NCBI RefSeq assembly: GCF_900636475.1
Contig: NZ_LR134283.1
Location: 1,240,001-1,304,000 of the forward strand
DNA length: 64,000 bases
Source of the DNA: Streptococcus anginosus
GTDB taxonomy: Bacteria > Bacillota > Bacilli > Lactobacillales > Streptococcaceae
Direction of reading: 5' to 3'
The notes below the pieces were generated by a model, which was not told the origin of the DNA, did no database searches, and saw nothing but the letters and a program-made list of their open reading frames with translations. Position 1 is the stretch's first letter, and every line of letters begins with the position of its first letter. This document shows positions 1 through 64,000 of the stretch, one piece after another. Both the position numbers and the translations under genes were made by a program.

Positions 1-1017
<1,017 letters not shown>

Positions 1018-1166
1018 AAGTTTGAGCTCTCACTCATTTCTGTCACTGACAGATTTATTGTTTCTTCTTAATGTTTGACGGACTGTCTTTAAACAGTCGC
1101 CTGCACATTGGTTCGTCTTGTTCAGTTTTCAAAGGTCTTTGTCGCCACTCAAGCGACAACTATCTT

Positions 1167-1195
1167 AGTATATCACCTCCTCCTCTTCTTGTCAA
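1167..1195 (-). promoter_or_regulatory. rRNA operon promoter
   Basis: On the minus strand there is a perfect -35 TTGACA (1190-1195), a 17-bp spacer and -10 TATACT (1167-1172), about 150 bp upstream of the mature 16S 5' end. Upstream, on the comX side, the DNA is A/T-tract rich like an UP element. The arrangement fits a strong rRNA promoter with a leader (about 1018-1160) removed during processing. The hexamers and spacing are seen directly; the role is inferred. Confidence 0.8.
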
Positions 1196-1265
1196 TACCT
1201 TTTTTCATCTTTTTTTATTTTTCTTGTTTTTTGTGACCTTTGAAAAAGAAAAGTTCTGACTTAGT

Positions 1266-1739
1266 TTAATCGCTATAGTCTTTTAAGTAGGCTCTTAATT
1301 CTCGAATCATCGCTTGGCGGCCTTTGAACCGTTCGTCGGCTAGTAAGCGCTCGTACTGTTCTTGTTTCTCTGGACTCAGTTGAGATTGGTAACTCTTTAG
1401 CTGGTCCCGGAGAATCACCAGTTCATCCAGATACAACTCTTTCAGGCTGAGCTTGTGACCAATCTCGCTCACTTCTTCATAAGCTTGTCGGTCGAGTTTG
1501 CGTTTTTGGCTTTCCTGTTTACGGAGGATGTCCAGGATATGATTGCGGAACTTGGTCTTATAGTAAACATAGAGCTGATGATCTTCTTCTACTAGCTGCG
1601 GATAGCGACTCACCAACTGATAGAGCACCAACATGCCCTCTTGTTCCCAATCGCTTAATTCCCACAGGTGGACATAATATTCCCTCCGACACTTCAGCAC
1701 AATTCCTCTCACCTTGCCATATAACTCCTTGAACTCCAT
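1266..1739 (-). CDS. comX: Competence-specific alternative sigma factor ComX (SigX)
   Basis: This 157-aa protein matches the streptococcal ComX family along its length. The recognisable blocks are HLWELSDWEQEGML near residues 24-37, KTKFRNHILDILRKQESQKRK near 61-81, and a C-terminal ERFKGRQAMIRELR block corresponding to sigma region 4. ComX directs RNA polymerase to the cin-box promoters of late competence genes (DNA uptake and recombination). The gene lies just upstream of a 16S gene in the same orientation, a neighbourhood also known for pneumococcal comX copies. The ATG at 1739 follows a purine-rich AAGGAGAAGG ribosome site. No frameshift is seen. A second genomic copy cannot be excluded from this window. 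Confidence 0.93.
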   Translation of the reverse strand: MEFKELYGKVRGIVLKCRREYYVHLWELSDWEQEGMLVLYQLVSRYPQLVEEDHQLYVYYKTKFRNHILDILRKQESQKRKLDRQAYEEVSEIGHKLSLKELYLDELVILRDQLKSYQSQLSPEKQEQYERLLADERFKGRQAMIRELRAYLKDYSD

Positions 1740-1874
1740 TTCCTTCTCCTTCCTTGCTCTTACCTCTTAAGGATAGCATGAAGGAGAACCCTTTGGTTTT
1801 CTTCTATCTATTTTTTATCTTAGTGCATCTCTTCTGGGTCTCGTGAGCAGCATCCCTGTCACTTCAGAGGTTTT

Positions 1875-1888
1875 CTGAAACTGTTCAG
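1875..1888. promoter_or_regulatory. Imperfect palindrome upstream of comX (possible activator site)
   Basis: CTGAAACTGTTCAG lies about 135 bp upstream of the comX start. On the minus strand it reads CTGAACAGTTTCAG, containing ACAGTTTCAG, which resembles one half of a ComE direct repeat (ACAnTTCAG). A properly spaced second half-site is not obvious: the best candidate, GTGACAGGGATG, is 25 nt downstream rather than about 21. The similarity is suggestive only. Confidence 0.25.
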
Positions 1889-1955
1889 CGAAAAAAATTG
1901 AAAAAGAGAGAACGAAATTCGTCCTCTCAATTCTATATTCATTTCTTCTTAAAAA

Positions 1956-2381
1956 TTATTCTATAACAAATTTACTTAAAATACCATTGATAAACTTGCT
2001 CGATTTTTCATCTGAGAATTTCTTAGATAGCTCAATTGCTTCATTGATTGCGACTAGTTGAGGGGTATCAAACTCTGTCATCTCAAACAATCCCAAGCGA
2101 AGAATATTTTTTTCTATCAATGTAAGACGTTCCAAAGTCCAACCTTCTTTTAGGTACTGGCTAAGCTTGTCATCCAACTCGTTTTTAGACTGTTCAACAC
2201 CCATGACAAGGTTCAATAAAAAGGCTGGAATTTCCACATCAGAATCGTTTGTCATATCTTTATCATAGAGATATGCAAAACGACACGCTTCTACAATGTC
2301 TTTTTCATATTCCAAACTCATTAATGCTTGAAATGCACGTTCACGTAGTTCTCTTCTTGCTTCCAGTTGTACATCAGTCAT
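1956..2381 (-). CDS. nusB: Transcription antitermination factor NusB
   Basis: NusB binds boxA RNA with S10 (NusE) in the antitermination complex that lets polymerase read through rRNA operons. The 141-aa product carries the family's C-terminal signature (TLIEKNILRLGLFEM, then TPQLVAINEAIELSKKFSDEKSSKFINGILSKF). An upstream in-frame ATG exists at 2396, but the ATG at 2381 is preferred. It gives the usual N terminus (MTDVQLEARRELRERAFQAL) and has GAGGA about 8 nt upstream. The gene overlaps the end of the Asp23-family gene by 8 bp, indicating translational coupling. It is the last gene of an efp-asp23-nusB cluster. Confidence 0.96.
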   Translation of the reverse strand: MTDVQLEARRELRERAFQALMSLEYEKDIVEACRFAYLYDKDMTNDSDVEIPAFLLNLVMGVEQSKNELDDKLSQYLKEGWTLERLTLIEKNILRLGLFEMTEFDTPQLVAINEAIELSKKFSDEKSSKFINGILSKFVIE

Positions 2382-2763
2382 TGAGGAAATCCTCATCGAA
2401 CAAATCTTTTAAATCTGGTTTTGGTGTTTTTTCAGGCACAATACCCGCTACATGGATGTTCACTGCGGATAATTCAACTTCTGCCATATCAGAAACAGCA
2501 CTTTTAACGGCTTTTTGAATAGCAACAGCTACTGCTGGAACCCCTACACCATATTCTAAATATAAATAAATGTCAACAGTTATTTCGCCGTCACTGGCGG
2601 TATGAAGATAGACGCCACGTCCTAAAGAGCGTTTTGCAAGGCTGTCAGACATGCTTTTATTTGCGAAAGAGTAAACACCGTCCACTTTAGCTGTTGCAAT
2701 GGCAATAATTTTTTCTAAGACACGTGGTGCGATAACGATTTCGCCTAATTGTTCAGTTGCCAT
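2374..2763 (-). CDS. Asp23/Gls24 family envelope stress response protein (YqhY-like)
   Basis: The 129-aa product begins MATEQLGEIVIAPRVLEKI and has the Asp23 fold signature: A-T-A-K-V-x-G-V near residues 21-28, the GRGVYL and YLYLEYGVGVPAVA segments, and an acidic C-terminal tail. The start at 2763 has an AAAGGA ribosome site; an upstream in-frame ATG at 2787 lacks one. Family members in Firmicutes are small envelope-stress or lipid-metabolism-linked proteins of unclear biochemistry, and YqhY-type genes sit beside nusB and accB in Bacillus. Here the gene lies between efp and nusB and overlaps nusB, as in other streptococci. Confidence 0.92.
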   Translation of the reverse strand: MATEQLGEIVIAPRVLEKIIAIATAKVDGVYSFANKSMSDSLAKRSLGRGVYLHTASDGEITVDIYLYLEYGVGVPAVAVAIQKAVKSAVSDMAEVELSAVNIHVAGIVPEKTPKPDLKDLFDEDFLND

Positions 2764-2872
2764 AACTTGTCCTTTCTTAAGACACAAAAACGTTCAGAAA
2801 CCTAAATAACTTTTATCAGGCTCTGAGCCTATGTTTTATAGTAATTCAAGAACTTTTAGTTCTCAGCATAAA

Positions 2873-3433
2873 TTATGCACGAGAAACGTAGGTTCCTTCT
2901 TGCGTATTGATAATCAATTTTTGTCCAACTTCGATAAAGTCCGGTACGTTGACCACAAGACCTGTTTCAAGAGTAGCAGGCTTACCAGAACCTGTCACCG
3001 TTGCTCCTTTAATAGAAGGTTGTGTATCTGTTACGACTAATTCTACAGTCGTTGGAACTGTAACACCGATAACTTCGCTTCCGTAAAATTGAATTTTCAC
3101 TTCTGAATTTTCAAGAATAAATTTCAATTCTTGCTCTACATTTGCTACTGGGATTTCATATTGTTCAAATGACTCTGTATCCATGAAATAGGCTGTGTCG
3201 TCCATTTGGTATAAGTATTGTGCTGGGCGAGTTTCGATAATCGCTTGTTCAAATTTTTCTTCTGGGCGGTAAGTTGTATCAAAAGTTGAACCTGTGCGTA
3301 CATCCCGTAATTTCATACGCATAACAGTATTCCCTTTACCTGGTTTATGGTGGCTTGCTTCAAGGACACGAATCAATTTTCCGTCCGTTGTTTCAAACGT
3401 CATACCAGCTTTCAGCTTACTTGCTTCAATCAT
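2873..3433 (-). CDS. efp: Elongation factor P
   Basis: EF-P binds stalled ribosomes between the P and E sites and speeds peptide-bond formation at polyproline motifs. The 186-aa length is standard, with the N-terminal KOW-like domain (about 1-65), an OB domain (about 66-128) and a C-terminal OB domain ending in [12 protein letters not shown]. The tip loop reads HHKPGKGN with Lys33 at the position modified in many species. No EpmA/EpmB-type modification gene is visible nearby. The gene follows pepQ by 58 bp and precedes asp23 by 109 bp on the same strand. Confidence 0.97.
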
Positions 3434-3491
3434 TATTATTACCTCTTTTAAAATAGATTTCTCTTTATTTTATCATAAACATTGACAATTC

Positions 3492-4553
3492 TCAAATAAC
3501 AATTAACTCTTTCGGTGCAAGCGTTAAAAGCTCACAGCCTGTGTCTGTGATGAGAATGTCATCTTCGATCCGCACACCGTATTTTCCGTCCAAATAAATA
3601 CCTGGCTCATCTGTTAAGACCATACCTGCTTCAATCGGCTCAGAGGATTTCCCAAAATAAGGAATCTCATGAATATCAAGACCAATCCCATGCCCAATCC
3701 CGTGTGTGAAATATTGTCCGTAACCTGCATCGTTAATCACTTTACGCGGTACTTGATCAAACTCAATACGACTCACACCAGCTTTCGCCGCTTCAATCAG
3801 AGCTTGGTTGCTCCGTAATACAATATCGTAAATCTCGCGCTCTTCATCCGTCACATGACCAACATGAATAGTTCGCGTCATATCGCTAACATAGTGATTA
3901 TAATAACAACCAAAATCCATTGTCAAGGTTTCACCTGTTTGGATGACCTTCTCGCTAGCTACTCCGTGCGGCATAGCAGAGCGATAACCTGATGCAATAA
4001 TAAAGTCAAAAGAGGCTCCTGACGCGCCAAGCTGCCGCATGCGAGCATCTAAAAAGTTCATGACTTGTAGCTCCGTTGTTTGCCCCGGCTTGATAAAATC
4101 CAAGACATCTAGAAAGGCTTGGTCAGAAATTTGACAAGCTTTTCGAATCGTGGCAATTTCTCCTTCATCTTTGATCATGCGTAGATTTTCAATGAAAGCA
4201 GTCATTGCTGTCAGCTTATAATCTGAAAAAAGTTCTTCGAGAGTTTTGAAATAACGATAAGAAATTTCGTCATCAAATCCAATAGTCTTTATTTTATCAT
4301 CTGCAATGATCTTCGCAATTTCTGACAAAGCATCACGTGTTTCGACAATATCAAAACCTTTTACCACACCTTTGGCAATCAAGGTATAGCGTGAATCGGT
4401 CAGAAAAATTCGGCGATTCTTGCTGATAAAAACAGTTGCTTCTGTTCCGCTAAAACCCGTCAGATAGTAAATATTCTTCAAATTGGTTACCAAGACAGCA
4501 TCACGCTCTGTCTGTTTTAAGGCTACTTCAAATTTTTCAACTCTTGATAACAT
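3492..4553 (-). CDS. pepQ: M24B family Xaa-Pro peptidase
   Basis: A dinuclear metallopeptidase that cleaves Xaa-Pro bonds in peptides in the cytoplasm. The 353-aa protein has a creatinase N-terminal domain (about 1-130) and a C-terminal pita-bread domain. Metal ligands are visible in order: the Asp in TMDFGCYY, the Asp in VSDMTRTIHVG, the His in HGIGHGIGLDIHE, the Glu in TDEPGIY and the Glu in VRIEDD. Streptococcal annotations vary between prolidase (pepQ) and aminopeptidase P (pepP), and sequence alone does not settle dipeptide versus longer substrates. It heads the pepQ-efp-asp23-nusB run. Confidence 0.92.
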   Translation of the reverse strand: MLSRVEKFEVALKQTERDAVLVTNLKNIYYLTGFSGTEATVFISKNRRIFLTDSRYTLIAKGVVKGFDIVETRDALSEIAKIIADDKIKTIGFDDEISYRYFKTLEELFSDYKLTAMTAFIENLRMIKDEGEIATIRKACQISDQAFLDVLDFIKPGQTTELQVMNFLDARMRQLGASGASFDFIIASGYRSAMPHGVASEKVIQTGETLTMDFGCYYNHYVSDMTRTIHVGHVTDEEREIYDIVLRSNQALIEAAKAGVSRIEFDQVPRKVINDAGYGQYFTHGIGHGIGLDIHEIPYFGKSSEPIEAGMVLTDEPGIYLDGKYGVRIEDDILITDTGCELLTLAPKELIVI

Positions 4554-4639
4554 GAGAAAACCTCCGTAAAATGATTCAATTTATTATAGCAAAAAAATAC
4601 CGAAAATAATACAATCTATATAGTTAGGATTAGATGAAA

Positions 4640-4667
4640 TTGACATTTGAAAGCGCTAAATGTACAA
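4640..4667. promoter_or_regulatory. Inverted repeat with cre-like centre upstream of the nucleotidyltransferase gene
   Basis: TTG-ACATTT and AAATGT-ACAA arms flank GAAAGCGCT, forming a near-perfect interrupted palindrome in the pepQ/4712 intergenic region. The centre TGAAAGCGCTAAAT (4648-4661) matches 12 of 14 positions of the CcpA cre consensus. TATAAT lies at 4673-4678, downstream of the arms. It could be an operator for the + strand gene or a carbon-catabolite site. Confidence 0.4.
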
Positions 4668-4711
4668 TTAATGTATAATTTTTGTTAAATAAGAAAGAAT
4701 GAGGTAACGAT

Positions 4712-5467
4712 ATGAATAAAACTGAATTACTGTTACAAAGACTAGATGAGATTGGTCAGTCTCTAAAAGATTCGAAAGAAGCACTAGCTTTGCTGGCACT
4801 TGGTTCTTGCGGAACAGAAAGAGAACGATTGGATCAGTACTCAGATTTAGACTTCTTTGTTATTGTAAAAGATGGTTACAAGCAGACCTATATCCAAGAC
4901 CTAACCTGGTTAAGTAAGCTAAAACCAATTGCATTTCACTACCAAAATACAGTGGATGGACATAAAGTTCTATTTGAAGATGATGTTTTTTGTGAATTTG
5001 CTGTCTTTGAAGCTCATGAACTAGTAAACATTCCCTTTGCTGAAGGCAAGATTATCTGGAAGGAGGTCGGTTTTGATGAAACAATCTGTCAGCCACAAAG
5101 ACTGCCATCAAAAGAAAACAGAGACCGTGAATGGCTGTTGGGAGAAATTTCATGTAATCTATATTTAGGGCTAGGTCGCTATCAGCGAGGCGAAAAATTA
5201 GCTGCTTATGATTTCATCCAAAACAGATCCGTCAAACTTTGGACTGAACTAATCAGTTTGGAAACAACTTCTAAATCTAATTTTATAGATGTCTTTAATA
5301 CCAACAGACGATTTGAAGAAGGTTATCCAAAGGAAGCCAAGCAATTGCCTCACTTTTTGCAAGGTTACGAACGCATTTCTGAGTCTGCTCAAGCACTCCT
5401 AGAATATCTGGATAAACACTATTCTCTTAACCCATTTATAAAAGAAAAAATTCGTAATTTATTATAA
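4712..5467 (+). CDS. Nucleotidyltransferase-fold protein (lincosamide/aminoglycoside nucleotidyltransferase-like)
   Basis: The 251-aa protein has the polymerase-beta-like nucleotidyltransferase signature. A Gly-Ser pair lies at about residues 31-32 (LALGSCGTERERLDQYSDLDFF), followed by the metal-binding Asp45-x-Asp47 pair. The C-terminal half is helical, as in small antibiotic nucleotidyltransferases such as the Lnu and ANT families. Those enzymes transfer AMP to hydroxyls of drugs, but the substrate here is unknown and a resistance role should not be assumed. A GAGGTAAC ribosome site precedes the ATG. The gene stands alone: a palindromic operator candidate lies upstream and a bidirectional terminator separates it from uvrA. 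Confidence 0.72.
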   Translation: MNKTELLLQRLDEIGQSLKDSKEALALLALGSCGTERERLDQYSDLDFFVIVKDGYKQTYIQDLTWLSKLKPIAFHYQNTVDGHKVLFEDDVFCEFAVFEAHELVNIPFAEGKIIWKEVGFDETICQPQRLPSKENRDREWLLGEISCNLYLGLGRYQRGEKLAAYDFIQNRSVKLWTELISLETTSKSNFIDVFNTNRRFEEGYPKEAKQLPHFLQGYERISESAQALLEYLDKHYSLNPFIKEKIRNLL

Positions 5468-5500
5468 AAAAGACTCTGCCTAAAAAAGCAGAGTCTTTTA
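5466..5500. terminator. Bidirectional Rho-independent terminator
   Basis: AAAAGACTCTGC, a short A-rich loop and GCAGAGTCTTTT form a perfect stem flanked by A and T runs on both sides. It lies between the convergent 4712 gene and uvrA and can serve both. Confidence 0.9.
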
Positions 5501-5504
5501 AATC

Positions 5505-8330
5505 TTATTTTAACTTTCCTTTTAGATACTGGCCAGTATAGCTAGCAGAGTTTGCAGCTACTTCTTCTGGTGTACCAGTAGCAATAATAGTACCTCCACC
5601 AATACCACCTTCTGGTCCAAGGTCAATAATGTGATCGGCCGTCTTAATAACGTCCAAATTATGTTCGATGACGAGAACCGTGTTGCCATCGTCTACAAAA
5701 CGTGATAGCACTTGGAGAAGTTTCGCAATATCCTCCGTGTGCAGACCTGTAGTTGGTTCATCCAGAATATAGAAAGACTTACCTGTTGAGCGCTTGTGAA
5801 GTTCGCTGGCTAGTTTCATCCGCTGAGCCTCCCCACCAGACAGAGTTGTGGCAGGTTGTCCCAAAGTTACATAACCTAGCCCAACATCTTTAATCGTTTG
5901 TAATTTGCGCTCGATTTTCGGAATATGTTTGAAGAATTCGACTGCGTCATTGACCGTCATATCCAAAACTTGTGCGATATTCTTTTCCTTATAATGCACT
6001 TCCAAGGTTTCACTATTGTACCGTGTTCCATGGCAAACCTCACAAGGAACATAAACATCTGGTAAAAAGTGCATCTCAATCTTGATAATCCCATCCCCAG
6101 AGCAGGCCTCGCAGCGTCCCCCCTTCACATTGAAAGAGAAACGCCCTTTTTTATACCCACGAATCTTAGCTTCGTTGGTCTTAGCAAAGAGGTCGCGAAT
6201 GTCATCAAAAACGCCAGTATACGTCGCTGGATTGGATCTTGGTGTTCGGCCAATCGGGCTCTGGTCAATATCAATCAAACGATCGATATGCTCAATGCCT
6301 GAAATCTTTTTAAATTTCCCCGGTTTATCTGAATTTCGATTGAGCTTTTGCGCAATCGCCTTTTTCAAAATCGAATTAACCAGAGTAGACTTGCCAGAGC
6401 CCGAAACGCCTGTCACGGCTATAAATTTTCCTAACGGGAAACGCGCTGTGATATTTTGTAAATTGTGCTCTTGCGCACCTGTGATTTCGATAAAGCGCCC
6501 ATTTCCAACTCTACGCTTCAGAGGAACTTCAATCTTACGCTTGCCTGACAAGTATTGACCTGTAATGGATTTTTTGTTTTTCGCAACTTGTTCTGGAGTT
6601 CCTGCCGCAACAATTTCACCACCAAAAACACCAGCTCCAGGTCCAACATCAATTAACCAATCAGCTTCACGCATGGTGTCCTCATCATGTTCAACAACAA
6701 TCAGAGTATTGCCCAAATCACGCATTTTCTTGAGACTGGCAATCAAGCGATCATTATCCCGCTGATGAAGACCAATAGAGGGCTCATCCAAGATATAAAG
6801 AACACCACTGAGATTGGAACCAATTTGAGTGGCCAGGCGAATCCGCTGGCTCTCCCCACCCGACAATGTTCCCGCAGACCGAGACAGAGTTAAATAATTA
6901 AGTCCGACATTATGAAGAAAAGTCAAGCGATCTCGGATTTCTTTGATAATCGGCGTTGCAATGGCCACTTCATTTTCAGTCAAAGTCAGATGAGAAAGTA
7001 ATTCTAAATGATTTGCAATAGACAAATCAGATACTTGCCCAATATTAAGACCACCTTCACCCCCCACTTTAACAGACAAGGCTTGTGGATTCAATCGATA
7101 ACCATGGCAGCTTGCACACGTCAGCTCATTCATATAAAGCCGCATCTGGGTACGGGTGAAATCACTATTGGTCTCATGGTAGCGACGGTTGATATTGGTC
7201 ACGACGCCTTCAAAAGGAATGTCAATATCTCGCACACCACCAAATTCATTCTCATAATGGAAATGAAATTCTCGCCCTTCAGAGCCAAAGAAAATCAGCT
7301 GCCGCTCGTCTTCTGTCAGGTCCTCAAATGGCTTATCCATATCAATACCAAATTCCGTCATTGCCTGCTCTAGCATTTGAGGATAGTAATTTGAAGAAAT
7401 AGGATTCCACGGAGCTAAGGCGCCTTCCCGCAAGGTTTTACTACTGTCAGGAACCACCATATCCAAGTCCACTTCCAACTTCACACCCAGACCGTCACAA
7501 TCAGGACAAGAGCCGAATGGTGCATTAAAAGAAAAGAGGCGAGGTTCCAACTCAGGTACCGTAAAGCCACAGACTGGACAAGCATAATGCTCGGAAAAGA
7601 GTAATTCCTTTCCATCCATCGTATCGATCACCACGTAACCGTCCGCAATTCTTAAGGCTGCTTCAATCGAATCAAACAACCGACTGCGTACACCGTCCTT
7701 AATAACAATTCGGTCCACCACTACTTCGATATCGTGTTTTTTCGTTTTAGAAAGCTCTGGAACTTCTGTGACATCATAAATATCTCCGTCCACGCGCACC
7801 CGAACATATCCATCTTTTTGAATTTTATCAAAGATTGTCTTGTGCTGTCCTTTTTTCTTACGTATAACTGGCGCTAGAATTTGTAATCTCTGACGTTCGG
7901 GTAATTCCAAAACTTGATTGACGATTTGTTCTACAGAAGAAGCTTTAATAGCTCCATGCCCATTGATACAATATGGAGTTCCCACACGCGCATAAAGCAA
8001 ACGGAGGTAATCATTGATCTCTGTAGCTGTTCCGACTGTTGACCGCGGATTCTTGCTGGTCGTTTTTTGGTCAATGGAAATAGCAGGGCTAAGACCGTCA
8101 ATTGAATCCACATCTGGTTTTTCCATATTGCCCAAAAATTGACGGGCATAGGCAGACAAACTTTCTACATAGCGCCGTTGTCCCTCTGCATAGAGAGTGT
8201 CAAAAGCGAGACTAGACTTGCCTGAACCAGACAAACCAGTCACGACAACCAGCTTGTCTCGCGGAATCGTGACATCAATATTTTTTAGATTATGAGCTCG
8301 CGCTCCATGAATGATAATTTTATCCTGCAT
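5505..8330 (-). CDS. uvrA: Excinuclease ABC subunit A
   Basis: UvrA is the damage-recognition ATPase of nucleotide excision repair and loads UvrB. The 941-aa product has two ABC ATPase modules: Walker [10 protein letters not shown] near residue 31 and GVSGSGKST near 640, with [12 protein letters not shown] and [12 protein letters not shown] signature motifs. Both zinc fingers are present (CPVC...CPDC and CEAC...CEVC). The ATG at 8330 gives the standard [18 protein letters not shown] start; an in-frame GTG three codons upstream is less likely. The length is normal. The gene shares its terminator region with the convergent nucleotidyltransferase gene and is divergent from corA. Confidence 0.98.
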
Positions 8331-8452
8331 TCTTACCACACTTTATTTTAAACTTCTTTCTATTATAACAAAATTTTCTGCAATCTTTTACCCAAAAACT
8401 CGGAAATTTATAGTATAATAGTACGGTGTGCAAATAACTGAAGGAGGAAAAT

Positions 8453-9397
8453 ATGAAACAAGTCTTTCTATCGACAACAACTGAATTTAAAGAAATTGAT
8501 ACGCTTGAGTCGGGGACTTGGATCAATTTAGTCAACCCTTCTCAAAGCGAGTCTACTGAAATTGCCAACGCTTTTGATATTGACATTACCGACTTGAGGG
8601 CGCCGCTCGATGCAGAAGAAATGTCTCGTGTCACCATCGAAGATGAGTACACCCTGATTATCGTGGATGTTCCAATTACAGAAGAACGAAATAATCAGAC
8701 TTATTATGTGACTATTCCTCTAGGGATTATCATTACCGAAGAGGCGATTATTACCACCTGTTTGGAAAAGCTTCCTTTATTGGATATTTTTATCAATCGA
8801 CGGCTGCGTAATTTCTATACTTTCATGCGTTCTCGCTTTATTTTCCAAATTCTTTATCGAAACGCCGAGCTGTATTTGACAGCGCTTCGTTCCATTGATC
8901 GTAAAAGCGAACAAATCGAAAGTCAACTGCACAAATCCACTCGCAATGAAGAATTGATTGAACTCATGGAGCTTGAAAAAACGATTGTCTATTTCAAAGC
9001 GTCCTTAAAAACCAATGAGCGTGTGATTAAAAAATTAACTAGCGCTACAAGCAATATTAAGAAATATTTAGAAGATGAGGACTTGCTGGAAGATACACTC
9101 ATCGAGACCCAGCAGGCGATTGAGATGGCAGATATTTATGGAAATATCTTGCACAGCATGACCGATACATTTGCTTCTATCATTTCAAATAATCAAAACA
9201 ACATCATGAAAGCTCTGGCTTTGGTGACGATTGTCATGTCCATTCCAACCATGATTTTTTCAGCCTATGGAATGAACTTCAAAAACAATGACTTACCACT
9301 CAACGGGGAACCGCACGCTTTTTGGATTATTATTTTTATCGCCTTTGCGATAAGTGTTTCCCTGACTGTTTACCTTATTCACAAAAAATTATTCTAA
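8453..9397 (+). CDS. corA: CorA family magnesium/divalent cation transporter
   Basis: The 314-aa protein has a soluble, helix-rich N-terminal domain (to about residue 250). Two C-terminal membrane segments follow, with the diagnostic YGMNF motif at the end of the first. CorA forms a pentameric channel for Mg2+ and sometimes Co2+ or Ni2+. A strong AAGGAGGAAAAT ribosome site lies just upstream of the ATG, and a TATAAT-like -10 is present near 8413-8419. The downstream DUF1129 gene begins only 15 bp after the stop, so the two are probably cotranscribed. Confidence 0.95.
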   Translation: MKQVFLSTTTEFKEIDTLESGTWINLVNPSQSESTEIANAFDIDITDLRAPLDAEEMSRVTIEDEYTLIIVDVPITEERNNQTYYVTIPLGIIITEEAIITTCLEKLPLLDIFINRRLRNFYTFMRSRFIFQILYRNAELYLTALRSIDRKSEQIESQLHKSTRNEELIELMELEKTIVYFKASLKTNERVIKKLTSATSNIKKYLEDEDLLEDTLIETQQAIEMADIYGNILHSMTDTFASIISNNQNNIMKALALVTIVMSIPTMIFSAYGMNFKNNDLPLNGEPHAFWIIIFIAFAISVSLTVYLIHKKLF

Positions 9398-9412
9398 TTA
9401 AAAGGAGATCTT

Positions 9413-10090
9413 ATGACACAAGTTTCTTTGGATAAACTCAGCAAAAAGAATCAAGAATTCATCCGCATCGCAACCCATCAACTCATTAAAGACGGAAAGA
9501 CAGACGACGAAATCAAAGTCTTGCTAGAGGAAATTATCCCAACCATTCTTGAAAATCAAGCAAAAGGCATCACCGCTCGCGGATTTTATGGAGCACCTAC
9601 TGTTTGGGCAGCGAATTTTTCAGAAGCAAAACAAAAAGAAGCTCAAACTATCAAAGAAAATACCAATCCGTATCTCATGATTATGGATGCTTTCTTATTT
9701 GTCTTTAGTTTATTTACTATCTTAAATAGTAGTGTTAACTTATTCTCCAAAAATCCTAGCAATTATGGTATTGTGACGATTGTACTTGGTAGCGCGGTGG
9801 GGGCACTCGTATTTTACGGAATGTATTACTTTATTTACCGCTTTTATTATGCTGACCAAGACCAAAGTCAAAAACCACCATTTTTCAAATCGCTCCTTAT
9901 CATTTCAGCTGCTACGATTTTGTGGGCTGTTGTTCTTTACGGAACAACCTTCCTGTTGCCAGCAGTTTTAAATCCAAAACTGCCGAACTTATTTATCCTT
10001 GTGTTTGGTGGAGGAACTTTGGCACTTCGTTTCTATCTCAAAAAGAAATTCAATATCCGCAGTGCTTTAACCGCACCAAGACAACTTTAG
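9413..10090 (+). CDS. DUF1129 family membrane protein
   Basis: The 225-aa protein has a soluble N-terminal part (about 1-85, with TARGFYGAPTVWA) and four predicted membrane segments after residue 90 (MIMDAFLFVFSLFTILNSS, IVTIVLGSAVGALVFYGMYYF, LLIISAATILWAVVLYGTTFL, LFILVFGGGTLALRFYL). This is the DUF1129 organisation common in lactic acid bacteria. The function is unknown. It follows corA by 15 bp with its own AAAGGAGAT ribosome site, which hints at an envelope or ion-homeostasis role without proving it. Confidence 0.85.
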   Translation: MTQVSLDKLSKKNQEFIRIATHQLIKDGKTDDEIKVLLEEIIPTILENQAKGITARGFYGAPTVWAANFSEAKQKEAQTIKENTNPYLMIMDAFLFVFSLFTILNSSVNLFSKNPSNYGIVTIVLGSAVGALVFYGMYYFIYRFYYADQDQSQKPPFFKSLLIISAATILWAVVLYGTTFLLPAVLNPKLPNLFILVFGGGTLALRFYLKKKFNIRSALTAPRQL

Positions 10091-10105
10091 TCATATTTTT
10101 ATTTG

Positions 10106-10137
10106 AACATCCGCTTGTTTCAACAGGTGGATGTTTT
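10106..10137 (+). terminator. Rho-independent terminator after the corA operon
   Basis: AACATCC (10106-10112) pairs with GGATGTT (10129-10135), followed by a T run, 15 bp after the DUF1129 stop. The inner CTTGTTTCAACAG can extend the hairpin. Confidence 0.7.
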
Positions 10138-10226
10138 AATAAGATCTAATAAGTATTTTTGACAACCGTTTCAAACAATTTTGAGCATAAGAAAAGCAAC
10201 CTATTTAATTGCTGATTGAGTTTTAA

Positions 10227-10263
10227 AAAATGAGCATGATTTTATGAAATTCATGCTCATTTT
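10227..10263 (-). terminator. Rho-independent terminator of rpsF-ssb-rpsR
   Basis: AAAATGAGCATGA and TCATGCTCATTTT form a 13-bp stem with an A/T loop and T-rich flanks, 7 bp beyond the rpsR stop. The flanks are symmetric enough for use from either strand. Confidence 0.88.
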
Positions 10264-10269
10264 TATATT

Positions 10270-10509
10270 TTAGTCTTCGTTTACGAAAGGCATCAAAGCC
10301 ATTACGCGAGCGCGTTTGATAGCTGTTGTTACTTTACGTTGGTTTTTAGCTGAAGTTCCTGTTACACGACGAGGAAGGATTTTCCCACGTTCTGAAACGA
10401 AACGGCTAAGAAGCTCAGTATCTTTGTAATCAACATATTCAATCTTGTTTGCTGCGATGTAATCAACTTTTTTACGGCGTTTAAATCCGCCACGACGTTG
10501 TTGAGCCAT
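10270..10509 (-). CDS. rpsR: 30S ribosomal protein S18
   Basis: The 79-aa sequence is typical of S18: basic N terminus [17 protein letters not shown], then [22 protein letters not shown] and the C-terminal helix. S18 pairs with S6 on the platform of the 30S subunit. It is the last gene of rpsF-ssb-rpsR, 36 bp after ssb, with an AAAGGAGAA ribosome site. Confidence 0.98.
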
Positions 10510-10545
10510 GTTCTTTCTCCTTTATATATTTATTCTGTTTGTCCA

Positions 10546-11037
10546 TTAAAATGGTAGATCGTCATCTGAGATATCCATTGGATTGGTATTCCCAAATGGA
10601 TTTTCATCACGAGAAAAGTTAGGTACTTGGTTGGCAGAAGTTGCGTTCCCAAAATTGGAAGATGAATTTCCGAAGTTGTTGGAAGCATAGCCACCAGAAG
10701 ATTGACCTTCACGACTAGCACGGCTTTCCAATAGTTGGAAATTATCCGCCACGACTTCTGTCACATAGACACGTTGACCTTGCTGATTTTCGTAGTTACG
10801 CGTTTGAATCCGACCAGTAATTCCGATAAGGGCTCCTTTTTTAGCCCAATTTGCAAGATTTTCTGCCTGCTGACGCCAAATCACAACGTTGATAAAATCT
10901 GCTTCTCTCTCGCCACTTTGATTTTTAAAGTTGCGATTGACAGCAAGAGTAAAAGTTGCGACCGCTTGATTTTGCGGAGTATAGCGAAGTTCGGCATCTC
11001 GGGTCATACGACCCACAAGTACAACGTTATTTATCAT
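10546..11037 (-). CDS. ssb: Single-stranded DNA-binding protein (SsbA type)
   Basis: The 163-aa protein has an N-terminal OB fold ([22 protein letters not shown] to about residue 105). A low-complexity Gly/Asn/Ser linker follows, and the C-terminal acidic tip DISDDDLPF recruits replication and repair proteins. Its location between rpsF and rpsR marks it as the essential replication SSB. The shorter competence SsbB normally lies elsewhere. It starts 11 bp after rpsF. Confidence 0.97.
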
Positions 11038-11048
11038 AGTAACCCTTC

Positions 11049-11339
11049 TTATGCGTCAAGTTTGACGATCATGTGACGAAGAATGTCAGCGTTGATTTTT
11101 GAAAGACGGTCAAATTCATTCAAAGCGACAGCATCTTCAGCTTCAACGTTCACGATGTGGTAAAGTCCTTCACGGAAATCTTGGATTTCGTATGCAAGAC
11201 GACGTTTTTCCCAGTCTTTTGATTCAACAACAGTTGCACCGTTGTCAGTCAAGATAGAGTCAAAGCGTGCTACCAAAGCGTTTTTTGCTTCTTCTTCAAT
11301 GTTTGGACGAATAATATAAAGAATTTCGTATTTAGCCAT
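11049..11339 (-). CDS. rpsF: 30S ribosomal protein S6
   Basis: The 96-aa product begins [19 protein letters not shown] and has the S6 ferredoxin-like fold sequence through the C-terminal [13 protein letters not shown]. The frame is open 45 codons further upstream, but that extension is not S6-like and crosses the promoter and leader. The ATG at 11339 has an AAAGGAGG site and is clearly correct. Confidence 0.97.
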
Positions 11340-11441
11340 TGATTTTTCCTCCTTTTGGTCTAATGACCCCCAGACATTGCAAGGGGTAAGTGAGGTTTTC
11401 TCACGAATAACTATTATACTAAACATTCTGGTAAATAGCAA
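11340..11441 (-). promoter_or_regulatory. rpsF promoter and candidate S6:S18 autoregulatory leader
   Basis: On the minus strand, -35 TTGCTA (11436-11441) and -10 TATAAT (11413-11418) are 17 bp apart. The leader then folds into a hairpin with an ACCCC / GGGGGT stem just before the AAAGGAGG of rpsF. Many bacteria control rpsF operons by binding of the S6:S18 complex to a leader hairpin. Position and a C-rich stem fit that family, but I cannot verify the conserved CCG bulge by eye. Confidence 0.6.
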
Positions 11442-11606
11442 GAAAAATTCGATTTTTGTTTTTGTAAAAAGCACAGTTTTTCCCTATACTCCATTACCCA
11501 TTCCACTTCAAAACCTTAAAAAAAGCTGATATCAGTTAGTTTTAAGCTATGCTCTATATACTGTTGTGTAAATTTTCTATCACTTTTCTAAGAAAGGAGT
11601 AAACAC

Positions 11607-12650
11607 ATGAACTATTTAGTCATTCCCGCATACAGACCTGACCTTCATCTTATTCATTTGTTGCAAAAGGTGAAGGAAAAGAGTTCGCTGCAAATCATCG
11701 TGGTAAATGACGGCAGTCCAGCTAACGATGATTCCATTTTTCGAGAAGCACAGAAATATGCTACTATTCTATGCCATACAACAAATCAAGGGAAAGGGCA
11801 AGCGCTGAAAACAGCTTTTTCTTATATTGATTCCTTAGGTCAATATGGGGCAGTGGTCACAGCTGATGCAGACGGTCAACACAAACTTTGGGATATTTTC
11901 CGAGTGAGCAAAAAGGCTCAAGAAAACCCTAATCGGTTGATTTTGGGAACTCGATCTTTTTCTGGCAACGTTCCTTTACGTTCGGCTTTTGGAAATAAAT
12001 TAACACGATTTCTGTTTAAGCAACAGACTGGTGTTTCCGTGACAGACACCCAAACAGGACTTCGCGGATTTACAACCAACATGATTCCATTTATGTTGAA
12101 GGTTGAAGGGCAGCGTTATGAATATGAAATGAATATGTTACTAGCTGCTTCCAAAGAATACCCTATCATTGAAGTTCCAATTGAGACGGTTTATATCAAT
12201 GACAATCAAGCTTCTCACTTTAGACCGGTACGAGATGGGCTTATGATTTATAAAGATATGTTTAAATTTGCTCTTTCTTCAATTAGTAGTTTTTTGGTTG
12301 ACTATATCGTCTATGCGCTAGCCCTTTTGGTGCTTGCTGCGGTACCAACTAGTCTCAAAATTTTACTGGCAAACGGAGTGGCTCGTGTCACGAGCTCGAT
12401 TTTCAATTATTCCGCAAATAAAAAACTGGTCTTTAAAAATAAAGACAGTGTCGCCAAAACAGGGACTGGTTATTTCGGTTTAGCCTTGGGCCTGTTTATC
12501 CTTGACACCCTTTTGATTAGACTCTTTTATGCCATCTTCGGTCTCAATTTGCTGATTGTTAAAATCATTGTCGGAGCGTTGCTCTTTTGCCTATCTTGGC
12601 TCGTGCAAAAAAAAATTATTTTCAAGGAAAGGACTCATACCTTATTATGA
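11607..12650 (+). CDS. Family 2 glycosyltransferase with C-terminal GtrA domain
   Basis: Residues 1 to about 210 form a GT-A glycosyltransferase (IIVVNDGSPANDDS nucleotide-binding loop and the VTADADGQHK DxD region), like dolichyl-phosphate mannose or polyprenyl-phosphate glycosyltransferases. Residues about 220-345 contain four hydrophobic segments of the GtrA type, which often flip or present lipid-linked sugars. The fusion suggests charging of an undecaprenyl carrier with a sugar for envelope glycan decoration. It has an AGAAAGGAG site and overlaps the next gene by 4 bp (ATGA), so the two are translationally coupled. Confidence 0.88.
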   Translation: MNYLVIPAYRPDLHLIHLLQKVKEKSSLQIIVVNDGSPANDDSIFREAQKYATILCHTTNQGKGQALKTAFSYIDSLGQYGAVVTADADGQHKLWDIFRVSKKAQENPNRLILGTRSFSGNVPLRSAFGNKLTRFLFKQQTGVSVTDTQTGLRGFTTNMIPFMLKVEGQRYEYEMNMLLAASKEYPIIEVPIETVYINDNQASHFRPVRDGLMIYKDMFKFALSSISSFLVDYIVYALALLVLAAVPTSLKILLANGVARVTSSIFNYSANKKLVFKNKDSVAKTGTGYFGLALGLFILDTLLIRLFYAIFGLNLLIVKIIVGALLFCLSWLVQKKIIFKERTHTLL

Positions 12651-13552
12651 AATTATTTAAAAAATCCTATGCTTATGCCAGTCTCTTTGGTATTTTGCTA
12701 ACAGGATCATTTACCTATTCAATGCTAAAAACCTTTGTCTTGTCAGAGTCTATTACAACTGTAAAATCTTCTTCAAGCTCGACAAGTACAACTGCTGCTG
12801 AAGCCACAACAAATGCCACAACGACTGATACGAGCTATAAAGACGATAATATTTCAGTAAAGATTACTACAAAAACCGTCAGCAACACGAAAGTATACAT
12901 TGCAGATATTACGGTCAGCTCGCCTGAATATCTCAAAACCGCTCTAGCGCAAAATACTTATGGAAATAACGTGACTGCTAAGACTTCTGTCACAGCAGCC
13001 AATAACAACGCCATTCTTGCTATCAACGGAGACTACTACGGAGCCAACACGACTGGCTATGTCATCCGCAATGGTGTTGTCTATCGAAATACCGTTCGTG
13101 AAGATGCTAGTAATGGTGACTTAGCAATTTATAAAGATGGGAGCTTCGGAATTGTTTACGAAAATGATGTTTCTGCTGATGACTTGGTTAAAAAAGGTGT
13201 TGTAAACCTTCTCGCTTTTGGTCCAACTTTAGTTGAAAACGGTAAGATTGCTGTTTCAAGCAATTCGGAAGTGGGGCAATCCATGTCTTCCAATCCGCGT
13301 ACAGCTATTGGAATGATTGACAAAAATCACTATATTATCGTTGTATCAGACGGCCGAACATCTGAAAGTCAAGGCCTGTCTCTTTACCAACTAGCTCAGG
13401 TGATGAAATCCTATGGTGTTAAAACTGCTTACAATCTGGATGGCGGTGGTTCGTCTACTCTTTACTTTAATGGAAAAGTCATCAATAAACCAACAACAAA
13501 CGGAACAATTTCAGAAAGGGCGGTGAGTGACATTGTCTACATCGGTTACTAA
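12647..13552 (+). CDS. Phosphodiester glycosidase family exopolysaccharide protein
   Basis: The 301-aa protein has an N-terminal membrane anchor or signal (about residues 8-27). A Ser/Thr-rich linker follows (SSSSSTSTTAAEATTNATTTD), then a NAGPA/DUF2233 domain. Domain markers are AILAINGDYYG, NPRTAIGM and the C-terminal YNLDGGGSSTLYFNGKVINKP. Related domains remove or process GlcNAc-1-phosphodiester and act in surface polysaccharide metabolism. The ATG inside the upstream stop (ATGA) is chosen over an in-frame start at 12587 that lies within the glycosyltransferase. The product is probably extracytoplasmic and works with its partner on the same glycan. Confidence 0.85.
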   Translation: MKLFKKSYAYASLFGILLTGSFTYSMLKTFVLSESITTVKSSSSSTSTTAAEATTNATTTDTSYKDDNISVKITTKTVSNTKVYIADITVSSPEYLKTALAQNTYGNNVTAKTSVTAANNNAILAINGDYYGANTTGYVIRNGVVYRNTVREDASNGDLAIYKDGSFGIVYENDVSADDLVKKGVVNLLAFGPTLVENGKIAVSSNSEVGQSMSSNPRTAIGMIDKNHYIIVVSDGRTSESQGLSLYQLAQVMKSYGVKTAYNLDGGGSSTLYFNGKVINKPTTNGTISERAVSDIVYIGY

Positions 13553-13937
13553 AGCAAGCAAGAAACGGTTCAAAAAGACAGCCGTTGTCTATGCCTTAAT
13601 CACAGTATTTTTCTTCATTTTTAGTCGTATTTACGAGCACTTCAGCTTTGGTGAGACTTCAGTTTATATGCATTATCTCTTTGGAGTGCCGCTAATAGGA
13701 GGAGTGGTGCTTCTGATTTTCCAAAAAATGATTCCTAATCTTTCACGGCTCAGTCTCAATCTTTGGAATTCTGCGGTTGCAACCATTGCTACTGGCGTTC
13801 TCTTTCGTGGCATTGTCAACCTGTCTGGACGCTCCACCACAATGGACCTCCCCTACTGGTACGTAGGAGTAGGACTTGCTGGATTAGCCCTACTCTCCAT
13901 GATCTTCACCAGAAGCGTGTGGGTGACAGAAGAATAG
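13527..13937 (+). CDS. Small polytopic membrane protein of unknown function
   Basis: The 136-aa sequence has a basic N terminus and four hydrophobic segments (AVVYALITVFFFIFSRIYEHF, YLFGVPLIGGVVLLIF, LWNSAVATIATGVLFRGIV, YVGVGLAGLALLSMIF). I do not recognise a family. It overlaps the end of the glycosidase gene by about 25 bp if it starts at GTG 13527; a TTG two codons later is an alternative. Overlap and orientation place it in the same operon, suggesting a membrane role in the same glycan pathway. Confidence 0.72.
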   Translation: MTLSTSVTKASKKRFKKTAVVYALITVFFFIFSRIYEHFSFGETSVYMHYLFGVPLIGGVVLLIFQKMIPNLSRLSLNLWNSAVATIATGVLFRGIVNLSGRSTTMDLPYWYVGVGLAGLALLSMIFTRSVWVTEE

Positions 13938-13954
13938 CTTTTATAATATTGCAG

Positions 13955-13980
13955 ATCTCGAAAAATTCTTCGAGATTTTT
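13955..13980 (+). terminator. Rho-independent terminator
   Basis: ATCTCGAA (13955-13962) pairs with TTCGAGAT (13969-13976) and is followed by five Ts, 18 bp after the stop of the 13527 gene. Confidence 0.75.
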
Positions 13981-14056
13981 CGTAAAATACTTGAGCTCAG
14001 GATAGTTTACTAATGCAATCACCTACAGAAAAAGGAAATTTGAGAAATTACATATA

Positions 14057-14100
14057 AAAAGAAAGAAAATGATGGTTTTGGTCATCATTTTCTTTCTTTT
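14057..14100. terminator. Strong terminator-like palindrome between convergent operons
   Basis: An 18-bp arm (AAAAGAAAGAAAATGATG) pairs with its complement ending CTTTCTTTT around a short loop. It lies between the + strand operon and the convergent histidine phosphatase genes. Confidence 0.8.
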
Positions 14101-14171
14101 ATTCAACTATTAAACAGTCACTCTATGCTATTTTCTCTATAAGAGATTAAGCGATAATAAGTAAGTTGCCG

Positions 14172-14774
14172 TTACAAGTCATAGACCGTTTTAGCCAATG
14201 GGTCAATAACTTGTCGAAGCAGAAACTGGTCGTTTTCATATTGGTAATGACAAATGGCACAGTTACTGAAATAAATATTAGGATCAGGCAAATAGCCTAC
14301 TTTTAGATAAAAAGCCCACATAGCGCCACCGTGACTGACGACCAATGTTGGATTCTCAACAGCAGGCGTTTTTTTCATGACTTCTGTCAGAGAGGTCAGC
14401 ATGCGTTCTCCTACTTGAGCCACATCTTCACCCCCATAAGGCACGTATAAATCTTCAAAAGACACCGCACCAGCTCGAAACTTGGGCTGCAATCTTTCTG
14501 GCTGAGCTTCAAAAAGTCCAAAATTCCACTCTTTCACCCCCTTGAGACGGGTGTAATCTGTTCGACCAGTCACAATTTCCAAGGTATCAGAAGCCCTCTC
14601 TTGAGTGGAAGAGTAGATACCGCCAAATTCAATGCCATTTTTCTCGAAAAAAGCTCGCGCTTGCTTGGCTTGCTCTATACCTAAATCAGTCAGCGGTGAA
14701 TCACACACTCCTTGCACCAACCCTTCTTGATTGAAAAAAGTTTGACCATGCCGCATTAGATATAAATCTTTCAT
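14172..14774 (-). CDS. Histidine phosphatase family protein (copy 2)
   Basis: The 200-aa protein belongs to the branch-1 histidine phosphatase (phosphoglycerate-mutase-like) family. The phosphohistidine motif LMRHGQT is at residues 6-12, with STQERASDTL and the second catalytic His in VVSHGGAMWAF. Such proteins dephosphorylate small phospho-metabolites; the substrate here is unknown. It starts immediately after the stop of a paralogue (14775-15368) with similar length and motifs, so the pair arose by tandem duplication. Both follow a HAD phosphatase gene in one operon. Confidence 0.9.
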   Translation of the reverse strand: MKDLYLMRHGQTFFNQEGLVQGVCDSPLTDLGIEQAKQARAFFEKNGIEFGGIYSSTQERASDTLEIVTGRTDYTRLKGVKEWNFGLFEAQPERLQPKFRAGAVSFEDLYVPYGGEDVAQVGERMLTSLTEVMKKTPAVENPTLVVSHGGAMWAFYLKVGYLPDPNIYFSNCAICHYQYENDQFLLRQVIDPLAKTVYDL

Positions 14775-15368
14775 TTACGCTTCCTCCCAGCCGCTAAAAT
14801 CGTGACCAATCACTTCTTCTAGGTAAAATTGGTCATGTTCAAAAGTAAACTTCAAAATACCACAATTTGTCATGTGACCCAACTCATCCAGTTGCCAATT
14901 ATCTTTCCAAGCACGAGCAAAATTAGCCATAGCACCACCGTGAGATACCATGAGAACAGACTTGCCTTTCGTTTCTTGCATGAGCTGTAGGATGGTTGCA
15001 GCCGTGCGCTCTCGAACTTGGTCTTGAGATTCGCCACCATAGGTCACAAAAAAATCTTCATATGGCAAAGGAGGATTGAGGTCTTCACTTTCTCCTTCAA
15101 AGGTTCCAAAATTCCATTCCTTGAGGCCTTTAACTCGCTGATAAGGAAGACTACCATTTGTAACAATTTCTAAAGTATCGCAAGCTCGCTCAGATGTTGA
15201 GCTGTAAGCCGCATCAAACGTAATTGCTGCATTTTTAAAATATTGCCTAGCCACCTGAGCCTGATACACTCCTAAGTCCGTCAAAGGGGCGTCACACCAG
15301 CCTTGAATCCGATGCCGCTTATTGAATAAAGTTTGTCCGTGTCGCATCAAATAAAGTGTTTTTGTCAT
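14775..15368 (-). CDS. Histidine phosphatase family protein (copy 1)
   Basis: The 197-aa protein has LMRHGQTLFN near residues 7-16, STSERACDTLEIV, a conserved VKGLKEWNFGTFEGE block and SHGGAM with the second catalytic His. It is a clear tandem paralogue of 14172-14774: both share the order RHGQT, QGxCDxPLTDLG, ERAxDTLEIV, LKEWNFG, YGGE. It lies 11 bp downstream of the HAD gene and directly abuts the second copy, so the three phosphatases are probably one transcript. Confidence 0.9.
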   Translation of the reverse strand: MTKTLYLMRHGQTLFNKRHRIQGWCDAPLTDLGVYQAQVARQYFKNAAITFDAAYSSTSERACDTLEIVTNGSLPYQRVKGLKEWNFGTFEGESEDLNPPLPYEDFFVTYGGESQDQVRERTAATILQLMQETKGKSVLMVSHGGAMANFARAWKDNWQLDELGHMTNCGILKFTFEHDQFYLEEVIGHDFSGWEEA

Positions 15369-15379
15369 AAAATATTCCT

Positions 15380-16222
15380 CTAAAGAAGTTCTAATTTTTC
15401 AAAGGCATTGTAGAGACCGTCCTCGGCCACATCATCTGTCACCATATCCGCCATGGCTAATATTTCTGGGCCGCCATTGCCCATAGAAACCCCAATTTGA
15501 CAATATTCCAACATCGGAATGTCAATCTTGGCATCTCCAAAAGCAATTGTATCTTCTTTTTTTGCCCCCAAATGCTCTAGCAGTACATCAATCGCATGTG
15601 CCTTCGTAATATCCTTAACTCCTAGATCGCCAAAGAGAGCTTCCTCTCCACGACCACCCCATGTACCAGCCTTGAGCTCTGGAAAAGCTTCCTTAGAGTC
15701 CAAGTGTTCCTGATAAGAAGTGAGAATAAAGCTGATTTTATTCAGATCATCTCGGTAAAGCTCGCCACCAAAGACCATGCCGTGCATCACATCTTCAACC
15801 TCTTGATGTTCAACTTCCGCATCTGTTTTTCCTTTTTTCTTGGCATAAAGTTTCATGACCGGACGCGCTGCATCACGGAAATGCTCACTAGCAAATAGAC
15901 CGTTGTTACTTTCTAAATAAAATTCCAATCCTCTCTCATGCAGCCAGTCTACCACTCTCTTTTCCACCTCTAAAGGAATCAACTGATGCATGATGACCTG
16001 ACCTTCATGCTCCACATAAGAACCATTCCCGCCAATCATACCGTCTAGACCGACAGCCCAGATTTCCTCTGGCATTTCCGCCTTACTGCGCCCTGTACAA
16101 ACATAGACTAAATGCCCATTTTCCCTCGCCTGACGAATAGCCTGGATAGCGGATTCTGGAATGCGATTGTCATAATCCACCAAAGTTCCGTCTACATCTA
16201 AAAAGATAATTTTTCTGCTCAT
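15380..16222 (-). CDS. HAD superfamily Cof-type phosphatase
   Basis: The 280-aa protein starts MSRKIIFLDVDGTLVDYDN, giving the DxDGT nucleophile motif at about residues 9-13. It also has VCTGRSK (motif II), a conserved Lys, and AFGDAKIDIPML (motif IV, GDxxxD). The size and C2 cap place it among Cof-type sugar- or nucleotide-phosphate phosphatases. It lies between a broken 6-phospho-beta-glucosidase (12 bp upstream) and two histidine phosphatases, suggesting handling of sugar phosphates from the same uptake route. The substrate is unknown. Confidence 0.9.
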   Translation of the reverse strand: MSRKIIFLDVDGTLVDYDNRIPESAIQAIRQARENGHLVYVCTGRSKAEMPEEIWAVGLDGMIGGNGSYVEHEGQVIMHQLIPLEVEKRVVDWLHERGLEFYLESNNGLFASEHFRDAARPVMKLYAKKKGKTDAEVEHQEVEDVMHGMVFGGELYRDDLNKISFILTSYQEHLDSKEAFPELKAGTWGGRGEEALFGDLGVKDITKAHAIDVLLEHLGAKKEDTIAFGDAKIDIPMLEYCQIGVSMGNGGPEILAMADMVTDDVAEDGLYNAFEKLELL

Positions 16223-16234
16223 CTGTTGACCTCT

Positions 16235-17702
<1,468 letters not shown>

Positions 17703-17925
17703 TTCATTCACCTCATTCTTTGATTACTTCTATTATACTCTTTTTTGAAACCCTTTTCTTGTAGAATAGTCAGAGATAATGATACTATTCTTTCATTATT
17801 TAATATTTCCTATCTATCAGAAAACCAAAAAGAGCGCATTTTCAGCACTCTTTCAAGGTTTCTAGCTGCAACTGCAGAACAACAAAGGTCAGAACATCCT
17901 GTTCCCAAAACAAGTCAGGACATGC

Positions 17926-18780
17926 TTACTTATCAAAAAATGTATGCGTCGCTTGATAAATTCGATGAGCAGTATCGGAATTGTTCATCGTATATAAATG
18001 AACGCCTGCCACATCTTGAGTGACTAAGTCAACAATTTGGTCAATCGCATAAGCTAATCCTGCTGCTCTGAGCGACTCTGGATCGTGTTCATATTTATCT
18101 AGAATAGAGCAAAATTTTCGTGGTAAATAAATGTTTTCACAGGTTTTAAGCAAACGAAGAACCTGATTTCTGTTTAAAATCGGCATAATCCCCGCATGAA
18201 TAGGAACCTCAATCCCTGCTAAGATACATTTATCTTGAAAATCGTAAAAACTCTCATTATCAAAGAAAAGCTGTGTTAAAAGGCTGGAACAGCCGGCATC
18301 CACCTTCTTTTTGAGATTTTGGATATCTGAGATTTGATTGGGCGAGTCCGGATGACCTTCCGGATAGCAGGCCCCCACAATCTCAAAGTGAGGAGCTTCT
18401 TTCTTAATATACTCAATCAAATCTGTTGCATAGACGAAATCCTTTTGGGGCTCCACATCTGGGAGGATATCCCCTCTGAGTGCCAATACTTTATGAACAC
18501 CTACCTTATCAAGTGCTGTCAGAGTTTCTGTAACCATTTCCTTAGTCAGATAAACCGCAGGCAGGTGAGCAATGGTCGGGATGTGCAGGTCATTGCGGAT
18601 AAAGTCCGCCAGACGCACCGTTGTTTCTTCAATATTGAACTTATTATTACTCGCTGTAACACTGATGAAATGAGGCACCAGATCCTGCATTTCCTTCAGG
18701 GCCGCCATAATCTTTTCATTGCCTACTGCTGGATTGGGAGGAAATACTTCAAAAGAGAGAGACGGGCTTGGGCTAGACAT
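17926..18780 (-). CDS. metF: 5,10-methylenetetrahydrofolate reductase
   Basis: MetF makes 5-methyl-THF, the methyl donor for methionine synthase. The 284-aa protein has the TIM-barrel FAD enzyme signature: LSFEVFPP near residues 8-15, ISVTASNN, IAHLPA, ALRGD and FDNESFYDF. The ATG at 18780 has an AAAGGG site. In other streptococci metE and metF form one MtaR-regulated unit. Here metF is intact, but the upstream metE is decayed and a BOX-like repeat sits between them, so its expression and methyl-group sink are open questions. Confidence 0.95.
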   Translation of the reverse strand: MSSPSPSLSFEVFPPNPAVGNEKIMAALKEMQDLVPHFISVTASNNKFNIEETTVRLADFIRNDLHIPTIAHLPAVYLTKEMVTETLTALDKVGVHKVLALRGDILPDVEPQKDFVYATDLIEYIKKEAPHFEIVGACYPEGHPDSPNQISDIQNLKKKVDAGCSSLLTQLFFDNESFYDFQDKCILAGIEVPIHAGIMPILNRNQVLRLLKTCENIYLPRKFCSILDKYEHDPESLRAAGLAYAIDQIVDLVTQDVAGVHLYTMNNSDTAHRIYQATHTFFDK

Positions 18781-18800
18781 GTTTTACAATCCCTTTACTA

Positions 18801-19040
18801 ATACTCAATGAAAATCAAAATTAGACGCGAAAGCGAGGCGAGGTTGCAGATAAAGCAAGCCTAGTTTGCATTAAAAGCACTGGAGTTACATAAGAGAAAA
18901 GCTTCGCTTTCTTTATTTGCAACCTCTAACAGTCTCCCAGACAGTTTTTGACAGGAACTGCATTCCCTTTATCCGCAACTTTCAACAGTCCACTGGACTG
19001 TTGAAACTGGCAAAGTATCATTTTGATTTTCGAAGAGTAT
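18801..19040. repeat. BOX-like intergenic repeat element with terminal inverted repeats
   Basis: The 240-bp element fills the metE-metF gap. It starts ATACTCAATGAAAATCAAAA and ends TTTTGATTTTCGAAGAGTAT; the ends match as inverted repeats at 17 of 20 positions. These ends are those of pneumococcal BOX elements (boxA and boxC termini). The interior has GCAACCTC-like words and internal hairpins (e.g. CAGTCCACTGGACTG). BOX-type elements are non-autonomous and can modulate flanking genes. The internal boxB organisation was not verified. Confidence 0.75.
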
Positions 19041-19093
19041 AGGACAGCAAGGGCAGGGGCAGGCCCTCCCTTCTGTCAGCTCTTATTTTTTGA

Positions 19094-21135
19094 TTAAAGT
19101 TTTTCACGCGCTGCCTTGGCTGCCTCTACCCGACGGACCAGGCTGGCCTTGGTTTCAGTAATACCACGCGTTTTCAGACCGCAGTCAGGATTGATCCAGA
19201 CCTTGCGGCTCGGCACCTTGGCCAGGATGGCCTCGATGGTGTGGTCGATTTCCCCTTCATTTGGTACACGAGGAGAGTGGATATCGTAAACTCCAGGTCC
19301 CACTTCTGTCTGGAAGTTCTTGCCCTTGAGCTCATCCAGAATTTCCAGATTGGAGCGGCTGGCCTCAAAGGAGATGACATCCGCATCCATGTTGTCAATG
19401 GCCGAGATAATATCGGTAAACTCTGAGTAGCACATGTAGGTATGGATCTGCGTATCCGGTGCAACGGTAGAGTGGACCAGACGGAAGGCCGGAATAGCCC
19501 AGTCCAGATAGTCTTCATACCAGTCGCTGCGACGGAGCGGCAGCTTTCACGCAGGGCAACTTCATCGATTTGGATAATCTTAACGCCGGTAGCTTCCAGG
19601 TCCAGAACTTCGTCCTTGATGGGAATATCTTCCCGTGGGAAGGACCAGTTGAGGATGGTTACAGGTCCCGTCAGCATTCCCTTAACCGGCTTGTCAGTAC
19701 GGCTTTGCGCATAGCTAGACCCATTTAACAGTGATTGGGTTAAGGCGAGTCACATCACCCCAGATGATTGGTGGTTTCACCCCACGCATACCGTATGATT
19801 GTACCCAACCATTCTTAGAGAAGAGGTAACCTGACAGGTTTTGACCGAAGTACTCAACCATGTCATTACGCTCGAACTCACCATGCACCAGCACGTCAAA
19901 GCCAACTTCTTCTTGCCATTTGAGCCATTCATCAATCTGATCAGCCAAGAACTTGTCATAGTCTTCTGCTGACAGCTCGCCCCTGCGGAAAGCCAAGCGT
20001 TTGGCACGAACTTCCTTGGTTTGAGGGAAGGAACCAATTGTCGTAGTCGGCAATGGTGGCAGATTGAGCGCCTTGTGCTGAATTTCCTCACGCTCTGCAA
20101 AGATCGGCAGGCGAGTGTAGTCCGCATCCGTCAAGCCAGCGATGCGAGCAGCCAGCTCTGCATTTTGCCCAACACGCTCTGCTGCAAAGAGAGCTTTGTT
20201 AGCAGCAAGTGCTTCTGCACCACCGTCATTGCGGATAGCATCCAAGTCCCGGAGCTCATTCAACTTCTCAGCCGCAAAGGCAAAGTGCTTAAGGATGGCT
20301 TCTTCAAAGTCTTCATTAGATGTGGTGAAAGGTACATGCAGCAGGGCGCAAGAGCTGGTCAGCACAAGCTTTTCAGCCGGAACCTGCTCCAAGATAGCCA
20401 GGCTCTTTTCGTAATTGTTGCGCCAGATATTCTTACCGTTGACAATTCCGACATAGAGGGTCTTGTCGACCGGGAAGCCGGACTTGACCAGCTCCAGGGT
20501 TTTCTTGCCTTCGACGAAGTCCAGACCGATGGCGTCTACTGGCAGCTCTACTAGGTCAGCATAGATGTCACGGATGTCGCCAAAGTAGGTTTGGATCAGA
20601 ACTCCCAGGCCTTTCTTGTCCGCTAATAGCTTCTTATAAAGGTCTAGGAAGAGGGCCTTCTCTTCGGCGGACAGGTCAGGAGGCCCAGTTCCTTAGCTTC
20701 AGCAAATTCATCAAAGATCTTGTAACCGGCCAGTTTGACCTCGGTGTCTTTTTCAAACTTTGGAACGATGTAATGGTAGTTGGTGTTGAACCATTTTTTC
20801 ATGGGCAGGGCACGGACGTCCCCTTTTTCTCCTTGGTAGCCACGGGCTAGGGCAAAGTAACGCTCCAGATCAGACAGATCCAGGCCCTGAACAGAGGACG
20901 GCACTACGTTAAAGAGGAAGGCGGCATCCAAAACATTATCATAGTGAGAAAAGTCGTTGGACGGCACTTCAGTAATCCCGTGCTCTTTGACGATATTCCA
21001 GTGCTTGGCGCGCAGCTCCTTGGCAGCAGCCAGAAGCTCCTGAGCTGAAATTTCATTCCTAAAGTATTTTTCAGTTGTGAATTTTAATTCTCGGAATTCT
21101 CCCAAACGCGGGAAGTCAATAATCGTAGTTGACAT
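19094..21135 (-). pseudogene. metE: Cobalamin-independent methionine synthase, decayed
   Basis: Remnants align in order along the roughly 750-aa MetE family but lie in different frames. The N-terminal part from the ATG at 21135 is normal to AKELGL near 20690. About 57 codons are then missing and the frame is lost. The middle part runs to NPITVKW near 19721, where one extra G shifts the frame. A short in-frame loss (about 10 codons between IKD repeats) follows near 19620, and a missing A in CGTGAAAGCTG near 19546 shifts again. The last part, to REKL at 19094, retains zinc-site segments such as [10 protein letters not shown]. Four independent lesions exclude a single sequencing error. The ATG follows GGAGG and lies downstream of a MET-box. 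Confidence 0.95.
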
Positions 21136-21207
21136 AGTCATCCTCCAAAATTTCTTGTCGAACCTATCTTATCAGAAAATCTAAGCTCTGTATAATTGGA
21201 ATTTCTA

Positions 21208-21244
21208 GGAATCTTGTTATAGTTAAAAACTATAACAAGATTCC
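21208..21244. promoter_or_regulatory. Perfect 37-bp palindrome containing a MET-box (MtaR/MetR-type operator) upstream of metE
   Basis: Two 17-bp arms (GGAATCTTGTTATAGTT and its exact complement) flank AAA. The centre, TATAGTTAAAAACTATA (21218-21234), matches the streptococcal MET-box TATAGTTTSAAACTATA at 15 of 17 positions. It lies 73 bp upstream of the decayed metE start. The palindrome extends well beyond the MET-box and could also fold as a hairpin in RNA. A more degenerate copy is at 21300-21316 (14 of 17). Confidence 0.82.
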
Positions 21245-21353
21245 AAATATATATTTAACGTTGATTTCATCGCGTGTCGTTTAACATTTTATGATTTGAT
21301 ATAGTTTAAGGCTATGGCAGCCGCATACATTAAAATTTTTGAAAATCCTTTGC

Positions 21354-21382
21354 TTGCTATTTTTGAAAATAGATGTTAGAAT
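21354..21382 (+). promoter_or_regulatory. Promoter of the thiamine-precursor transporter operon
   Basis: -35 TTGCTA (21354-21359), a 17-bp spacer and -10 TAGAAT (21377-21382) place the transcript start just upstream of the TPP riboswitch. Confidence 0.7.
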
Positions 21383-21405
21383 AACAACATAATAAAAAGC
21401 AAAGA

Positions 21406-21476
21406 ACATTTGGGGTGCTGAGGCTGAGATTATACCCATTGAACCTGATGCAGTTAATGCTGCCGCAGGGAAATGT
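21406..21476 (+). ncRNA. TPP (THI-box) riboswitch
   Basis: P1 arms ACATTT (21406-21411) and AAATGT (21471-21476) enclose GGGGTGCTGAGGCTGAGAT, ACCC, TTGAACCTGATGCAGTTAATG and GCAGGGAA. These are the conserved thi-box words in the right order. It senses thiamine pyrophosphate and lies about 95 nt upstream of ykoE, confirming that the downstream transporter serves thiamine or its precursor. Confidence 0.95.
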
Positions 21477-21496
21477 ATAAGAAAGACCAAACCGTT

Positions 21497-21568
21497 CTAA
21501 TCATTTATGTGATTAGATTTTATTTTGTCGCGCTAAAACTCCTCATCTGCTCTGTTAGAAGGAGTTTT
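21497..21568 (+). promoter_or_regulatory. Riboswitch expression platform: terminator-like hairpin plus RBS-sequestering hairpin
   Basis: Two hairpins follow the aptamer. CTAATCA (21497-21503) pairs with TGATTAG (21510-21516), followed by ATTTTATTTT. AAAACTCCT (21535-21543) pairs perfectly with AGGAGTTTT (21560-21568). The second stem buries the AAGGAG ribosome site and ends two bases before the ATG at 21571. It also has the shape of a terminator (T run) directly abutting the start codon. Control may therefore combine transcription termination and translation blocking. Confidence 0.7.
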
Positions 21569-21570
21569 TT

Positions 21571-22131
21571 ATGTTTCAAAAATGGAGTTTACGAGATGTT
21601 GTCCTCTTAGCTCTTTTAGCTATTCTTTTCGGTGGGATTTTTGTCGGTTCAGGTTTTCTTTACAACATTTTGACAGCTATTTTAGCGCCGGCAGGTTTGG
21701 AGCCTTTCGCCAATGAAGTCTTGTTCGGGCTTTGGTGCATGGCAGCTCCTATGTCAGCTATGCTCATTCGCAAAACTGGTAGCGCCACGATTGGAGAAGT
21801 ACTTGCAGCCCTCGCAGAGGTACTATATGGTAGCCAATTTGGCATGAGCACTTTGATTTCTGGTCTCATTCAAGGGTTTGGTAGTGAACTTGGTTTTGCA
21901 GCAACACGATACAAACGTTATGATTGGTTGTCACTTACTTACAGCGCCATTGGTACGACCCTTTTGAGCTTTACCTATGAATATTTCAAAATTGGTTACT
22001 ACGCTTTCAAACCCGGTTTTGTCTTAGCATTGCTTATTGTTCGCTTCTTCTCTGTATTCTTCTTCTGCGCTGTTCTAGTTAAAATTATTATGAATCTTTA
22101 TGACAAGATTAACCAAGCCGCTGGTAAATAA
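21571..22131 (+). CDS. ykoE: ECF transporter S component YkoE (thiamine precursor uptake)
   Basis: The 186-aa membrane protein has about six hydrophobic segments and the YkoE-type N terminus (LRDVVLLALLAILFGGIFVGSG). YkoE-family proteins are substrate-binding S components of a hydroxymethylpyrimidine/thiamine energy-coupling-factor transporter. A TPP riboswitch directly upstream and ykoD/ykoC homologues downstream support the call. The stop is one base before the next ATG. Confidence 0.9.
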   Translation: MFQKWSLRDVVLLALLAILFGGIFVGSGFLYNILTAILAPAGLEPFANEVLFGLWCMAAPMSAMLIRKTGSATIGEVLAALAEVLYGSQFGMSTLISGLIQGFGSELGFAATRYKRYDWLSLTYSAIGTTLLSFTYEYFKIGYYAFKPGFVLALLIVRFFSVFFFCAVLVKIIMNLYDKINQAAGK

Positions 22132-22132
22132 T

Positions 22133-23467
22133 ATGGGATTAATATTAGAGCATATTTATCTTAGAGATGTCTTTGAAGACTTAACCTTTACCTTTGAAAC
22201 CGGAAAAATGACACTCTTGATTGGTGATACCGGTGCTGGCAAATCAACCCTTTTTCGGATTTTAACAAATTTCAATGAATTAGACTTCGCTGGAGAGGTA
22301 AAGTTAGGTCATACATTGCTGTCTCATTTACCGATTCATGAACGAGTTACCTATCTTAGTATGATGTTTCAAAATCCAAGCCGTCAATTCACCATGACAA
22401 CCCTTTATGAGGAATTGATTTTTACCTTGGAAAATCTCCAAACGCCTGCTGAACAGATTGATGAAAAAATCAAGCACGCTGTCACTCTTGGGAAAGTGGA
22501 ACACTTGCTCCATCGTAATTTTCTGACCTTATCTGGCGGAGAAAAACAACAAGTTTCTCTAGCCATTCTGCTAGCTATGGTTTCACAAATTATTTTGTTG
22601 GACGAGCCCTTTGCTTCTGTCGATCAAGTAGCACGCAAACGCTTGATTCATTTACTAGCAGATTTGACAAAAATGGGGAAGACCGTTATTTTATGTGACC
22701 ATGATCGTAGCCTCTATGCTGACTATGTCGACTGTCTTGTTGAATTAAAAAATGGGAAACTTTTTGAACAAGATGTAGCTCTTTTAAAAAAGGCTCACCC
22801 AAGCTATCAACTGGTACGTAAAAATACCCAGCGAAGTCCTCTCTTACAATTGCAACATGTTTCCTGTCAATTTGACAAAAAAATACTTTTTACAATTGAG
22901 GACTTTACTTTTCAGCAAGGTATTACGACTCTCATCGGAGCTAACGGTGTCGGCAAGTCCACTCTCTTTCGTGCCATTTTGCAATTGCAAAAATACAAAG
23001 GCAGTATGCGTTATCAGGGCCGAAAAATTAAGAAGAACAAGAAGTTATATCGCCATATTACTGCTGTTGTTCAAGATGCTGAAAAGCAATTCATTCGGAC
23101 GACCCCCGCAGAGGAATTAAACCTGCCCTCTCTTTCCAATGAAAACCAAGCAAAGGTACAAGAAGCCTTAACTTTATTTGGTTTAGACAGAAAAATGGAT
23201 TCTAGTCTTTTCCACTTAAGTGGTGGGCAGAAAAAAATCATTCAATTATTGGCTATCTTGACCTTGGAAACCCCTGTTATACTCATGGACGAACCATTTA
23301 CTGGCTTAGATAAAAAATCCTGTGATTTTTTTGCCAATTGGATTAAAGACAAGGCTGCTCAACAAAGCTTTATAATTATTTCTCATCGTTTGGAGCCCTT
23401 GGACGGCATTAGTGATCATTTGGTCGAGCTGACGTCCGACGGGCTGACAGAAAGGAGGTCGCTATGA
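22133..23467 (+). CDS. ykoD: ECF-type ABC transporter ATPase YkoD with two nucleotide-binding domains
   Basis: The 444-aa protein has two ABC domains in tandem. Walker A GDTGAGKST is near residue 35 and GANGVGKST near 270, with signatures LSGGEKQQVSLA and LSGGQKKIIQLL and Walker B LLDEPFAS and LMDEPFTG. It energises uptake through YkoE and YkoC. The ATG at 22133 abuts the ykoE stop; an in-frame ATG at 22100 lies within ykoE and is rejected. It overlaps ykoC by 4 bp (ATGA). Confidence 0.93.
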   Translation: MGLILEHIYLRDVFEDLTFTFETGKMTLLIGDTGAGKSTLFRILTNFNELDFAGEVKLGHTLLSHLPIHERVTYLSMMFQNPSRQFTMTTLYEELIFTLENLQTPAEQIDEKIKHAVTLGKVEHLLHRNFLTLSGGEKQQVSLAILLAMVSQIILLDEPFASVDQVARKRLIHLLADLTKMGKTVILCDHDRSLYADYVDCLVELKNGKLFEQDVALLKKAHPSYQLVRKNTQRSPLLQLQHVSCQFDKKILFTIEDFTFQQGITTLIGANGVGKSTLFRAILQLQKYKGSMRYQGRKIKKNKKLYRHITAVVQDAEKQFIRTTPAEELNLPSLSNENQAKVQEALTLFGLDRKMDSSLFHLSGGQKKIIQLLAILTLETPVILMDEPFTGLDKKSCDFFANWIKDKAAQQSFIIISHRLEPLDGISDHLVELTSDGLTERRSL

Positions 23468-24117
23468 AAAAAGAAGAAACAAATGTCTTCGCACTTGTGT
23501 TCCTTCTCATTGCCTTGACATTAGAAATCTCCTTTATCAGATCAACGTGGCTCAACTGCGCTATTGTCGCAGGAACACTTATCTACCTTACTTATATTAG
23601 GAAATGGTGGGGCATTTTCTGGGTGTTCCTTCTGCCATTGCTTCCGGCGTTAGCAAATTTTTGGGCTATTCAGCTTCACGGCGACAAAAGTCAAGCGATT
23701 GTTCTTTTTACACGTTCCTTTGCTTTAGCGGCTCTGGGAATGACCTTTTTATACGGCGTCAATCTCAATCAACTCTTGCGCTACTGGCATCAAAAAGGGC
23801 TCCCGAGTCATTTTACCTACGGACTGCTCGTTGTCTTAAACGCCATTCCAGTCATTCAAAAAGAAATCCAAGCTGTTCGCGAAGCTAGTCTCTTGCGAGG
23901 TAAAACCTTACATTTCTGGTCGCCAATCTTTTATATCAAAGCAATTTTTATCGCTTTCAACTGGCGAGATTCCTATGTAGAAGCTATGTATGCACACGGC
24001 TTTGATGAGACTGTCAAGCGAAGCTATTACCGACATTTAGAAACACCAAAAAGCACCACCCTTGCTTGCTTCTTGATTTTCCTCCTTATCAATCTAACCC
24101 TTTTTATCCCAAAGTAG
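23464..24117 (+). CDS. ykoC: ECF transporter transmembrane (T) component YkoC
   Basis: The 217-aa CbiQ-type membrane protein has several N-terminal hydrophobic segments. Near residues 140-185 it has the T-component coupling region (EIQAVREASLLRGKT) and the second Ala-Arg-Gly-like helix (YVEAMYAHGFDE). It joins YkoE to the YkoD ATPase. Its start overlaps the ykoD stop, so the three genes form one translationally coupled operon under TPP control. Confidence 0.88.
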   Translation: MKKEETNVFALVFLLIALTLEISFIRSTWLNCAIVAGTLIYLTYIRKWWGIFWVFLLPLLPALANFWAIQLHGDKSQAIVLFTRSFALAALGMTFLYGVNLNQLLRYWHQKGLPSHFTYGLLVVLNAIPVIQKEIQAVREASLLRGKTLHFWSPIFYIKAIFIAFNWRDSYVEAMYAHGFDETVKRSYYRHLETPKSTTLACFLIFLLINLTLFIPK

Positions 24118-24326
24118 GAATTTGATACAAAAAACACTACAATCAATTTTATTTTTTAGAAGGTCTTTTTATCCATTTAAAGTAGGTCATCGTCTAATTC
24201 TATCGCAACACAAGCACCTTCTTTATGCTATAATGATATCAAGTAATCCAATTTATGATAGATTTTAATAGGTTTACTCTTACAATCGTTCCCATCTCTT
24301 TTGTTGAAAATAAAAAGGAATCACTC

Positions 24327-24953
24327 ATGAAAATCATTTTTTTACACGGTCTTGGACAGGATAAACACTCTTGGGATAAAGTCCGTGAACTTCTGCCACA
24401 ATATGACACCGAGGCTTTAGACCTCTTTTACACAAATAACAACATCATTACAGTCTCTCAGCTAGAACAACACCTTTGTCAGGAACTTCAAGCCATCAAC
24501 GAACCATTTGTTCTAGTTGGATTGTCCCTCGGTGGAACTCTTGCCTTAAAGGTGGGGCAACAATTTCCTCAGCTCCAAGCACTCGTTTTATCAGGAACTC
24601 AATATAAACTAAGCTCCAATCTACTCTATAAACTCCAGCTGCTTATTTTCTCTTGCCTACCAGACTCTCTATTTAAAAAAGAGGGACTTCATAAAAAATC
24701 TTTTGTTGGCCTGTTAAAAGACTTGAAAAATTTAGATTTATCAAGTCAACTAAGTGCAATACAACTTCCCAGCCTCATCATCTGTGGCAGCAAAGATTGG
24801 CCTAACCTGCCTTCCTCTAAAAAATTAGCTACAGCTTTACCACAAGCAGATTTTGTGACACTTTCAGGTGGAAATCATACACTTAACACAGACCACCCTC
24901 AAGAAATGGCCGCTATGATTGAAAGATTTATCCTACAAAATTGTGAAATCTGA
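24327..24953 (+). CDS. Alpha/beta hydrolase
   Basis: The 208-aa protein begins MKIIFLHGLGQDKHSWD (oxyanion HG motif). It has the nucleophile elbow GLSLGG at about residues 72-77, an acid near ICGSKDWPN and the catalytic His in GGNHTLNTDHP. The substrate is not deducible; the size and lid resemble small carboxylesterases or acyl hydrolases. The ATG at 24327 has an AAGGAA site, whereas the open frame upstream to 24255 lacks one. A TATAAT-like -10 precedes it near 24228. It is probably monocistronic. Confidence 0.82.
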   Translation: MKIIFLHGLGQDKHSWDKVRELLPQYDTEALDLFYTNNNIITVSQLEQHLCQELQAINEPFVLVGLSLGGTLALKVGQQFPQLQALVLSGTQYKLSSNLLYKLQLLIFSCLPDSLFKKEGLHKKSFVGLLKDLKNLDLSSQLSAIQLPSLIICGSKDWPNLPSSKKLATALPQADFVTLSGGNHTLNTDHPQEMAAMIERFILQNCEI

Positions 24954-25080
24954 GGTTTTCTCAGATTTTTTAAATTTTAGAAATATTTGAGAATTGCTTG
25001 AGACTTATTTGACAAGCATTTTGTATACTAAATAGTGAAAAGAGGGAGAACTCTACGATAGAAAAAATGGAGGTCATGTT

Positions 25081-25989
25081 ATGGAAACTGTTGTAAATGT
25101 GAAACACATCAGCAAGAGATTTGGACAACAACTCGCTTTGAATGATGTCAGTCTCACCGTGAAACAAGGAGAAATTTACGGTCTGATTGGGAAAAATGGA
25201 GCTGGTAAGACAACGCTTATTAAAGTGATTACCCAGTTGATTCAGCCCAATAGCGGTACGGTCGCTCTCTTTGGCTCTTCTAATAACTCCGAATGGACGC
25301 ACGCTCTCAAGCGAGTTGGTTCTGTCATTGAAGCACCCGCTGCTTACAATCACTTGACGGCCTATGAAAACTTAAACTATTGCTGTAAGATACGGCATAT
25401 CCCAAATGCGGACAAGGTTATCCGAGAAACTCTCTCTTATGTGGGCTTGACTAATACTGGTAAGAAAAAATTCCGAGATTTTTCTCTTGGTATGAAACAG
25501 CGCTTGGGCATTGCCATTGCACTTCTATCAAAACCAGATTTGATGATTTTGGATGAACCGATTAACGGGCTTGATCCCGTCGGGATTAAAGAATTTCGGC
25601 AATTGGTGCAGCGTCTCAATGAAGAATTGAATATGACTTTCATCATTTCCAGTCATATTTTAAGCGAACTATACTTGGTCGCTACAAAATTCGGCATCAT
25701 TGAAAATGGTCATCTCATCAAAGAAATCACTAAAGCAGAGTTTGAAGAAGAAAATGAAGATTATATCGTTTTGAAAACAAGTGACCTCGCTAAAGCAAGC
25801 AAAATCCTCCACGATCAACTAGGCTACCGTCTCAAAGTCGTGAATGCGACAGATGAAATACACATCTTCACTCACTCGCACGAAATCAACAAGATTGTTC
25901 AAACGCTAGGGGCAGAGAATGTTACCATTAACGAAATTTACTATGCTCGCCAAGATTTAGAAAAATACTTTACAGATTTGGTAGAATAG
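25081..25989 (+). CDS. ABC transporter ATP-binding protein (ABC-2, lantibiotic-immunity type)
   Basis: The 302-aa ATPase has Walker A GLIGKNGAGKTTL near residues 34-46, signature FSLGMKQRLGIA, Walker B DLMILDEPINGLDP and the H-loop ISSHIL, followed by a C-terminal domain typical of the BcrA/CcmA-like group. It precedes a 252-aa permease by 11 bp, forming an export or resistance pair. A two-component system is convergent downstream; such systems often control transporters of this type. Confidence 0.92.
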   Translation: METVVNVKHISKRFGQQLALNDVSLTVKQGEIYGLIGKNGAGKTTLIKVITQLIQPNSGTVALFGSSNNSEWTHALKRVGSVIEAPAAYNHLTAYENLNYCCKIRHIPNADKVIRETLSYVGLTNTGKKKFRDFSLGMKQRLGIAIALLSKPDLMILDEPINGLDPVGIKEFRQLVQRLNEELNMTFIISSHILSELYLVATKFGIIENGHLIKEITKAEFEEENEDYIVLKTSDLAKASKILHDQLGYRLKVVNATDEIHIFTHSHEINKIVQTLGAENVTINEIYYARQDLEKYFTDLVE

Positions 25990-26000
25990 GGAGGTTTATC

Positions 26001-26759
26001 ATGTTCCACACAATTCAAGCAGACTTTTATCGTCTTTTTCGTTCAAAAGGTTTTTGGATTACAGAAATCCTTTTTATCATCACACTCTTATTAGGTGTGC
26101 TCTACGGTGTTGTGGGAAGTATCGGAGTTCATACAGATACAAAAGCTTTTGAAAAACTGGGTGATAACGGAGGTTGGACTGGCTTTGAGGCTATCACTAA
26201 AACCTCTGATAATCTTAGTAATACCATTATCTTTACTATTATCCTTGTTGTTTTATTGATTGGAATTGATCTCACTCAGAAATTATATAAAAATTCTATT
26301 ACTAGTGGTATTTCACGGGCAGAATTCTATTTATCTAAATTCCTTGTTCTGGCAACTCTCATCGTACTTCAATTGATTCTAACCTATTCCTCATTTATTC
26401 CAGCTACGCTCATCAATGGTATGGGAACCGCACCCAAACATTTTCTTTCTAATTTTCTCATTACGATAGGGGTTCAATTTATTTGTACCCTAGCTTGGGT
26501 TAGCCTTGTTTCTTTCGTACTGTATGCTACCAACTCTATTATAGCTGCTATTTTCACTTATTTGATCGGTGTTTCCCTGCTAAGTCTGCCAACTGCCTTT
26601 TATCCAGATATTGACTGGTTGAAATACTTGAACATGCAATTCTATTTTGACATGGTTTCTAAACAGGATATGGTCTTCAAAACCATAACCATCGCTCTTC
26701 TCATCACACTTCTTTTTACATTTAGTGGTATACAGGTATTTAAAAGAAAAGATTTATAA
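26001..26759 (+). CDS. ABC-2 type permease (lantibiotic-protection-like)
   Basis: The 252-aa protein has six hydrophobic segments (near residues 18-38, 77-95, 112-132, 147-170, 176-200 and 225-245) and a soluble loop after the first. The YKNSITSGISRAEFYLSK block is characteristic of ABC-2 permeases of the bacitracin/lantibiotic type. It partners the ATPase at 25081. The operon ends at the terminator near 26766-26795. Confidence 0.87.
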   Translation: MFHTIQADFYRLFRSKGFWITEILFIITLLLGVLYGVVGSIGVHTDTKAFEKLGDNGGWTGFEAITKTSDNLSNTIIFTIILVVLLIGIDLTQKLYKNSITSGISRAEFYLSKFLVLATLIVLQLILTYSSFIPATLINGMGTAPKHFLSNFLITIGVQFICTLAWVSLVSFVLYATNSIIAAIFTYLIGVSLLSLPTAFYPDIDWLKYLNMQFYFDMVSKQDMVFKTITIALLITLLFTFSGIQVFKRKDL

Positions 26760-26765
26760 CAAAAG

Positions 26766-26795
26766 AAAACAGCTAGTCAAAGATTAGCTGTTTTT
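26766..26795. terminator. Bidirectional terminator between ABC and two-component operons
   Basis: AAAACAGCTA (26766-26775) and TAGCTGTTTTT (26785-26795) form a stem with A and T runs on either side, between the convergent permease and histidine kinase genes. Confidence 0.85.
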
Positions 26796-26808
26796 CTGTA
26801 TAAAATAT

Positions 26809-27675
26809 TCACAAACGGATAAGCAATTCAAACCATTCTCCTTTAGCTTTCATGGTTAAATCACCGCCAAGAATATCTACCAGTTGTTGAGTGATATAAA
26901 GTCCCAAACCAGAAGATTCTTCCGTGTTAGAGAGGTTTTCAGAATAAAAACGATTGGTCAATTTTTCCAAATGTTGAATGGGCTGACGGACAATGTTTTT
27001 TACACTTAAATGAATAGCCGCATCTTTTCGGATTAAAGACAGCTGGGCAGTTTCCTTTCCATGCTTGAGGACATTACTCAGCATATTTTGGACAATCCGC
27101 TCCAAAATTTCTGGGTCTGACTCTATCATTAAACTCTCCTGCAAATTTACTTGCAATTCAATTCCTTGCTTTTGAAAGACATCATAATAAGGAAGCATTT
27201 GCTTTGCAACCAGTTTGGAAATGTCTATTTGCCGAAATTGTGGTCGAACTGCACCTTCCATAAGACGGCGGTATTCCATGAGAGCTTCTAAACGATTGGA
27301 AACAACGGACAGATTGGTCGCAATTTTCAACAGCTGTTCATTTTCTTCTTTTCCCTTTATAAGTTGTTGGGTATAGCCACTAGCAATGGTCAAGGGTGTG
27401 CGAATATCATGAGCAATATTGCTAATCGCCATATCCAAGGTTTTCTTTTCCTGACGAGCGATAAAACGTGTCTGCTCTACTTCTTGAAAGAGCTTTTCAA
27501 CTTCATTTGCCAACTCAACAATCGTTTGGCTGTGGTTTTGAGGTGCCAAACGAATTTGACTACCAGTTTCTCGTTTCTCACGAATCTGCTGTGAAAAATT
27601 ACGGACCGCAACATGATAACGCACGAGCAAGAACCCAAGCAGACCAATGAACATAATTAGTATAAATTCAAGCAT
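26809..27675 (-). CDS. Sensor histidine kinase
   Basis: The 288-aa kinase has a single N-terminal membrane helix (about 3-20) and essentially no extracellular sensor. The phosphoacceptor His89 lies in ISNIAHDIRTPLTIASG, with the N box IVQNMLSNVLKHG and G box SSGLGLYI. Kinases of this short type usually sense through the membrane or a partner transporter. It begins 2 bp after the response regulator stop, so the pair is one operon. The ABC transporter on the opposite strand may be a target. Confidence 0.93.
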   Translation of the reverse strand: MLEFILIMFIGLLGFLLVRYHVAVRNFSQQIREKRETGSQIRLAPQNHSQTIVELANEVEKLFQEVEQTRFIARQEKKTLDMAISNIAHDIRTPLTIASGYTQQLIKGKEENEQLLKIATNLSVVSNRLEALMEYRRLMEGAVRPQFRQIDISKLVAKQMLPYYDVFQKQGIELQVNLQESLMIESDPEILERIVQNMLSNVLKHGKETAQLSLIRKDAAIHLSVKNIVRQPIQHLEKLTNRFYSENLSNTEESSGLGLYITQQLVDILGGDLTMKAKGEWFELLIRL

Positions 27676-27677
27676 TC

Positions 27678-28355
27678 TCAGTCCTCCTTAAGCCGTACAC
27701 CCAGTCCCCAAATCGTTTCGATATATTCTTCCGAATCATCTACTTGTGCCAATTTCTTACGAAGATTGCTTAGATGAGTGTTGAGCGTATTATCTCCCGG
27801 AAAATATGCCTCTTCCCAAATCAACTCAAACAGTTCTTCTTTTGTGTAAATTTTCTTCGGATGATGAAGCAAGGTTTGAAGTATCTGATACTCTTTCTTG
27901 CCTAAACGAACTCGCTTTTCTCCATTGACCACTTCAAATGTGTCTGGTGAAAGACGGATATTTTTTATCCCTTGAATTTCTGTTGCTTGCTCTTGTAAAA
28001 GGTGGTTACGAAGCTGCACGGTCACACGTGCAAAAACCTCATCCAGATCGAACGGTTTGACAATATAGTCATTGGCACCATCCAACAAATATTGACTGAC
28101 CAGCGATTTCTCACCCAAAGCTGTCAGCATGACCACCGGAATCTGACTGCTTTTGCGAATTTCTGCCAAGACCTGATCGCCATTTTTCCCTGGCAGCATA
28201 ATGTCCAGCAATACCAAATCAATTGCTTCCTGCGCAAAAACAAGAAGTCCTTCCGTTCCAGAATAAGCCGAGAAAACCCTGTGCTCAGTTTCAAACAAAT
28301 CTTTTAAAATGTCATGAATATCGTTGTTATCTTCGATGATTAAAATATTGGCCAT
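27678..28355 (-). CDS. OmpR-family response regulator
   Basis: The 225-aa protein has a receiver domain with acidic pair EDN near residues 8-10, phosphoacceptor Asp51 in LLDIMLPGKNG, and Thr/Lys switch residues in MLTALG and IVKPFD. A C-terminal winged-helix domain (about 130-225) ends GLGVRLKED. The ATG at 28355 gives the canonical MANILIIEDN start; the frame is open to 28427, but that extension is not receiver-like. It is cotranscribed with the kinase. Confidence 0.94.
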   Translation of the reverse strand: MANILIIEDNNDIHDILKDLFETEHRVFSAYSGTEGLLVFAQEAIDLVLLDIMLPGKNGDQVLAEIRKSSQIPVVMLTALGEKSLVSQYLLDGANDYIVKPFDLDEVFARVTVQLRNHLLQEQATEIQGIKNIRLSPDTFEVVNGEKRVRLGKKEYQILQTLLHHPKKIYTKEELFELIWEEAYFPGDNTLNTHLSNLRKKLAQVDDSEEYIETIWGLGVRLKED

Positions 28356-28431
28356 ATTACGTCCATTCCAACAAAATTTCTTATCCATAGTGTAACAAGG
28401 AAAAAGACGGAAGTCAACGGAAAGCAAAAAA

Positions 28432-28488
28432 GAGAGTGGGATGACGAAATCAAGTTTCTACGAAGCTACTGATTTCTGCCCCACTCTC
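28432..28488. repeat. Short inverted-repeat element (GAGAGTGGG...CCCACTCTC)
   Basis: GAGAGTGGG (28432-28440) is complementary to CCCACTCTC near 28480-28488. Inside, GACGAAATCA and TGATTTCTG form a second pairing. Small repeats carrying GAGTGGGACAGAAATC-like words are scattered through mitis-group genomes, and this resembles one. It lies between the response regulator and a GH1 gene and could act as a terminator for neither, either or both. Confidence 0.55.
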
Positions 28489-28554
28489 ACCGAATTCTTG
28501 AAATAAGAGAGCCGATTAAAATGATTTTAAATTTTGTCTCACGCCCCAATTGCT

Positions 28555-30030
<1,476 letters not shown>

Positions 30031-30196
30031 TTATATTATAACAAACAAATAAGAAGTTTTCTTATAAAATACTGTCAAATAGTGATACTATTCTATTTTC
30101 CAAGTACATTAACGACTTTTGCTAACTTTTGTCATTTAGAACTGAACGTTTTTATTAAAATCGGGTATCTGACTTCATTTCTCTATCGCTTAGCAT

Positions 30197-30229
30197 AACA
30201 AAACTCCCTTTGAAACGCCAAAGAGAGTT
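30197..30229 (-). terminator. Terminator of lctO
   Basis: On the minus strand AACTCTCTTTG pairs with CAAAGGGAGTT around a short loop, followed by TTGTT, about 20 bp after the lctO stop. Confidence 0.75.
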
Positions 30230-30248
30230 GGATGATAATTTATCCATT

Positions 30249-31385
30249 TTAGTACAATTTCAAATCCCGTGGGTCTACTGGGAAAGTTGGATTATAAGGA
30301 TTATGACGAAGTTTGAAGTGTTTTACTTCTTCAATCGTTTGGGTACCAGATAATTGCATCACTGTTTTTAATTCATCATTGATATGCTCAAAGACTTGGC
30401 GGACACCAACACTACCACCAAGAGCTAGACCATAAATCACAGGTCGCCCAATAGCCACTAAATCTGCCCCAGAAGCAAGTGCCTTAAAGACATGCTGACC
30501 ACGACGGACACCTGAGTCAAAGACAATTGGTACACGTTTGTCAACTGTTTCAGCCACTTCTTGCAATGAATCAAATGCTGCCGGGCCGCCGTCAATTTGC
30601 CGTCCACCGTGGTTGGTTACCCAAATACCAGAAGCACCGGCATCAAGCGAGCGCTCTACATCTTCACGGCATTGTGGACCCTTGACATAGACAGGAAGGT
30701 CTGAGTAAGATGCGATAAATTCCACATCACGAGGGGATAATTTTTGCTTAGCTGATTTGTAAACGAAGTCCATTGTCTTGCCTGCACCATCAGGAAGGTA
30801 TTCTTCTACAATCGGCATGCCAACTGGAAAAACAAAGCCATTGCGTTTGTCCACTTCACGATTGCCCCCAACAGTCGCATCCGCTGTCAAAACAATTGCT
30901 TTATACCCTTCTGCTTTAACCCGATCCATGATATGACGATTAATGCCATCATCTTTACTAAAGTAGAACTGGAACCAATGTGGTGTTCCTTGAAGAGCTT
31001 GCGAAATTTCTGGAAGATCGACCGTTGAATAAGAGCTTGTGGTGTAGAGAGAACCAAATTCATGCACACCTTTTGCTGAAGCCACTTCTCCTTGTACATT
31101 CGCCAGCTTATGAGCTGCTACCGGAGCTAGAATAATTGGAGACGATAGTTTATCCCCGTCAAATTCAATCTCTGTACTTGGATTTTCCACATTGCGAAGC
31201 GTATGAGGCACAATTAGCTTATGGTTAAAGGCACGAATATTTTCCCGCAGAGTAAAAGTATCTTCGGCTCCACTTGCGATATAGCCAAATGCAGCTTTGG
31301 GAATGACCTTCTGAGCCATGGGCTCTAAATCATAAGTGTTAATGAAATCAACTGGGCCTTCAGCACTACTAGTTTGGTAAGACAT
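30249..31385 (-). CDS. lctO: L-lactate oxidase
   Basis: An FMN-dependent alpha-hydroxy-acid oxidase that converts L-lactate and O2 to pyruvate and H2O2. The 378-aa protein shows LTADATVGGNR, VYVKGPQC, the active-site WVTNHGGRQIDGGPA (His-Gly-Gly-Arg) and VPIVFDSGVRRGQHVFKALA. The close match over the whole length and the streptococcal/Aerococcus-type lid segment favour lactate oxidase over glycolate oxidase. The ATG follows CAGGAGGAAAC. The gene lies directly downstream of spxB on the same strand but has its own promoter with an embedded cre site. With SpxB it can turn end-product lactate into more H2O2 and acetyl phosphate. Confidence 0.94.
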   Translation of the reverse strand: MSYQTSSAEGPVDFINTYDLEPMAQKVIPKAAFGYIASGAEDTFTLRENIRAFNHKLIVPHTLRNVENPSTEIEFDGDKLSSPIILAPVAAHKLANVQGEVASAKGVHEFGSLYTTSSYSTVDLPEISQALQGTPHWFQFYFSKDDGINRHIMDRVKAEGYKAIVLTADATVGGNREVDKRNGFVFPVGMPIVEEYLPDGAGKTMDFVYKSAKQKLSPRDVEFIASYSDLPVYVKGPQCREDVERSLDAGASGIWVTNHGGRQIDGGPAAFDSLQEVAETVDKRVPIVFDSGVRRGQHVFKALASGADLVAIGRPVIYGLALGGSVGVRQVFEHINDELKTVMQLSGTQTIEEVKHFKLRHNPYNPTFPVDPRDLKLY

Positions 31386-31436
31386 AATGTTTCCTCCTGT
31401 CTAATGCATATCTGCAGAGAAAGTCAGATTGAACTT

Positions 31437-31465
31437 TCGATAAGCAAGCGCTTTCATTTTTTCAA
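31437..31465 (-). promoter_or_regulatory. lctO promoter with cre site in the spacer
   Basis: -35 TTGAAA (31460-31465) and -10 TATCGA (31437-31442) are 17 bp apart. The sequence ATGAAAGCGCTTGCTTA (31441-31457), a near-ideal CcpA cre, fills the spacer and overlaps the -10. CcpA binding here would exclude polymerase, predicting glucose repression of lactate oxidase. Confidence 0.72.
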
Positions 31466-31561
31466 AACAAAAAATTCAATCAGTCTATCTAACAGATCAG
31501 AATAATAAGAATTTGTATAAAATTTATACCAATTTAATGAAGTGAAACAGCTTCTGAAATT

Positions 31562-31606
31562 TATAGTAGAGTTAGAGAGGGATGCCCTCCCGCTCTAACT
31601 ACTATA
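31562..31606. terminator. 45-bp near-perfect palindrome between spxB and lctO
   Basis: TATAGTA-GAGTTAGAG and CTCTAACT-ACTATA arms with GGGAGGGCATCCCTC at the centre form an unusually long hairpin downstream of spxB. It has no proper T run on the minus-strand side (TATAAATTTC), so it may be an attenuator or mRNA-stability element rather than a classic terminator. Confidence 0.65.
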
Positions 31607-31642
31607 AACAGTCGTAAAAATTAAGATAAGCTGTGGCTCAAG

Positions 31643-33448
31643 TTATGGCTTGACACCATATTCTTTGAAATAAGCTGTAATAGGTCGCAGCTCTTGCCCA
31701 TCATAAGCCGCAAAGAATTCTTCTGGACTCATTTGACCATGTGTTTCTTGATAACCAGCAGAAATTTTTTCTACAAAGTCACCATCAACAATATCCAATT
31801 CCAACTCTTCCACAGGGATACCACGTTTGTCTGTGATTTTAGCATCAATCAAAACAGGCTTTCCAGATTTTGAAACTTCATGCGCGCGGTCAAATGCAGC
31901 TGGCAATTCCTCTAAAGTTTTAACCGTTATTCCCTCTACTCCCATTCCTTCTGCAACTTTCGCAAAATCTACTTCGTAGAGATCTACGCCTGAAAAGTTC
32001 ATGACCAGATCTTCCTGTTCAGACTTGATAAAGTTGAGTGAATTGTTAGAAGTGATAATATTGATAATTGGCAACTGGTATTTGACTTGGGTCGTCAGAT
32101 CCTGCATTACCATTGAAAATGCACCGTCTCCAGCAATATTGAAAACTTGGCGATTTGGGAAAGCAAATTGACCTGCGATAGAAGCTGGTACACCATAACC
32201 CATGGTGGCAAAAAGAGCGGAGATGGTCCATTTCTTCTCTGATGTAAAGTTTAAGAAGCGGAAGCTATTGATAATATTGTCCCCAACATCAATACCATAG
32301 ACAGCATTGGCATCTGAAATGCGGTTGATTTCGCGATAAACTTGCTCAAACTCTAGTGGTCCGTCTGCTTTTTGCATTAAACGTTCCAGATAAGCTTTCC
32401 AATCTTTCATAGCTGCCACACTTGCTTGATAAAATGGTTGCGGAGCGACCGCTTCACTACGTTCCAAGGCTTTTTTCAGAAAACTTCCAGAATCTGATAA
32501 AATTCCTAAATCCAAGTAGTGATGACGACCAAAATTAGCAGCATCAATATCAATAGAAACAAACTTAAAATCATGAGAACGATAAACTAAGTTGGCAAAT
32601 GGGAAGTTTGTCCCAAGAGCAATCACCAGATCAGCTGCCGCAAAAGCTTCATCACCAACCTTAGAGGCGGCACGATTCAATTTTCCTAAGTTGGCTTCAA
32701 AGTCATCTGGAATTTTGCCCTTAGCCAGACCCGCTACAGCAATCGGAATTTGCAATTTTTGAGACAGTTCTATCAATAACTGCGCATTGTTCCCGATACC
32801 AGAACCTACATGAAAGATAGGACGCTTAGCTGCTTTTACTAGTTCAAGAAATTGATCCACTTCGGCATCCGTTGCTTGGGGCAGCGGTAAGTTTTTTTCT
32901 GCTGTATGAGAAGCATAATCTACATCTGGAATTTCTACATAACCAAAGTTATTTGGCATGATAACAACAGCTACACCATTATGTTTATAAGCCTCACGAA
33001 TCGCTTTATCGACAACATAGGGGAGACTTTCTGGTGTCATCACTACTCGGTTGTAAACCGCAACATCACTAAACATCGGTAATTCAGAAAACTCTTGGAA
33101 ATAATCATAGTTCATGTTTGTGCTCGGCACTTGACCGACCAAAGCTAAAACCGGAGCATGATCTTCCCGCGCATCGTACAAGCCATTTAAAAGATTGACA
33201 GCACCAGGACCAGCAGACCCAAGAGTTACGCCTATTTTTCCAGTCAATTTAGCATGAGCTGCAGCTGCAAGAGCTCCAACTTGTTCGTGACGAACTTGAA
33301 CAAAGTGAAGATTTTCCTTTTCCAGATCCAGCGCATTCATAGTTGAATTGACAGAACCACCAGGGTAACCGTAAACATTTTCCACACCCCATGCTTCCAA
33401 TACACGAAGCATAGCAACAGCAGCAGGCACTGTTTTCACATTAGACAT
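31643..33448 (-). CDS. spxB: Pyruvate oxidase
   Basis: A TPP- and FAD-dependent enzyme converting pyruvate, phosphate and O2 to acetyl phosphate, CO2 and H2O2, the main peroxide source of mitis/sanguinis streptococci. The 601-aa protein shows the TPP-enzyme Pyr domain (YGYPGGSVNSTMNAL, VRHEQVGALAAAAHAK), the central FAD domain and the PP-domain motif GDGAFSMVMQDLTTQVKYQLPIINIITSNNS. The ATG at 33448 has GGAGG seven bases upstream. The open frame extends 35 codons further but through the promoter, so it is rejected. The length is close to pneumococcal SpxB. Confidence 0.96.
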   Translation of the reverse strand: MSNVKTVPAAVAMLRVLEAWGVENVYGYPGGSVNSTMNALDLEKENLHFVQVRHEQVGALAAAAHAKLTGKIGVTLGSAGPGAVNLLNGLYDAREDHAPVLALVGQVPSTNMNYDYFQEFSELPMFSDVAVYNRVVMTPESLPYVVDKAIREAYKHNGVAVVIMPNNFGYVEIPDVDYASHTAEKNLPLPQATDAEVDQFLELVKAAKRPIFHVGSGIGNNAQLLIELSQKLQIPIAVAGLAKGKIPDDFEANLGKLNRAASKVGDEAFAAADLVIALGTNFPFANLVYRSHDFKFVSIDIDAANFGRHHYLDLGILSDSGSFLKKALERSEAVAPQPFYQASVAAMKDWKAYLERLMQKADGPLEFEQVYREINRISDANAVYGIDVGDNIINSFRFLNFTSEKKWTISALFATMGYGVPASIAGQFAFPNRQVFNIAGDGAFSMVMQDLTTQVKYQLPIINIITSNNSLNFIKSEQEDLVMNFSGVDLYEVDFAKVAEGMGVEGITVKTLEELPAAFDRAHEVSKSGKPVLIDAKITDKRGIPVEELELDIVDGDFVEKISAGYQETHGQMSPEEFFAAYDGQELRPITAYFKEYGVKP

Positions 33449-33511
33449 AATAATCCTCCATCTCAGAGAATGGAATTGCAATTTCAAAATCTGTTTTTTA
33501 GTTACGGTAAT

Positions 33512-33540
33512 ATCATAATACTTTTTGAATTCGTTTACAA
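33512..33540 (-). promoter_or_regulatory. spxB promoter overlapping a cre-like site
   Basis: -35 TTGTAA (33535-33540), 17-bp spacer, -10 TATGAT (33512-33517). TGTAAACGAATTCA (33526-33539 on the minus strand) matches 13 of 14 cre consensus positions and covers the -35. In related species CcpA regulates spxB directly, with the sign of the effect differing between species. The position here predicts repression. Confidence 0.65.
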
Positions 33541-33655
33541 AAAATTTGCTCACAGATTTTCACAATCTCAGAAAATATCAAAAAGCTTATACACAATAGC
33601 ATTTCCTTTTATGCTTTATCTAAGTTTGTGACATAATAAACAATGCTTTTCAAAT

Positions 33656-33692
33656 ATAAAAAAACACCTACGGATTCTCAACCGTAGATGTT
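33656..33692 (-). terminator. Terminator after the giant surface protein gene
   Basis: On the minus strand AACATCTACGG pairs with CCGTAGGTGTT around TTGAGAAT and is followed by TTTTTAT. It lies 13 bp beyond the stop at 33705 and ends the 38370-33705 operon. Confidence 0.9.
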
Positions 33693-33704
33693 GTAAAGTT
33701 TGAA

Positions 33705-36700
33705 TTAAGCAACAGCAATATACCGTCTCTTTCCGCTAAAAGCAATGTAAGAAATCCATGTCGCACCATCTGCATTCAAAACCTTATCATAAGTGACCGA
33801 TTGCCCGGCATCATAATAAGCCAATTCAGGAGCTGACATTCTAGCTTCTGCTTTGATAGAGGAGCGTTTTGTAAAACGATATACACCTTGAGCAGGGATA
33901 GAGGGTGTTTGGGGAGACGGAGTCGTTGGTTTTGACGGGGTTACTGATGAAGCGTAATCTCCACCTTCAAAGCCATAATATTCCTCTAAACTCAAACCAG
34001 AATGGTAAACTTCATCAGCTTCCTTACCGATGTAACGAATATGCCATGCTTCTGGCATGTATCCTGTCGAAGCTTCTTTCCCTGGTTGGTAACGGACTAC
34101 AAAACCGTAGCGATGTGCATTGTTCTTCAACCAATTACTTGCAGCAGCGTCCTCTAAAAGATTGCCCGCTTTATCCGTTAAATCAAAGACAAGACCTGTT
34201 TGGTGCTCACTATAACCCGGACGTGCAGAGTAACGATCCGCAGCAGCTTGACCATCTTTGTTCACATAATTTTGATACAGAACTTTTTGATAATCATAAC
34301 TTCTAAATCCGCTGTAAGCATAACCAACATTATAGCCTTGAGCAATCATATCATTTCTTAATCGAAGAAAGGCAGCTTTTGCAGTTGGATTTTCACCAGG
34401 ATTGTAGTTAGCAGCCATCGGATGCTTTTTGTTTGCCACTACAATTTCATCATATTTACCTTGGATAAAGTAGTAGGAGCCATTATATTGTACTTCTTTT
34501 GCACCTGTTTGAGGGCCTTCCACCTTAGTTGTCGTACCCGTCACACCTTGCAAACTACCGTCCGACTGAACATAGTACATGTGAATGTTGTACTCGCCAC
34601 GATTATTTTTATGGCGGCGGATATCTACACTCAACTTATAGGTGCCATCTGTTTGCTTAATCGCATCGTACCAGATCACATCATCTTGACCGCCTTGACT
34701 GGACCAAACAGGCAGCTTTACTGTCTTCACACCCTTGGTGGAGCTGACATTCGTTACCACCACATCGAAACCTTGGGAAGTCTTGTTTTCAATGTGAATC
34801 GTGCCAGTCACGCTGTATTTGGGTTCTTCCACCTTAGTCGTAGTCCCCGTTACACCCTGCAAACTACCGTCCGACTGAACATAGTACATGTGAATGTTGT
34901 ACTCGCCACGATTATTTTTATGACGACGAATGTCCACATTCAACTTGTAAGTGCCGTCTGTTTGCTTGGCTGCATCATACCAAATCACATCATCTTGACC
35001 GCCTTGACTAGACCAAACAGGAAGTTTCACTGTCTTCACACCTTTGGTGGAGCTGACATTCGTCACCACCACATCAAAGCCTTGCGAAGTTTTATTCTCA
35101 ATGTGAATCGTGCCAGTCACCTGAACAGGTTTGGGAGCTTCTTCATTTGTTAAGGTTGCAATTGGGATATAGCGACGTGTACCACTGTAGCTAACATAAC
35201 TAATCCATTGATGATGATCTGCGTCCAATACCTTATCATAGCGAATTCTTTCTCCTCTTGCAAAGGTAAATTCAGTCTTAGCCGTCATTGTGGGACTATT
35301 TTTGACTTCAACTTCCTTTTTAAAAGTATAAACTCCTTGAGACGGAATGGATTCTCTTGCAGAACTTGGTGCCACTACGGTTGTCTTGGTACCGCTAACA
35401 CCTCTTACTTTGCCATTTGATTCAATGTAGTAAAGGTGAATATTATATTCGCCATATTCCCCCTTGTGCTTATCAATATTGACAGAAACTTTATAATTTC
35501 CATCACTTTGCTTAGTGGCATCATACCAAATAATATCGTCTTGACCGCCCTTATCTGTCCAGATAGGAACTTTCACTCTAGAAATTCCATTGCTGTCTGA
35601 CACATTTGTAATCAGGACATCAAAGCCTTGAGATGTCTTATTTTGAATGTTAATGGTGCCAGTCACACTATATTTTGGCTCTTCCACCTTAGTCGTGGTA
35701 CCCATTACACCTTGCAAGCTACCATCCGACTGAACGTAATACATGTGCACATTATAGTCACCGTAGTTATTCTTATGACGACGAATGTCCACACTCAACT
35801 TATAGGTGCCATCTGTTTGCTTAACTGCATCGTACCAGATTACATCATCTTGACCGCCTTGACTAGACCAAATAGGCAACTTCACTGTCTTCACACCTTT
35901 GGTGGAGCTGACATCTGTCACCACCACATCAAAACCTTGCGAAGTCTTATTTTCAATGTGAATCGTGCCGGTCACACTATATTTAGGTTCTTCCACCTTA
36001 GTCGTGGTACCCGTCACACCTTGCAAGCTGCCGTCTGACTGAACGTAATACATGTGCACATTATAGTCACCGTAGTTATTCTTATGACGACGAATATCCA
36101 CACTCAACTTGTAGGTGCCGTCTATTTGCTTGGCTGCATCGTACCAGATGATGTCATCTTGACCGCCTTGACTGGACCAAACAGGCAACTTCACTGTCTT
36201 CACACCCTTGGTTGAGCTGACATCTGTCACCACCACATCAAAGCCTTGCGAGGTCTTGTTTTCAATGTGAATGGTACCTGTCACGCTGTATTTCGGTTCT
36301 TCTACTTTAGTTGTTGTGCCGGTTACCCCTTGCAGGCTACCATCTGACTGAATGTAATACATGTGTATGTTATATTCACCGCGATTATTTTTATGACGGC
36401 GAATATCTACACTCAACTTATAGGTGCCATCTATTTGCTTAATCGCATCGTACCAGATCACATCATCTTGACCGCCTTGACTAGACCAAATAGGCAACTT
36501 CACCGTCTTCACACCCTTGGTCGAGCTGACATTCGTTACCACCACATCGAAACCTTGGGAAGTCTTGTTTTCAATGTGAATCGTACCTGTCACTTGACTT
36601 TGAGCTGGTCTTTGAGGTGCTGGCTGAGCTAACTTTGTAACAGCTGCATAACGACGCATTCCACTATAAGAAATATAGCTAATCCATTGATAACCATCAT

Positions 36701-37685
36701 TTTCCAACACTTTATCATAGTTAACGCTATCGCCTCTATTAAAAGTAAATTGTGTCGGAGCTGACCATTTGGCTTCATTCTTAACCTCTGCCGTTTCAGA
36801 GAAAGTATATCTTCCTCTAGAAGGGAGTGTTCCTGTTGAAGAAGGTGTTGGCTTTGCAGGTTGAACTGGTTCTGTTACCAACTTATTAATAGCCGCATAA
36901 CGACGGATACCGCTATAAGAGCGATAGCTAAGCCATTGGTAACCATCCGCAACCAAAACTCGGTCATAGTAAACGCGATCGCCTGCATTCACATAAAACT
37001 GCAATGCTGCACTTGCTTTCGGTTCATTTTTCACTTCTGTACGTTTCGTATAAGTATAGTAACCTTGGCTTGGTAAAGAAGGTACAGTTTGTATTACTTT
37101 GGATTCTGCCAAACGTGCTTCGTGCGCTGTTTGCGTTTTATCCATCAACTTTGCGACATCAATTTCTTTTTTTCCTGCTTCTTTTTCAGCAGGATTCTTT
37201 TCAACTTTTACAGTTGTTGAAGGGGTAGCTGTGTCTGTTGTTGCATCAACAGATGAATTTGTTGTTTCGTCTTCTGTCTGTGTCGCTGCATCAACAGTAG
37301 TAGATTGAACACGTCTTGTATCTGTTGCTGCAGAGGCAGTTTTGTCTACAATTTTTGTAGTTTCTTGAGTATCTACAGAAGACTTTTCAACAGACATCAT
37401 AGTTGCTGATGAACGAACTGGTGCAGGTGCTTTTTCAACAACTTCTTTCTGAGTTGTTGCTGTTTGAGGAGCCACAGCAGTTGATCCAGTTGTGTTTTGA
37501 ATATTATTTTTTGCGGCAGTATTTACTTGAGACGTTTCAATACTTGTGTCTGTTGTAACTTGTTCATCAGCCGATACTGCTTGACCACCCATAAAGAGGA
37601 CACACCCAATCAAAACAGAAGCTGCACCACACGAATATTTACGAATGGAAAAACGTTGTTCTTTGTGATCAAACATTTTTTTCAT
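33705..37685 (-). CDS. Giant secreted cell-wall protein: SH3b modules, six Bsp-like repeats, M15 (VanY-like) peptidase domain
   Basis: The 1326-aa product starts with a YSIRK-type signal peptide (FSIRKYSCGAASVLIG, cleavage near AVSA-DE), then a Ser/Thr-rich region to about 190. The modular part is: SH3b-like units at about 205-270 and 287-352; Bsp-like repeats (each starting VTGTIHIENKTSQGFD) at about 366, 469, 572 and 675; a third SH3b at 781-846; Bsp-like repeats at 857 and 960; an M15 D,D-carboxypeptidase domain at about 1065-1240; and a fourth SH3b at the C terminus. Zinc-site motifs are intact (SEHQTGLVFD with His1162 and Asp1169; EAWH with His1216). No LPXTG signal is present, so retention probably relies on the SH3b modules. 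It most likely trims peptidoglycan stem peptides. ATG 37685 (AGGACAAGTG upstream) is preferred over GTG 37688. It starts 34 bp after a lipoprotein gene. Confidence 0.88.
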   Translation of the reverse strand: MKKMFDHKEQRFSIRKYSCGAASVLIGCVLFMGGQAVSADEQVTTDTSIETSQVNTAAKNNIQNTTGSTAVAPQTATTQKEVVEKAPAPVRSSATMMSVEKSSVDTQETTKIVDKTASAATDTRRVQSTTVDAATQTEDETTNSSVDATTDTATPSTTVKVEKNPAEKEAGKKEIDVAKLMDKTQTAHEARLAESKVIQTVPSLPSQGYYTYTKRTEVKNEPKASAALQFYVNAGDRVYYDRVLVADGYQWLSYRSYSGIRRYAAINKLVTEPVQPAKPTPSSTGTLPSRGRYTFSETAEVKNEAKWSAPTQFTFNRGDSVNYDKVLENDGYQWISYISYSGMRRYAAVTKLAQPAPQRPAQSQVTGTIHIENKTSQGFDVVVTNVSSTKGVKTVKLPIWSSQGGQDDVIWYDAIKQIDGTYKLSVDIRRHKNNRGEYNIHMYYIQSDGSLQGVTGTTTKVEEPKYSVTGTIHIENKTSQGFDVVVTDVSSTKGVKTVKLPVWSSQGGQDDIIWYDAAKQIDGTYKLSVDIRRHKNNYGDYNVHMYYVQSDGSLQGVTGTTTKVEEPKYSVTGTIHIENKTSQGFDVVVTDVSSTKGVKTVKLPIWSSQGGQDDVIWYDAVKQTDGTYKLSVDIRRHKNNYGDYNVHMYYVQSDGSLQGVMGTTTKVEEPKYSVTGTINIQNKTSQGFDVLITNVSDSNGISRVKVPIWTDKGGQDDIIWYDATKQSDGNYKVSVNIDKHKGEYGEYNIHLYYIESNGKVRGVSGTKTTVVAPSSARESIPSQGVYTFKKEVEVKNSPTMTAKTEFTFARGERIRYDKVLDADHHQWISYVSYSGTRRYIPIATLTNEEAPKPVQVTGTIHIENKTSQGFDVVVTNVSSTKGVKTVKLPVWSSQGGQDDVIWYDAAKQTDGTYKLNVDIRRHKNNRGEYNIHMYYVQSDGSLQGVTGTTTKVEEPKYSVTGTIHIENKTSQGFDVVVTNVSSTKGVKTVKLPVWSSQGGQDDVIWYDAIKQTDGTYKLSVDIRRHKNNRGEYNIHMYYVQSDGSLQGVTGTTTKVEGPQTGAKEVQYNGSYYFIQGKYDEIVVANKKHPMAANYNPGENPTAKAAFLRLRNDMIAQGYNVGYAYSGFRSYDYQKVLYQNYVNKDGQAAADRYSARPGYSEHQTGLVFDLTDKAGNLLEDAAASNWLKNNAHRYGFVVRYQPGKEASTGYMPEAWHIRYIGKEADEVYHSGLSLEEYYGFEGGDYASSVTPSKPTTPSPQTPSIPAQGVYRFTKRSSIKAEARMSAPELAYYDAGQSVTYDKVLNADGATWISYIAFSGKRRYIAVA
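34515..36593 (-). repeat. Coding tandem repeats (309-bp unit) encoding Bsp-like modules
   Basis: Six copies of a 103-codon unit are present. Four are contiguous (about 35379-36593) and two contiguous (about 34515-35120), separated by an SH3b module. Five units are almost identical in protein sequence (ENKTSQGFDVVVT, WSSQGGQDDVIWYDA, DIRRHKNN). The fourth in order is divergent (TINIQNKTSQGFDVLIT, KHKGEYGEYN). Near-identity favours copy-number change by recombination. Confidence 0.92.
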
Positions 37686-37719
37686 CACTTGTCCTACTTT
37701 CTAATTTATTTCTATCATC

Positions 37720-38370
37720 TTAATTTCTGTAGAAAGGATGTGTATTGGCATTTTCATCTTGCCCACTCAAAATCCGGTCTGTATTAGAAACCTGTCCCGT
37801 AACAGGATCAGCTACACCAGCAGGAACCACAATAAAAGCAGCACCACCTACTTGAGCGTCTTTAGGATAAATCGTTCCCCAAAATGTGTTTGCGACTATT
37901 TTTTCAGAAGTAAGACCATACTCTCTTTTCTCACCTGCAAAAGCAGCTTGACCATTAGGATTAATGGTAATACTTTTTCCCAAGTCATTACTCCAAGTTC
38001 CTGAAATTGTTGAAAAATCACCACTAGCAAGAGCGTTTACGTCAACTGTAGACTTTGCTTCTGCTGCAGGAGAAGTATTACTATCGGCGTTAGTTGTACT
38101 TGAAGAGGGTTGAGTAGTTGACGATTGAGCAGGTGACATCTGTTCACTAGCAGCAGATTGAGTACTGTCCCCTGCTTTTTTATTACTACTCGCATTAGCA
38201 GTCATCTTTTTCTTAGCTTTAGATGATTTTGCTTTTTTATAACTACTTTGTGCAGTCTTTACTGTCGAATGGTCATTCGAATCACTTTTTGTTTCATTTT
38301 TATGGCAAGCGCTCAGTAAAAGCAAAGAGCACAACATAGTTATACTTACTAATTTATATGAATTTTTCAT
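37720..38370 (-). CDS. Lipoprotein with DUF6287-like C-terminal domain
   Basis: The 216-aa protein has a lipoprotein signal (MKNSYKLVSITMLCSLLLLSACHKNE; lipobox LSAC, Cys21). A long Ser/Lys/Thr-rich linker follows, then a globular C-terminal part (LASGDFSTISGTWSNDLGKSITINPNG to the end) resembling DUF6287 proteins of streptococci. The function is unknown. Its signal peptide and upstream DNA are a copy of those of the 38513-39052 gene. The giant M15 protein follows 34 bp later with no visible terminator, so the two are probably an operon acting at the cell surface. Confidence 0.82.
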   Translation of the reverse strand: MKNSYKLVSITMLCSLLLLSACHKNETKSDSNDHSTVKTAQSSYKKAKSSKAKKKMTANASSNKKAGDSTQSAASEQMSPAQSSTTQPSSSTTNADSNTSPAAEAKSTVDVNALASGDFSTISGTWSNDLGKSITINPNGQAAFAGEKREYGLTSEKIVANTFWGTIYPKDAQVGGAAFIVVPAGVADPVTGQVSNTDRILSGQDENANTHPFYRN

Positions 38371-38476
38371 TGTATTTCCTTTCTTTTTCAGGAATCCTCA
38401 AATTCCAAAATCATTATACAACTTTGTTTTGTAAAAATCAACATATTTTAGAAATATTTGTAATTTATTTGTAACA
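38301..38476 (-). repeat. Duplicated promoter/signal-peptide module, copy A
   Basis: 176 bp aligned without gaps to 38983-39158. The noncoding part (about 109 bp) differs at only about 4 positions, while the signal-peptide part differs more. It carries -35 TTGATT (38436-38441), 17-bp spacer and -10 TATAAT (38413-38418). Upstream are two direct TTACAAAT repeats 11 bp apart (38456-38463 and 38467-38474). An AAAGGAAAT ribosome site precedes the ATG at 38370. Confidence 0.88.
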
Positions 38477-38512
38477 TTTCTATTACCTGAGGAGGAAAAG
38501 TCAACAATATCC

Positions 38513-39052
38513 TTAGTGTTTTACATCTGAATAGGCTATGTAGTAACGCTTAGACTCTGTTCCATTAGAAACTACAAAACTATACCAATTTTCACCGTTT
38601 TCAAAAACATACTGATCCCAATCAACATTTCCTTTAGGATAAGTGTAGGCAACTTCGCCTGATTTATCTGGTGAAGCATAAACTGGTGTGTCTTGGTACA
38701 GTTCAAGAGTTCCAGAGGTCACTTGAGTACCTCCTCCTTGAGATTGAACAATTGAAGGAGTCGAAGATTGCTGACTACTTGCACTATTTTGGCTATTTGA
38801 GTTACTAATCTCTGATGATTGAGCATTTGTAACCGACTTGTCTTGCTCTTTATCAGTTGTTTTATTATCATTAGTAGACGTTTTGTTATTTTGAGAAGCT
38901 TTTGTCTTTGTAGAGCTACTACTTTTTGTTGTTTTCGTTGTTTTTACTGAATGTCCATTTGTCCCACTTTTGACTTCGTTTTTATGACAAGCACCAAGTA
39001 AAAACAAGGAACATAACATGGTTACACTTGCCAATTTATATGATTTTTTCAT
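38513..39052 (-). CDS. Lipoprotein with SH3-like C-terminal domain
   Basis: The 179-aa protein has a lipoprotein signal (MKKSYKLASVTMLCSLFLLGACHKNE; lipobox LGAC, Cys21) and a Ser/Thr/Lys-rich linker to about residue 105. The C-terminal segment (LELYQDTPVYASPDKSGEVAYTYPKGNVDWDQYVFENGENWYSF) resembles bacterial SH3-type wall-binding modules. The N-terminal third is paralogous to the 37720-38370 lipoprotein but the C-terminal domain is not. The same leader and promoter thus drive two different cargo domains. The function is unknown; a cell-wall-associated role is inferred. Confidence 0.82.
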   Translation of the reverse strand: MKKSYKLASVTMLCSLFLLGACHKNEVKSGTNGHSVKTTKTTKSSSSTKTKASQNNKTSTNDNKTTDKEQDKSVTNAQSSEISNSNSQNSASSQQSSTPSIVQSQGGGTQVTSGTLELYQDTPVYASPDKSGEVAYTYPKGNVDWDQYVFENGENWYSFVVSNGTESKRYYIAYSDVKH

Positions 39053-39158
39053 TGTATTTCCTTTCTTTTTCAGGAATCTTTAAATTCCAAAGTCATTATA
39101 TAACTTTGTTTTGTAAAAATCAACATATTTTAGAAATATTTGTAATTTATTTGTAACA
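38983..39158 (-). repeat. Duplicated promoter/signal-peptide module, copy B
   Basis: Partner of 38301-38476. It has -35 TTGATT (39118-39123), 17-bp spacer and -10 TATAAT (39095-39100). Two TTACAAAT direct repeats at 39138-39145 and 39149-39156, one helical turn apart, lie just upstream of the -35: a plausible activator site preserved in both copies. Confidence 0.88.
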
Positions 39159-39170
39159 ATTACCTTGTTC

Positions 39171-39215
39171 TCATATTCCTGATAGGAATAACAAAATTTT
39201 GATAACATTCTTCAT
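39171..39215 (-). CDS. Possible micro-ORF encoding a 14-aa hydrophobic peptide
   Basis: On the minus strand an ATG at 39215 encodes MKNVIKILLFLSGI and stop. It lies about 30 nt downstream of the expected start of a consensus-quality promoter (39252-39280). A purine-rich AGAAAGGGGA lies upstream, but at 19 nt it is farther from the ATG than usual. Basic-then-hydrophobic short peptides beside RNPP-type regulators are often signalling precursors, and a PlcR-like gene lies just upstream. There is no extra C-terminal segment that would become a mature pheromone. Low confidence. Confidence 0.25.
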   Translation of the reverse strand: MKNVIKILLFLSGI

Positions 39216-39251
39216 GTTTTTCAGAGAGTTAAATCCCCTTTCTAGGTACAC

Positions 39252-39280
39252 ATTATATCCCTTTGAATAAATTATTGCAA
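39252..39280 (-). promoter_or_regulatory. Promoter in the regulator-lipoprotein gap
   Basis: -35 TTGCAA (39275-39280), 17-bp spacer, -10 TATAAT (39252-39257) on the minus strand. It points toward the 39215 micro-ORF and the 39052 lipoprotein gene, in addition to the lipoprotein's own promoter. The rest of the 39159-39460 gap is very AT-rich with no other recognisable feature. Confidence 0.6.
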
Positions 39281-39460
39281 TAGATTTTTATAAAAATAAT
39301 TATTTTTTTTAAAATTATAACTATAATTATTTTATGTATTTGGGCATGTTTCCATAGTTTTAATGTAATTTTTTCAAAAATAAAACACAAATAAAATTAT
39401 CTCCATCATAAACTGGACATAAATTTATTCGTGTTTCTCATATTATATCTTATTTTTAAC

Positions 39461-40333
39461 TTATATTTTTTTAAAATTATCACGAAGATACTTTTCAAGT
39501 ATTAAAGCCATTTTTTCATTACCACTGAGTTTATATAATACTTGCGAAAATGTAAAATATTGCTTTACAATACTTTGGCTAGAAAAATCCTCGCTAATAT
39601 TCGCTAATATACAGTATAAATCTGCTAATAAATAACTACAACTGTATTCATTACATTTTTCAATAACATCAAGCGTTTCTTCTATTCCCTTCTCAATCTG
39701 AAAACTTTTCCAAAGATATCGGCAAAAATTATATCTAATTTTAATATAAATTTTCAGTTCTATTGTATGAGTAAAATCAATACTTTGAAGTTTAGCTAGT
39801 ACCGCTTGATAACATTTTTCAAATTCATCATTATTTTTTTCTTCTAAAAAGAAATTAAGCAAGGTATTAGAGATACGAAGGTACATTAACTCATCTTTAC
39901 TTAATCGCACAAGCATTTGTTCTAATTTTTTAATAGCCTCTTCTCTTTTATTATCACAATGAAATGAAACAATTGCCCCTATCCATTCAAGATAATTTTG
40001 GTCTGATAGTGGCAATCTATGTTGTTTATCAATTTCTAAACTGTATAAATATTTTAATGAATCATACTCACGCTTTACTAGAAAGGATTCTACCAGCTCT
40101 TTGAATTGTACCAACTTAGATGTCTCACCAAGTACACTATCATCAAAAAAATAGTTCATTGGTACATTCATTTTTTTGGATAATGAATATAAAAGATCCG
40201 AACCAGGCATATACTTGCCTTTTTCCATTCTACTAATCTGACCTTGCTCACATACTCCTTCTGCTAATTCTTTTTGGGATACCCCTAATTCCAATCGCTT
40301 ACTTTTTAATCTTGTAGCTAATAATGTACTCAT
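39461..40333 (-). CDS. PlcR-like XRE/TPR transcriptional regulator (RNPP type)
   Basis: The 290-aa protein has an N-terminal XRE helix-turn-helix (about 8-65; LGVSQKELAEGVCEQGQISRMEKGKYMPGSDLLYSLSKKMNVPMNYFF). About 225 residues of helical tandem repeats follow, as in PlcR, TprA and related regulators that bind short imported peptides. A Rgg/MutR assignment is an alternative, but the HTH and early TPR spacing look closer to PlcR. It lies upstream of, and on the same strand as, the two lipoprotein promoters with duplicated operator-like repeats, which are its most likely targets. No cognate peptide gene of normal form was found. Confidence 0.8.
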   Translation of the reverse strand: MSTLLATRLKSKRLELGVSQKELAEGVCEQGQISRMEKGKYMPGSDLLYSLSKKMNVPMNYFFDDSVLGETSKLVQFKELVESFLVKREYDSLKYLYSLEIDKQHRLPLSDQNYLEWIGAIVSFHCDNKREEAIKKLEQMLVRLSKDELMYLRISNTLLNFFLEEKNNDEFEKCYQAVLAKLQSIDFTHTIELKIYIKIRYNFCRYLWKSFQIEKGIEETLDVIEKCNEYSCSYLLADLYCILANISEDFSSQSIVKQYFTFSQVLYKLSGNEKMALILEKYLRDNFKKI

Positions 40334-40480
40334 ACTATTCCTTCAACATTTTATAATTATTTTTCATTATATCATATGAGTTAAAGTATATAAAATTAAA
40401 TTTTTATGACAATAATAATTTTTTGATATTATCCCCATTAAAACGAGTTCAAAATTGCTAATCTATAGTTGACTCAAAGA

Positions 40481-41113
40481 TTATAACTGTTCTGCTATTC
40501 GCTCTGCCAGCACTTGATAGCCTGCGACCGTCAAATGCAGCCCGTCAGTGGTAAATGCTTCTGCTAATTGTCCTGCTTCGTCTAACAGACTGTCGTAGAC
40601 ATTGACAAAAGTCACATTCATATAAGCAGAAGTCAACTCTTGATAGACATGGTTGAGACTTTGAATTTTTCGATTGCTTCTTAGATGAACGCGCTTTTTG
40701 TAAGTAGGGCTTTCATTGACTGGTAAAACAGACAGAAGGCAGATTTCTGCAAGAGGATAATTTCTAGCAATCGTTTGGATGATGCTTTCCACATTTTTTA
40801 CCGTTTCTTGCTGCGGAATTTCCTTTCCAATATCATTAGTGCCGATGAGAAGAAAAATCTTATCAACTGCCTGCCCAAATAAGAGAGAGTCTAAATGCTC
40901 TAGTAGCAAATCCGACCGATAACCTCGAATACCACGATTTATCACTGTTTTGGGCGTCTTCAACAGCTCGTACAATGGAAAATATTCAACTATAGAATCT
41001 CCCAGAAAAAGTACATCGGGGTCTTTGACGGATATACGATTCAACTCTTGGTATTTTTTTCTGATCTGCTCTTGCTCATTCAAAAGCCATTCATCTAATA
41101 ATTGGACAGCCAT
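40481..41113 (-). CDS. SGNH/GDSL hydrolase
   Basis: The 210-aa protein has block I DVLFLGDSIVEYFP (catalytic Ser near residue 39), block II with NRGIRGYRS, block III LLIGTNDIGKE, and block V TTDGLHLTVAGY with the Asp-x-x-His pair. There is no signal peptide, so it is probably a cytoplasmic esterase or lysophospholipase/acetylesterase-like enzyme of unknown substrate. It overlaps the upstream HAD gene by 19 bp, so the two are translationally coupled. Confidence 0.88.
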   Translation of the reverse strand: MAVQLLDEWLLNEQEQIRKKYQELNRISVKDPDVLFLGDSIVEYFPLYELLKTPKTVINRGIRGYRSDLLLEHLDSLLFGQAVDKIFLLIGTNDIGKEIPQQETVKNVESIIQTIARNYPLAEICLLSVLPVNESPTYKKRVHLRSNRKIQSLNHVYQELTSAYMNVTFVNVYDSLLDEAGQLAEAFTTDGLHLTVAGYQVLAERIAEQL

Positions 41114-41943
41114 TGACTCTCTCCTTTCCTCAAATAGTTCTCTAATACTGTCAGGACGCCCGCCTCTGTATTGGCTGGTGCAAGGTAATTGGCAACTGTT
41201 TTTACTCTCGGATCAGCATTCTCCATAGCATAGGAAATCCCTGCTAATTGCAGCATTTCAATGTCATTTTCACTATCTCCAAAGGCCATGATGTCCTGCT
41301 CTTGAATTTTCCATTTTTGCATCAGTTGTTTCAATCCCCAAGCTTTATGGATCCCTTTTTGTAAAATATCAATCGCTCCATAACCGCTTGTGACCGCATT
41401 TAAGGTACCTTCAAAATCCTGATTGAGCTGTCGAGTAGCTTGAACTGCTACTTGCTCGTTTACCATCATACTCATTTTCAAGACTTGTGGAAAATCGTCC
41501 GGACGCAATGCTTCGACAAAGTTTATCTTTCGATAAAATTCTTGTGCCATTTCTGCTGTCATAACTTTTTCAATCATTGGAAAAGTTGTCCCCGTTTTGA
41601 CAAAGGCACCATTTTCAGCTGTAACAACTAAGTGTACATCGCGTTCTCTCCCTTCAAAATAAGACAAAACCTGTGCCACCAAGTCCGGAGACCAACATGT
41701 GCCCAGCAGTATCTCGTTTTTATCAAAAATTCGCGCACCGTTTGCGGCAATCAAGGTCACGCGCTCCAGCAAATCACCAAACAGCAGGCGCATTCGATGA
41801 ATTTCATTACCAGTTACCACCACAAACCGCATCTCCCGCTTGTCCAGCTCATCCAATATATTTTTCAACCGGTCGCGATCGAATTCTCCTTTTTCATCTA
41901 AGAGCGTGCCATCCATATCAGTCACAATCATCTTAATTGGCAT
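41095..41943 (-). CDS. HAD superfamily Cof-type phosphatase
   Basis: The 282-aa protein has DMDGTLLDEKG near residues 9-19 (nucleophile Asp), VVTGNE, a conserved Lys near IHKAW, and MAFGDSENDIEML (motif IV), ending with the Cof cap. It dephosphorylates small metabolites such as sugar phosphates or flavin/pyridoxal phosphates. It overlaps the SGNH hydrolase gene, suggesting sequential action on one metabolite. It is distinct from the Cof-type gene at 15380. Confidence 0.9.
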   Translation of the reverse strand: MPIKMIVTDMDGTLLDEKGEFDRDRLKNILDELDKREMRFVVVTGNEIHRMRLLFGDLLERVTLIAANGARIFDKNEILLGTCWSPDLVAQVLSYFEGRERDVHLVVTAENGAFVKTGTTFPMIEKVMTAEMAQEFYRKINFVEALRPDDFPQVLKMSMMVNEQVAVQATRQLNQDFEGTLNAVTSGYGAIDILQKGIHKAWGLKQLMQKWKIQEQDIMAFGDSENDIEMLQLAGISYAMENADPRVKTVANYLAPANTEAGVLTVLENYLRKGESQWLSNY

Positions 41944-42200
41944 GTTATCACCTCTAACAATTATTCATTTCAAATTTAAATCTCATCGTTCATTTATTTC
42001 ATAATGTATGACTATCCTTTTGCCATTTCTGTAATTCCGCTTGGATAATGCAAAACATTATTGGCTACATTTACATCTTATTTCAAAAGGATTATATTAC
42101 GTCTAAACATATCCTAGTAAACAAAGTTTTTCTTTTATTTTACCAAAAAGAGAGTTGAAGAGGAAACAATTGTATTCAAGCAAGGATTGGTCTTTTTAGT

Positions 42201-42217
42201 TATAGTTTAAAACTATA
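42201..42217 (+). promoter_or_regulatory. MET-box upstream of the MetE-like gene
   Basis: TATAGTTTAAAACTATA is a perfect 17-bp inverted repeat matching the streptococcal MET-box (TATAGTTTSAAACTATA) at all but the degenerate central position. It lies about 50 bp upstream of a weak promoter (TACAAT near 42265), the geometry expected for activation by an MtaR/MetR-type LysR regulator under methionine limitation. The rest of the 41944-42300 gap shows nothing else clear. Confidence 0.85.
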
Positions 42218-42300
42218 TTCTTTTCTCTAAATTAACTATTTTTCAAAAGTGCTCAGCTTTTGTACAATAAAAAGCAAGAAATCTAGAAAGAGGCATGTAT

Positions 42301-43446
42301 ATGACACAATCAAAATTCCAACTAGTTGGATCTCTTCTTCGTCCAGCTGATCTGCTTAACTATAAAAATAAAATTGAACATCGTGATGACATTCAGTATC
42401 CTTTTTATGATAGTTTTCCGGGTTATCGTGAAACAGAAACAGCAGAGATTAAAAAGGTCATTGCTGATGAAAAGGCAAATGGTATTGATATTTTGACAGA
42501 TGGTGAATATTCTAAGTCCATGTGGCATTTAGATTTTATTTGGGGACTTAAAGGTATTGAACGTTACATTGCAGACCACGGCTACACTTTTAAAGACCAT
42601 GATGGCGGACAGTACGAAACACGTAAAGACATCGGTATTCGCATTACTCAGCCACTTTCAGGTAAAAATCATCATTTCTTAGATAGTTACAAACTGCTCA
42701 AGGAAGAAGCTGGTGATACGCAAACAAAATTAACGATTTGGGGACCTGCGCATGCTTATACTGAACTGGCTATCTTTGATAAACTTGCTGGTGAAGGGCA
42801 AGTTTACAAAACCAATGACGAATTAAAAGCTGGTCTTATCAAGGCCTACAAGGAATTCTTGACAGAATACAAGGAAGTTGGCGGGGCAATCATCCAGTTT
42901 GATGATTGCCTTTGGGAACTTTTTGATGAATCAAATCCTGCTTCGTTTTTTGCTGATGGCAATGCTGCGCTAGCTGACTTAGCGGATGAATTTATTGCGA
43001 TCAATAACGAAGTAGCTGATTACGGTCATCAATTAGGACTCAAAGTTTGGACACATAACTGTCGCGGAAATTATGAAAGCCGTTCTGCCTCAGGCGGAAC
43101 TTATGAAGCGATTGCAGAAAAATTCTTGCGTGAGCAACATTATGACCGCTTCTTCTTAGAATGGGACAGTGACGTCTCAGGTGATTTGAAAGCCCTTGCT
43201 TCTCTTAAAGATAAAGATGCTGAAGTTGTTCTTGGACTCCTTTCCAGTAAGACAACTGATCTTGATGATGAAGAACGTGTTCTCAAGTTATTAGAACAAG
43301 CCAGCACCATTTTGCCTAAGGAACGTTTGCTGCTGTCCCATCAATGCGGTTTTGCTTCTTGTGATTCTGGCAATGAGTTGGCTATCCCACAGCAATGGGC
43401 CAAAATCAAACAAGGCCAAGAAATTGCTAAGAAATTTTGGGGTTAA
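42301..43446 (+). CDS. Short MetE-like methyltransferase (YxjG/YxjH family)
   Basis: The 381-aa protein corresponds to the catalytic C-terminal barrel of MetE, without the N-terminal barrel. The zinc-site residues are present: the His and Cys of HNCRGN, the Glu of FLEWDSD and the Cys of SHQCGFASC. Bacillus homologues YxjG/YxjH are methionine-starvation genes, and related core-MetE proteins methylate homocysteine from donors other than polyglutamyl methyl-THF. The donor here is unknown. The ATG at 42301 sits seven bases from AGAAAGAGG; the ATG at 42295 is too close. Control by a MET-box supports a methionine role, notable because the full-length metE of this genome region is dead. Confidence 0.88.
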   Translation: MTQSKFQLVGSLLRPADLLNYKNKIEHRDDIQYPFYDSFPGYRETETAEIKKVIADEKANGIDILTDGEYSKSMWHLDFIWGLKGIERYIADHGYTFKDHDGGQYETRKDIGIRITQPLSGKNHHFLDSYKLLKEEAGDTQTKLTIWGPAHAYTELAIFDKLAGEGQVYKTNDELKAGLIKAYKEFLTEYKEVGGAIIQFDDCLWELFDESNPASFFADGNAALADLADEFIAINNEVADYGHQLGLKVWTHNCRGNYESRSASGGTYEAIAEKFLREQHYDRFFLEWDSDVSGDLKALASLKDKDAEVVLGLLSSKTTDLDDEERVLKLLEQASTILPKERLLLSHQCGFASCDSGNELAIPQQWAKIKQGQEIAKKFWG

Positions 43447-43671
43447 ACTGCAAGCACATGACTATTTAGCGAACACTGACAAAAACGCGAAAACAAACTT
43501 CTTTTTGAGGTTTGTCTTTTTGATTTCCAGCAATAAATACCACTGAAAAAGAATACTATTAAAATGATTTCTCTATTGAGAAATTTTTGAAGACAAAACT
43601 ACAATAATCTACACTTCAACCATTTTCCCTTGCCCCTCTGTTACAATTCTTCAATTCATTTGTGTAATCTG

Positions 43672-43704
43672 AAAAAGACTGAATCGAAAGATTCGGCCTT
43701 TTTT
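43672..43704 (+). terminator. Rho-independent terminator between convergent genes
   Basis: AAAAAGACTGAATC, a GAAA tetraloop and GATTCGGCCTTTTTT form a strong hairpin with U run for + transcription. It lies 225 bp after the MetE-like gene and 22 bp before the convergent VOC gene end, and also works in reverse. Confidence 0.85.
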
Positions 43705-43725
43705 ATAAGGAGCAAATTTATCAAA

Positions 43726-45562
<1,837 letters not shown>

Positions 45563-45652
45563 TCACTTAATTATATTATAATCTTAGGCAAGAGTATTTT
45601 CTAGCACAATTCTCTTATAAATTGGTATTATTCTACGAAAGAGGCTACACTT

Positions 45653-46522
45653 ATGGATCTAGGAACATTACACAAAAATATCGTTTACAAAAATCAAGGC
45701 ACACCTTACTCTCTCACACGAACCATTACAAAAAACGGTCAGCCGGACATTCTCTTTCATTGGCATACGGATGTTGAACTGGTTTATGTTCATGAGGGAA
45801 CTGCGCAGTTTCACATTGATTATGATTACTTTAATAGTGAAGCAGGTGATATTATCCTGATTCGTCCCAACGCTCTTCACTCCATTCACCCGATTGAAAA
45901 TCGCCGCCACTATATGGATGCGATTAACTTTCATTTGGACTTAATGGGCTATTCTGCGATGGATCAAGCTAGTATTGAATATTTGCAGCCACTTTATAAT
46001 GGTCAGCTGGATTTTGTTCGTGTCATCAAGCCCAATCAGCCAGCCTATGCAGACATTCGGCAGTGTTTACTTGATGCCATGAAAACAGGCTATTACCGTA
46101 CAGAGTATTTTGAATTTCAGCTCAAATCCCAGCTCAACCAACTCTTTTTTCTCTTATTTGAAAATGGCTATGTGATTTCAAAAGAGCAATCCTTAGAAGG
46201 CTATCGCAAGGAAGAAAAAATCCGTACCATCATTGACTATATCGGTAGTCATTATCAAGAGGAACTCACGATTGATCAGCTTGCTCAAATTTGTAGTTAC
46301 AGCGATACCCATTTCATGAATTTCTTTAAGAAACATCTTGGGGTATCTTGCATGGAATACGTGATTCAATTTCGCTTGCGAAAAGCGGCTGAACTCTTGC
46401 AACACTCTACCTTGCCCGTCCTAGAGATTGCTACACAATCTGGCTTTAACAATCTCTCTAACTTCAATCGTCAATTTAAAAAGTATTACCAAATAACTCC
46501 TAGTCAATATCGGAAAAAATAA
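45653..46522 (+). CDS. AraC-family transcriptional regulator
   Basis: The 289-aa protein has an N-terminal cupin sensing domain (HWHTDVELVYVHEGTAQFHIDYDYF near 38-62, IRPNALHSIHP) and a C-terminal double helix-turn-helix (about 190-289; LTIDQLAQICSYSDTHFMNFFKKHLG, then VLEIATQSGFNNLSNFNRQFKKYYQITPSQYRK). It is divergent from the GH1 gene and likely activates it in response to a beta-glucoside or its phosphate. The HXXEE membrane gene follows 14 bp later. Confidence 0.92.
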   Translation: MDLGTLHKNIVYKNQGTPYSLTRTITKNGQPDILFHWHTDVELVYVHEGTAQFHIDYDYFNSEAGDIILIRPNALHSIHPIENRRHYMDAINFHLDLMGYSAMDQASIEYLQPLYNGQLDFVRVIKPNQPAYADIRQCLLDAMKTGYYRTEYFEFQLKSQLNQLFFLLFENGYVISKEQSLEGYRKEEKIRTIIDYIGSHYQEELTIDQLAQICSYSDTHFMNFFKKHLGVSCMEYVIQFRLRKAAELLQHSTLPVLEIATQSGFNNLSNFNRQFKKYYQITPSQYRKK

Positions 46523-46536
46523 CAAGGAGGCATTCA

Positions 46537-47082
46537 ATGAAAGATACTATCTGGTTGTTTCCGCTGCTATTCATTTTTCATGATTTAGAAGAAATCATCG
46601 GCTTCATGCCATGGATAGAGCGGAATGAAAAACTACTGGAGAAAAAAGCTGTCTTCATTTTAAATACCCACAAAAGCTTATCCACAGAAGGTTTCGCACT
46701 AGCCGTGGCAGAGGAATTTGTCGTGGTATCCCTCATTTCTTTCTTTGCTCTTTTTTACCACACCCGCCTACTTTATCTCATCTGGCTGGGAGGATTTGTG
46801 GCTTTTGCTCTTCATTTGGTGACTCATATCCTGCAAGCTATCTGGCTTAGGCGCTATATCCCAGCTCTTGCGACCTCTATCCTATGCTTACCAGTTAGCA
46901 GTATTATCATTTGGAAAACCACCACTTTACTTCATATCAACACAATTGAACTTCTTGTTTTCAGTCTCATTGGCGTTCTCATCATTATCAGCAATCTCTT
47001 TTTTGCACTCTGGTTAGGGAAACTATTTTCCAAGTGGGTAAATAAGATTTTTTACAACCCAGAAAAGATTGAAAAACTGTAA
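46537..47082 (+). CDS. HXXEE-domain membrane protein
   Basis: The 181-aa polytopic membrane protein has the diagnostic HDLEE near residues 15-19, a second conserved AVAEEF motif and His-rich helix FALHLVTHILQAI. Five to six hydrophobic segments are predicted. HXXEE proteins are uncharacterised, with a probable metal site in the membrane. It lies 14 bp after the AraC gene with an AAGGAGG site, so it is cotranscribed with the regulator. Confidence 0.82.
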   Translation: MKDTIWLFPLLFIFHDLEEIIGFMPWIERNEKLLEKKAVFILNTHKSLSTEGFALAVAEEFVVVSLISFFALFYHTRLLYLIWLGGFVAFALHLVTHILQAIWLRRYIPALATSILCLPVSSIIIWKTTTLLHINTIELLVFSLIGVLIIISNLFFALWLGKLFSKWVNKIFYNPEKIEKL

Positions 47083-47174
47083 CATAAATGGTACACTAAA
47101 AATGTAAACGGATTCATGGGATTAAAGTTAAAAATGCAGCATGATGATTTTGAGGAATAAGAGGAGATAGAATT

Positions 47175-48011
47175 ATGAAAAAAGACATACATTCGTCAAT
47201 CGTTTTCTTATTAGTTTTCATTCTTATCACTGCATGTACTCACGGAAAAACAGCACCAGCGAAGTCATTAGATACTGTTAAAATCAAGCAAACGCAAAGC
47301 TCTCATTTTTCTACTTCTCAACAAAGTGCTTCTAGTTCAAGTCAGACAAGTTCTTCTCAAACCGCAACTCCTGAAGAAAGCAATGCTTCAACTGCAAATG
47401 AAAAGGTCCCCTCTGAATCTATAGATAACACAGACAAAGACAGTCATGCAGGAGGAAAAAAAGTTCAACTAAACATCTCTACAATTGTCCAACGACGGTG
47501 GAATTACTGTGCTCCAGCCACAGTATCCATGATACTTGCAAGTAGAGGTCTTCAGGTTGACCAAGCCCAGTTAGCCAACGAAATGGGAACAGATGAAACT
47601 TTTGGAACTCATAATAGCAATGCCATAAAAGTTTTAAATCGCCATTTGTTTGGCTACGATGTACCGTCAGGAAATCAAGCAGGTTATCGTTTAGCAACTG
47701 TAGCGAATCCTAATTCTGATTCAGAAGATATGAAACGATTCAAAAAACGTCTGATTCAAAATATCAATGACGGCTATCCAATGTATTATACTATTGATAA
47801 TTCAAAAATGTATCCAGATAGAAGTGGAGAGCATAATGTTATTGGTGTAGGATATGTCTTAACAGCAGATGGTTCAGATGTTGCCTATATATATTACCTA
47901 GATCCTTCTTATATGGTTCAAGATCCTGTTTATGCTGGGCTGAAAATTGTTAGTCCAGAAGAATTGCTACATACAATGGTAAGTTGTACTGAGCCAAACT
48001 ATGCATGGTAA
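47175..48011 (+). CDS. Lipoprotein with C39-family peptidase-like domain
   Basis: The 278-aa protein has a lipoprotein signal (lipobox ITAC, Cys near residue 21), a long Ser/Gln/Thr linker to about 95, and a C39-like papain-fold domain. The catalytic Cys is in RRWNYCAPATVSMILAS, the His in GEHNVIGVGYV and the Asp in YYLDPSY. Surface-anchored C39_2 proteins are poorly characterised thiol proteases. A GAGGAGAT site precedes the ATG. It appears monocistronic, with a terminator at 48048-48090. Confidence 0.85.
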   Translation: MKKDIHSSIVFLLVFILITACTHGKTAPAKSLDTVKIKQTQSSHFSTSQQSASSSSQTSSSQTATPEESNASTANEKVPSESIDNTDKDSHAGGKKVQLNISTIVQRRWNYCAPATVSMILASRGLQVDQAQLANEMGTDETFGTHNSNAIKVLNRHLFGYDVPSGNQAGYRLATVANPNSDSEDMKRFKKRLIQNINDGYPMYYTIDNSKMYPDRSGEHNVIGVGYVLTADGSDVAYIYYLDPSYMVQDPVYAGLKIVSPEELLHTMVSCTEPNYAW

Positions 48012-48047
48012 AACTCTTCTATTCTATTACTGAATTGTATCGAAAGC

Positions 48048-48090
48048 AAAAAGCCAGAAATTCTCAATGCACGAATCTCTGGTCTTTTTT
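48048..48090 (+). terminator. Terminator after the C39 lipoprotein
   Basis: AAAAAGCCAGA and TCTGGTCTTTTTT form a stem with one bulge and a long loop, followed by a T run. It lies between convergent genes and may serve both. Confidence 0.75.
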
Positions 48091-48106
48091 CTTTAAAGGA
48101 ATAAAC

Positions 48107-49366
48107 TCATTCGTCCCATTTCAAATTTACATGCTCATTCATTTCCTGATAAGCTGTGTCAATTCGTTCTTTGGTAGCTTGGTCTAATTTATCACGGTAT
48201 TTTCCACCTTCAATGAAATCTTCCAAAATATAGGTCTGGTAGGTGTAGAGAGGATAGCCTTCCGGTGAATACGTCCCTTTTGCCACACGACTCACCCAAC
48301 TCGGATGTGCCTGTACATCCTTGATAATTGTCCCTTTCTTTGATTTTTCAACCGTCACGTCCATGAGCACGCCGCGTTCTGTCCATTTCTTATTTTCCAC
48401 ACCGTCCATTGTCTCGATTCGCTGATTGGAGATGAAATTACCCATAGAATAGATAATGAATTTCTTTTGTCCATTTTGTTTGACGACTTCTGACGGCTCA
48501 ACGACATGCGGATGCCCGCCAAAAATAATGTCCGCTCCCCACTCAATCATCTTATGATAAAGAGTTTTTTGCTCCTGTGTCGGTTCCAATTGATATTCAA
48601 CCCCCATCTGAGGCATGACAATGGTAATGTCTGCCTCTTTTTTGGCTCGCTCAATTTCTTTTTTCATCTTTTCTTCATTTAAATCTGACAAATGATGATT
48701 GTAGTCTGCCTGAGAGAGGTTTTCTTCCAAGCCATTAAATCCATAAGAATAAGCTAGAAGTGCAATTTTAATTCCATTTACTTTTTTAATGACAAGTGAG
48801 GTTTTGTCCCTGTTTTTATGTGTATAAACCCCAATCGGTGTAATTCCGTGCTGCTCAAATGCTTTTGCCGTTGAAAAAACACCTTCCAATTGAGAATCCA
48901 AAATGTGGTTGTGTGCCAAATCCACAACTTGATAACCAGCATCTTTGATAGCTGACACCACCGACTCTGGCGCATTGAACAGTGGGTAACCCGCCAAAGG
49001 ATAATTTGGTCGGATAGTCCCTTCGAAGTCTCCTAATACCAAGTCCGCCTTTTTCAACCAAGGCTTGACATATTGATAATTCTCTGTGAAATCATACGTC
49101 CCGTCTGACTGTAAAACACTCATATATAGAAGGTCATGATACAGCAAATCCCCATTTGCCATGATACGAGCCGTCTGTACACCGTTTAGGGAAGAGGACG
49201 TTTTTTTCTTTTGTACAATACTTGTTTTTGTCGACTTTGTCTTAACGCTATCGTTTATTTTCTCAGCTAATAAAATCCCACTTGCTACTAAAAACACTAC
49301 GCAAAGCAAGCCTAAAATAAACTGCCAATTAGTTGCTGACTGTATTTTCCGTTCTGATCTTTTCAT
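48107..49366 (-). CDS. CapA-family (metallophosphatase-like) surface protein
   Basis: The 419-aa protein has an N-terminal membrane anchor (FILGLLCVVFLVASGILLAE, about residues 15-34). Its CapA/PgsA-type calcineurin-like domain shows ANGDLLYHD, NFEG-like LGDFEGTIRP, DLAHNHILD, MPQMGVEY and FGGHPHVVEP. CapA family members support poly-gamma-glutamate or capsule synthesis in Bacillus, but most streptococcal homologues have unknown roles and no capBC is present here. The ATG at 49366 has GAGGAGA upstream; the open frame to 49411 is rejected. Confidence 0.87.
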   Translation of the reverse strand: MKRSERKIQSATNWQFILGLLCVVFLVASGILLAEKINDSVKTKSTKTSIVQKKKTSSSLNGVQTARIMANGDLLYHDLLYMSVLQSDGTYDFTENYQYVKPWLKKADLVLGDFEGTIRPNYPLAGYPLFNAPESVVSAIKDAGYQVVDLAHNHILDSQLEGVFSTAKAFEQHGITPIGVYTHKNRDKTSLVIKKVNGIKIALLAYSYGFNGLEENLSQADYNHHLSDLNEEKMKKEIERAKKEADITIVMPQMGVEYQLEPTQEQKTLYHKMIEWGADIIFGGHPHVVEPSEVVKQNGQKKFIIYSMGNFISNQRIETMDGVENKKWTERGVLMDVTVEKSKKGTIIKDVQAHPSWVSRVAKGTYSPEGYPLYTYQTYILEDFIEGGKYRDKLDQATKERIDTAYQEMNEHVNLKWDE

Positions 49367-49525
49367 GTTCCATTCTCCTCTATCTACATTGTAGCACAAA
49401 GAAGCAAACATGACGCAGGAAATGATAAATAATAAAAAGGACGAAGCATGCTTGTAGTAGCTCTAGTTGATTTTTTCGACCAACTGTTTTGGAACTCTAC
49501 AAATTTTGCTTGTCCTTTTCTTAGA

Positions 49526-51460
<1,935 letters not shown>

Positions 51461-51513
51461 TTATTTTTTAGGTCAGCTGTGTTGTTGCACATATAAATAT
51501 AGAACAACGGTAA

Positions 51514-51607
51514 CAAAAAAACCTAAACACATACCAAATAGAAAGTAGCTTTCCTACCTTATATCTCGTATTTGTCTAGGTTTTGCCTGCATGACCAGTA
51601 ACAATCC
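51514..51607 (-). promoter_or_regulatory. Ribonucleic antiterminator (RAT) and overlapping terminator of bglP
   Basis: The minus strand at 51579-51607 starts GGATTGTTACTG and ends GCAGGCAAAACC, matching the 29-nt RAT consensus of LicT/BglG targets. Its 3' end AAAACCTAGACA also pairs with TGTGTTTAGGTTTTTTT (51514-51530), a terminator. LicT-type protein bound to the RAT would prevent that terminator forming. Confidence 0.93.
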
Positions 51608-51615
51608 GTAAATTA

Positions 51616-51652
51616 AGTATAGCACAAATTTATTTTATTGCAAGCGGTTTCT
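51616..51652 (-). promoter_or_regulatory. bglP promoter with cre site
   Basis: -35 TTGCAA (51638-51643), 16-bp spacer, -10 TATACT (51616-51621). AGAAACCGCTTGCA (51639-51652) matches 13 of 14 cre positions and overlaps the -35, predicting CcpA repression by preferred sugars on top of RAT-based induction. Confidence 0.8.
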
Positions 51653-51767
51653 AAAACTATTTTAAATAATTATCAGGGGATAAATAAAATAATCGTCTGT
51701 TAATTATTTAAAAAAACTTTGACAAGTCGTTCAACCTATCAAAGTTCTTAAAGAGAATGTTATTAGA

Positions 51768-52091
51768 TTATTTAACCATTTGATTTAGTCGTTCATATAC
51801 TGCAACAACTTCTTTTGCTAAATCAATAAACGTTAAGCTCGTCATCAAGTGATCTTGAGCATGCACCATCAAAAGACTGAGCTCAATTTTTTCACCTTGA
51901 GCTTCCTGTGTCAGCATCACTGTCTGTGACTTGTGTGCTAAAACTAATGCCTCATCTGCTGCTTTTAACTTTTCACGCGCTTCTTCAAAACAGCCTTTTT
52001 TAGCTTTTTGAATCGCTTCAAAAGCATTGCTCTTCGCCTCGCCACCATACATAATGAGGAACATGATACTTTCTAAATTTGAATTTTCCAT
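51768..52091 (-). CDS. celC: PTS lactose/cellobiose-family IIA component
   Basis: The 107-aa helical IIA protein has the active-site His within SLLMVHAQDHLMTS (near residues 73-82) and the conserved GEAKSNAFEAIQKAKKG region. It transfers phosphate from HPr to the IIB partner. It is the last gene of the 54630-51768 operon, 9 bp after IIB. Confidence 0.93.
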   Translation of the reverse strand: MENSNLESIMFLIMYGGEAKSNAFEAIQKAKKGCFEEAREKLKAADEALVLAHKSQTVMLTQEAQGEKIELSLLMVHAQDHLMTSLTFIDLAKEVVAVYERLNQMVK

Positions 52092-52100
52092 ATCAATCTT

Positions 52101-52421
52101 CTAGCCTCCGATCAGTTCCTCAGCTAACGCTAGCACCTTTGAACCGTTCATCATGCCATAATCCACCATTGGGATAACTCCAATTGGAATGTTTTTATCC
52201 TTCAATTTTTCCGTAAATTGCTCTAATAGATACCGAACTTGCGGTCCTAATAGCAAAACATCTACTTTTTTCTCCAAAATGATGTCGTCCACTTCCTGAG
52301 CTGGGACTGCAAAAATCTCTGTATCTAATCCTTTTTCATCTGCTGCAGCTTGCATTTTTGTGACAAGCAAGCTGGTACTCATGCCCGCAGCACATGCTAG
52401 CATAATGGTCGTTTTAGCCAT
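52101..52421 (-). CDS. celA: PTS lactose/cellobiose-family IIB component
   Basis: The 106-aa IIB protein carries the phosphocysteine loop MLACAAGMSTSLLV with Cys10 and the family C-terminal MMNGSKVLALAEEL. It passes phosphate from IIA to the sugar at IIC. It lies between the TIM-barrel-like protein and IIA in one operon. A cellobiose-type substrate is likely; chitobiose or another beta-diglucoside is possible. Confidence 0.93.
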   Translation of the reverse strand: MAKTTIMLACAAGMSTSLLVTKMQAAADEKGLDTEIFAVPAQEVDDIILEKKVDVLLLGPQVRYLLEQFTEKLKDKNIPIGVIPMVDYGMMNGSKVLALAEELIGG

Positions 52422-52455
52422 GTTTACCCCTTCTATTTTATCAAATGATTACTGT

Positions 52456-53352
52456 CTACCGATTAACGGATCTTGCTAAACGTGACACAGTATGCCGAAT
52501 GCCACGAATTGTATTGCTCAGTGCATAAATATTATCCACTACTGCCAAACCACCATAGCCTGCATCTCCAATATGTTGAATATCCACACCACAAATTTTA
52601 TTGCGAAGCGCGATTTGTTTAATCGTATCCACATCTGATGTCTCTTGGCTAGTGCCAATAGCGCTTAAGACTAAACCTCTTTTACTATGTACTAGATCTA
52701 CGACAGCTCTCATTTCCTCATCGTTGAAAGCAGGAACCGTTCCAACGGCTGGCACCAAAATCACATCTGCACCAGCTTCTAATAATTGTTCAGCTATCTG
52801 AATGTCTGCAACCGGCTCAGATACCCCTGCACCGTGCATTTTCCCAGCTATAATCAAACCCGAAAAATGCTGCTTAGCTAATTTTACTGCATCAATAATT
52901 TCTTTATTGCTAACTCCTGTTCCTGGATTACCTGTTAAGCAGACAAAATCAAAGCCTAATTTTTCAATTTGTTCAAAAGAAGCCTGACTAGCTTGCCGAC
53001 CGGCAGCAATCACTTGTACTTCTTCCAACATATCAGCTTCCAAATCAACAGGTTCTAAATTCACTCCAATCGGAGCTCCCACCAAGCGATGCAATTCGTG
53101 AACAATTTGCTCTTTTTCACAATCCAAACCAAATATTTCTGGTTGGAAAACATCTAAACAATTCAGTAAAATCATATCTGCGCCGAAGGCTCTTGCAATT
53201 TCAGCATTGGTGATATCTCCGACAAAGGTTTCACGAATGACAACATTTTCAGATAAGACAACCCGCCCTTCACTCGCTTGAATGCTTTGCTTGAGCTCTT
53301 GGGCTGTCATATTCAAAATTTCCGAAGGATTTGCACTAATTAATCGTTTCAT
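52456..53352 (-). CDS. TIM-barrel-like protein of unknown function in a cellobiose-type PTS operon
   Basis: The 298-aa protein has repeating beta-alpha features: FGADMILLNCLDV, GAPIGVNLEPVD, GFDFVCLTGNPGTGVSN, GLIIAGKMHGAGV, GADVILVPAVGTVPAF, GLVLSAIGTSQETSD, and ICGVDIQHIGDAGYGG near the C terminus. Glycine-rich phosphate-binding-like loops suggest a sugar-phosphate ligand. I recognise it only as a conserved uncharacterised family accompanying lactose/cellobiose-type PTS genes. No catalytic function can be named. It lies between IIC (12 bp) and IIB (34 bp), so its activity probably concerns the imported phospho-sugar. Confidence 0.75.
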   Translation of the reverse strand: MKRLISANPSEILNMTAQELKQSIQASEGRVVLSENVVIRETFVGDITNAEIARAFGADMILLNCLDVFQPEIFGLDCEKEQIVHELHRLVGAPIGVNLEPVDLEADMLEEVQVIAAGRQASQASFEQIEKLGFDFVCLTGNPGTGVSNKEIIDAVKLAKQHFSGLIIAGKMHGAGVSEPVADIQIAEQLLEAGADVILVPAVGTVPAFNDEEMRAVVDLVHSKRGLVLSAIGTSQETSDVDTIKQIALRNKICGVDIQHIGDAGYGGLAVVDNIYALSNTIRGIRHTVSRLARSVNR

Positions 53353-53364
53353 ATTCTCATCTCC

Positions 53365-54630
53365 CTACTGATTTTCTTCTGCTTTAAAGCGTTTTTCAAT
53401 AGTAATTACAAATGGAATATAGATTAAAATATCAATCACAATAAGAACAGCTTGTAAAATAGACGCTTTAAAACTTCCCGTTGCCAGCAAGCCACTAATA
53501 ATCGGAGGAGTTGTCCAACCTGGGTCAGTATATGTTAACGGTACAAGACCACTTGCCATGGATGACCATGCAACGATGAGATTCGCAATCGGTGCCAAAA
53601 TGAATGGGAACAGAAGCAAGATATTTAAGACAATTGGAACACCAAACATCGTTGGCTCATTGATATTGAACAAACCTGGAACCACTGTAATAGGTGCCAG
53701 TGTTTTGATTTGTTTGCTTGATTTTCTCTTTTTCGCCAAATAACCAATCGCTAATACCAAGCCAATAGTTGCGCCGCCACCGCCAATGAAGACAAAATTA
53801 TCCATAAAGACACTGGTAAAGATATGTGGTAGTTTTTCCCCTGCTTGATAAGCAACTTTATTGGCATCGAGATTCGAAAGCCACAATGGTTTCATAACCG
53901 CATTGACAACATTTCCTCCATGAAGTCCAACAAACCAGAATGAACTATTTAAAGCAACTAGAATCATCAAACCAAATAAATTATTACCTAGTAGACCTAG
54001 CGGTTTTCCTAAAACAGTTTGAGCTACCGCATGCAAATTTGGTAGTTTTAAACTTGCTAAAAGGGCATAAACCAACAACCAGCCTGTGATAATCACTGCA
54101 CCTGGAATAATGGCGCTGAAACTTTTTGAAACTGCCGGTGGAACACCATCAGGCATTTTAATTTGGACATTATGATTGATGAACCATTGATAGATATAAC
54201 CATTCACTAAACCAAGAATGATTGCTACAAAAAGACCTTGTGAAGCTAAAAATGCTGTGGGAACACCGTTTCCTGTTTTAGTAGCAAGGAATGGTGTCAC
54301 TGTGATAAAGGCAGCAAGCGAGATAATCCCAGAAGGAATCCCATCCACTTTGTATTGACGGCTCATATAGTAGGCAATTCCAAAACTGGCTACCAAACCA
54401 ATCAGACCAAAACTACTATCCACGCCTTTCCATAGATAGGCAGAAACCCCAATTTTTGTCAAATAAGCTTCCCATCCTGGAACAGGAAAACTAGCAATGA
54501 CCATAAACAAAGAACCAATCAACAGTAATGGTACCGCAAGCGTAATGCCGTCTCGAATTGCTACTAAGCCTTTATTGTTCCCCAACTTAATAGCAATAGG
54601 CATTAGTTTTGCTTGTAAAAATTTGTCCAT
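53365..54630 (-). CDS. celB: PTS lactose/cellobiose-family IIC permease
   Basis: The 421-aa membrane protein is the sugar channel of the PTS. It has about ten hydrophobic segments and family motifs such as GLVAIRDGITLAVPLLLIGS near the N terminus, SFWFVGLHGGNVV, FVFIGGGGATIGL and VPGLFNINEPTMFGVPIVLN. It heads the IIC-unknown-IIB-IIA operon. A ROK regulator is divergent upstream, with a shared regulatory region containing a cre-like site. Confidence 0.95.
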   Translation of the reverse strand: MDKFLQAKLMPIAIKLGNNKGLVAIRDGITLAVPLLLIGSLFMVIASFPVPGWEAYLTKIGVSAYLWKGVDSSFGLIGLVASFGIAYYMSRQYKVDGIPSGIISLAAFITVTPFLATKTGNGVPTAFLASQGLFVAIILGLVNGYIYQWFINHNVQIKMPDGVPPAVSKSFSAIIPGAVIITGWLLVYALLASLKLPNLHAVAQTVLGKPLGLLGNNLFGLMILVALNSSFWFVGLHGGNVVNAVMKPLWLSNLDANKVAYQAGEKLPHIFTSVFMDNFVFIGGGGATIGLVLAIGYLAKKRKSSKQIKTLAPITVVPGLFNINEPTMFGVPIVLNILLLFPFILAPIANLIVAWSSMASGLVPLTYTDPGWTTPPIISGLLATGSFKASILQAVLIVIDILIYIPFVITIEKRFKAEENQ

Positions 54631-54704
54631 CTTTACAATCTCCTTTGATTATAATATATTATTAAATAGCAGACAAAATCAACTTTATCTCGCTTTTTAA
54701 TTAT

Positions 54705-54778
54705 ATTTTAAAACAATTACCCCAAAAAGTCAAGCGTTTTCACTTGTATTTGATAATTTTTTATAATCAATATATAAT
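54705..54778. promoter_or_regulatory. Divergent promoters of the PTS operon and ROK gene with cre-like site
   Basis: Minus strand: -35 TTGACT (54728-54733), 17 bp, -10 TAAAAT (54705-54710) for celB. Plus strand: -35 TTGATA (54750-54755), 17 bp, -10 TATAAT (54773-54778) for the ROK gene. TGAAAACGCTTGAC (54729-54742, minus) is a 12-of-14 cre match overlapping the celB -35. An AT-rich dyad (TTTGATAATTTTTTATAATCAA, 54749-54770) lies over the ROK promoter and could be its operator. Confidence 0.75.
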
Positions 54779-54802
54779 AGATGCAGGGAAGGATGGTAGA
54801 TA

Positions 54803-55981
54803 ATGAATCAAACGAAAAAACAAGCTGAGTTACGAACAATTATTTTAGATAAAATTTACGCCAAGGGGCCAATTTCTCGCATTGATATTTCAAAAGAGAC
54901 GGGCATTACTCCTGCTACAGTTAGTGCGATTACAGGAAGTTTGATCCAAGAAAAACTGCTGTATGAGCTGGGGGAAGATGAAGAACACGCAAAAGTCGGA
55001 CGCAAGAAAATCCTCTTGGGTATAAAAAAACAGCACTCTTATTTCATCGGTTGCGAACTATCAGAAAAATATTTTTCTTTTGTGTTGAGTGATAATACAG
55101 GAAATGTGATTGATAAAGAGAAAGCAACTGTCAGCTCGGAAAAAATTCTAGCAGAAGGCGCTGATTTATTTTGTCATTTACTTGAACAATTCATTTTTCG
55201 GAACAATTCCTATACAATTCAAGCTGTAGGAGTAGCTATCCCTGGACGCTATTTGCACAATGATTTGATTACAACAAACAATCAAACATGGAAACAATTT
55301 GATCTAGCGAAGATTAAAAACGAGTTCTCTTTTCCAATTTACTTTTCTAATAATGTCAATTGCATGGCACTAGCAAAGCGCCTTTTTTCTGCTTACCAAC
55401 TGGATGAGAATTTTATCTATTTTCATTTTGCACGGGGTATGCACTGCTCTTATATGTACAATGGCAAAATCTACGGCAAAAGCAATATTGTCATCGGCGA
55501 AATTGGTCATACCGTCGTTTGTCCTGACGGAGAAGTCTGTGGTTGTGGACGCAGAGGCTGTTTGCAGACTTACGCTAGTGAAAGCTGGCTGATAAAAAAA
55601 GCAAAAATCATCTTTGAAACTGCCGAGTTGACACATTTAAAATCACTTGTCACAGATAAAGAAGAGATCACGATTCAAACTATCCTCACAGCATATAACT
55701 TAGGAGACCAAGCTATTCTCAATCTCCTGCATTTGGCATTTAAGTATTTGGCACAATCCCTGCTAAACCTTAGCATGATGATTGATGCAAAGAAAATTTA
55801 TCTGCACAGTCCCATCTTGACTGATGACAAAGTCATTGCAGCTTTCTATCAAGAAATCTCACAACAACCAAAACTACTCTTCAAAGACTTGCCTGAACTC
55901 ATTATCGAGCCCTACAATGACTTCACTGGTGCAACAGCTGGCGTTGCGCTTTGTCTGCAAAAAGAATTGCTGAGTGTTTAA
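54803..55981 (+). CDS. ROK-family transcriptional regulator
   Basis: The 392-aa protein has an N-terminal winged helix-turn-helix (GPISRIDISKETGITPATVSAITGSLIQEKLL, about 19-51) and a ROK domain. The domain includes a zinc-type cluster EIGHTVVCPDGEVCGCGRRGCLQTYAS near 231-259. The architecture matches NagC/XylR-type repressors. It is divergent from the celB operon and probably represses it until a sugar or sugar phosphate binds. A GGGAAGGATGG site precedes the ATG. Confidence 0.92.
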   Translation: MNQTKKQAELRTIILDKIYAKGPISRIDISKETGITPATVSAITGSLIQEKLLYELGEDEEHAKVGRKKILLGIKKQHSYFIGCELSEKYFSFVLSDNTGNVIDKEKATVSSEKILAEGADLFCHLLEQFIFRNNSYTIQAVGVAIPGRYLHNDLITTNNQTWKQFDLAKIKNEFSFPIYFSNNVNCMALAKRLFSAYQLDENFIYFHFARGMHCSYMYNGKIYGKSNIVIGEIGHTVVCPDGEVCGCGRRGCLQTYASESWLIKKAKIIFETAELTHLKSLVTDKEEITIQTILTAYNLGDQAILNLLHLAFKYLAQSLLNLSMMIDAKKIYLHSPILTDDKVIAAFYQEISQQPKLLFKDLPELIIEPYNDFTGATAGVALCLQKELLSV

Positions 55982-55983
55982 GT

Positions 55984-56026
55984 AAAAAAATCAGGAAATG
56001 ATATGTTTTTATCATTTCCTGATTTT
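55984..56026. terminator. Bidirectional terminator between ROK gene and sortase
   Basis: AAAATCAGGAAATGAT (55987-56002) and ATCATTTCCTGATTTT (56011-56026) form a perfect 16-bp stem with A and T flanks. Confidence 0.93.
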
Positions 56027-56032
56027 TATATT

Positions 56033-56854
56033 TCATTTAAATCTTATCTTTTTATACACTTTTAATCCTATAAATAACAAAGTAAACAAGCAGACTGCAA
56101 CAAACGGTGCTACCAGAATTGGGGTTACCTGAGTTGCTTCAGCCGTGACAGCCACTTTATGGTTAGAAGCATTAGCGACACGGTGCCCACGCACCAACAG
56201 CCGATGACTATTGACACCATAGGGGGTACAAGTTACTAACGTGCAATAGTCTTCACCCTCACGAATTCCCAAAGCCGACACATCATCTGGTTCCACCACT
56301 AAAATCTGATCCACTTCATAAGTCAGCGTTTCATTTAGTACATGAAGCATAAAGGTATCACCGACATCTAAGCGGTCAATATCTGTGAATAACTTAGCAG
56401 AAGGTAATCCCCTATGTCCAGATATGACAGAATGCGTGCTTTTCCCACCAACAGGCAAGGAGGTCCCAGCAATATGTCCAATGGCTACTTGTAAAACCGC
56501 ATCATCCGTACCATGATAGATTGGCATAGTGGAATGAACCTTCGGAATATCCACATACCCCATAACACCTGTCGAAGTAACATCTAGCAACTGATTGTAT
56601 TCAGAAGTTTGGGCTTGGGTCAGATTAAAATCAACTTTCTTCTCATTCGCTAATTTCTCATTATATTGTTTTGCATCTTTCAGTAATTTTTGATATGTTT
56701 CTTCTTTTAAATTAGTCGTTTTTTCCACATAACTAGCCACCGCTTCTGACTGATGCAGCGAATTCCAATAATCACTCACGGTTGGATACAGCAGTAAAGA
56801 CAACCCTATTACTAGTAATCCAACCAAAACGATTGTAGAAAAATGTTTTCTCAT
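56033..56854 (-). CDS. srtC: Class C (pilus) sortase
   Basis: A transpeptidase that links pilin subunits through their sorting signals. The 273-aa protein has an N-terminal membrane helix (TIVLVGLLVIGLSLLLYP), the lid region, catalytic His in HSVISGHRGLP, catalytic Cys in DYCTLVTCTPYGVNSHRLLVRGHR (TLVTC motif and Arg) and a C-terminal membrane helix typical of class C. The ATG at 56854 has GTAAGGAGAG upstream; the open frame to 56902 is rejected. It is the last gene of the pilus operon and the only sortase gene seen here. Confidence 0.94.
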   Translation of the reverse strand: MRKHFSTIVLVGLLVIGLSLLLYPTVSDYWNSLHQSEAVASYVEKTTNLKEETYQKLLKDAKQYNEKLANEKKVDFNLTQAQTSEYNQLLDVTSTGVMGYVDIPKVHSTMPIYHGTDDAVLQVAIGHIAGTSLPVGGKSTHSVISGHRGLPSAKLFTDIDRLDVGDTFMLHVLNETLTYEVDQILVVEPDDVSALGIREGEDYCTLVTCTPYGVNSHRLLVRGHRVANASNHKVAVTAEATQVTPILVAPFVAVCLFTLLFIGLKVYKKIRFK

Positions 56855-56935
56855 CAATAGAGCTCTCCTTACTGTTGAAAAGGAAAGGAGATAGGTTTTC
56901 ACTTATCTCCCATCTTTCAACAAAATGTTTTCATC

Positions 56936-58378
56936 TTATTTTGTTTCCATACGTTTTTTTGTTACTAGAAGAATTCCAGCACCAACAACTAAAATGCTAC
57001 CAGCAAGATAAAGCAAAGTTGTCCCAATACCACCAGTGTTAGGCAACAGAGAACCTTTTTTGTTGACAACATCTGTTGTCAATGAACCAGCATTAACATC
57101 TTTTTCAAATTTAATTTCGCCAGAAACCTTTTCACCGTTAAGGTCAGTTAATTTAGGCATATCTGATTCTGTTTCATGAGAGGCAGTTACTTTAAATGTA
57201 ATTGGCGCAATTGAATTGTATCCAGCAGGAGTTTCTGTTTCAGTTAATCTGTATTCCCCGTCATCTAAACCTTTAAACTCAAATTTTGAACCTGCAGTCG
57301 TAGAAACGGTTGCCACTTCTTTATAGGAACCATTGACAAGTTTTTTCTCAAGTTTAAATTTAGCACCTGCCAATGGTTTTTTATCTTGGTCAACTTTATT
57401 TACTACTACTTTATAAGTAAAGACGATAACAGTATCTTTTGGAGTTTCTCCTTTAGGTGAATTTTCACCATTACCAGTATAGTTAGGGTTATTTGAGTAT
57501 TCTAAATGGACTGTGTTAGGGTTTCCTGCTGAGCCTATTACAGCATGTTCATTTAGAGTTGCTGTATATTCTACAACAACCTTTGTAGTTGCTGTAACAC
57601 CACTCAATGATTTTAGATTATTAATTTTATAGCTAGAGCCATTATCAGCAATCGTAAATGAGCTAGTAACATCCGTTTTTACACCATTATTTACAAGATA
57701 GACCTTTGCATCTTTATTATAAGTCAAACCGGCAGATAATGTATCTTTGAATTCAAGATAATATTCTTTATAAGAATCAAAATTACTTGGAAGTGTAGCT
57801 GTTAATTTGAAAGGAACTTTATCATTGATATCATGGTCAGCTGAATCTTGCCAGTCAGACATTTCTGAATCTGTTGAGTCATTAATATCTTTTACCTTTT
57901 TCTCAACTTTTGGAACACTTGATTTTGTATTTACACTAACATTTTTTACAACTTCCATAATAAATGAAGTATAAGCACCATCCTTAGGTACAGTATTATC
58001 CTTATCTTTTACAAGATAGTAACCTGCTTCAAGACCAGTAATTTTCCCATTTGCATAATTACCAGATGTAGTTGTAGAAAGATGTTTACCAGCTTCTGCT
58101 GCAAATGATTTAGCATCAGCATCTGTTTTTAGAGTAGCTGCAATATCCGATGCTGTACTTTTACTATTATAGTTGAATGGTGTCACACCATTCCCCCATT
58201 GGATATTTGAAAGGGTGTCACCTGACAAATCCCCTTTAAAGATTTGGTAGGCTTCATAAGTGTGGCCTGTCGTATCACCGTTAATCGTGATTGTATAAGT
58301 ATCAGCTAATGCCTTACTGCCTGTAAAAGCTAGGAAGACCGCGACAAAGGTTGCTAGAATAAACCTTAATTTCTTCAT
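56936..58378 (-). CDS. Major pilin (backbone subunit), LPNTG-anchored
   Basis: The 480-aa fimbrial protein has a signal peptide (cleavage near SKALA-DTY). It contains an N-terminal domain (about 26-165), a pilin-motif Lys in SSVPKVEKKVKD near 160-170, an isopeptide-forming middle domain, a Cna-B-like domain (FTYKVVVNKVDQDKKPLAGAKFKLEKK), and an E-box YRLTETETPAGYN near 390. The sorting signal LPNTG lies at 445-449, followed by a membrane helix and KKRMETK. SrtC would join the pilin Lys of one subunit to the Thr of the next. A perfect palindrome sits in the gap before this gene, which could set its level relative to the tip. Confidence 0.93.
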   Translation of the reverse strand: MKKLRFILATFVAVFLAFTGSKALADTYTITINGDTTGHTYEAYQIFKGDLSGDTLSNIQWGNGVTPFNYNSKSTASDIAATLKTDADAKSFAAEAGKHLSTTTSGNYANGKITGLEAGYYLVKDKDNTVPKDGAYTSFIMEVVKNVSVNTKSSVPKVEKKVKDINDSTDSEMSDWQDSADHDINDKVPFKLTATLPSNFDSYKEYYLEFKDTLSAGLTYNKDAKVYLVNNGVKTDVTSSFTIADNGSSYKINNLKSLSGVTATTKVVVEYTATLNEHAVIGSAGNPNTVHLEYSNNPNYTGNGENSPKGETPKDTVIVFTYKVVVNKVDQDKKPLAGAKFKLEKKLVNGSYKEVATVSTTAGSKFEFKGLDDGEYRLTETETPAGYNSIAPITFKVTASHETESDMPKLTDLNGEKVSGEIKFEKDVNAGSLTTDVVNKKGSLLPNTGGIGTTLLYLAGSILVVGAGILLVTKKRMETK

Positions 58379-58422
58379 TATATTTCTCCTTTAGAAATTT
58401 TAAATATTGTAAACAATGATTG

Positions 58423-58440
58423 TTGCTGAATATTCAGCAA
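58423..58440. promoter_or_regulatory. Perfect 18-bp palindrome between tip and backbone pilin genes
   Basis: TTGCTGAATATTCAGCAA is a complete inverted repeat in the 138-bp gap between the adhesin stop and the backbone start. It has no T run. It could be an mRNA processing or stability stem, or an operator for an internal promoter. Confidence 0.55.
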
Positions 58441-58516
58441 TAAGCGATAAAAATCCTAATTCCTCCCACCTCATCAACCACCACCTTTCAAGTGAGGGAA
58501 TGCGAAGATGAAAGTT

Positions 58517-61500
58517 TTATAGCTCACTTTTTCTGTATCGTTGATAGGATTTATAAATCAACAGCGAACTTGAGAGCAAAGTAACGGCAATACCCATTCC
58601 GATTAGTAAGCGCAAGCCTGGACCACCTGTTTTTGGAAGTACATACGCTTTTTGCTTTTTATTCGTAATAGTAATCGTTCCTGATGCCATTGGCGAAGTC
58701 GTAGAATAACTGGTATCATAACCTTCCACTTTTTCTTCAACCACTTTATATGTGTAAGTGACTTTTTGACCTTGGTTATTGACTCCCGCAGTCGGTAAAT
58801 TATCAAAAGTATGAGTCCAATTGCTTGCTTTTGTAATTATCTGTGTGTGAAGTACCACTTCTTCTGACTTTTCACCTTGGCTTGCATTTTCTTTAGTAGC
58901 TATCTGAATAAGCTTAACAGTAATCGAACCATCCGCACGATCAGTTTGAACACCCTCTGCTGTCAGCCATTTTTTATCAACCTTGATAGAAGTGGTCTTA
59001 GGAAGAGGTGTATTCGGTACATATTCACTCTTACTTTGCTTAGCAAGATTGACAACCTCTGCACTTGTGATGGCTCCCATATTAGAAGGCAATGTATCTA
59101 ATTGTGAGAAATAGAAATAATATTTTGTTCGCTTGGATTCCTCAGGAAGTTCATAACCATTAGGAGCTTTTGTTTCAATAGCATAATATAGCTTATTATC
59201 TTCTAATGCTTGACTACCTGTAATGGCATTTTTACTATTTTTAGTAATAGAGAACTTGCCACTTGCATCCGTTTTATAGGTTGCAACAACTTTATTCGTA
59301 ATATTTTCTCTTATTTCAAAAGTTGCTTCTGGTAAGATAATTCCAAAGTTGTTGACGTCTACTTTAGTGATATTATAGGCTTTATCCGATACAATCGTAC
59401 CGCCGGCTTTTATCTTCTCCCATTTATAATCTACTTTATTTTCTGTTTTACCCGTCTTGAGGCCTTCAATAACAGCTGTATTTGTAACATTGAGTTGTGC
59501 TTCATTATTTGAAGTAACTTCGCGAGAAACAGCATATTTATATTCGAGTGTATATTTTTTAAAGTTAGGAACTTTCACTTTTAAAACACTCTTATATAAG
59601 CCAGAAGAATCTTTTGTTTTTTCAACAGTCCATGACCATTTAGATTTATCAACCTCATGTCCATTTTCGTCTTTTAAAACTACTGAAGATTGAACTAGAT
59701 CATAACTTAATTTTGTTGGGAGATCTTCTTGATAAGTTAAGGTATCCGTCAGGGTATAATGGTCTTTACCCGCAGCTAAATCCTTTCCTTCTGGATTAAG
59801 CACCAAACTATATTCAAGTTGACGAGCAGTATTATTCCACTTACCACTTTTACTCAATTTTTGACCCGGTCTAACCGTAATATTTTGAGTATGCTCTGCT
59901 TCACCGGAAGGCTTACCATCTATTGAAGCAGAAGCTTTATTTGTATAAGTCTTCTTGACATTCTCATCTAAAGGATCAGCATCCGACTTAAACTTGAAAC
60001 GAGCATACAGAGCGCCTGTATCTTTCAAAGCCTGCTTAAGCGTTTTGCCATTCTTTGCTGTAAAAGTAACTGTCACAACACCGTTTGAAATCGTACCCTG
60101 AACATCCACATCAGCTCCATACTGACCTGTGTAATATTGGTTTTGTAATTTAATCTCTGTATCTGTGACTGTGAATACTCCACTATCAATACCATAGATA
60201 GAATTACCATATTCAAAACCTGTCAATTTTAAACCAGCAGGCGGTGTATCTGTAATTGTGACTGAATGAGCATCATCGTTGACTTTAACCTTAACAACCC
60301 AGTCTATTGTTCCATCTTTTTGAATTTCATGTTGGGTTGTATTTTTATCAAATTCATTTGCAGTGCCATCCCATACTTGGTTGTTGCCATCCATTTTAAA
60401 GACTTTGCCAGATTCTTCATATTTATATTTTGCTTCACTAGAAAATCCTCCCGAGGAGATAGTATTCGCAAAAGAAACGATATTGGAAATGTTAATTGTT
60501 GACTTATATTCTAACGTAACATTATTTTTACTTTTGTATTCTTTTAACAATTTGAATTTGAATTGTTTATACGTTTTATTATTATCAATTTGATTGTAGT
60601 TGACATACTGCCAATTTGAATTTCCTGATTCCATTATTTGAAGTTCAAAATTATCTTTACCAAAGATCGTTTCTAGTTTCTTATGGATTTCATCTAATTG
60701 CTCTTTTGTAAAATAATGTTCTCCATTATTTGTGCCATTCTGACCTTTTAATACATCTTCAAATTCAGTTCCTTGTGGCAACTTGCCATCTCCAGGCATA
60801 GTGATAATGGATTTCCAAGTTAATTCTTTAATGTTAGCTTGAGGAGTTGACTCCATCTTTTCAAATTTCTTGCCTAAACCACCTGTCTTCCCTTTCCCTG
60901 TATCTACGGTCGTTTCAGTTGATGAGGAATCACCACCGTCTGTGACAGTCACTTTATTTTTAACCTTGGTATTTCCAGCATTCCAATTCTCTGGTTGCTT
61001 CCCAGCATCCGTTGTATAAGTAATAGTGTATTTCTGCGTATTTTTACCATTTTGTACAGCTGTAAATTTATAGCCATCGCTTGTTTTTTCAAAGCCATTA
61101 TTTGGTGTAATGGTGACATCACTGGCTTTAGCCAGCATTTCATCTTTTAAGACTGCTCCAGCAATATCATTATGATTTTCATTAACTGTAATAGTCCACT
61201 TAATCTTATTCGTATCTTTATTATATTGACCAGATTTACTAATCTTATTTCTGTGAAGATTGAGCCAAGTTTCTGTATGTGAATGCGGTACATTCGGCGT
61301 TTCCACATCAATCTTATTATTGACAGCAAAGTCCTTACCTGCAGGGAAATTGCTGACTTTATATCGATAAGTAATGGTATAGGCTTGCTTAGCAGACAAC
61401 TTAGGCAAAGTCACATTAAAAGACTTATTATCAGCACCTTTATTAACAGTATAACCTGTTATCGTCTGTTTATTAGTACCTTCTTCACCATACCAACCAG

Positions 61501-62962
61501 AATAGTCTTTCCGCTCAACTTTAACAACATCAAGTGGTTCAAGTGTCAAACCGTTTGCTGTAATATTATCCGAAACTTTAACGGTATCTTTTGTTCCCTT
61601 GTCAGACCAAACGGTTACTGTATAATCAAGGTAGGCAGTATCTCCATCATAAGTAACTTTACCAGTCTTTTGACTATGAATATCATACTGTTCTTGGTGA
61701 GGCTCCTCATGCTTATCAATATCTTTTGACGGGATAGTAATTTTCACTTTATCCGTAAAAGGAATTTCATAATTCCCGTTTTCTTTCTTCCATTTCTCAC
61801 CAATGCTAGCTGAAAAATTCAATTGTCCTGTAGAATCTGTATTTGGAGTTAGTTCATTTACATAGCTATCCAAGAAAGTAATAGCCATATATTTCTTGCC
61901 ATTAACAGTTACAACTTTAAATTTATAAGCTTCTTTTCCACTATCTTTGTCATATCCTGTATATTCTTGATTTTCATATAAACCAGAACCTAAACTTACA
62001 TTATCTGGTAATTGGAAAGCATAATTTTTATTTTTTACTAAATCAGTTTGAGAGATTTTAAATCCCAAATTCAAACTAGCTTCTAATATTTTTGATGAAG
62101 CGGTATAAGTAGCTTTCCCAGTATAACTTCCATCTGTCAAATAACTTGTAAAATCAGCATAATTCACACCTGCAATCGTATACGTCGAAAACTTATCTGA
62201 TTTAAATTCGACACCCGTCACATCTCCTGATTGGGTTTCGTTAATGGTGGTATCAGCCTTTTTGGTTAGGTCTTCTACTTGGTTTACGTCGTTGTCTTTG
62301 AAGTGATACAATTTCCATTCGGAATGCAAACGGTCATCTGAAACGGTATTTTTAAAGGTCATGGATACCGATACTTCTTTGTTTGGTTCCACTTCTGTAC
62401 CAGCTTCATTGACAAAGGAAATATCATATGAATGAGCCACTGTTAAAGTTTGACGTTTTTCACTCAAGACTTCTTTGATTTTGTTATCAATAGCCGTCGT
62501 ATTTGAAATGGGTGTTACCTTTAACGTCACTTTTTCTGAAAAAGTATTCTCTGGATAGCTGGCTTTCACAATAACATTGCCAGACTCGGCCGTTTGCTCG
62601 CCAGCTTCTTTGGCAACGGAAGTCTCAGCCTCTTTAGGAGTCTCCGGTGCAACAGATGGCTTCGTTTCCTGAGCATTTGTATCCGTAGTAGGTTTATCTT
62701 CCTCACTACTTGGTTTGCTTACAGGAGATTCCACCGAGCTTGAGCTAGTTTTGCTTGTATCAGTCAGACTAGAAACAGGTTCTTCTTGAGATTGAATGAC
62801 TGATGAGCTAGTTGAATTACTAACTGTAATAGCTGGTAAAATCAAGGCATAAGTCGTGATAAATACTACAATGAGAGACAAAGCTAAGACTAGCTTTGAC
62901 AACCGTCTAGCCCGCATCCTTTCTCTGACAAGAAAGGCTAATTTCCTCCATAACTTCTTCAT
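58517..62962 (-). CDS. Large pilus-associated adhesin, LPKTG-anchored
   Basis: The 1481-aa protein has an N-terminal export signal or helix (KLVLALSLIVVFITTYALILPAI, about 23-45). A Ser/Thr/Pro/Glu-rich segment runs to about 130. Many isopeptide-type beta-sandwich domains follow, then two Cna-B-like domains near the C terminus (ITKVDVNNFGIILPEATFEI with YYAIETKAPNGYEL; IKVDKKWLTAEG with YKVVEEKVEGYDTSY). The sorting signal LPKTG is at 1442-1446, followed by a membrane helix and a basic tail. Size, position before the backbone pilin and sorting signal indicate the tip/ancillary adhesin. It begins 14 bp after the signal peptidase gene. The receptor is unknown. Confidence 0.9.
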   Translation of the reverse strand: MKKLWRKLAFLVRERMRARRLSKLVLALSLIVVFITTYALILPAITVSNSTSSSVIQSQEEPVSSLTDTSKTSSSSVESPVSKPSSEEDKPTTDTNAQETKPSVAPETPKEAETSVAKEAGEQTAESGNVIVKASYPENTFSEKVTLKVTPISNTTAIDNKIKEVLSEKRQTLTVAHSYDISFVNEAGTEVEPNKEVSVSMTFKNTVSDDRLHSEWKLYHFKDNDVNQVEDLTKKADTTINETQSGDVTGVEFKSDKFSTYTIAGVNYADFTSYLTDGSYTGKATYTASSKILEASLNLGFKISQTDLVKNKNYAFQLPDNVSLGSGLYENQEYTGYDKDSGKEAYKFKVVTVNGKKYMAITFLDSYVNELTPNTDSTGQLNFSASIGEKWKKENGNYEIPFTDKVKITIPSKDIDKHEEPHQEQYDIHSQKTGKVTYDGDTAYLDYTVTVWSDKGTKDTVKVSDNITANGLTLEPLDVVKVERKDYSGWYGEEGTNKQTITGYTVNKGADNKSFNVTLPKLSAKQAYTITYRYKVSNFPAGKDFAVNNKIDVETPNVPHSHTETWLNLHRNKISKSGQYNKDTNKIKWTITVNENHNDIAGAVLKDEMLAKASDVTITPNNGFEKTSDGYKFTAVQNGKNTQKYTITYTTDAGKQPENWNAGNTKVKNKVTVTDGGDSSSTETTVDTGKGKTGGLGKKFEKMESTPQANIKELTWKSIITMPGDGKLPQGTEFEDVLKGQNGTNNGEHYFTKEQLDEIHKKLETIFGKDNFELQIMESGNSNWQYVNYNQIDNNKTYKQFKFKLLKEYKSKNNVTLEYKSTINISNIVSFANTISSGGFSSEAKYKYEESGKVFKMDGNNQVWDGTANEFDKNTTQHEIQKDGTIDWVVKVKVNDDAHSVTITDTPPAGLKLTGFEYGNSIYGIDSGVFTVTDTEIKLQNQYYTGQYGADVDVQGTISNGVVTVTFTAKNGKTLKQALKDTGALYARFKFKSDADPLDENVKKTYTNKASASIDGKPSGEAEHTQNITVRPGQKLSKSGKWNNTARQLEYSLVLNPEGKDLAAGKDHYTLTDTLTYQEDLPTKLSYDLVQSSVVLKDENGHEVDKSKWSWTVEKTKDSSGLYKSVLKVKVPNFKKYTLEYKYAVSREVTSNNEAQLNVTNTAVIEGLKTGKTENKVDYKWEKIKAGGTIVSDKAYNITKVDVNNFGIILPEATFEIRENITNKVVATYKTDASGKFSITKNSKNAITGSQALEDNKLYYAIETKAPNGYELPEESKRTKYYFYFSQLDTLPSNMGAITSAEVVNLAKQSKSEYVPNTPLPKTTSIKVDKKWLTAEGVQTDRADGSITVKLIQIATKENASQGEKSEEVVLHTQIITKASNWTHTFDNLPTAGVNNQGQKVTYTYKVVEEKVEGYDTSYSTTSPMASGTITITNKKQKAYVLPKTGGPGLRLLIGMGIAVTLLSSSLLIYKSYQRYRKSEL

Positions 62963-62976
62963 GTTTATTCCTCCAT

Positions 62977-63570
62977 TTAAAATGTTCCAAATCTATTTAA
63001 AGGCCATATTCGTACGCTTAATTTTCCTACAATCTGGTCTTGGTCAACAGGGCCAACTGCTGTATTTCGGGAATCAACCGAAACGCTTCGATGGTCCCCC
63101 ATTACAAAAACTTTTTCATCAGGCACTTGATAAGGTAATTTAATATTGGTATTTCCAAAGGATTTTTCTTTTAAATACGGTTCATCTAATTTCTTACCAT
63201 TTACCGTGACATTGCCTTTTTTATCCACATCTACCCATTCTCCAGAAGTAGCAATAACCCGTTTCACTAAAACTTTATTGTTATAGTAGAATGCCACAAC
63301 ATCTCCATGCTTTAAATCACGCGCATTGACTGAGACAACGACATCGCCTGATTTTAAAGTAGGCGTCATAGAATTTCCGTAGATTTGCAAAACTGGGAGC
63401 CAAATAGTAGCGACCAAAATCGCAACAGCAGAGACCGTCACCAGAGTAAAAATTGTACTTTTTAAAGTTCTTTTATAGCGGTCTCGATATTTTGTTGCCT
63501 TTAATTCTTGCTCAAGTGTCGCCACATCGGGCAAATCTTCAATGTTAAACTTTTTTGCTTCTTTCATCAT
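62977..63570 (-). CDS. sipA: Pilus-locus type I signal peptidase
   Basis: The 197-aa protein has one N-terminal membrane segment (about 43-68), catalytic Ser in IYGNSMTPTLKSGD and catalytic Lys in VLVKRVIATSGE, plus the MGDHRSVSVDSRN box. Signal-peptidase-like SipA proteins are required for assembly of several streptococcal pili; some lack catalytic residues, but this one keeps both. It lies between a truncated coiled-coil gene and the adhesin in one operon. Confidence 0.92.
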   Translation of the reverse strand: MMKEAKKFNIEDLPDVATLEQELKATKYRDRYKRTLKSTIFTLVTVSAVAILVATIWLPVLQIYGNSMTPTLKSGDVVVSVNARDLKHGDVVAFYYNNKVLVKRVIATSGEWVDVDKKGNVTVNGKKLDEPYLKEKSFGNTNIKLPYQVPDEKVFVMGDHRSVSVDSRNTAVGPVDQDQIVGKLSVRIWPLNRFGTF

Positions 63571-63577
63571 TCCCTGT

Positions 63578-63877
63578 TTATTTGTTCTCGTCTATTTTCA
63601 TAGCTTGGGCGGATTGCTGCTGCAATAATTCTTGCTCCATGCGTTTAATATTTTCTAAATATTAATCCGCAGTTGCTTGTGCTGTTTCAAAGAGTTTATT
63701 TAACGCAATAGAAGCGTCTGCGATAGAACCTGCTTTTTCTACCAAGATCTTCCGACTGTTCAATTCAGCTTGCAGTTTCTGAACCTGTTGGCGCAGTTGT
63801 TCATTTTCCTTGGCTTGAGTAACAAGTAATTCCAACAAATCTACTCGTCGTAACTTTCTTAATTCTTTTTGCTCCAA
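63578..63877 (-). pseudogene. Small coiled-coil protein gene at head of pilus operon, interrupted by TAA
   Basis: From a TTG start at 63877 (AAAGGAGGGTGAAAG upstream) 71 codons encode a heptad-rich protein (LLELLVTQAKENEQLRQQVQKLQAELNSRKILVEKAG). TAA at 63662-63664 then follows ATAD. The same frame continues as YLENIKRMEQELLQQQSAQAMKIDENK to a second TAA at 63578-63580, 7 bp before sipA. Related proteins beside streptococcal sortase loci are about 95-110 aa and continue through ADxYLxNI. A CAA-to-TAA change (or readthrough) therefore seems likely. The function is unknown; the truncated 71-aa form may still be made. Confidence 0.72.
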
Positions 63878-63955
63878 CTTTCACCCTCCTTTCGCTTATC
63901 AGTCAAATTAAATGACAACTATTTTATTTTCTGCACGACTGAGCCCCACAATCTC

Positions 63956-63988
63956 ATTATATATATATATATATATATATATTGTCAA
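63956..63988 (-). promoter_or_regulatory. Pilus operon promoter with TA-repeat spacer (candidate phase-variable switch)
   Basis: On the minus strand, consensus -35 TTGACA (63983-63988) and consensus -10 TATAAT (63956-63961) are separated by 21 bp consisting entirely of alternating A and T. The expected start is near 63950, giving a leader of about 70 nt before the TTG start at 63877. It is the only evident promoter upstream of the operon inside the window. A 17-bp spacing is optimal, so loss of two TA units would give an ideal promoter. Confidence 0.82.
63958..63982. repeat. TA dinucleotide microsatellite
   Basis: Twenty-five uninterrupted alternating T/A bases (about 12 TA units). Tracts of this length are prone to slipped-strand mispairing. 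Confidence 0.97.
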
Positions 63989-64000
63989 GTAATTTATCTA

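What the first reader, a model, noticed from the sequence alone, without database searches (positions are those of the whole stretch)
63956..63988. Candidate phase-variable promoter: TA microsatellite forms the -35/-10 spacer of the pilus operon
Seen: TTGACA and TATAAT are both perfect consensus, and the 21-bp spacer between them is nothing but TA repeats. Known: TA-repeat length in the hifA/hifB promoter region of Haemophilus influenzae switches fimbriae on and off by changing spacer length. Inference: the same convergent design may control a Gram-positive sortase-assembled pilus, with the present 21-bp allele weak or off and alleles 4 bp shorter near the 17-bp optimum. I know of no such described switch for a streptococcal pilus.
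Basis: partly seen in the sequence, partly recalled or inferred. Interest (0 to 1): 0.92.

Follow-up and report, generated by a model that had tools for sequence, protein, structure and literature searches.

The report
TA-repeat promoter switch for streptococcal pilus
The promoter of a streptococcal pilus operon has a slippery run of TA repeats between its two recognition boxes, and because the same design with ever-changing repeat numbers sits before other streptococcal genes, many of them for the cell envelope, it is probably a random on/off switch.

Summary
No other TATATATATATA exists in this 1.95-Mb genome. It belongs to a recurrent design: 57 TA-spacer promoters in 43 of 284 genomes of the genus, against 1 with the -35 box moved away and 0 reversed, and 0 of 326 sampled genomes of 133 other genera of the class. 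Spacers run from 9 to 25 bp (7 of 58 at 17) and are odd in 55 of 58, so the 17-bp optimum is reachable. Between near-identical relatives the spacer differs in 11 of 12 pairs. One surface-protein family has a TA spacer in one genome and poly-G spacers in two others. Best reading: slippage changes promoter spacing and switches the genes, as in Haemophilus hif. The pilus switch itself is inferred: no conspecific genomes or expression data were available, and only 2 of 40 pilus loci examined carry the design, one interrupted.

The parts
63983..63988 (-). -35 hexamer TTGACA
   Evidence: read directly
63962..63982 (-). 21-bp spacer, (AT)10A
63958..63982 (-). uninterrupted 25-bp AT tract, the only place with TATATATATATA in the genome
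63956..63961 (-). -10 hexamer TATAAT
63882..63892 (-). ribosome-binding site AAAGGAGGGTG
63662..63877 (-). first ORF, 71 aa from TTG, coiled-coil-like by eye, ended by an in-frame stop; the same frame is open again over 63578-63661. No Pfam or NCBIfam match; related to the 88-aa ORF in the same position in S. ovuberis
62977..63570 (-). signal peptidase I-like protein (sipA/sipF-like), 197 aa
   Evidence: PF10502, TIGR02227
58517..62962 (-). 1481-aa protein in the position of the ancillary pilin, C-terminal LPKTG motif; no Pfam or NCBIfam match; assigned by place and anchor motif
56936..58378 (-). major pilin, 480 aa, isopeptide-forming and SpaA domains, LPNTG anchor
   Evidence: PF16569, PF17802, PF00746, TIGR04226
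56033..56902 (-). class C (pilin) sortase, 289 aa
   Evidence: NF033745

Best explanation
The element is a housekeeping (sigma-A) promoter whose whole spacer is a TA microsatellite. Replication slippage adds or removes 2-bp units and so changes the distance between two perfect hexamers. With about 17 bp (possibly 15-19) the pilus operon is transcribed well; with 21 bp, the assembled allele, it should be weak or off. Cells of one clone would then differ at random in piliation. Shown: the anatomy, the recurrence of the design in the genus, the parity, and length change between close relatives at other promoters of the class. Inferred: that this pilus promoter varies within the species and that spacing sets transcription.
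For: Exact anatomy, the only AT tract of this kind in the genome. Class: 57 hits in 43 of 284 genus genomes, controls 0 and 1; 54 of the 57 read TTGACA. In an even sample of 157 genus genomes, 38 of 63 AT tracts that end in TATAAT lie at promoter distance from TTGAC. 0 of 326 genomes of 133 other genera. Spacers 9-25 bp, only 8 of 58 at 16-18, against 52 of 94 for other TTGACA/TATAAT pairs in three of the genomes (Fisher 2e-7; sites are not independent). Odd parity 55 of 58, and 20 of 22 left-flank words odd only. 47 of 58 reading frames start 27-60 nt after the -10 box behind a ribosome-binding-like site (the site was a criterion in choosing the start). Pairs with at least 95% identity: 11 of 12 differ in spacer (e.g. 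99.6% identity, 19 against 17; about 99%, 19, 15 and 13), those 11 with ungapped 5' leaders. The 233-aa orthologue group, 15 close loci: spacers 5, 7, 7, 11, 11, 12, 12, 13, 15, 21, 21, 23 behind conserved leaders, three without such a promoter. LPXTG protein family: TA spacer 19 bp in G006, poly-G spacers 17 and 22 bp in G277 and G014. The S. ovuberis pilus operon has the same promoter type with a 15-bp interrupted spacer, at another chromosomal place.
Against: No conspecific genome or read data could be examined, so variation at this locus is not shown. No expression data. Of 40 SipA-type pilus loci examined upstream only 2 have a TA spacer, one of them interrupted. In the 233-aa group none of 15 loci has 16-18 bp, and spacers of 5-13 bp are common in the class, which a 17-bp optimum explains only as 'off' alleles. 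The one measured streptococcal AT-repeat promoter region that I found changed expression only 1.5-1.6 fold (PMC11709252). A TTGACG-17-TATGAT site lies about 190 bp upstream of the TA promoter and could also drive the operon, though promoter-like sites are no commoner there than in shuffles (9 against 9.9).
Confidence: 0.7

Rival explanations
1. Graded tuning rather than a switch: the TA tract is a flexible, easily melted or supercoiling-sensitive spacer, and length changes give small expression differences, perhaps through a bound protein.
For: S. pneumoniae spxA1-tenA: natural AT tracts of 10-38 bp in 33,625 genomes, 93.3% at 18 bp, effect 1.5-1.6 fold (PMC11709252, passages). Long tracts offer TATATA as a second-best -10 at 17 bp. 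Non-17 spacers prevail in the class.
Against: In that paper the tract is described as lying upstream of the promoter, inside a TTTRC/CRTTT palindrome; here it is exactly the spacer between perfect hexamers, with parity bias.
Confidence: 0.16
2. The tract is a neutral or decaying microsatellite in a promoter, and the operon is driven elsewhere or hardly at all.
For: A candidate site TTGACG-17-TATGAT lies upstream. The first ORF is interrupted. 38 of 40 examined pilus loci lack the tract.
Against: Both hexamers are perfect, a ribosome-binding site follows, the four pilus genes are open, and 57 hits at promoter distance against 1 elsewhere are not neutral placement.
Confidence: 0.1
3. The assembled tract length is a sequencing or assembly artefact and the true spacer is about 17 bp and fixed.
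For: Dinucleotide runs are error-prone (general knowledge), and only one assembly of this species could be read.
Against: Many independent assemblies show the same tract type with unequal lengths. A viral lineage shows 11 against 13 bp at one site with 98-99% identical surroundings. These too are assemblies.
Confidence: 0.04

Closest known systems
Haemophilus influenzae hifA/hifB promoter, (TA)9-11 (PMC2651432, passages)
   Same: TA dinucleotide tract proposed to alter -10/-35 spacing; controls pili
   Different: There a region shared by two divergent genes of a Gram-negative fimbria; here one promoter for a sortase-built pilus in a streptococcus, and one of a genus-wide set
Streptococcus gallolyticus pil1/pil3 phase variation (PMC3894217; abstract, outline, Discussion)
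   Same: Slippage at short repeats before a streptococcal pilus operon
   Different: GCAGA repeats inside a leader-peptide ORF act through transcription attenuation, not promoter spacing; here no terminator-like site between promoter and sip gene and a single GCAGA, no array, in the leader
Streptococcus pneumoniae spxA1-tenA AT-repeat region (PMC11709252, passages)
   Same: Variable AT dinucleotide tract in a streptococcal promoter region with measured expression effects
   Different: Tract described upstream of the promoter within TTTRC/CRTTT; toxin-antitoxin operon; 1.5-1.6 fold effect
Streptococcus pyogenes Spy1336/R28-Spy1337 T tract (PMC7098570, passages)
   Same: Intergenic simple repeat sets transcript level of a surface protein
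   Different: Homopolymer, proposed to change activator binding sites or their spacing
Streptococcus suis srtF pilus cluster (PMC2797073, passages)
   Same: Gene order signal peptidase, ancillary pilin, major pilin, class C sortase
   Different: No TA promoter or phase variation is mentioned in the passages that I saw

Membership tests
Promoter-spacer simple-repeat phase switch (hif type) | Simple repeat lies between -35 and -10 | tested here: met
Promoter-spacer simple-repeat phase switch (hif type) | Repeat phase lets slippage reach the optimal spacing | tested here: met
   21 bp is 2 units from 17; class parity 55 of 58 odd
Promoter-spacer simple-repeat phase switch (hif type) | Drives a surface structure | tested here: met
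   pilin and class C sortase genes
Promoter-spacer simple-repeat phase switch (hif type) | Tract length differs between strains of one species at this locus | not testable with these tools
   one genome per species held; close relatives differ at other loci of the class
Promoter-spacer simple-repeat phase switch (hif type) | Expression depends on tract length | not testable with these tools
   needs experiment
srtF-like sortase pilus cluster | Signal peptidase, ancillary, major pilin, class C sortase in this order | tested here: met
   the ancillary protein is assigned by place and anchor motif only
S. gallolyticus pil1-type attenuation switch | GCAGA-repeat leader ORF and terminator before the pilus genes | tested here: not met
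   one GCAGA, no array, in the leader; no terminator-like site between promoter and sip gene
spxA1-tenA type AT region | TTTRC-ATn-CRTTT palindrome | tested here: not met
   flanks are TTGACA and TATAATGAG

The most novel reading that the evidence does not exclude
Streptococcus carries a phasome of repeat-spacer promoters not seen in the other sampled genera of its class: TA (and sometimes poly-G) microsatellites placed exactly between sigma-A hexamers before pilus, LPXTG, YSIRK, DUF4352-family and other envelope genes, each a random transcription switch, with the repeat type replaceable while its position is kept.
Probability: 0.55. Interest if true: 0.87.

Novelty: new variant of a known kind. 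Interest (0 to 1): 0.77.

Why it matters
Spacer-length switching is well known in Haemophilus and Neisseria (the latter recalled), whereas the streptococcal repeat switches that I read about work otherwise. A whole class of such promoters, easy to score in the many public genomes, would make heterogeneity of pili and surface proteins predictable from a repeat count, and would raise the question why the class appears in this genus and in none of the 133 other genera sampled.

Tried and rejected
One search used the wrong repeat phase and found nothing; corrected. The 1101-bp DNA comparison found five diverged sip-gene matches and otherwise short matches. Homologous pilus loci were searched for TA tracts; one search read two contig-cut loci (L039, L050), and one (L211), at a wrong offset; one search repeats both with corrected offsets: 2 of 40 pilus loci have a TA spacer. 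In the 80 named loci, one search counted only uninterrupted runs of five or more AT units (none), so interrupted tracts there could be missed. Of the 25 AT tracts in the 157-genome sample without TTGAC at promoter distance, 24 were read: one is cut by a contig end and belongs to the lipoprotein group (L282), two have a one-mismatch TTGATA (spacers 8 and 20), 21 have no -35 within one mismatch; the 25th, in G016, has a 25-bp spacer just outside the search range. Viral contigs: 25 hits, in 6 of them a reading frame with a ribosome-binding-like site follows within 250 nt; one lineage shows 11 against 13 bp; no copy of the pilus promoter. Attenuation of the pil1 type was considered and is not supported.

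Rows dropped: the 58 promoters are the 57 hits plus L008, L054 and L057, less two with identical flanks (L056, L192). Both dropped rows share the spacer of their partner; one search puts them back (L055/L056 91% identical, L191/L192 100% identical within one assembly), giving 11 of 12 pairs different at 95% identity or more and 34 of 38 at 85% or more. Pairs share members and are not independent, and one of the 12 rests on a doubtful 50-aa frame. The 94 comparison sites leave out the four TA-spacer sites but include a poly-G spacer, sites inside genes and two pairs of overlapping sites.

Confidence was lowered by 0.02 because none of the 233-aa group has 16-18 bp.

Full report
What is there. 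On the minus strand the window ends with TTGACA, a 21-bp spacer that is purely (AT)10A, and TATAAT (63988-63956). A ribosome-binding site and a TTG start follow, the start 78 nt after the -10 box. The first ORF (71 aa) is ended by an in-frame stop and has no family match. Then come four open genes: a signal peptidase I (PF10502), a 1481-aa protein with an LPKTG motif and no family match, a major pilin (PF16569, PF17802, TIGR04226) and a class C sortase (NF033745). This order matches the S. suis srtF cluster as described in PMC2797073 (passages). The genome lies in Streptococcus: genomes of its genus match named streptococcal contigs by length, such as G179 to S. ovuberis CCUG 69612 and G091 to S. 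equinus Sb05; the species itself is not named.

Is it chance? TATATATATATA occurs nowhere else in the genome. Over 284 genomes of the genus, TTGAC at promoter distance from an AT tract ending in TATAAT was found 57 times in 43 genomes; the reversed pattern 0 times; TTGAC at 34-50 bp once (whose reversed pattern also gave one). Of the 57, 54 continue as TTGACA. In an even sample of 157 of these genomes there were 63 such tracts, 38 of them at promoter distance. Of the other 25, 24 were read: one is a lipoprotein promoter cut by a contig end, two have a one-mismatch -35 at 8 and 20 bp, 21 have none; the last, G016, has a 25-bp spacer. In a sample of 348 genomes of the class, hits occurred only in this genus (3 of its 22 genomes in the sample); 0 of 326 genomes of 133 other genera. 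The pattern misses interrupted tracts, such as that of S. ovuberis.

What the class looks like. I read 58 distinct members. Spacers: 9 (1), 11 (6), 13 (9), 14 (2), 15 (13), 17 (7), 18 (1), 19 (11), 21 (5), 23 (1), 25 (2). Other TTGACA/TATAAT pairs in three of the genomes peak at 17 (35 of 94; 52 of 94 at 16-18), the TA ones do not (8 of 58; Fisher 2e-7, not corrected for kinship). Parity is odd in 55 of 58 and in 20 of 22 left-flank words, so that slippage by whole units passes through 17. In 47 of 58 the chosen reading frame starts 27-60 nt after the -10 box. Thirty downstream proteins were scanned: 14 had no Pfam match; the others match DUF4352 (3), PASTA (2), TM2 (2), glycosyltransferase family 2 (2), DUF4839, DUF4230, DUF697, YSIRK signal and LPXTG anchor (1 each), and a CD20-like family below its cut-off (2).

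Length variation. The search holds one genome per species, so strains of one species could not be compared. Pairs with at least 95% nucleotide identity differ in spacer in 11 of 12 cases, pairs with at least 85% in 34 of 38. Examples: 99.6% identity with 19 and 17 bp; about 99% with 19, 15 and 13 bp; 98.4% with 23 and 21 bp. In those 11 pairs the 5' leaders align without gaps. For one orthologous 233-aa protein, 15 close loci read 5, 7, 7, 11, 11, 12, 12, 13, 15, 21, 21 and 23 bp, and three lack such a promoter; the two 12-bp spacers are interrupted tracts. None is at 16-18 bp, which counts against a simple picture in which most genomes carry an 'on' allele. A viral lineage in metagenomes shows 13 and 11 bp at one site within 98-99% identical DNA.

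Exchange of the repeat. A surface protein with an LPXTG anchor has a TA spacer (19 bp) in G006, and its homologue (59% identical) has poly-G spacers in G014 (22 bp, 14 G) and G277 (17 bp, 9 G). Poly-G spacers occurred in 4 of 11 genomes searched, 0 reversed; the other two precede different genes. That a slippery repeat is kept in the spacer while its unit changes is what selection for switching would give; it rests on one family.

The pilus. Of 40 SipA-type pilus loci of the genus examined 700 bp upstream, two have a TA spacer: this one, and S. ovuberis, where the tract is interrupted (ATATATATACATATA, 15 bp) and the operon stands near genes that I recognise by eye as infB and rbfA, another chromosomal place. 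In the 80 named loci (which overlap these and include clostridia) no uninterrupted run of five AT units lies within 700 bp upstream. So the tract is not a general pilus feature.

Mechanism. Recalled textbook knowledge: sigma-70/A promoters work best near 17 bp spacing. Hence an allele of 21 bp should be poor and one of 17 bp strong. H. influenzae hif is the model: TA length was proposed to alter -10/-35 spacing (PMC2651432, passages), with 10 repeats best and 9 or 11 poor as cited in PMC11709252 (passages). Whether this pilus switches has not been shown.

Prior work. S. gallolyticus pil1 and pil3 vary by GCAGA repeats and attenuation (PMC3894217; abstract, outline and Discussion read). S. pneumoniae spxA1-tenA has an AT region of 10-38 bp (PMC11709252, passages). 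S. pyogenes R28 has a T tract (PMC7098570, passages). A 2025 review of phase variation shows no such streptococcal promoter in the three passages found (PMC11868660). Ten literature searches in a library of openly licensed papers listed, by title and start of abstract, no paper on TA-spacer promoters in streptococci other than the spxA1-tenA paper on an AT region; subscription papers are not covered.

Verdict. The stronger finding is the class: a set of repeat-spacer promoters, found in this genus alone among those sampled, with rapidly changing length. New variant of a known kind.

Noticed in passing
L285:942-975 (G014), L287 (G277), L286 (G108), L289 (G282): Poly-G tracts between perfect -35 and -10 hexamers: before an LPXTG surface protein in G014 and G277, a membrane-protein-like frame in G108 and a sugar-nucleotide epimerase-like gene (by eye) in G282.
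   Followed up: partly
window 63578-63877, minus strand: First ORF of the pilus operon is ended by an in-frame stop; a related 88-aa ORF stands in the same place in S. ovuberis (L057, L074).
   Followed up: partly
L001:11458-12370, beyond the window end: A transporter gene weakly like auxin efflux carriers lies in two overlapping ORFs of 101 and 234 aa, apparently broken.
   Followed up: no
L268, L269, L271-L279, L284: In other genomes of the genus many AT tracts follow GC in what looks like a dispersed repeat, without a -35 box.
   Followed up: no
L243, L249, L251, L259 (viral contigs): A viral lineage with TTGACA-(AT)n-TATAAT, 13 bp in three contigs and 11 bp in one, within 98-99% identical DNA.
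   Followed up: partly
L227, L228, L229, L231: Distant homologues of the 233-aa protein also have TTGACA, a short TA spacer and TATAAT just upstream.
   Followed up: no
L211 (G283) and L214 (G285): The two interrupted tracts of the 233-aa group share one spacer length (12 bp), as expected if an interruption stops slippage; two cases only.
   Followed up: no
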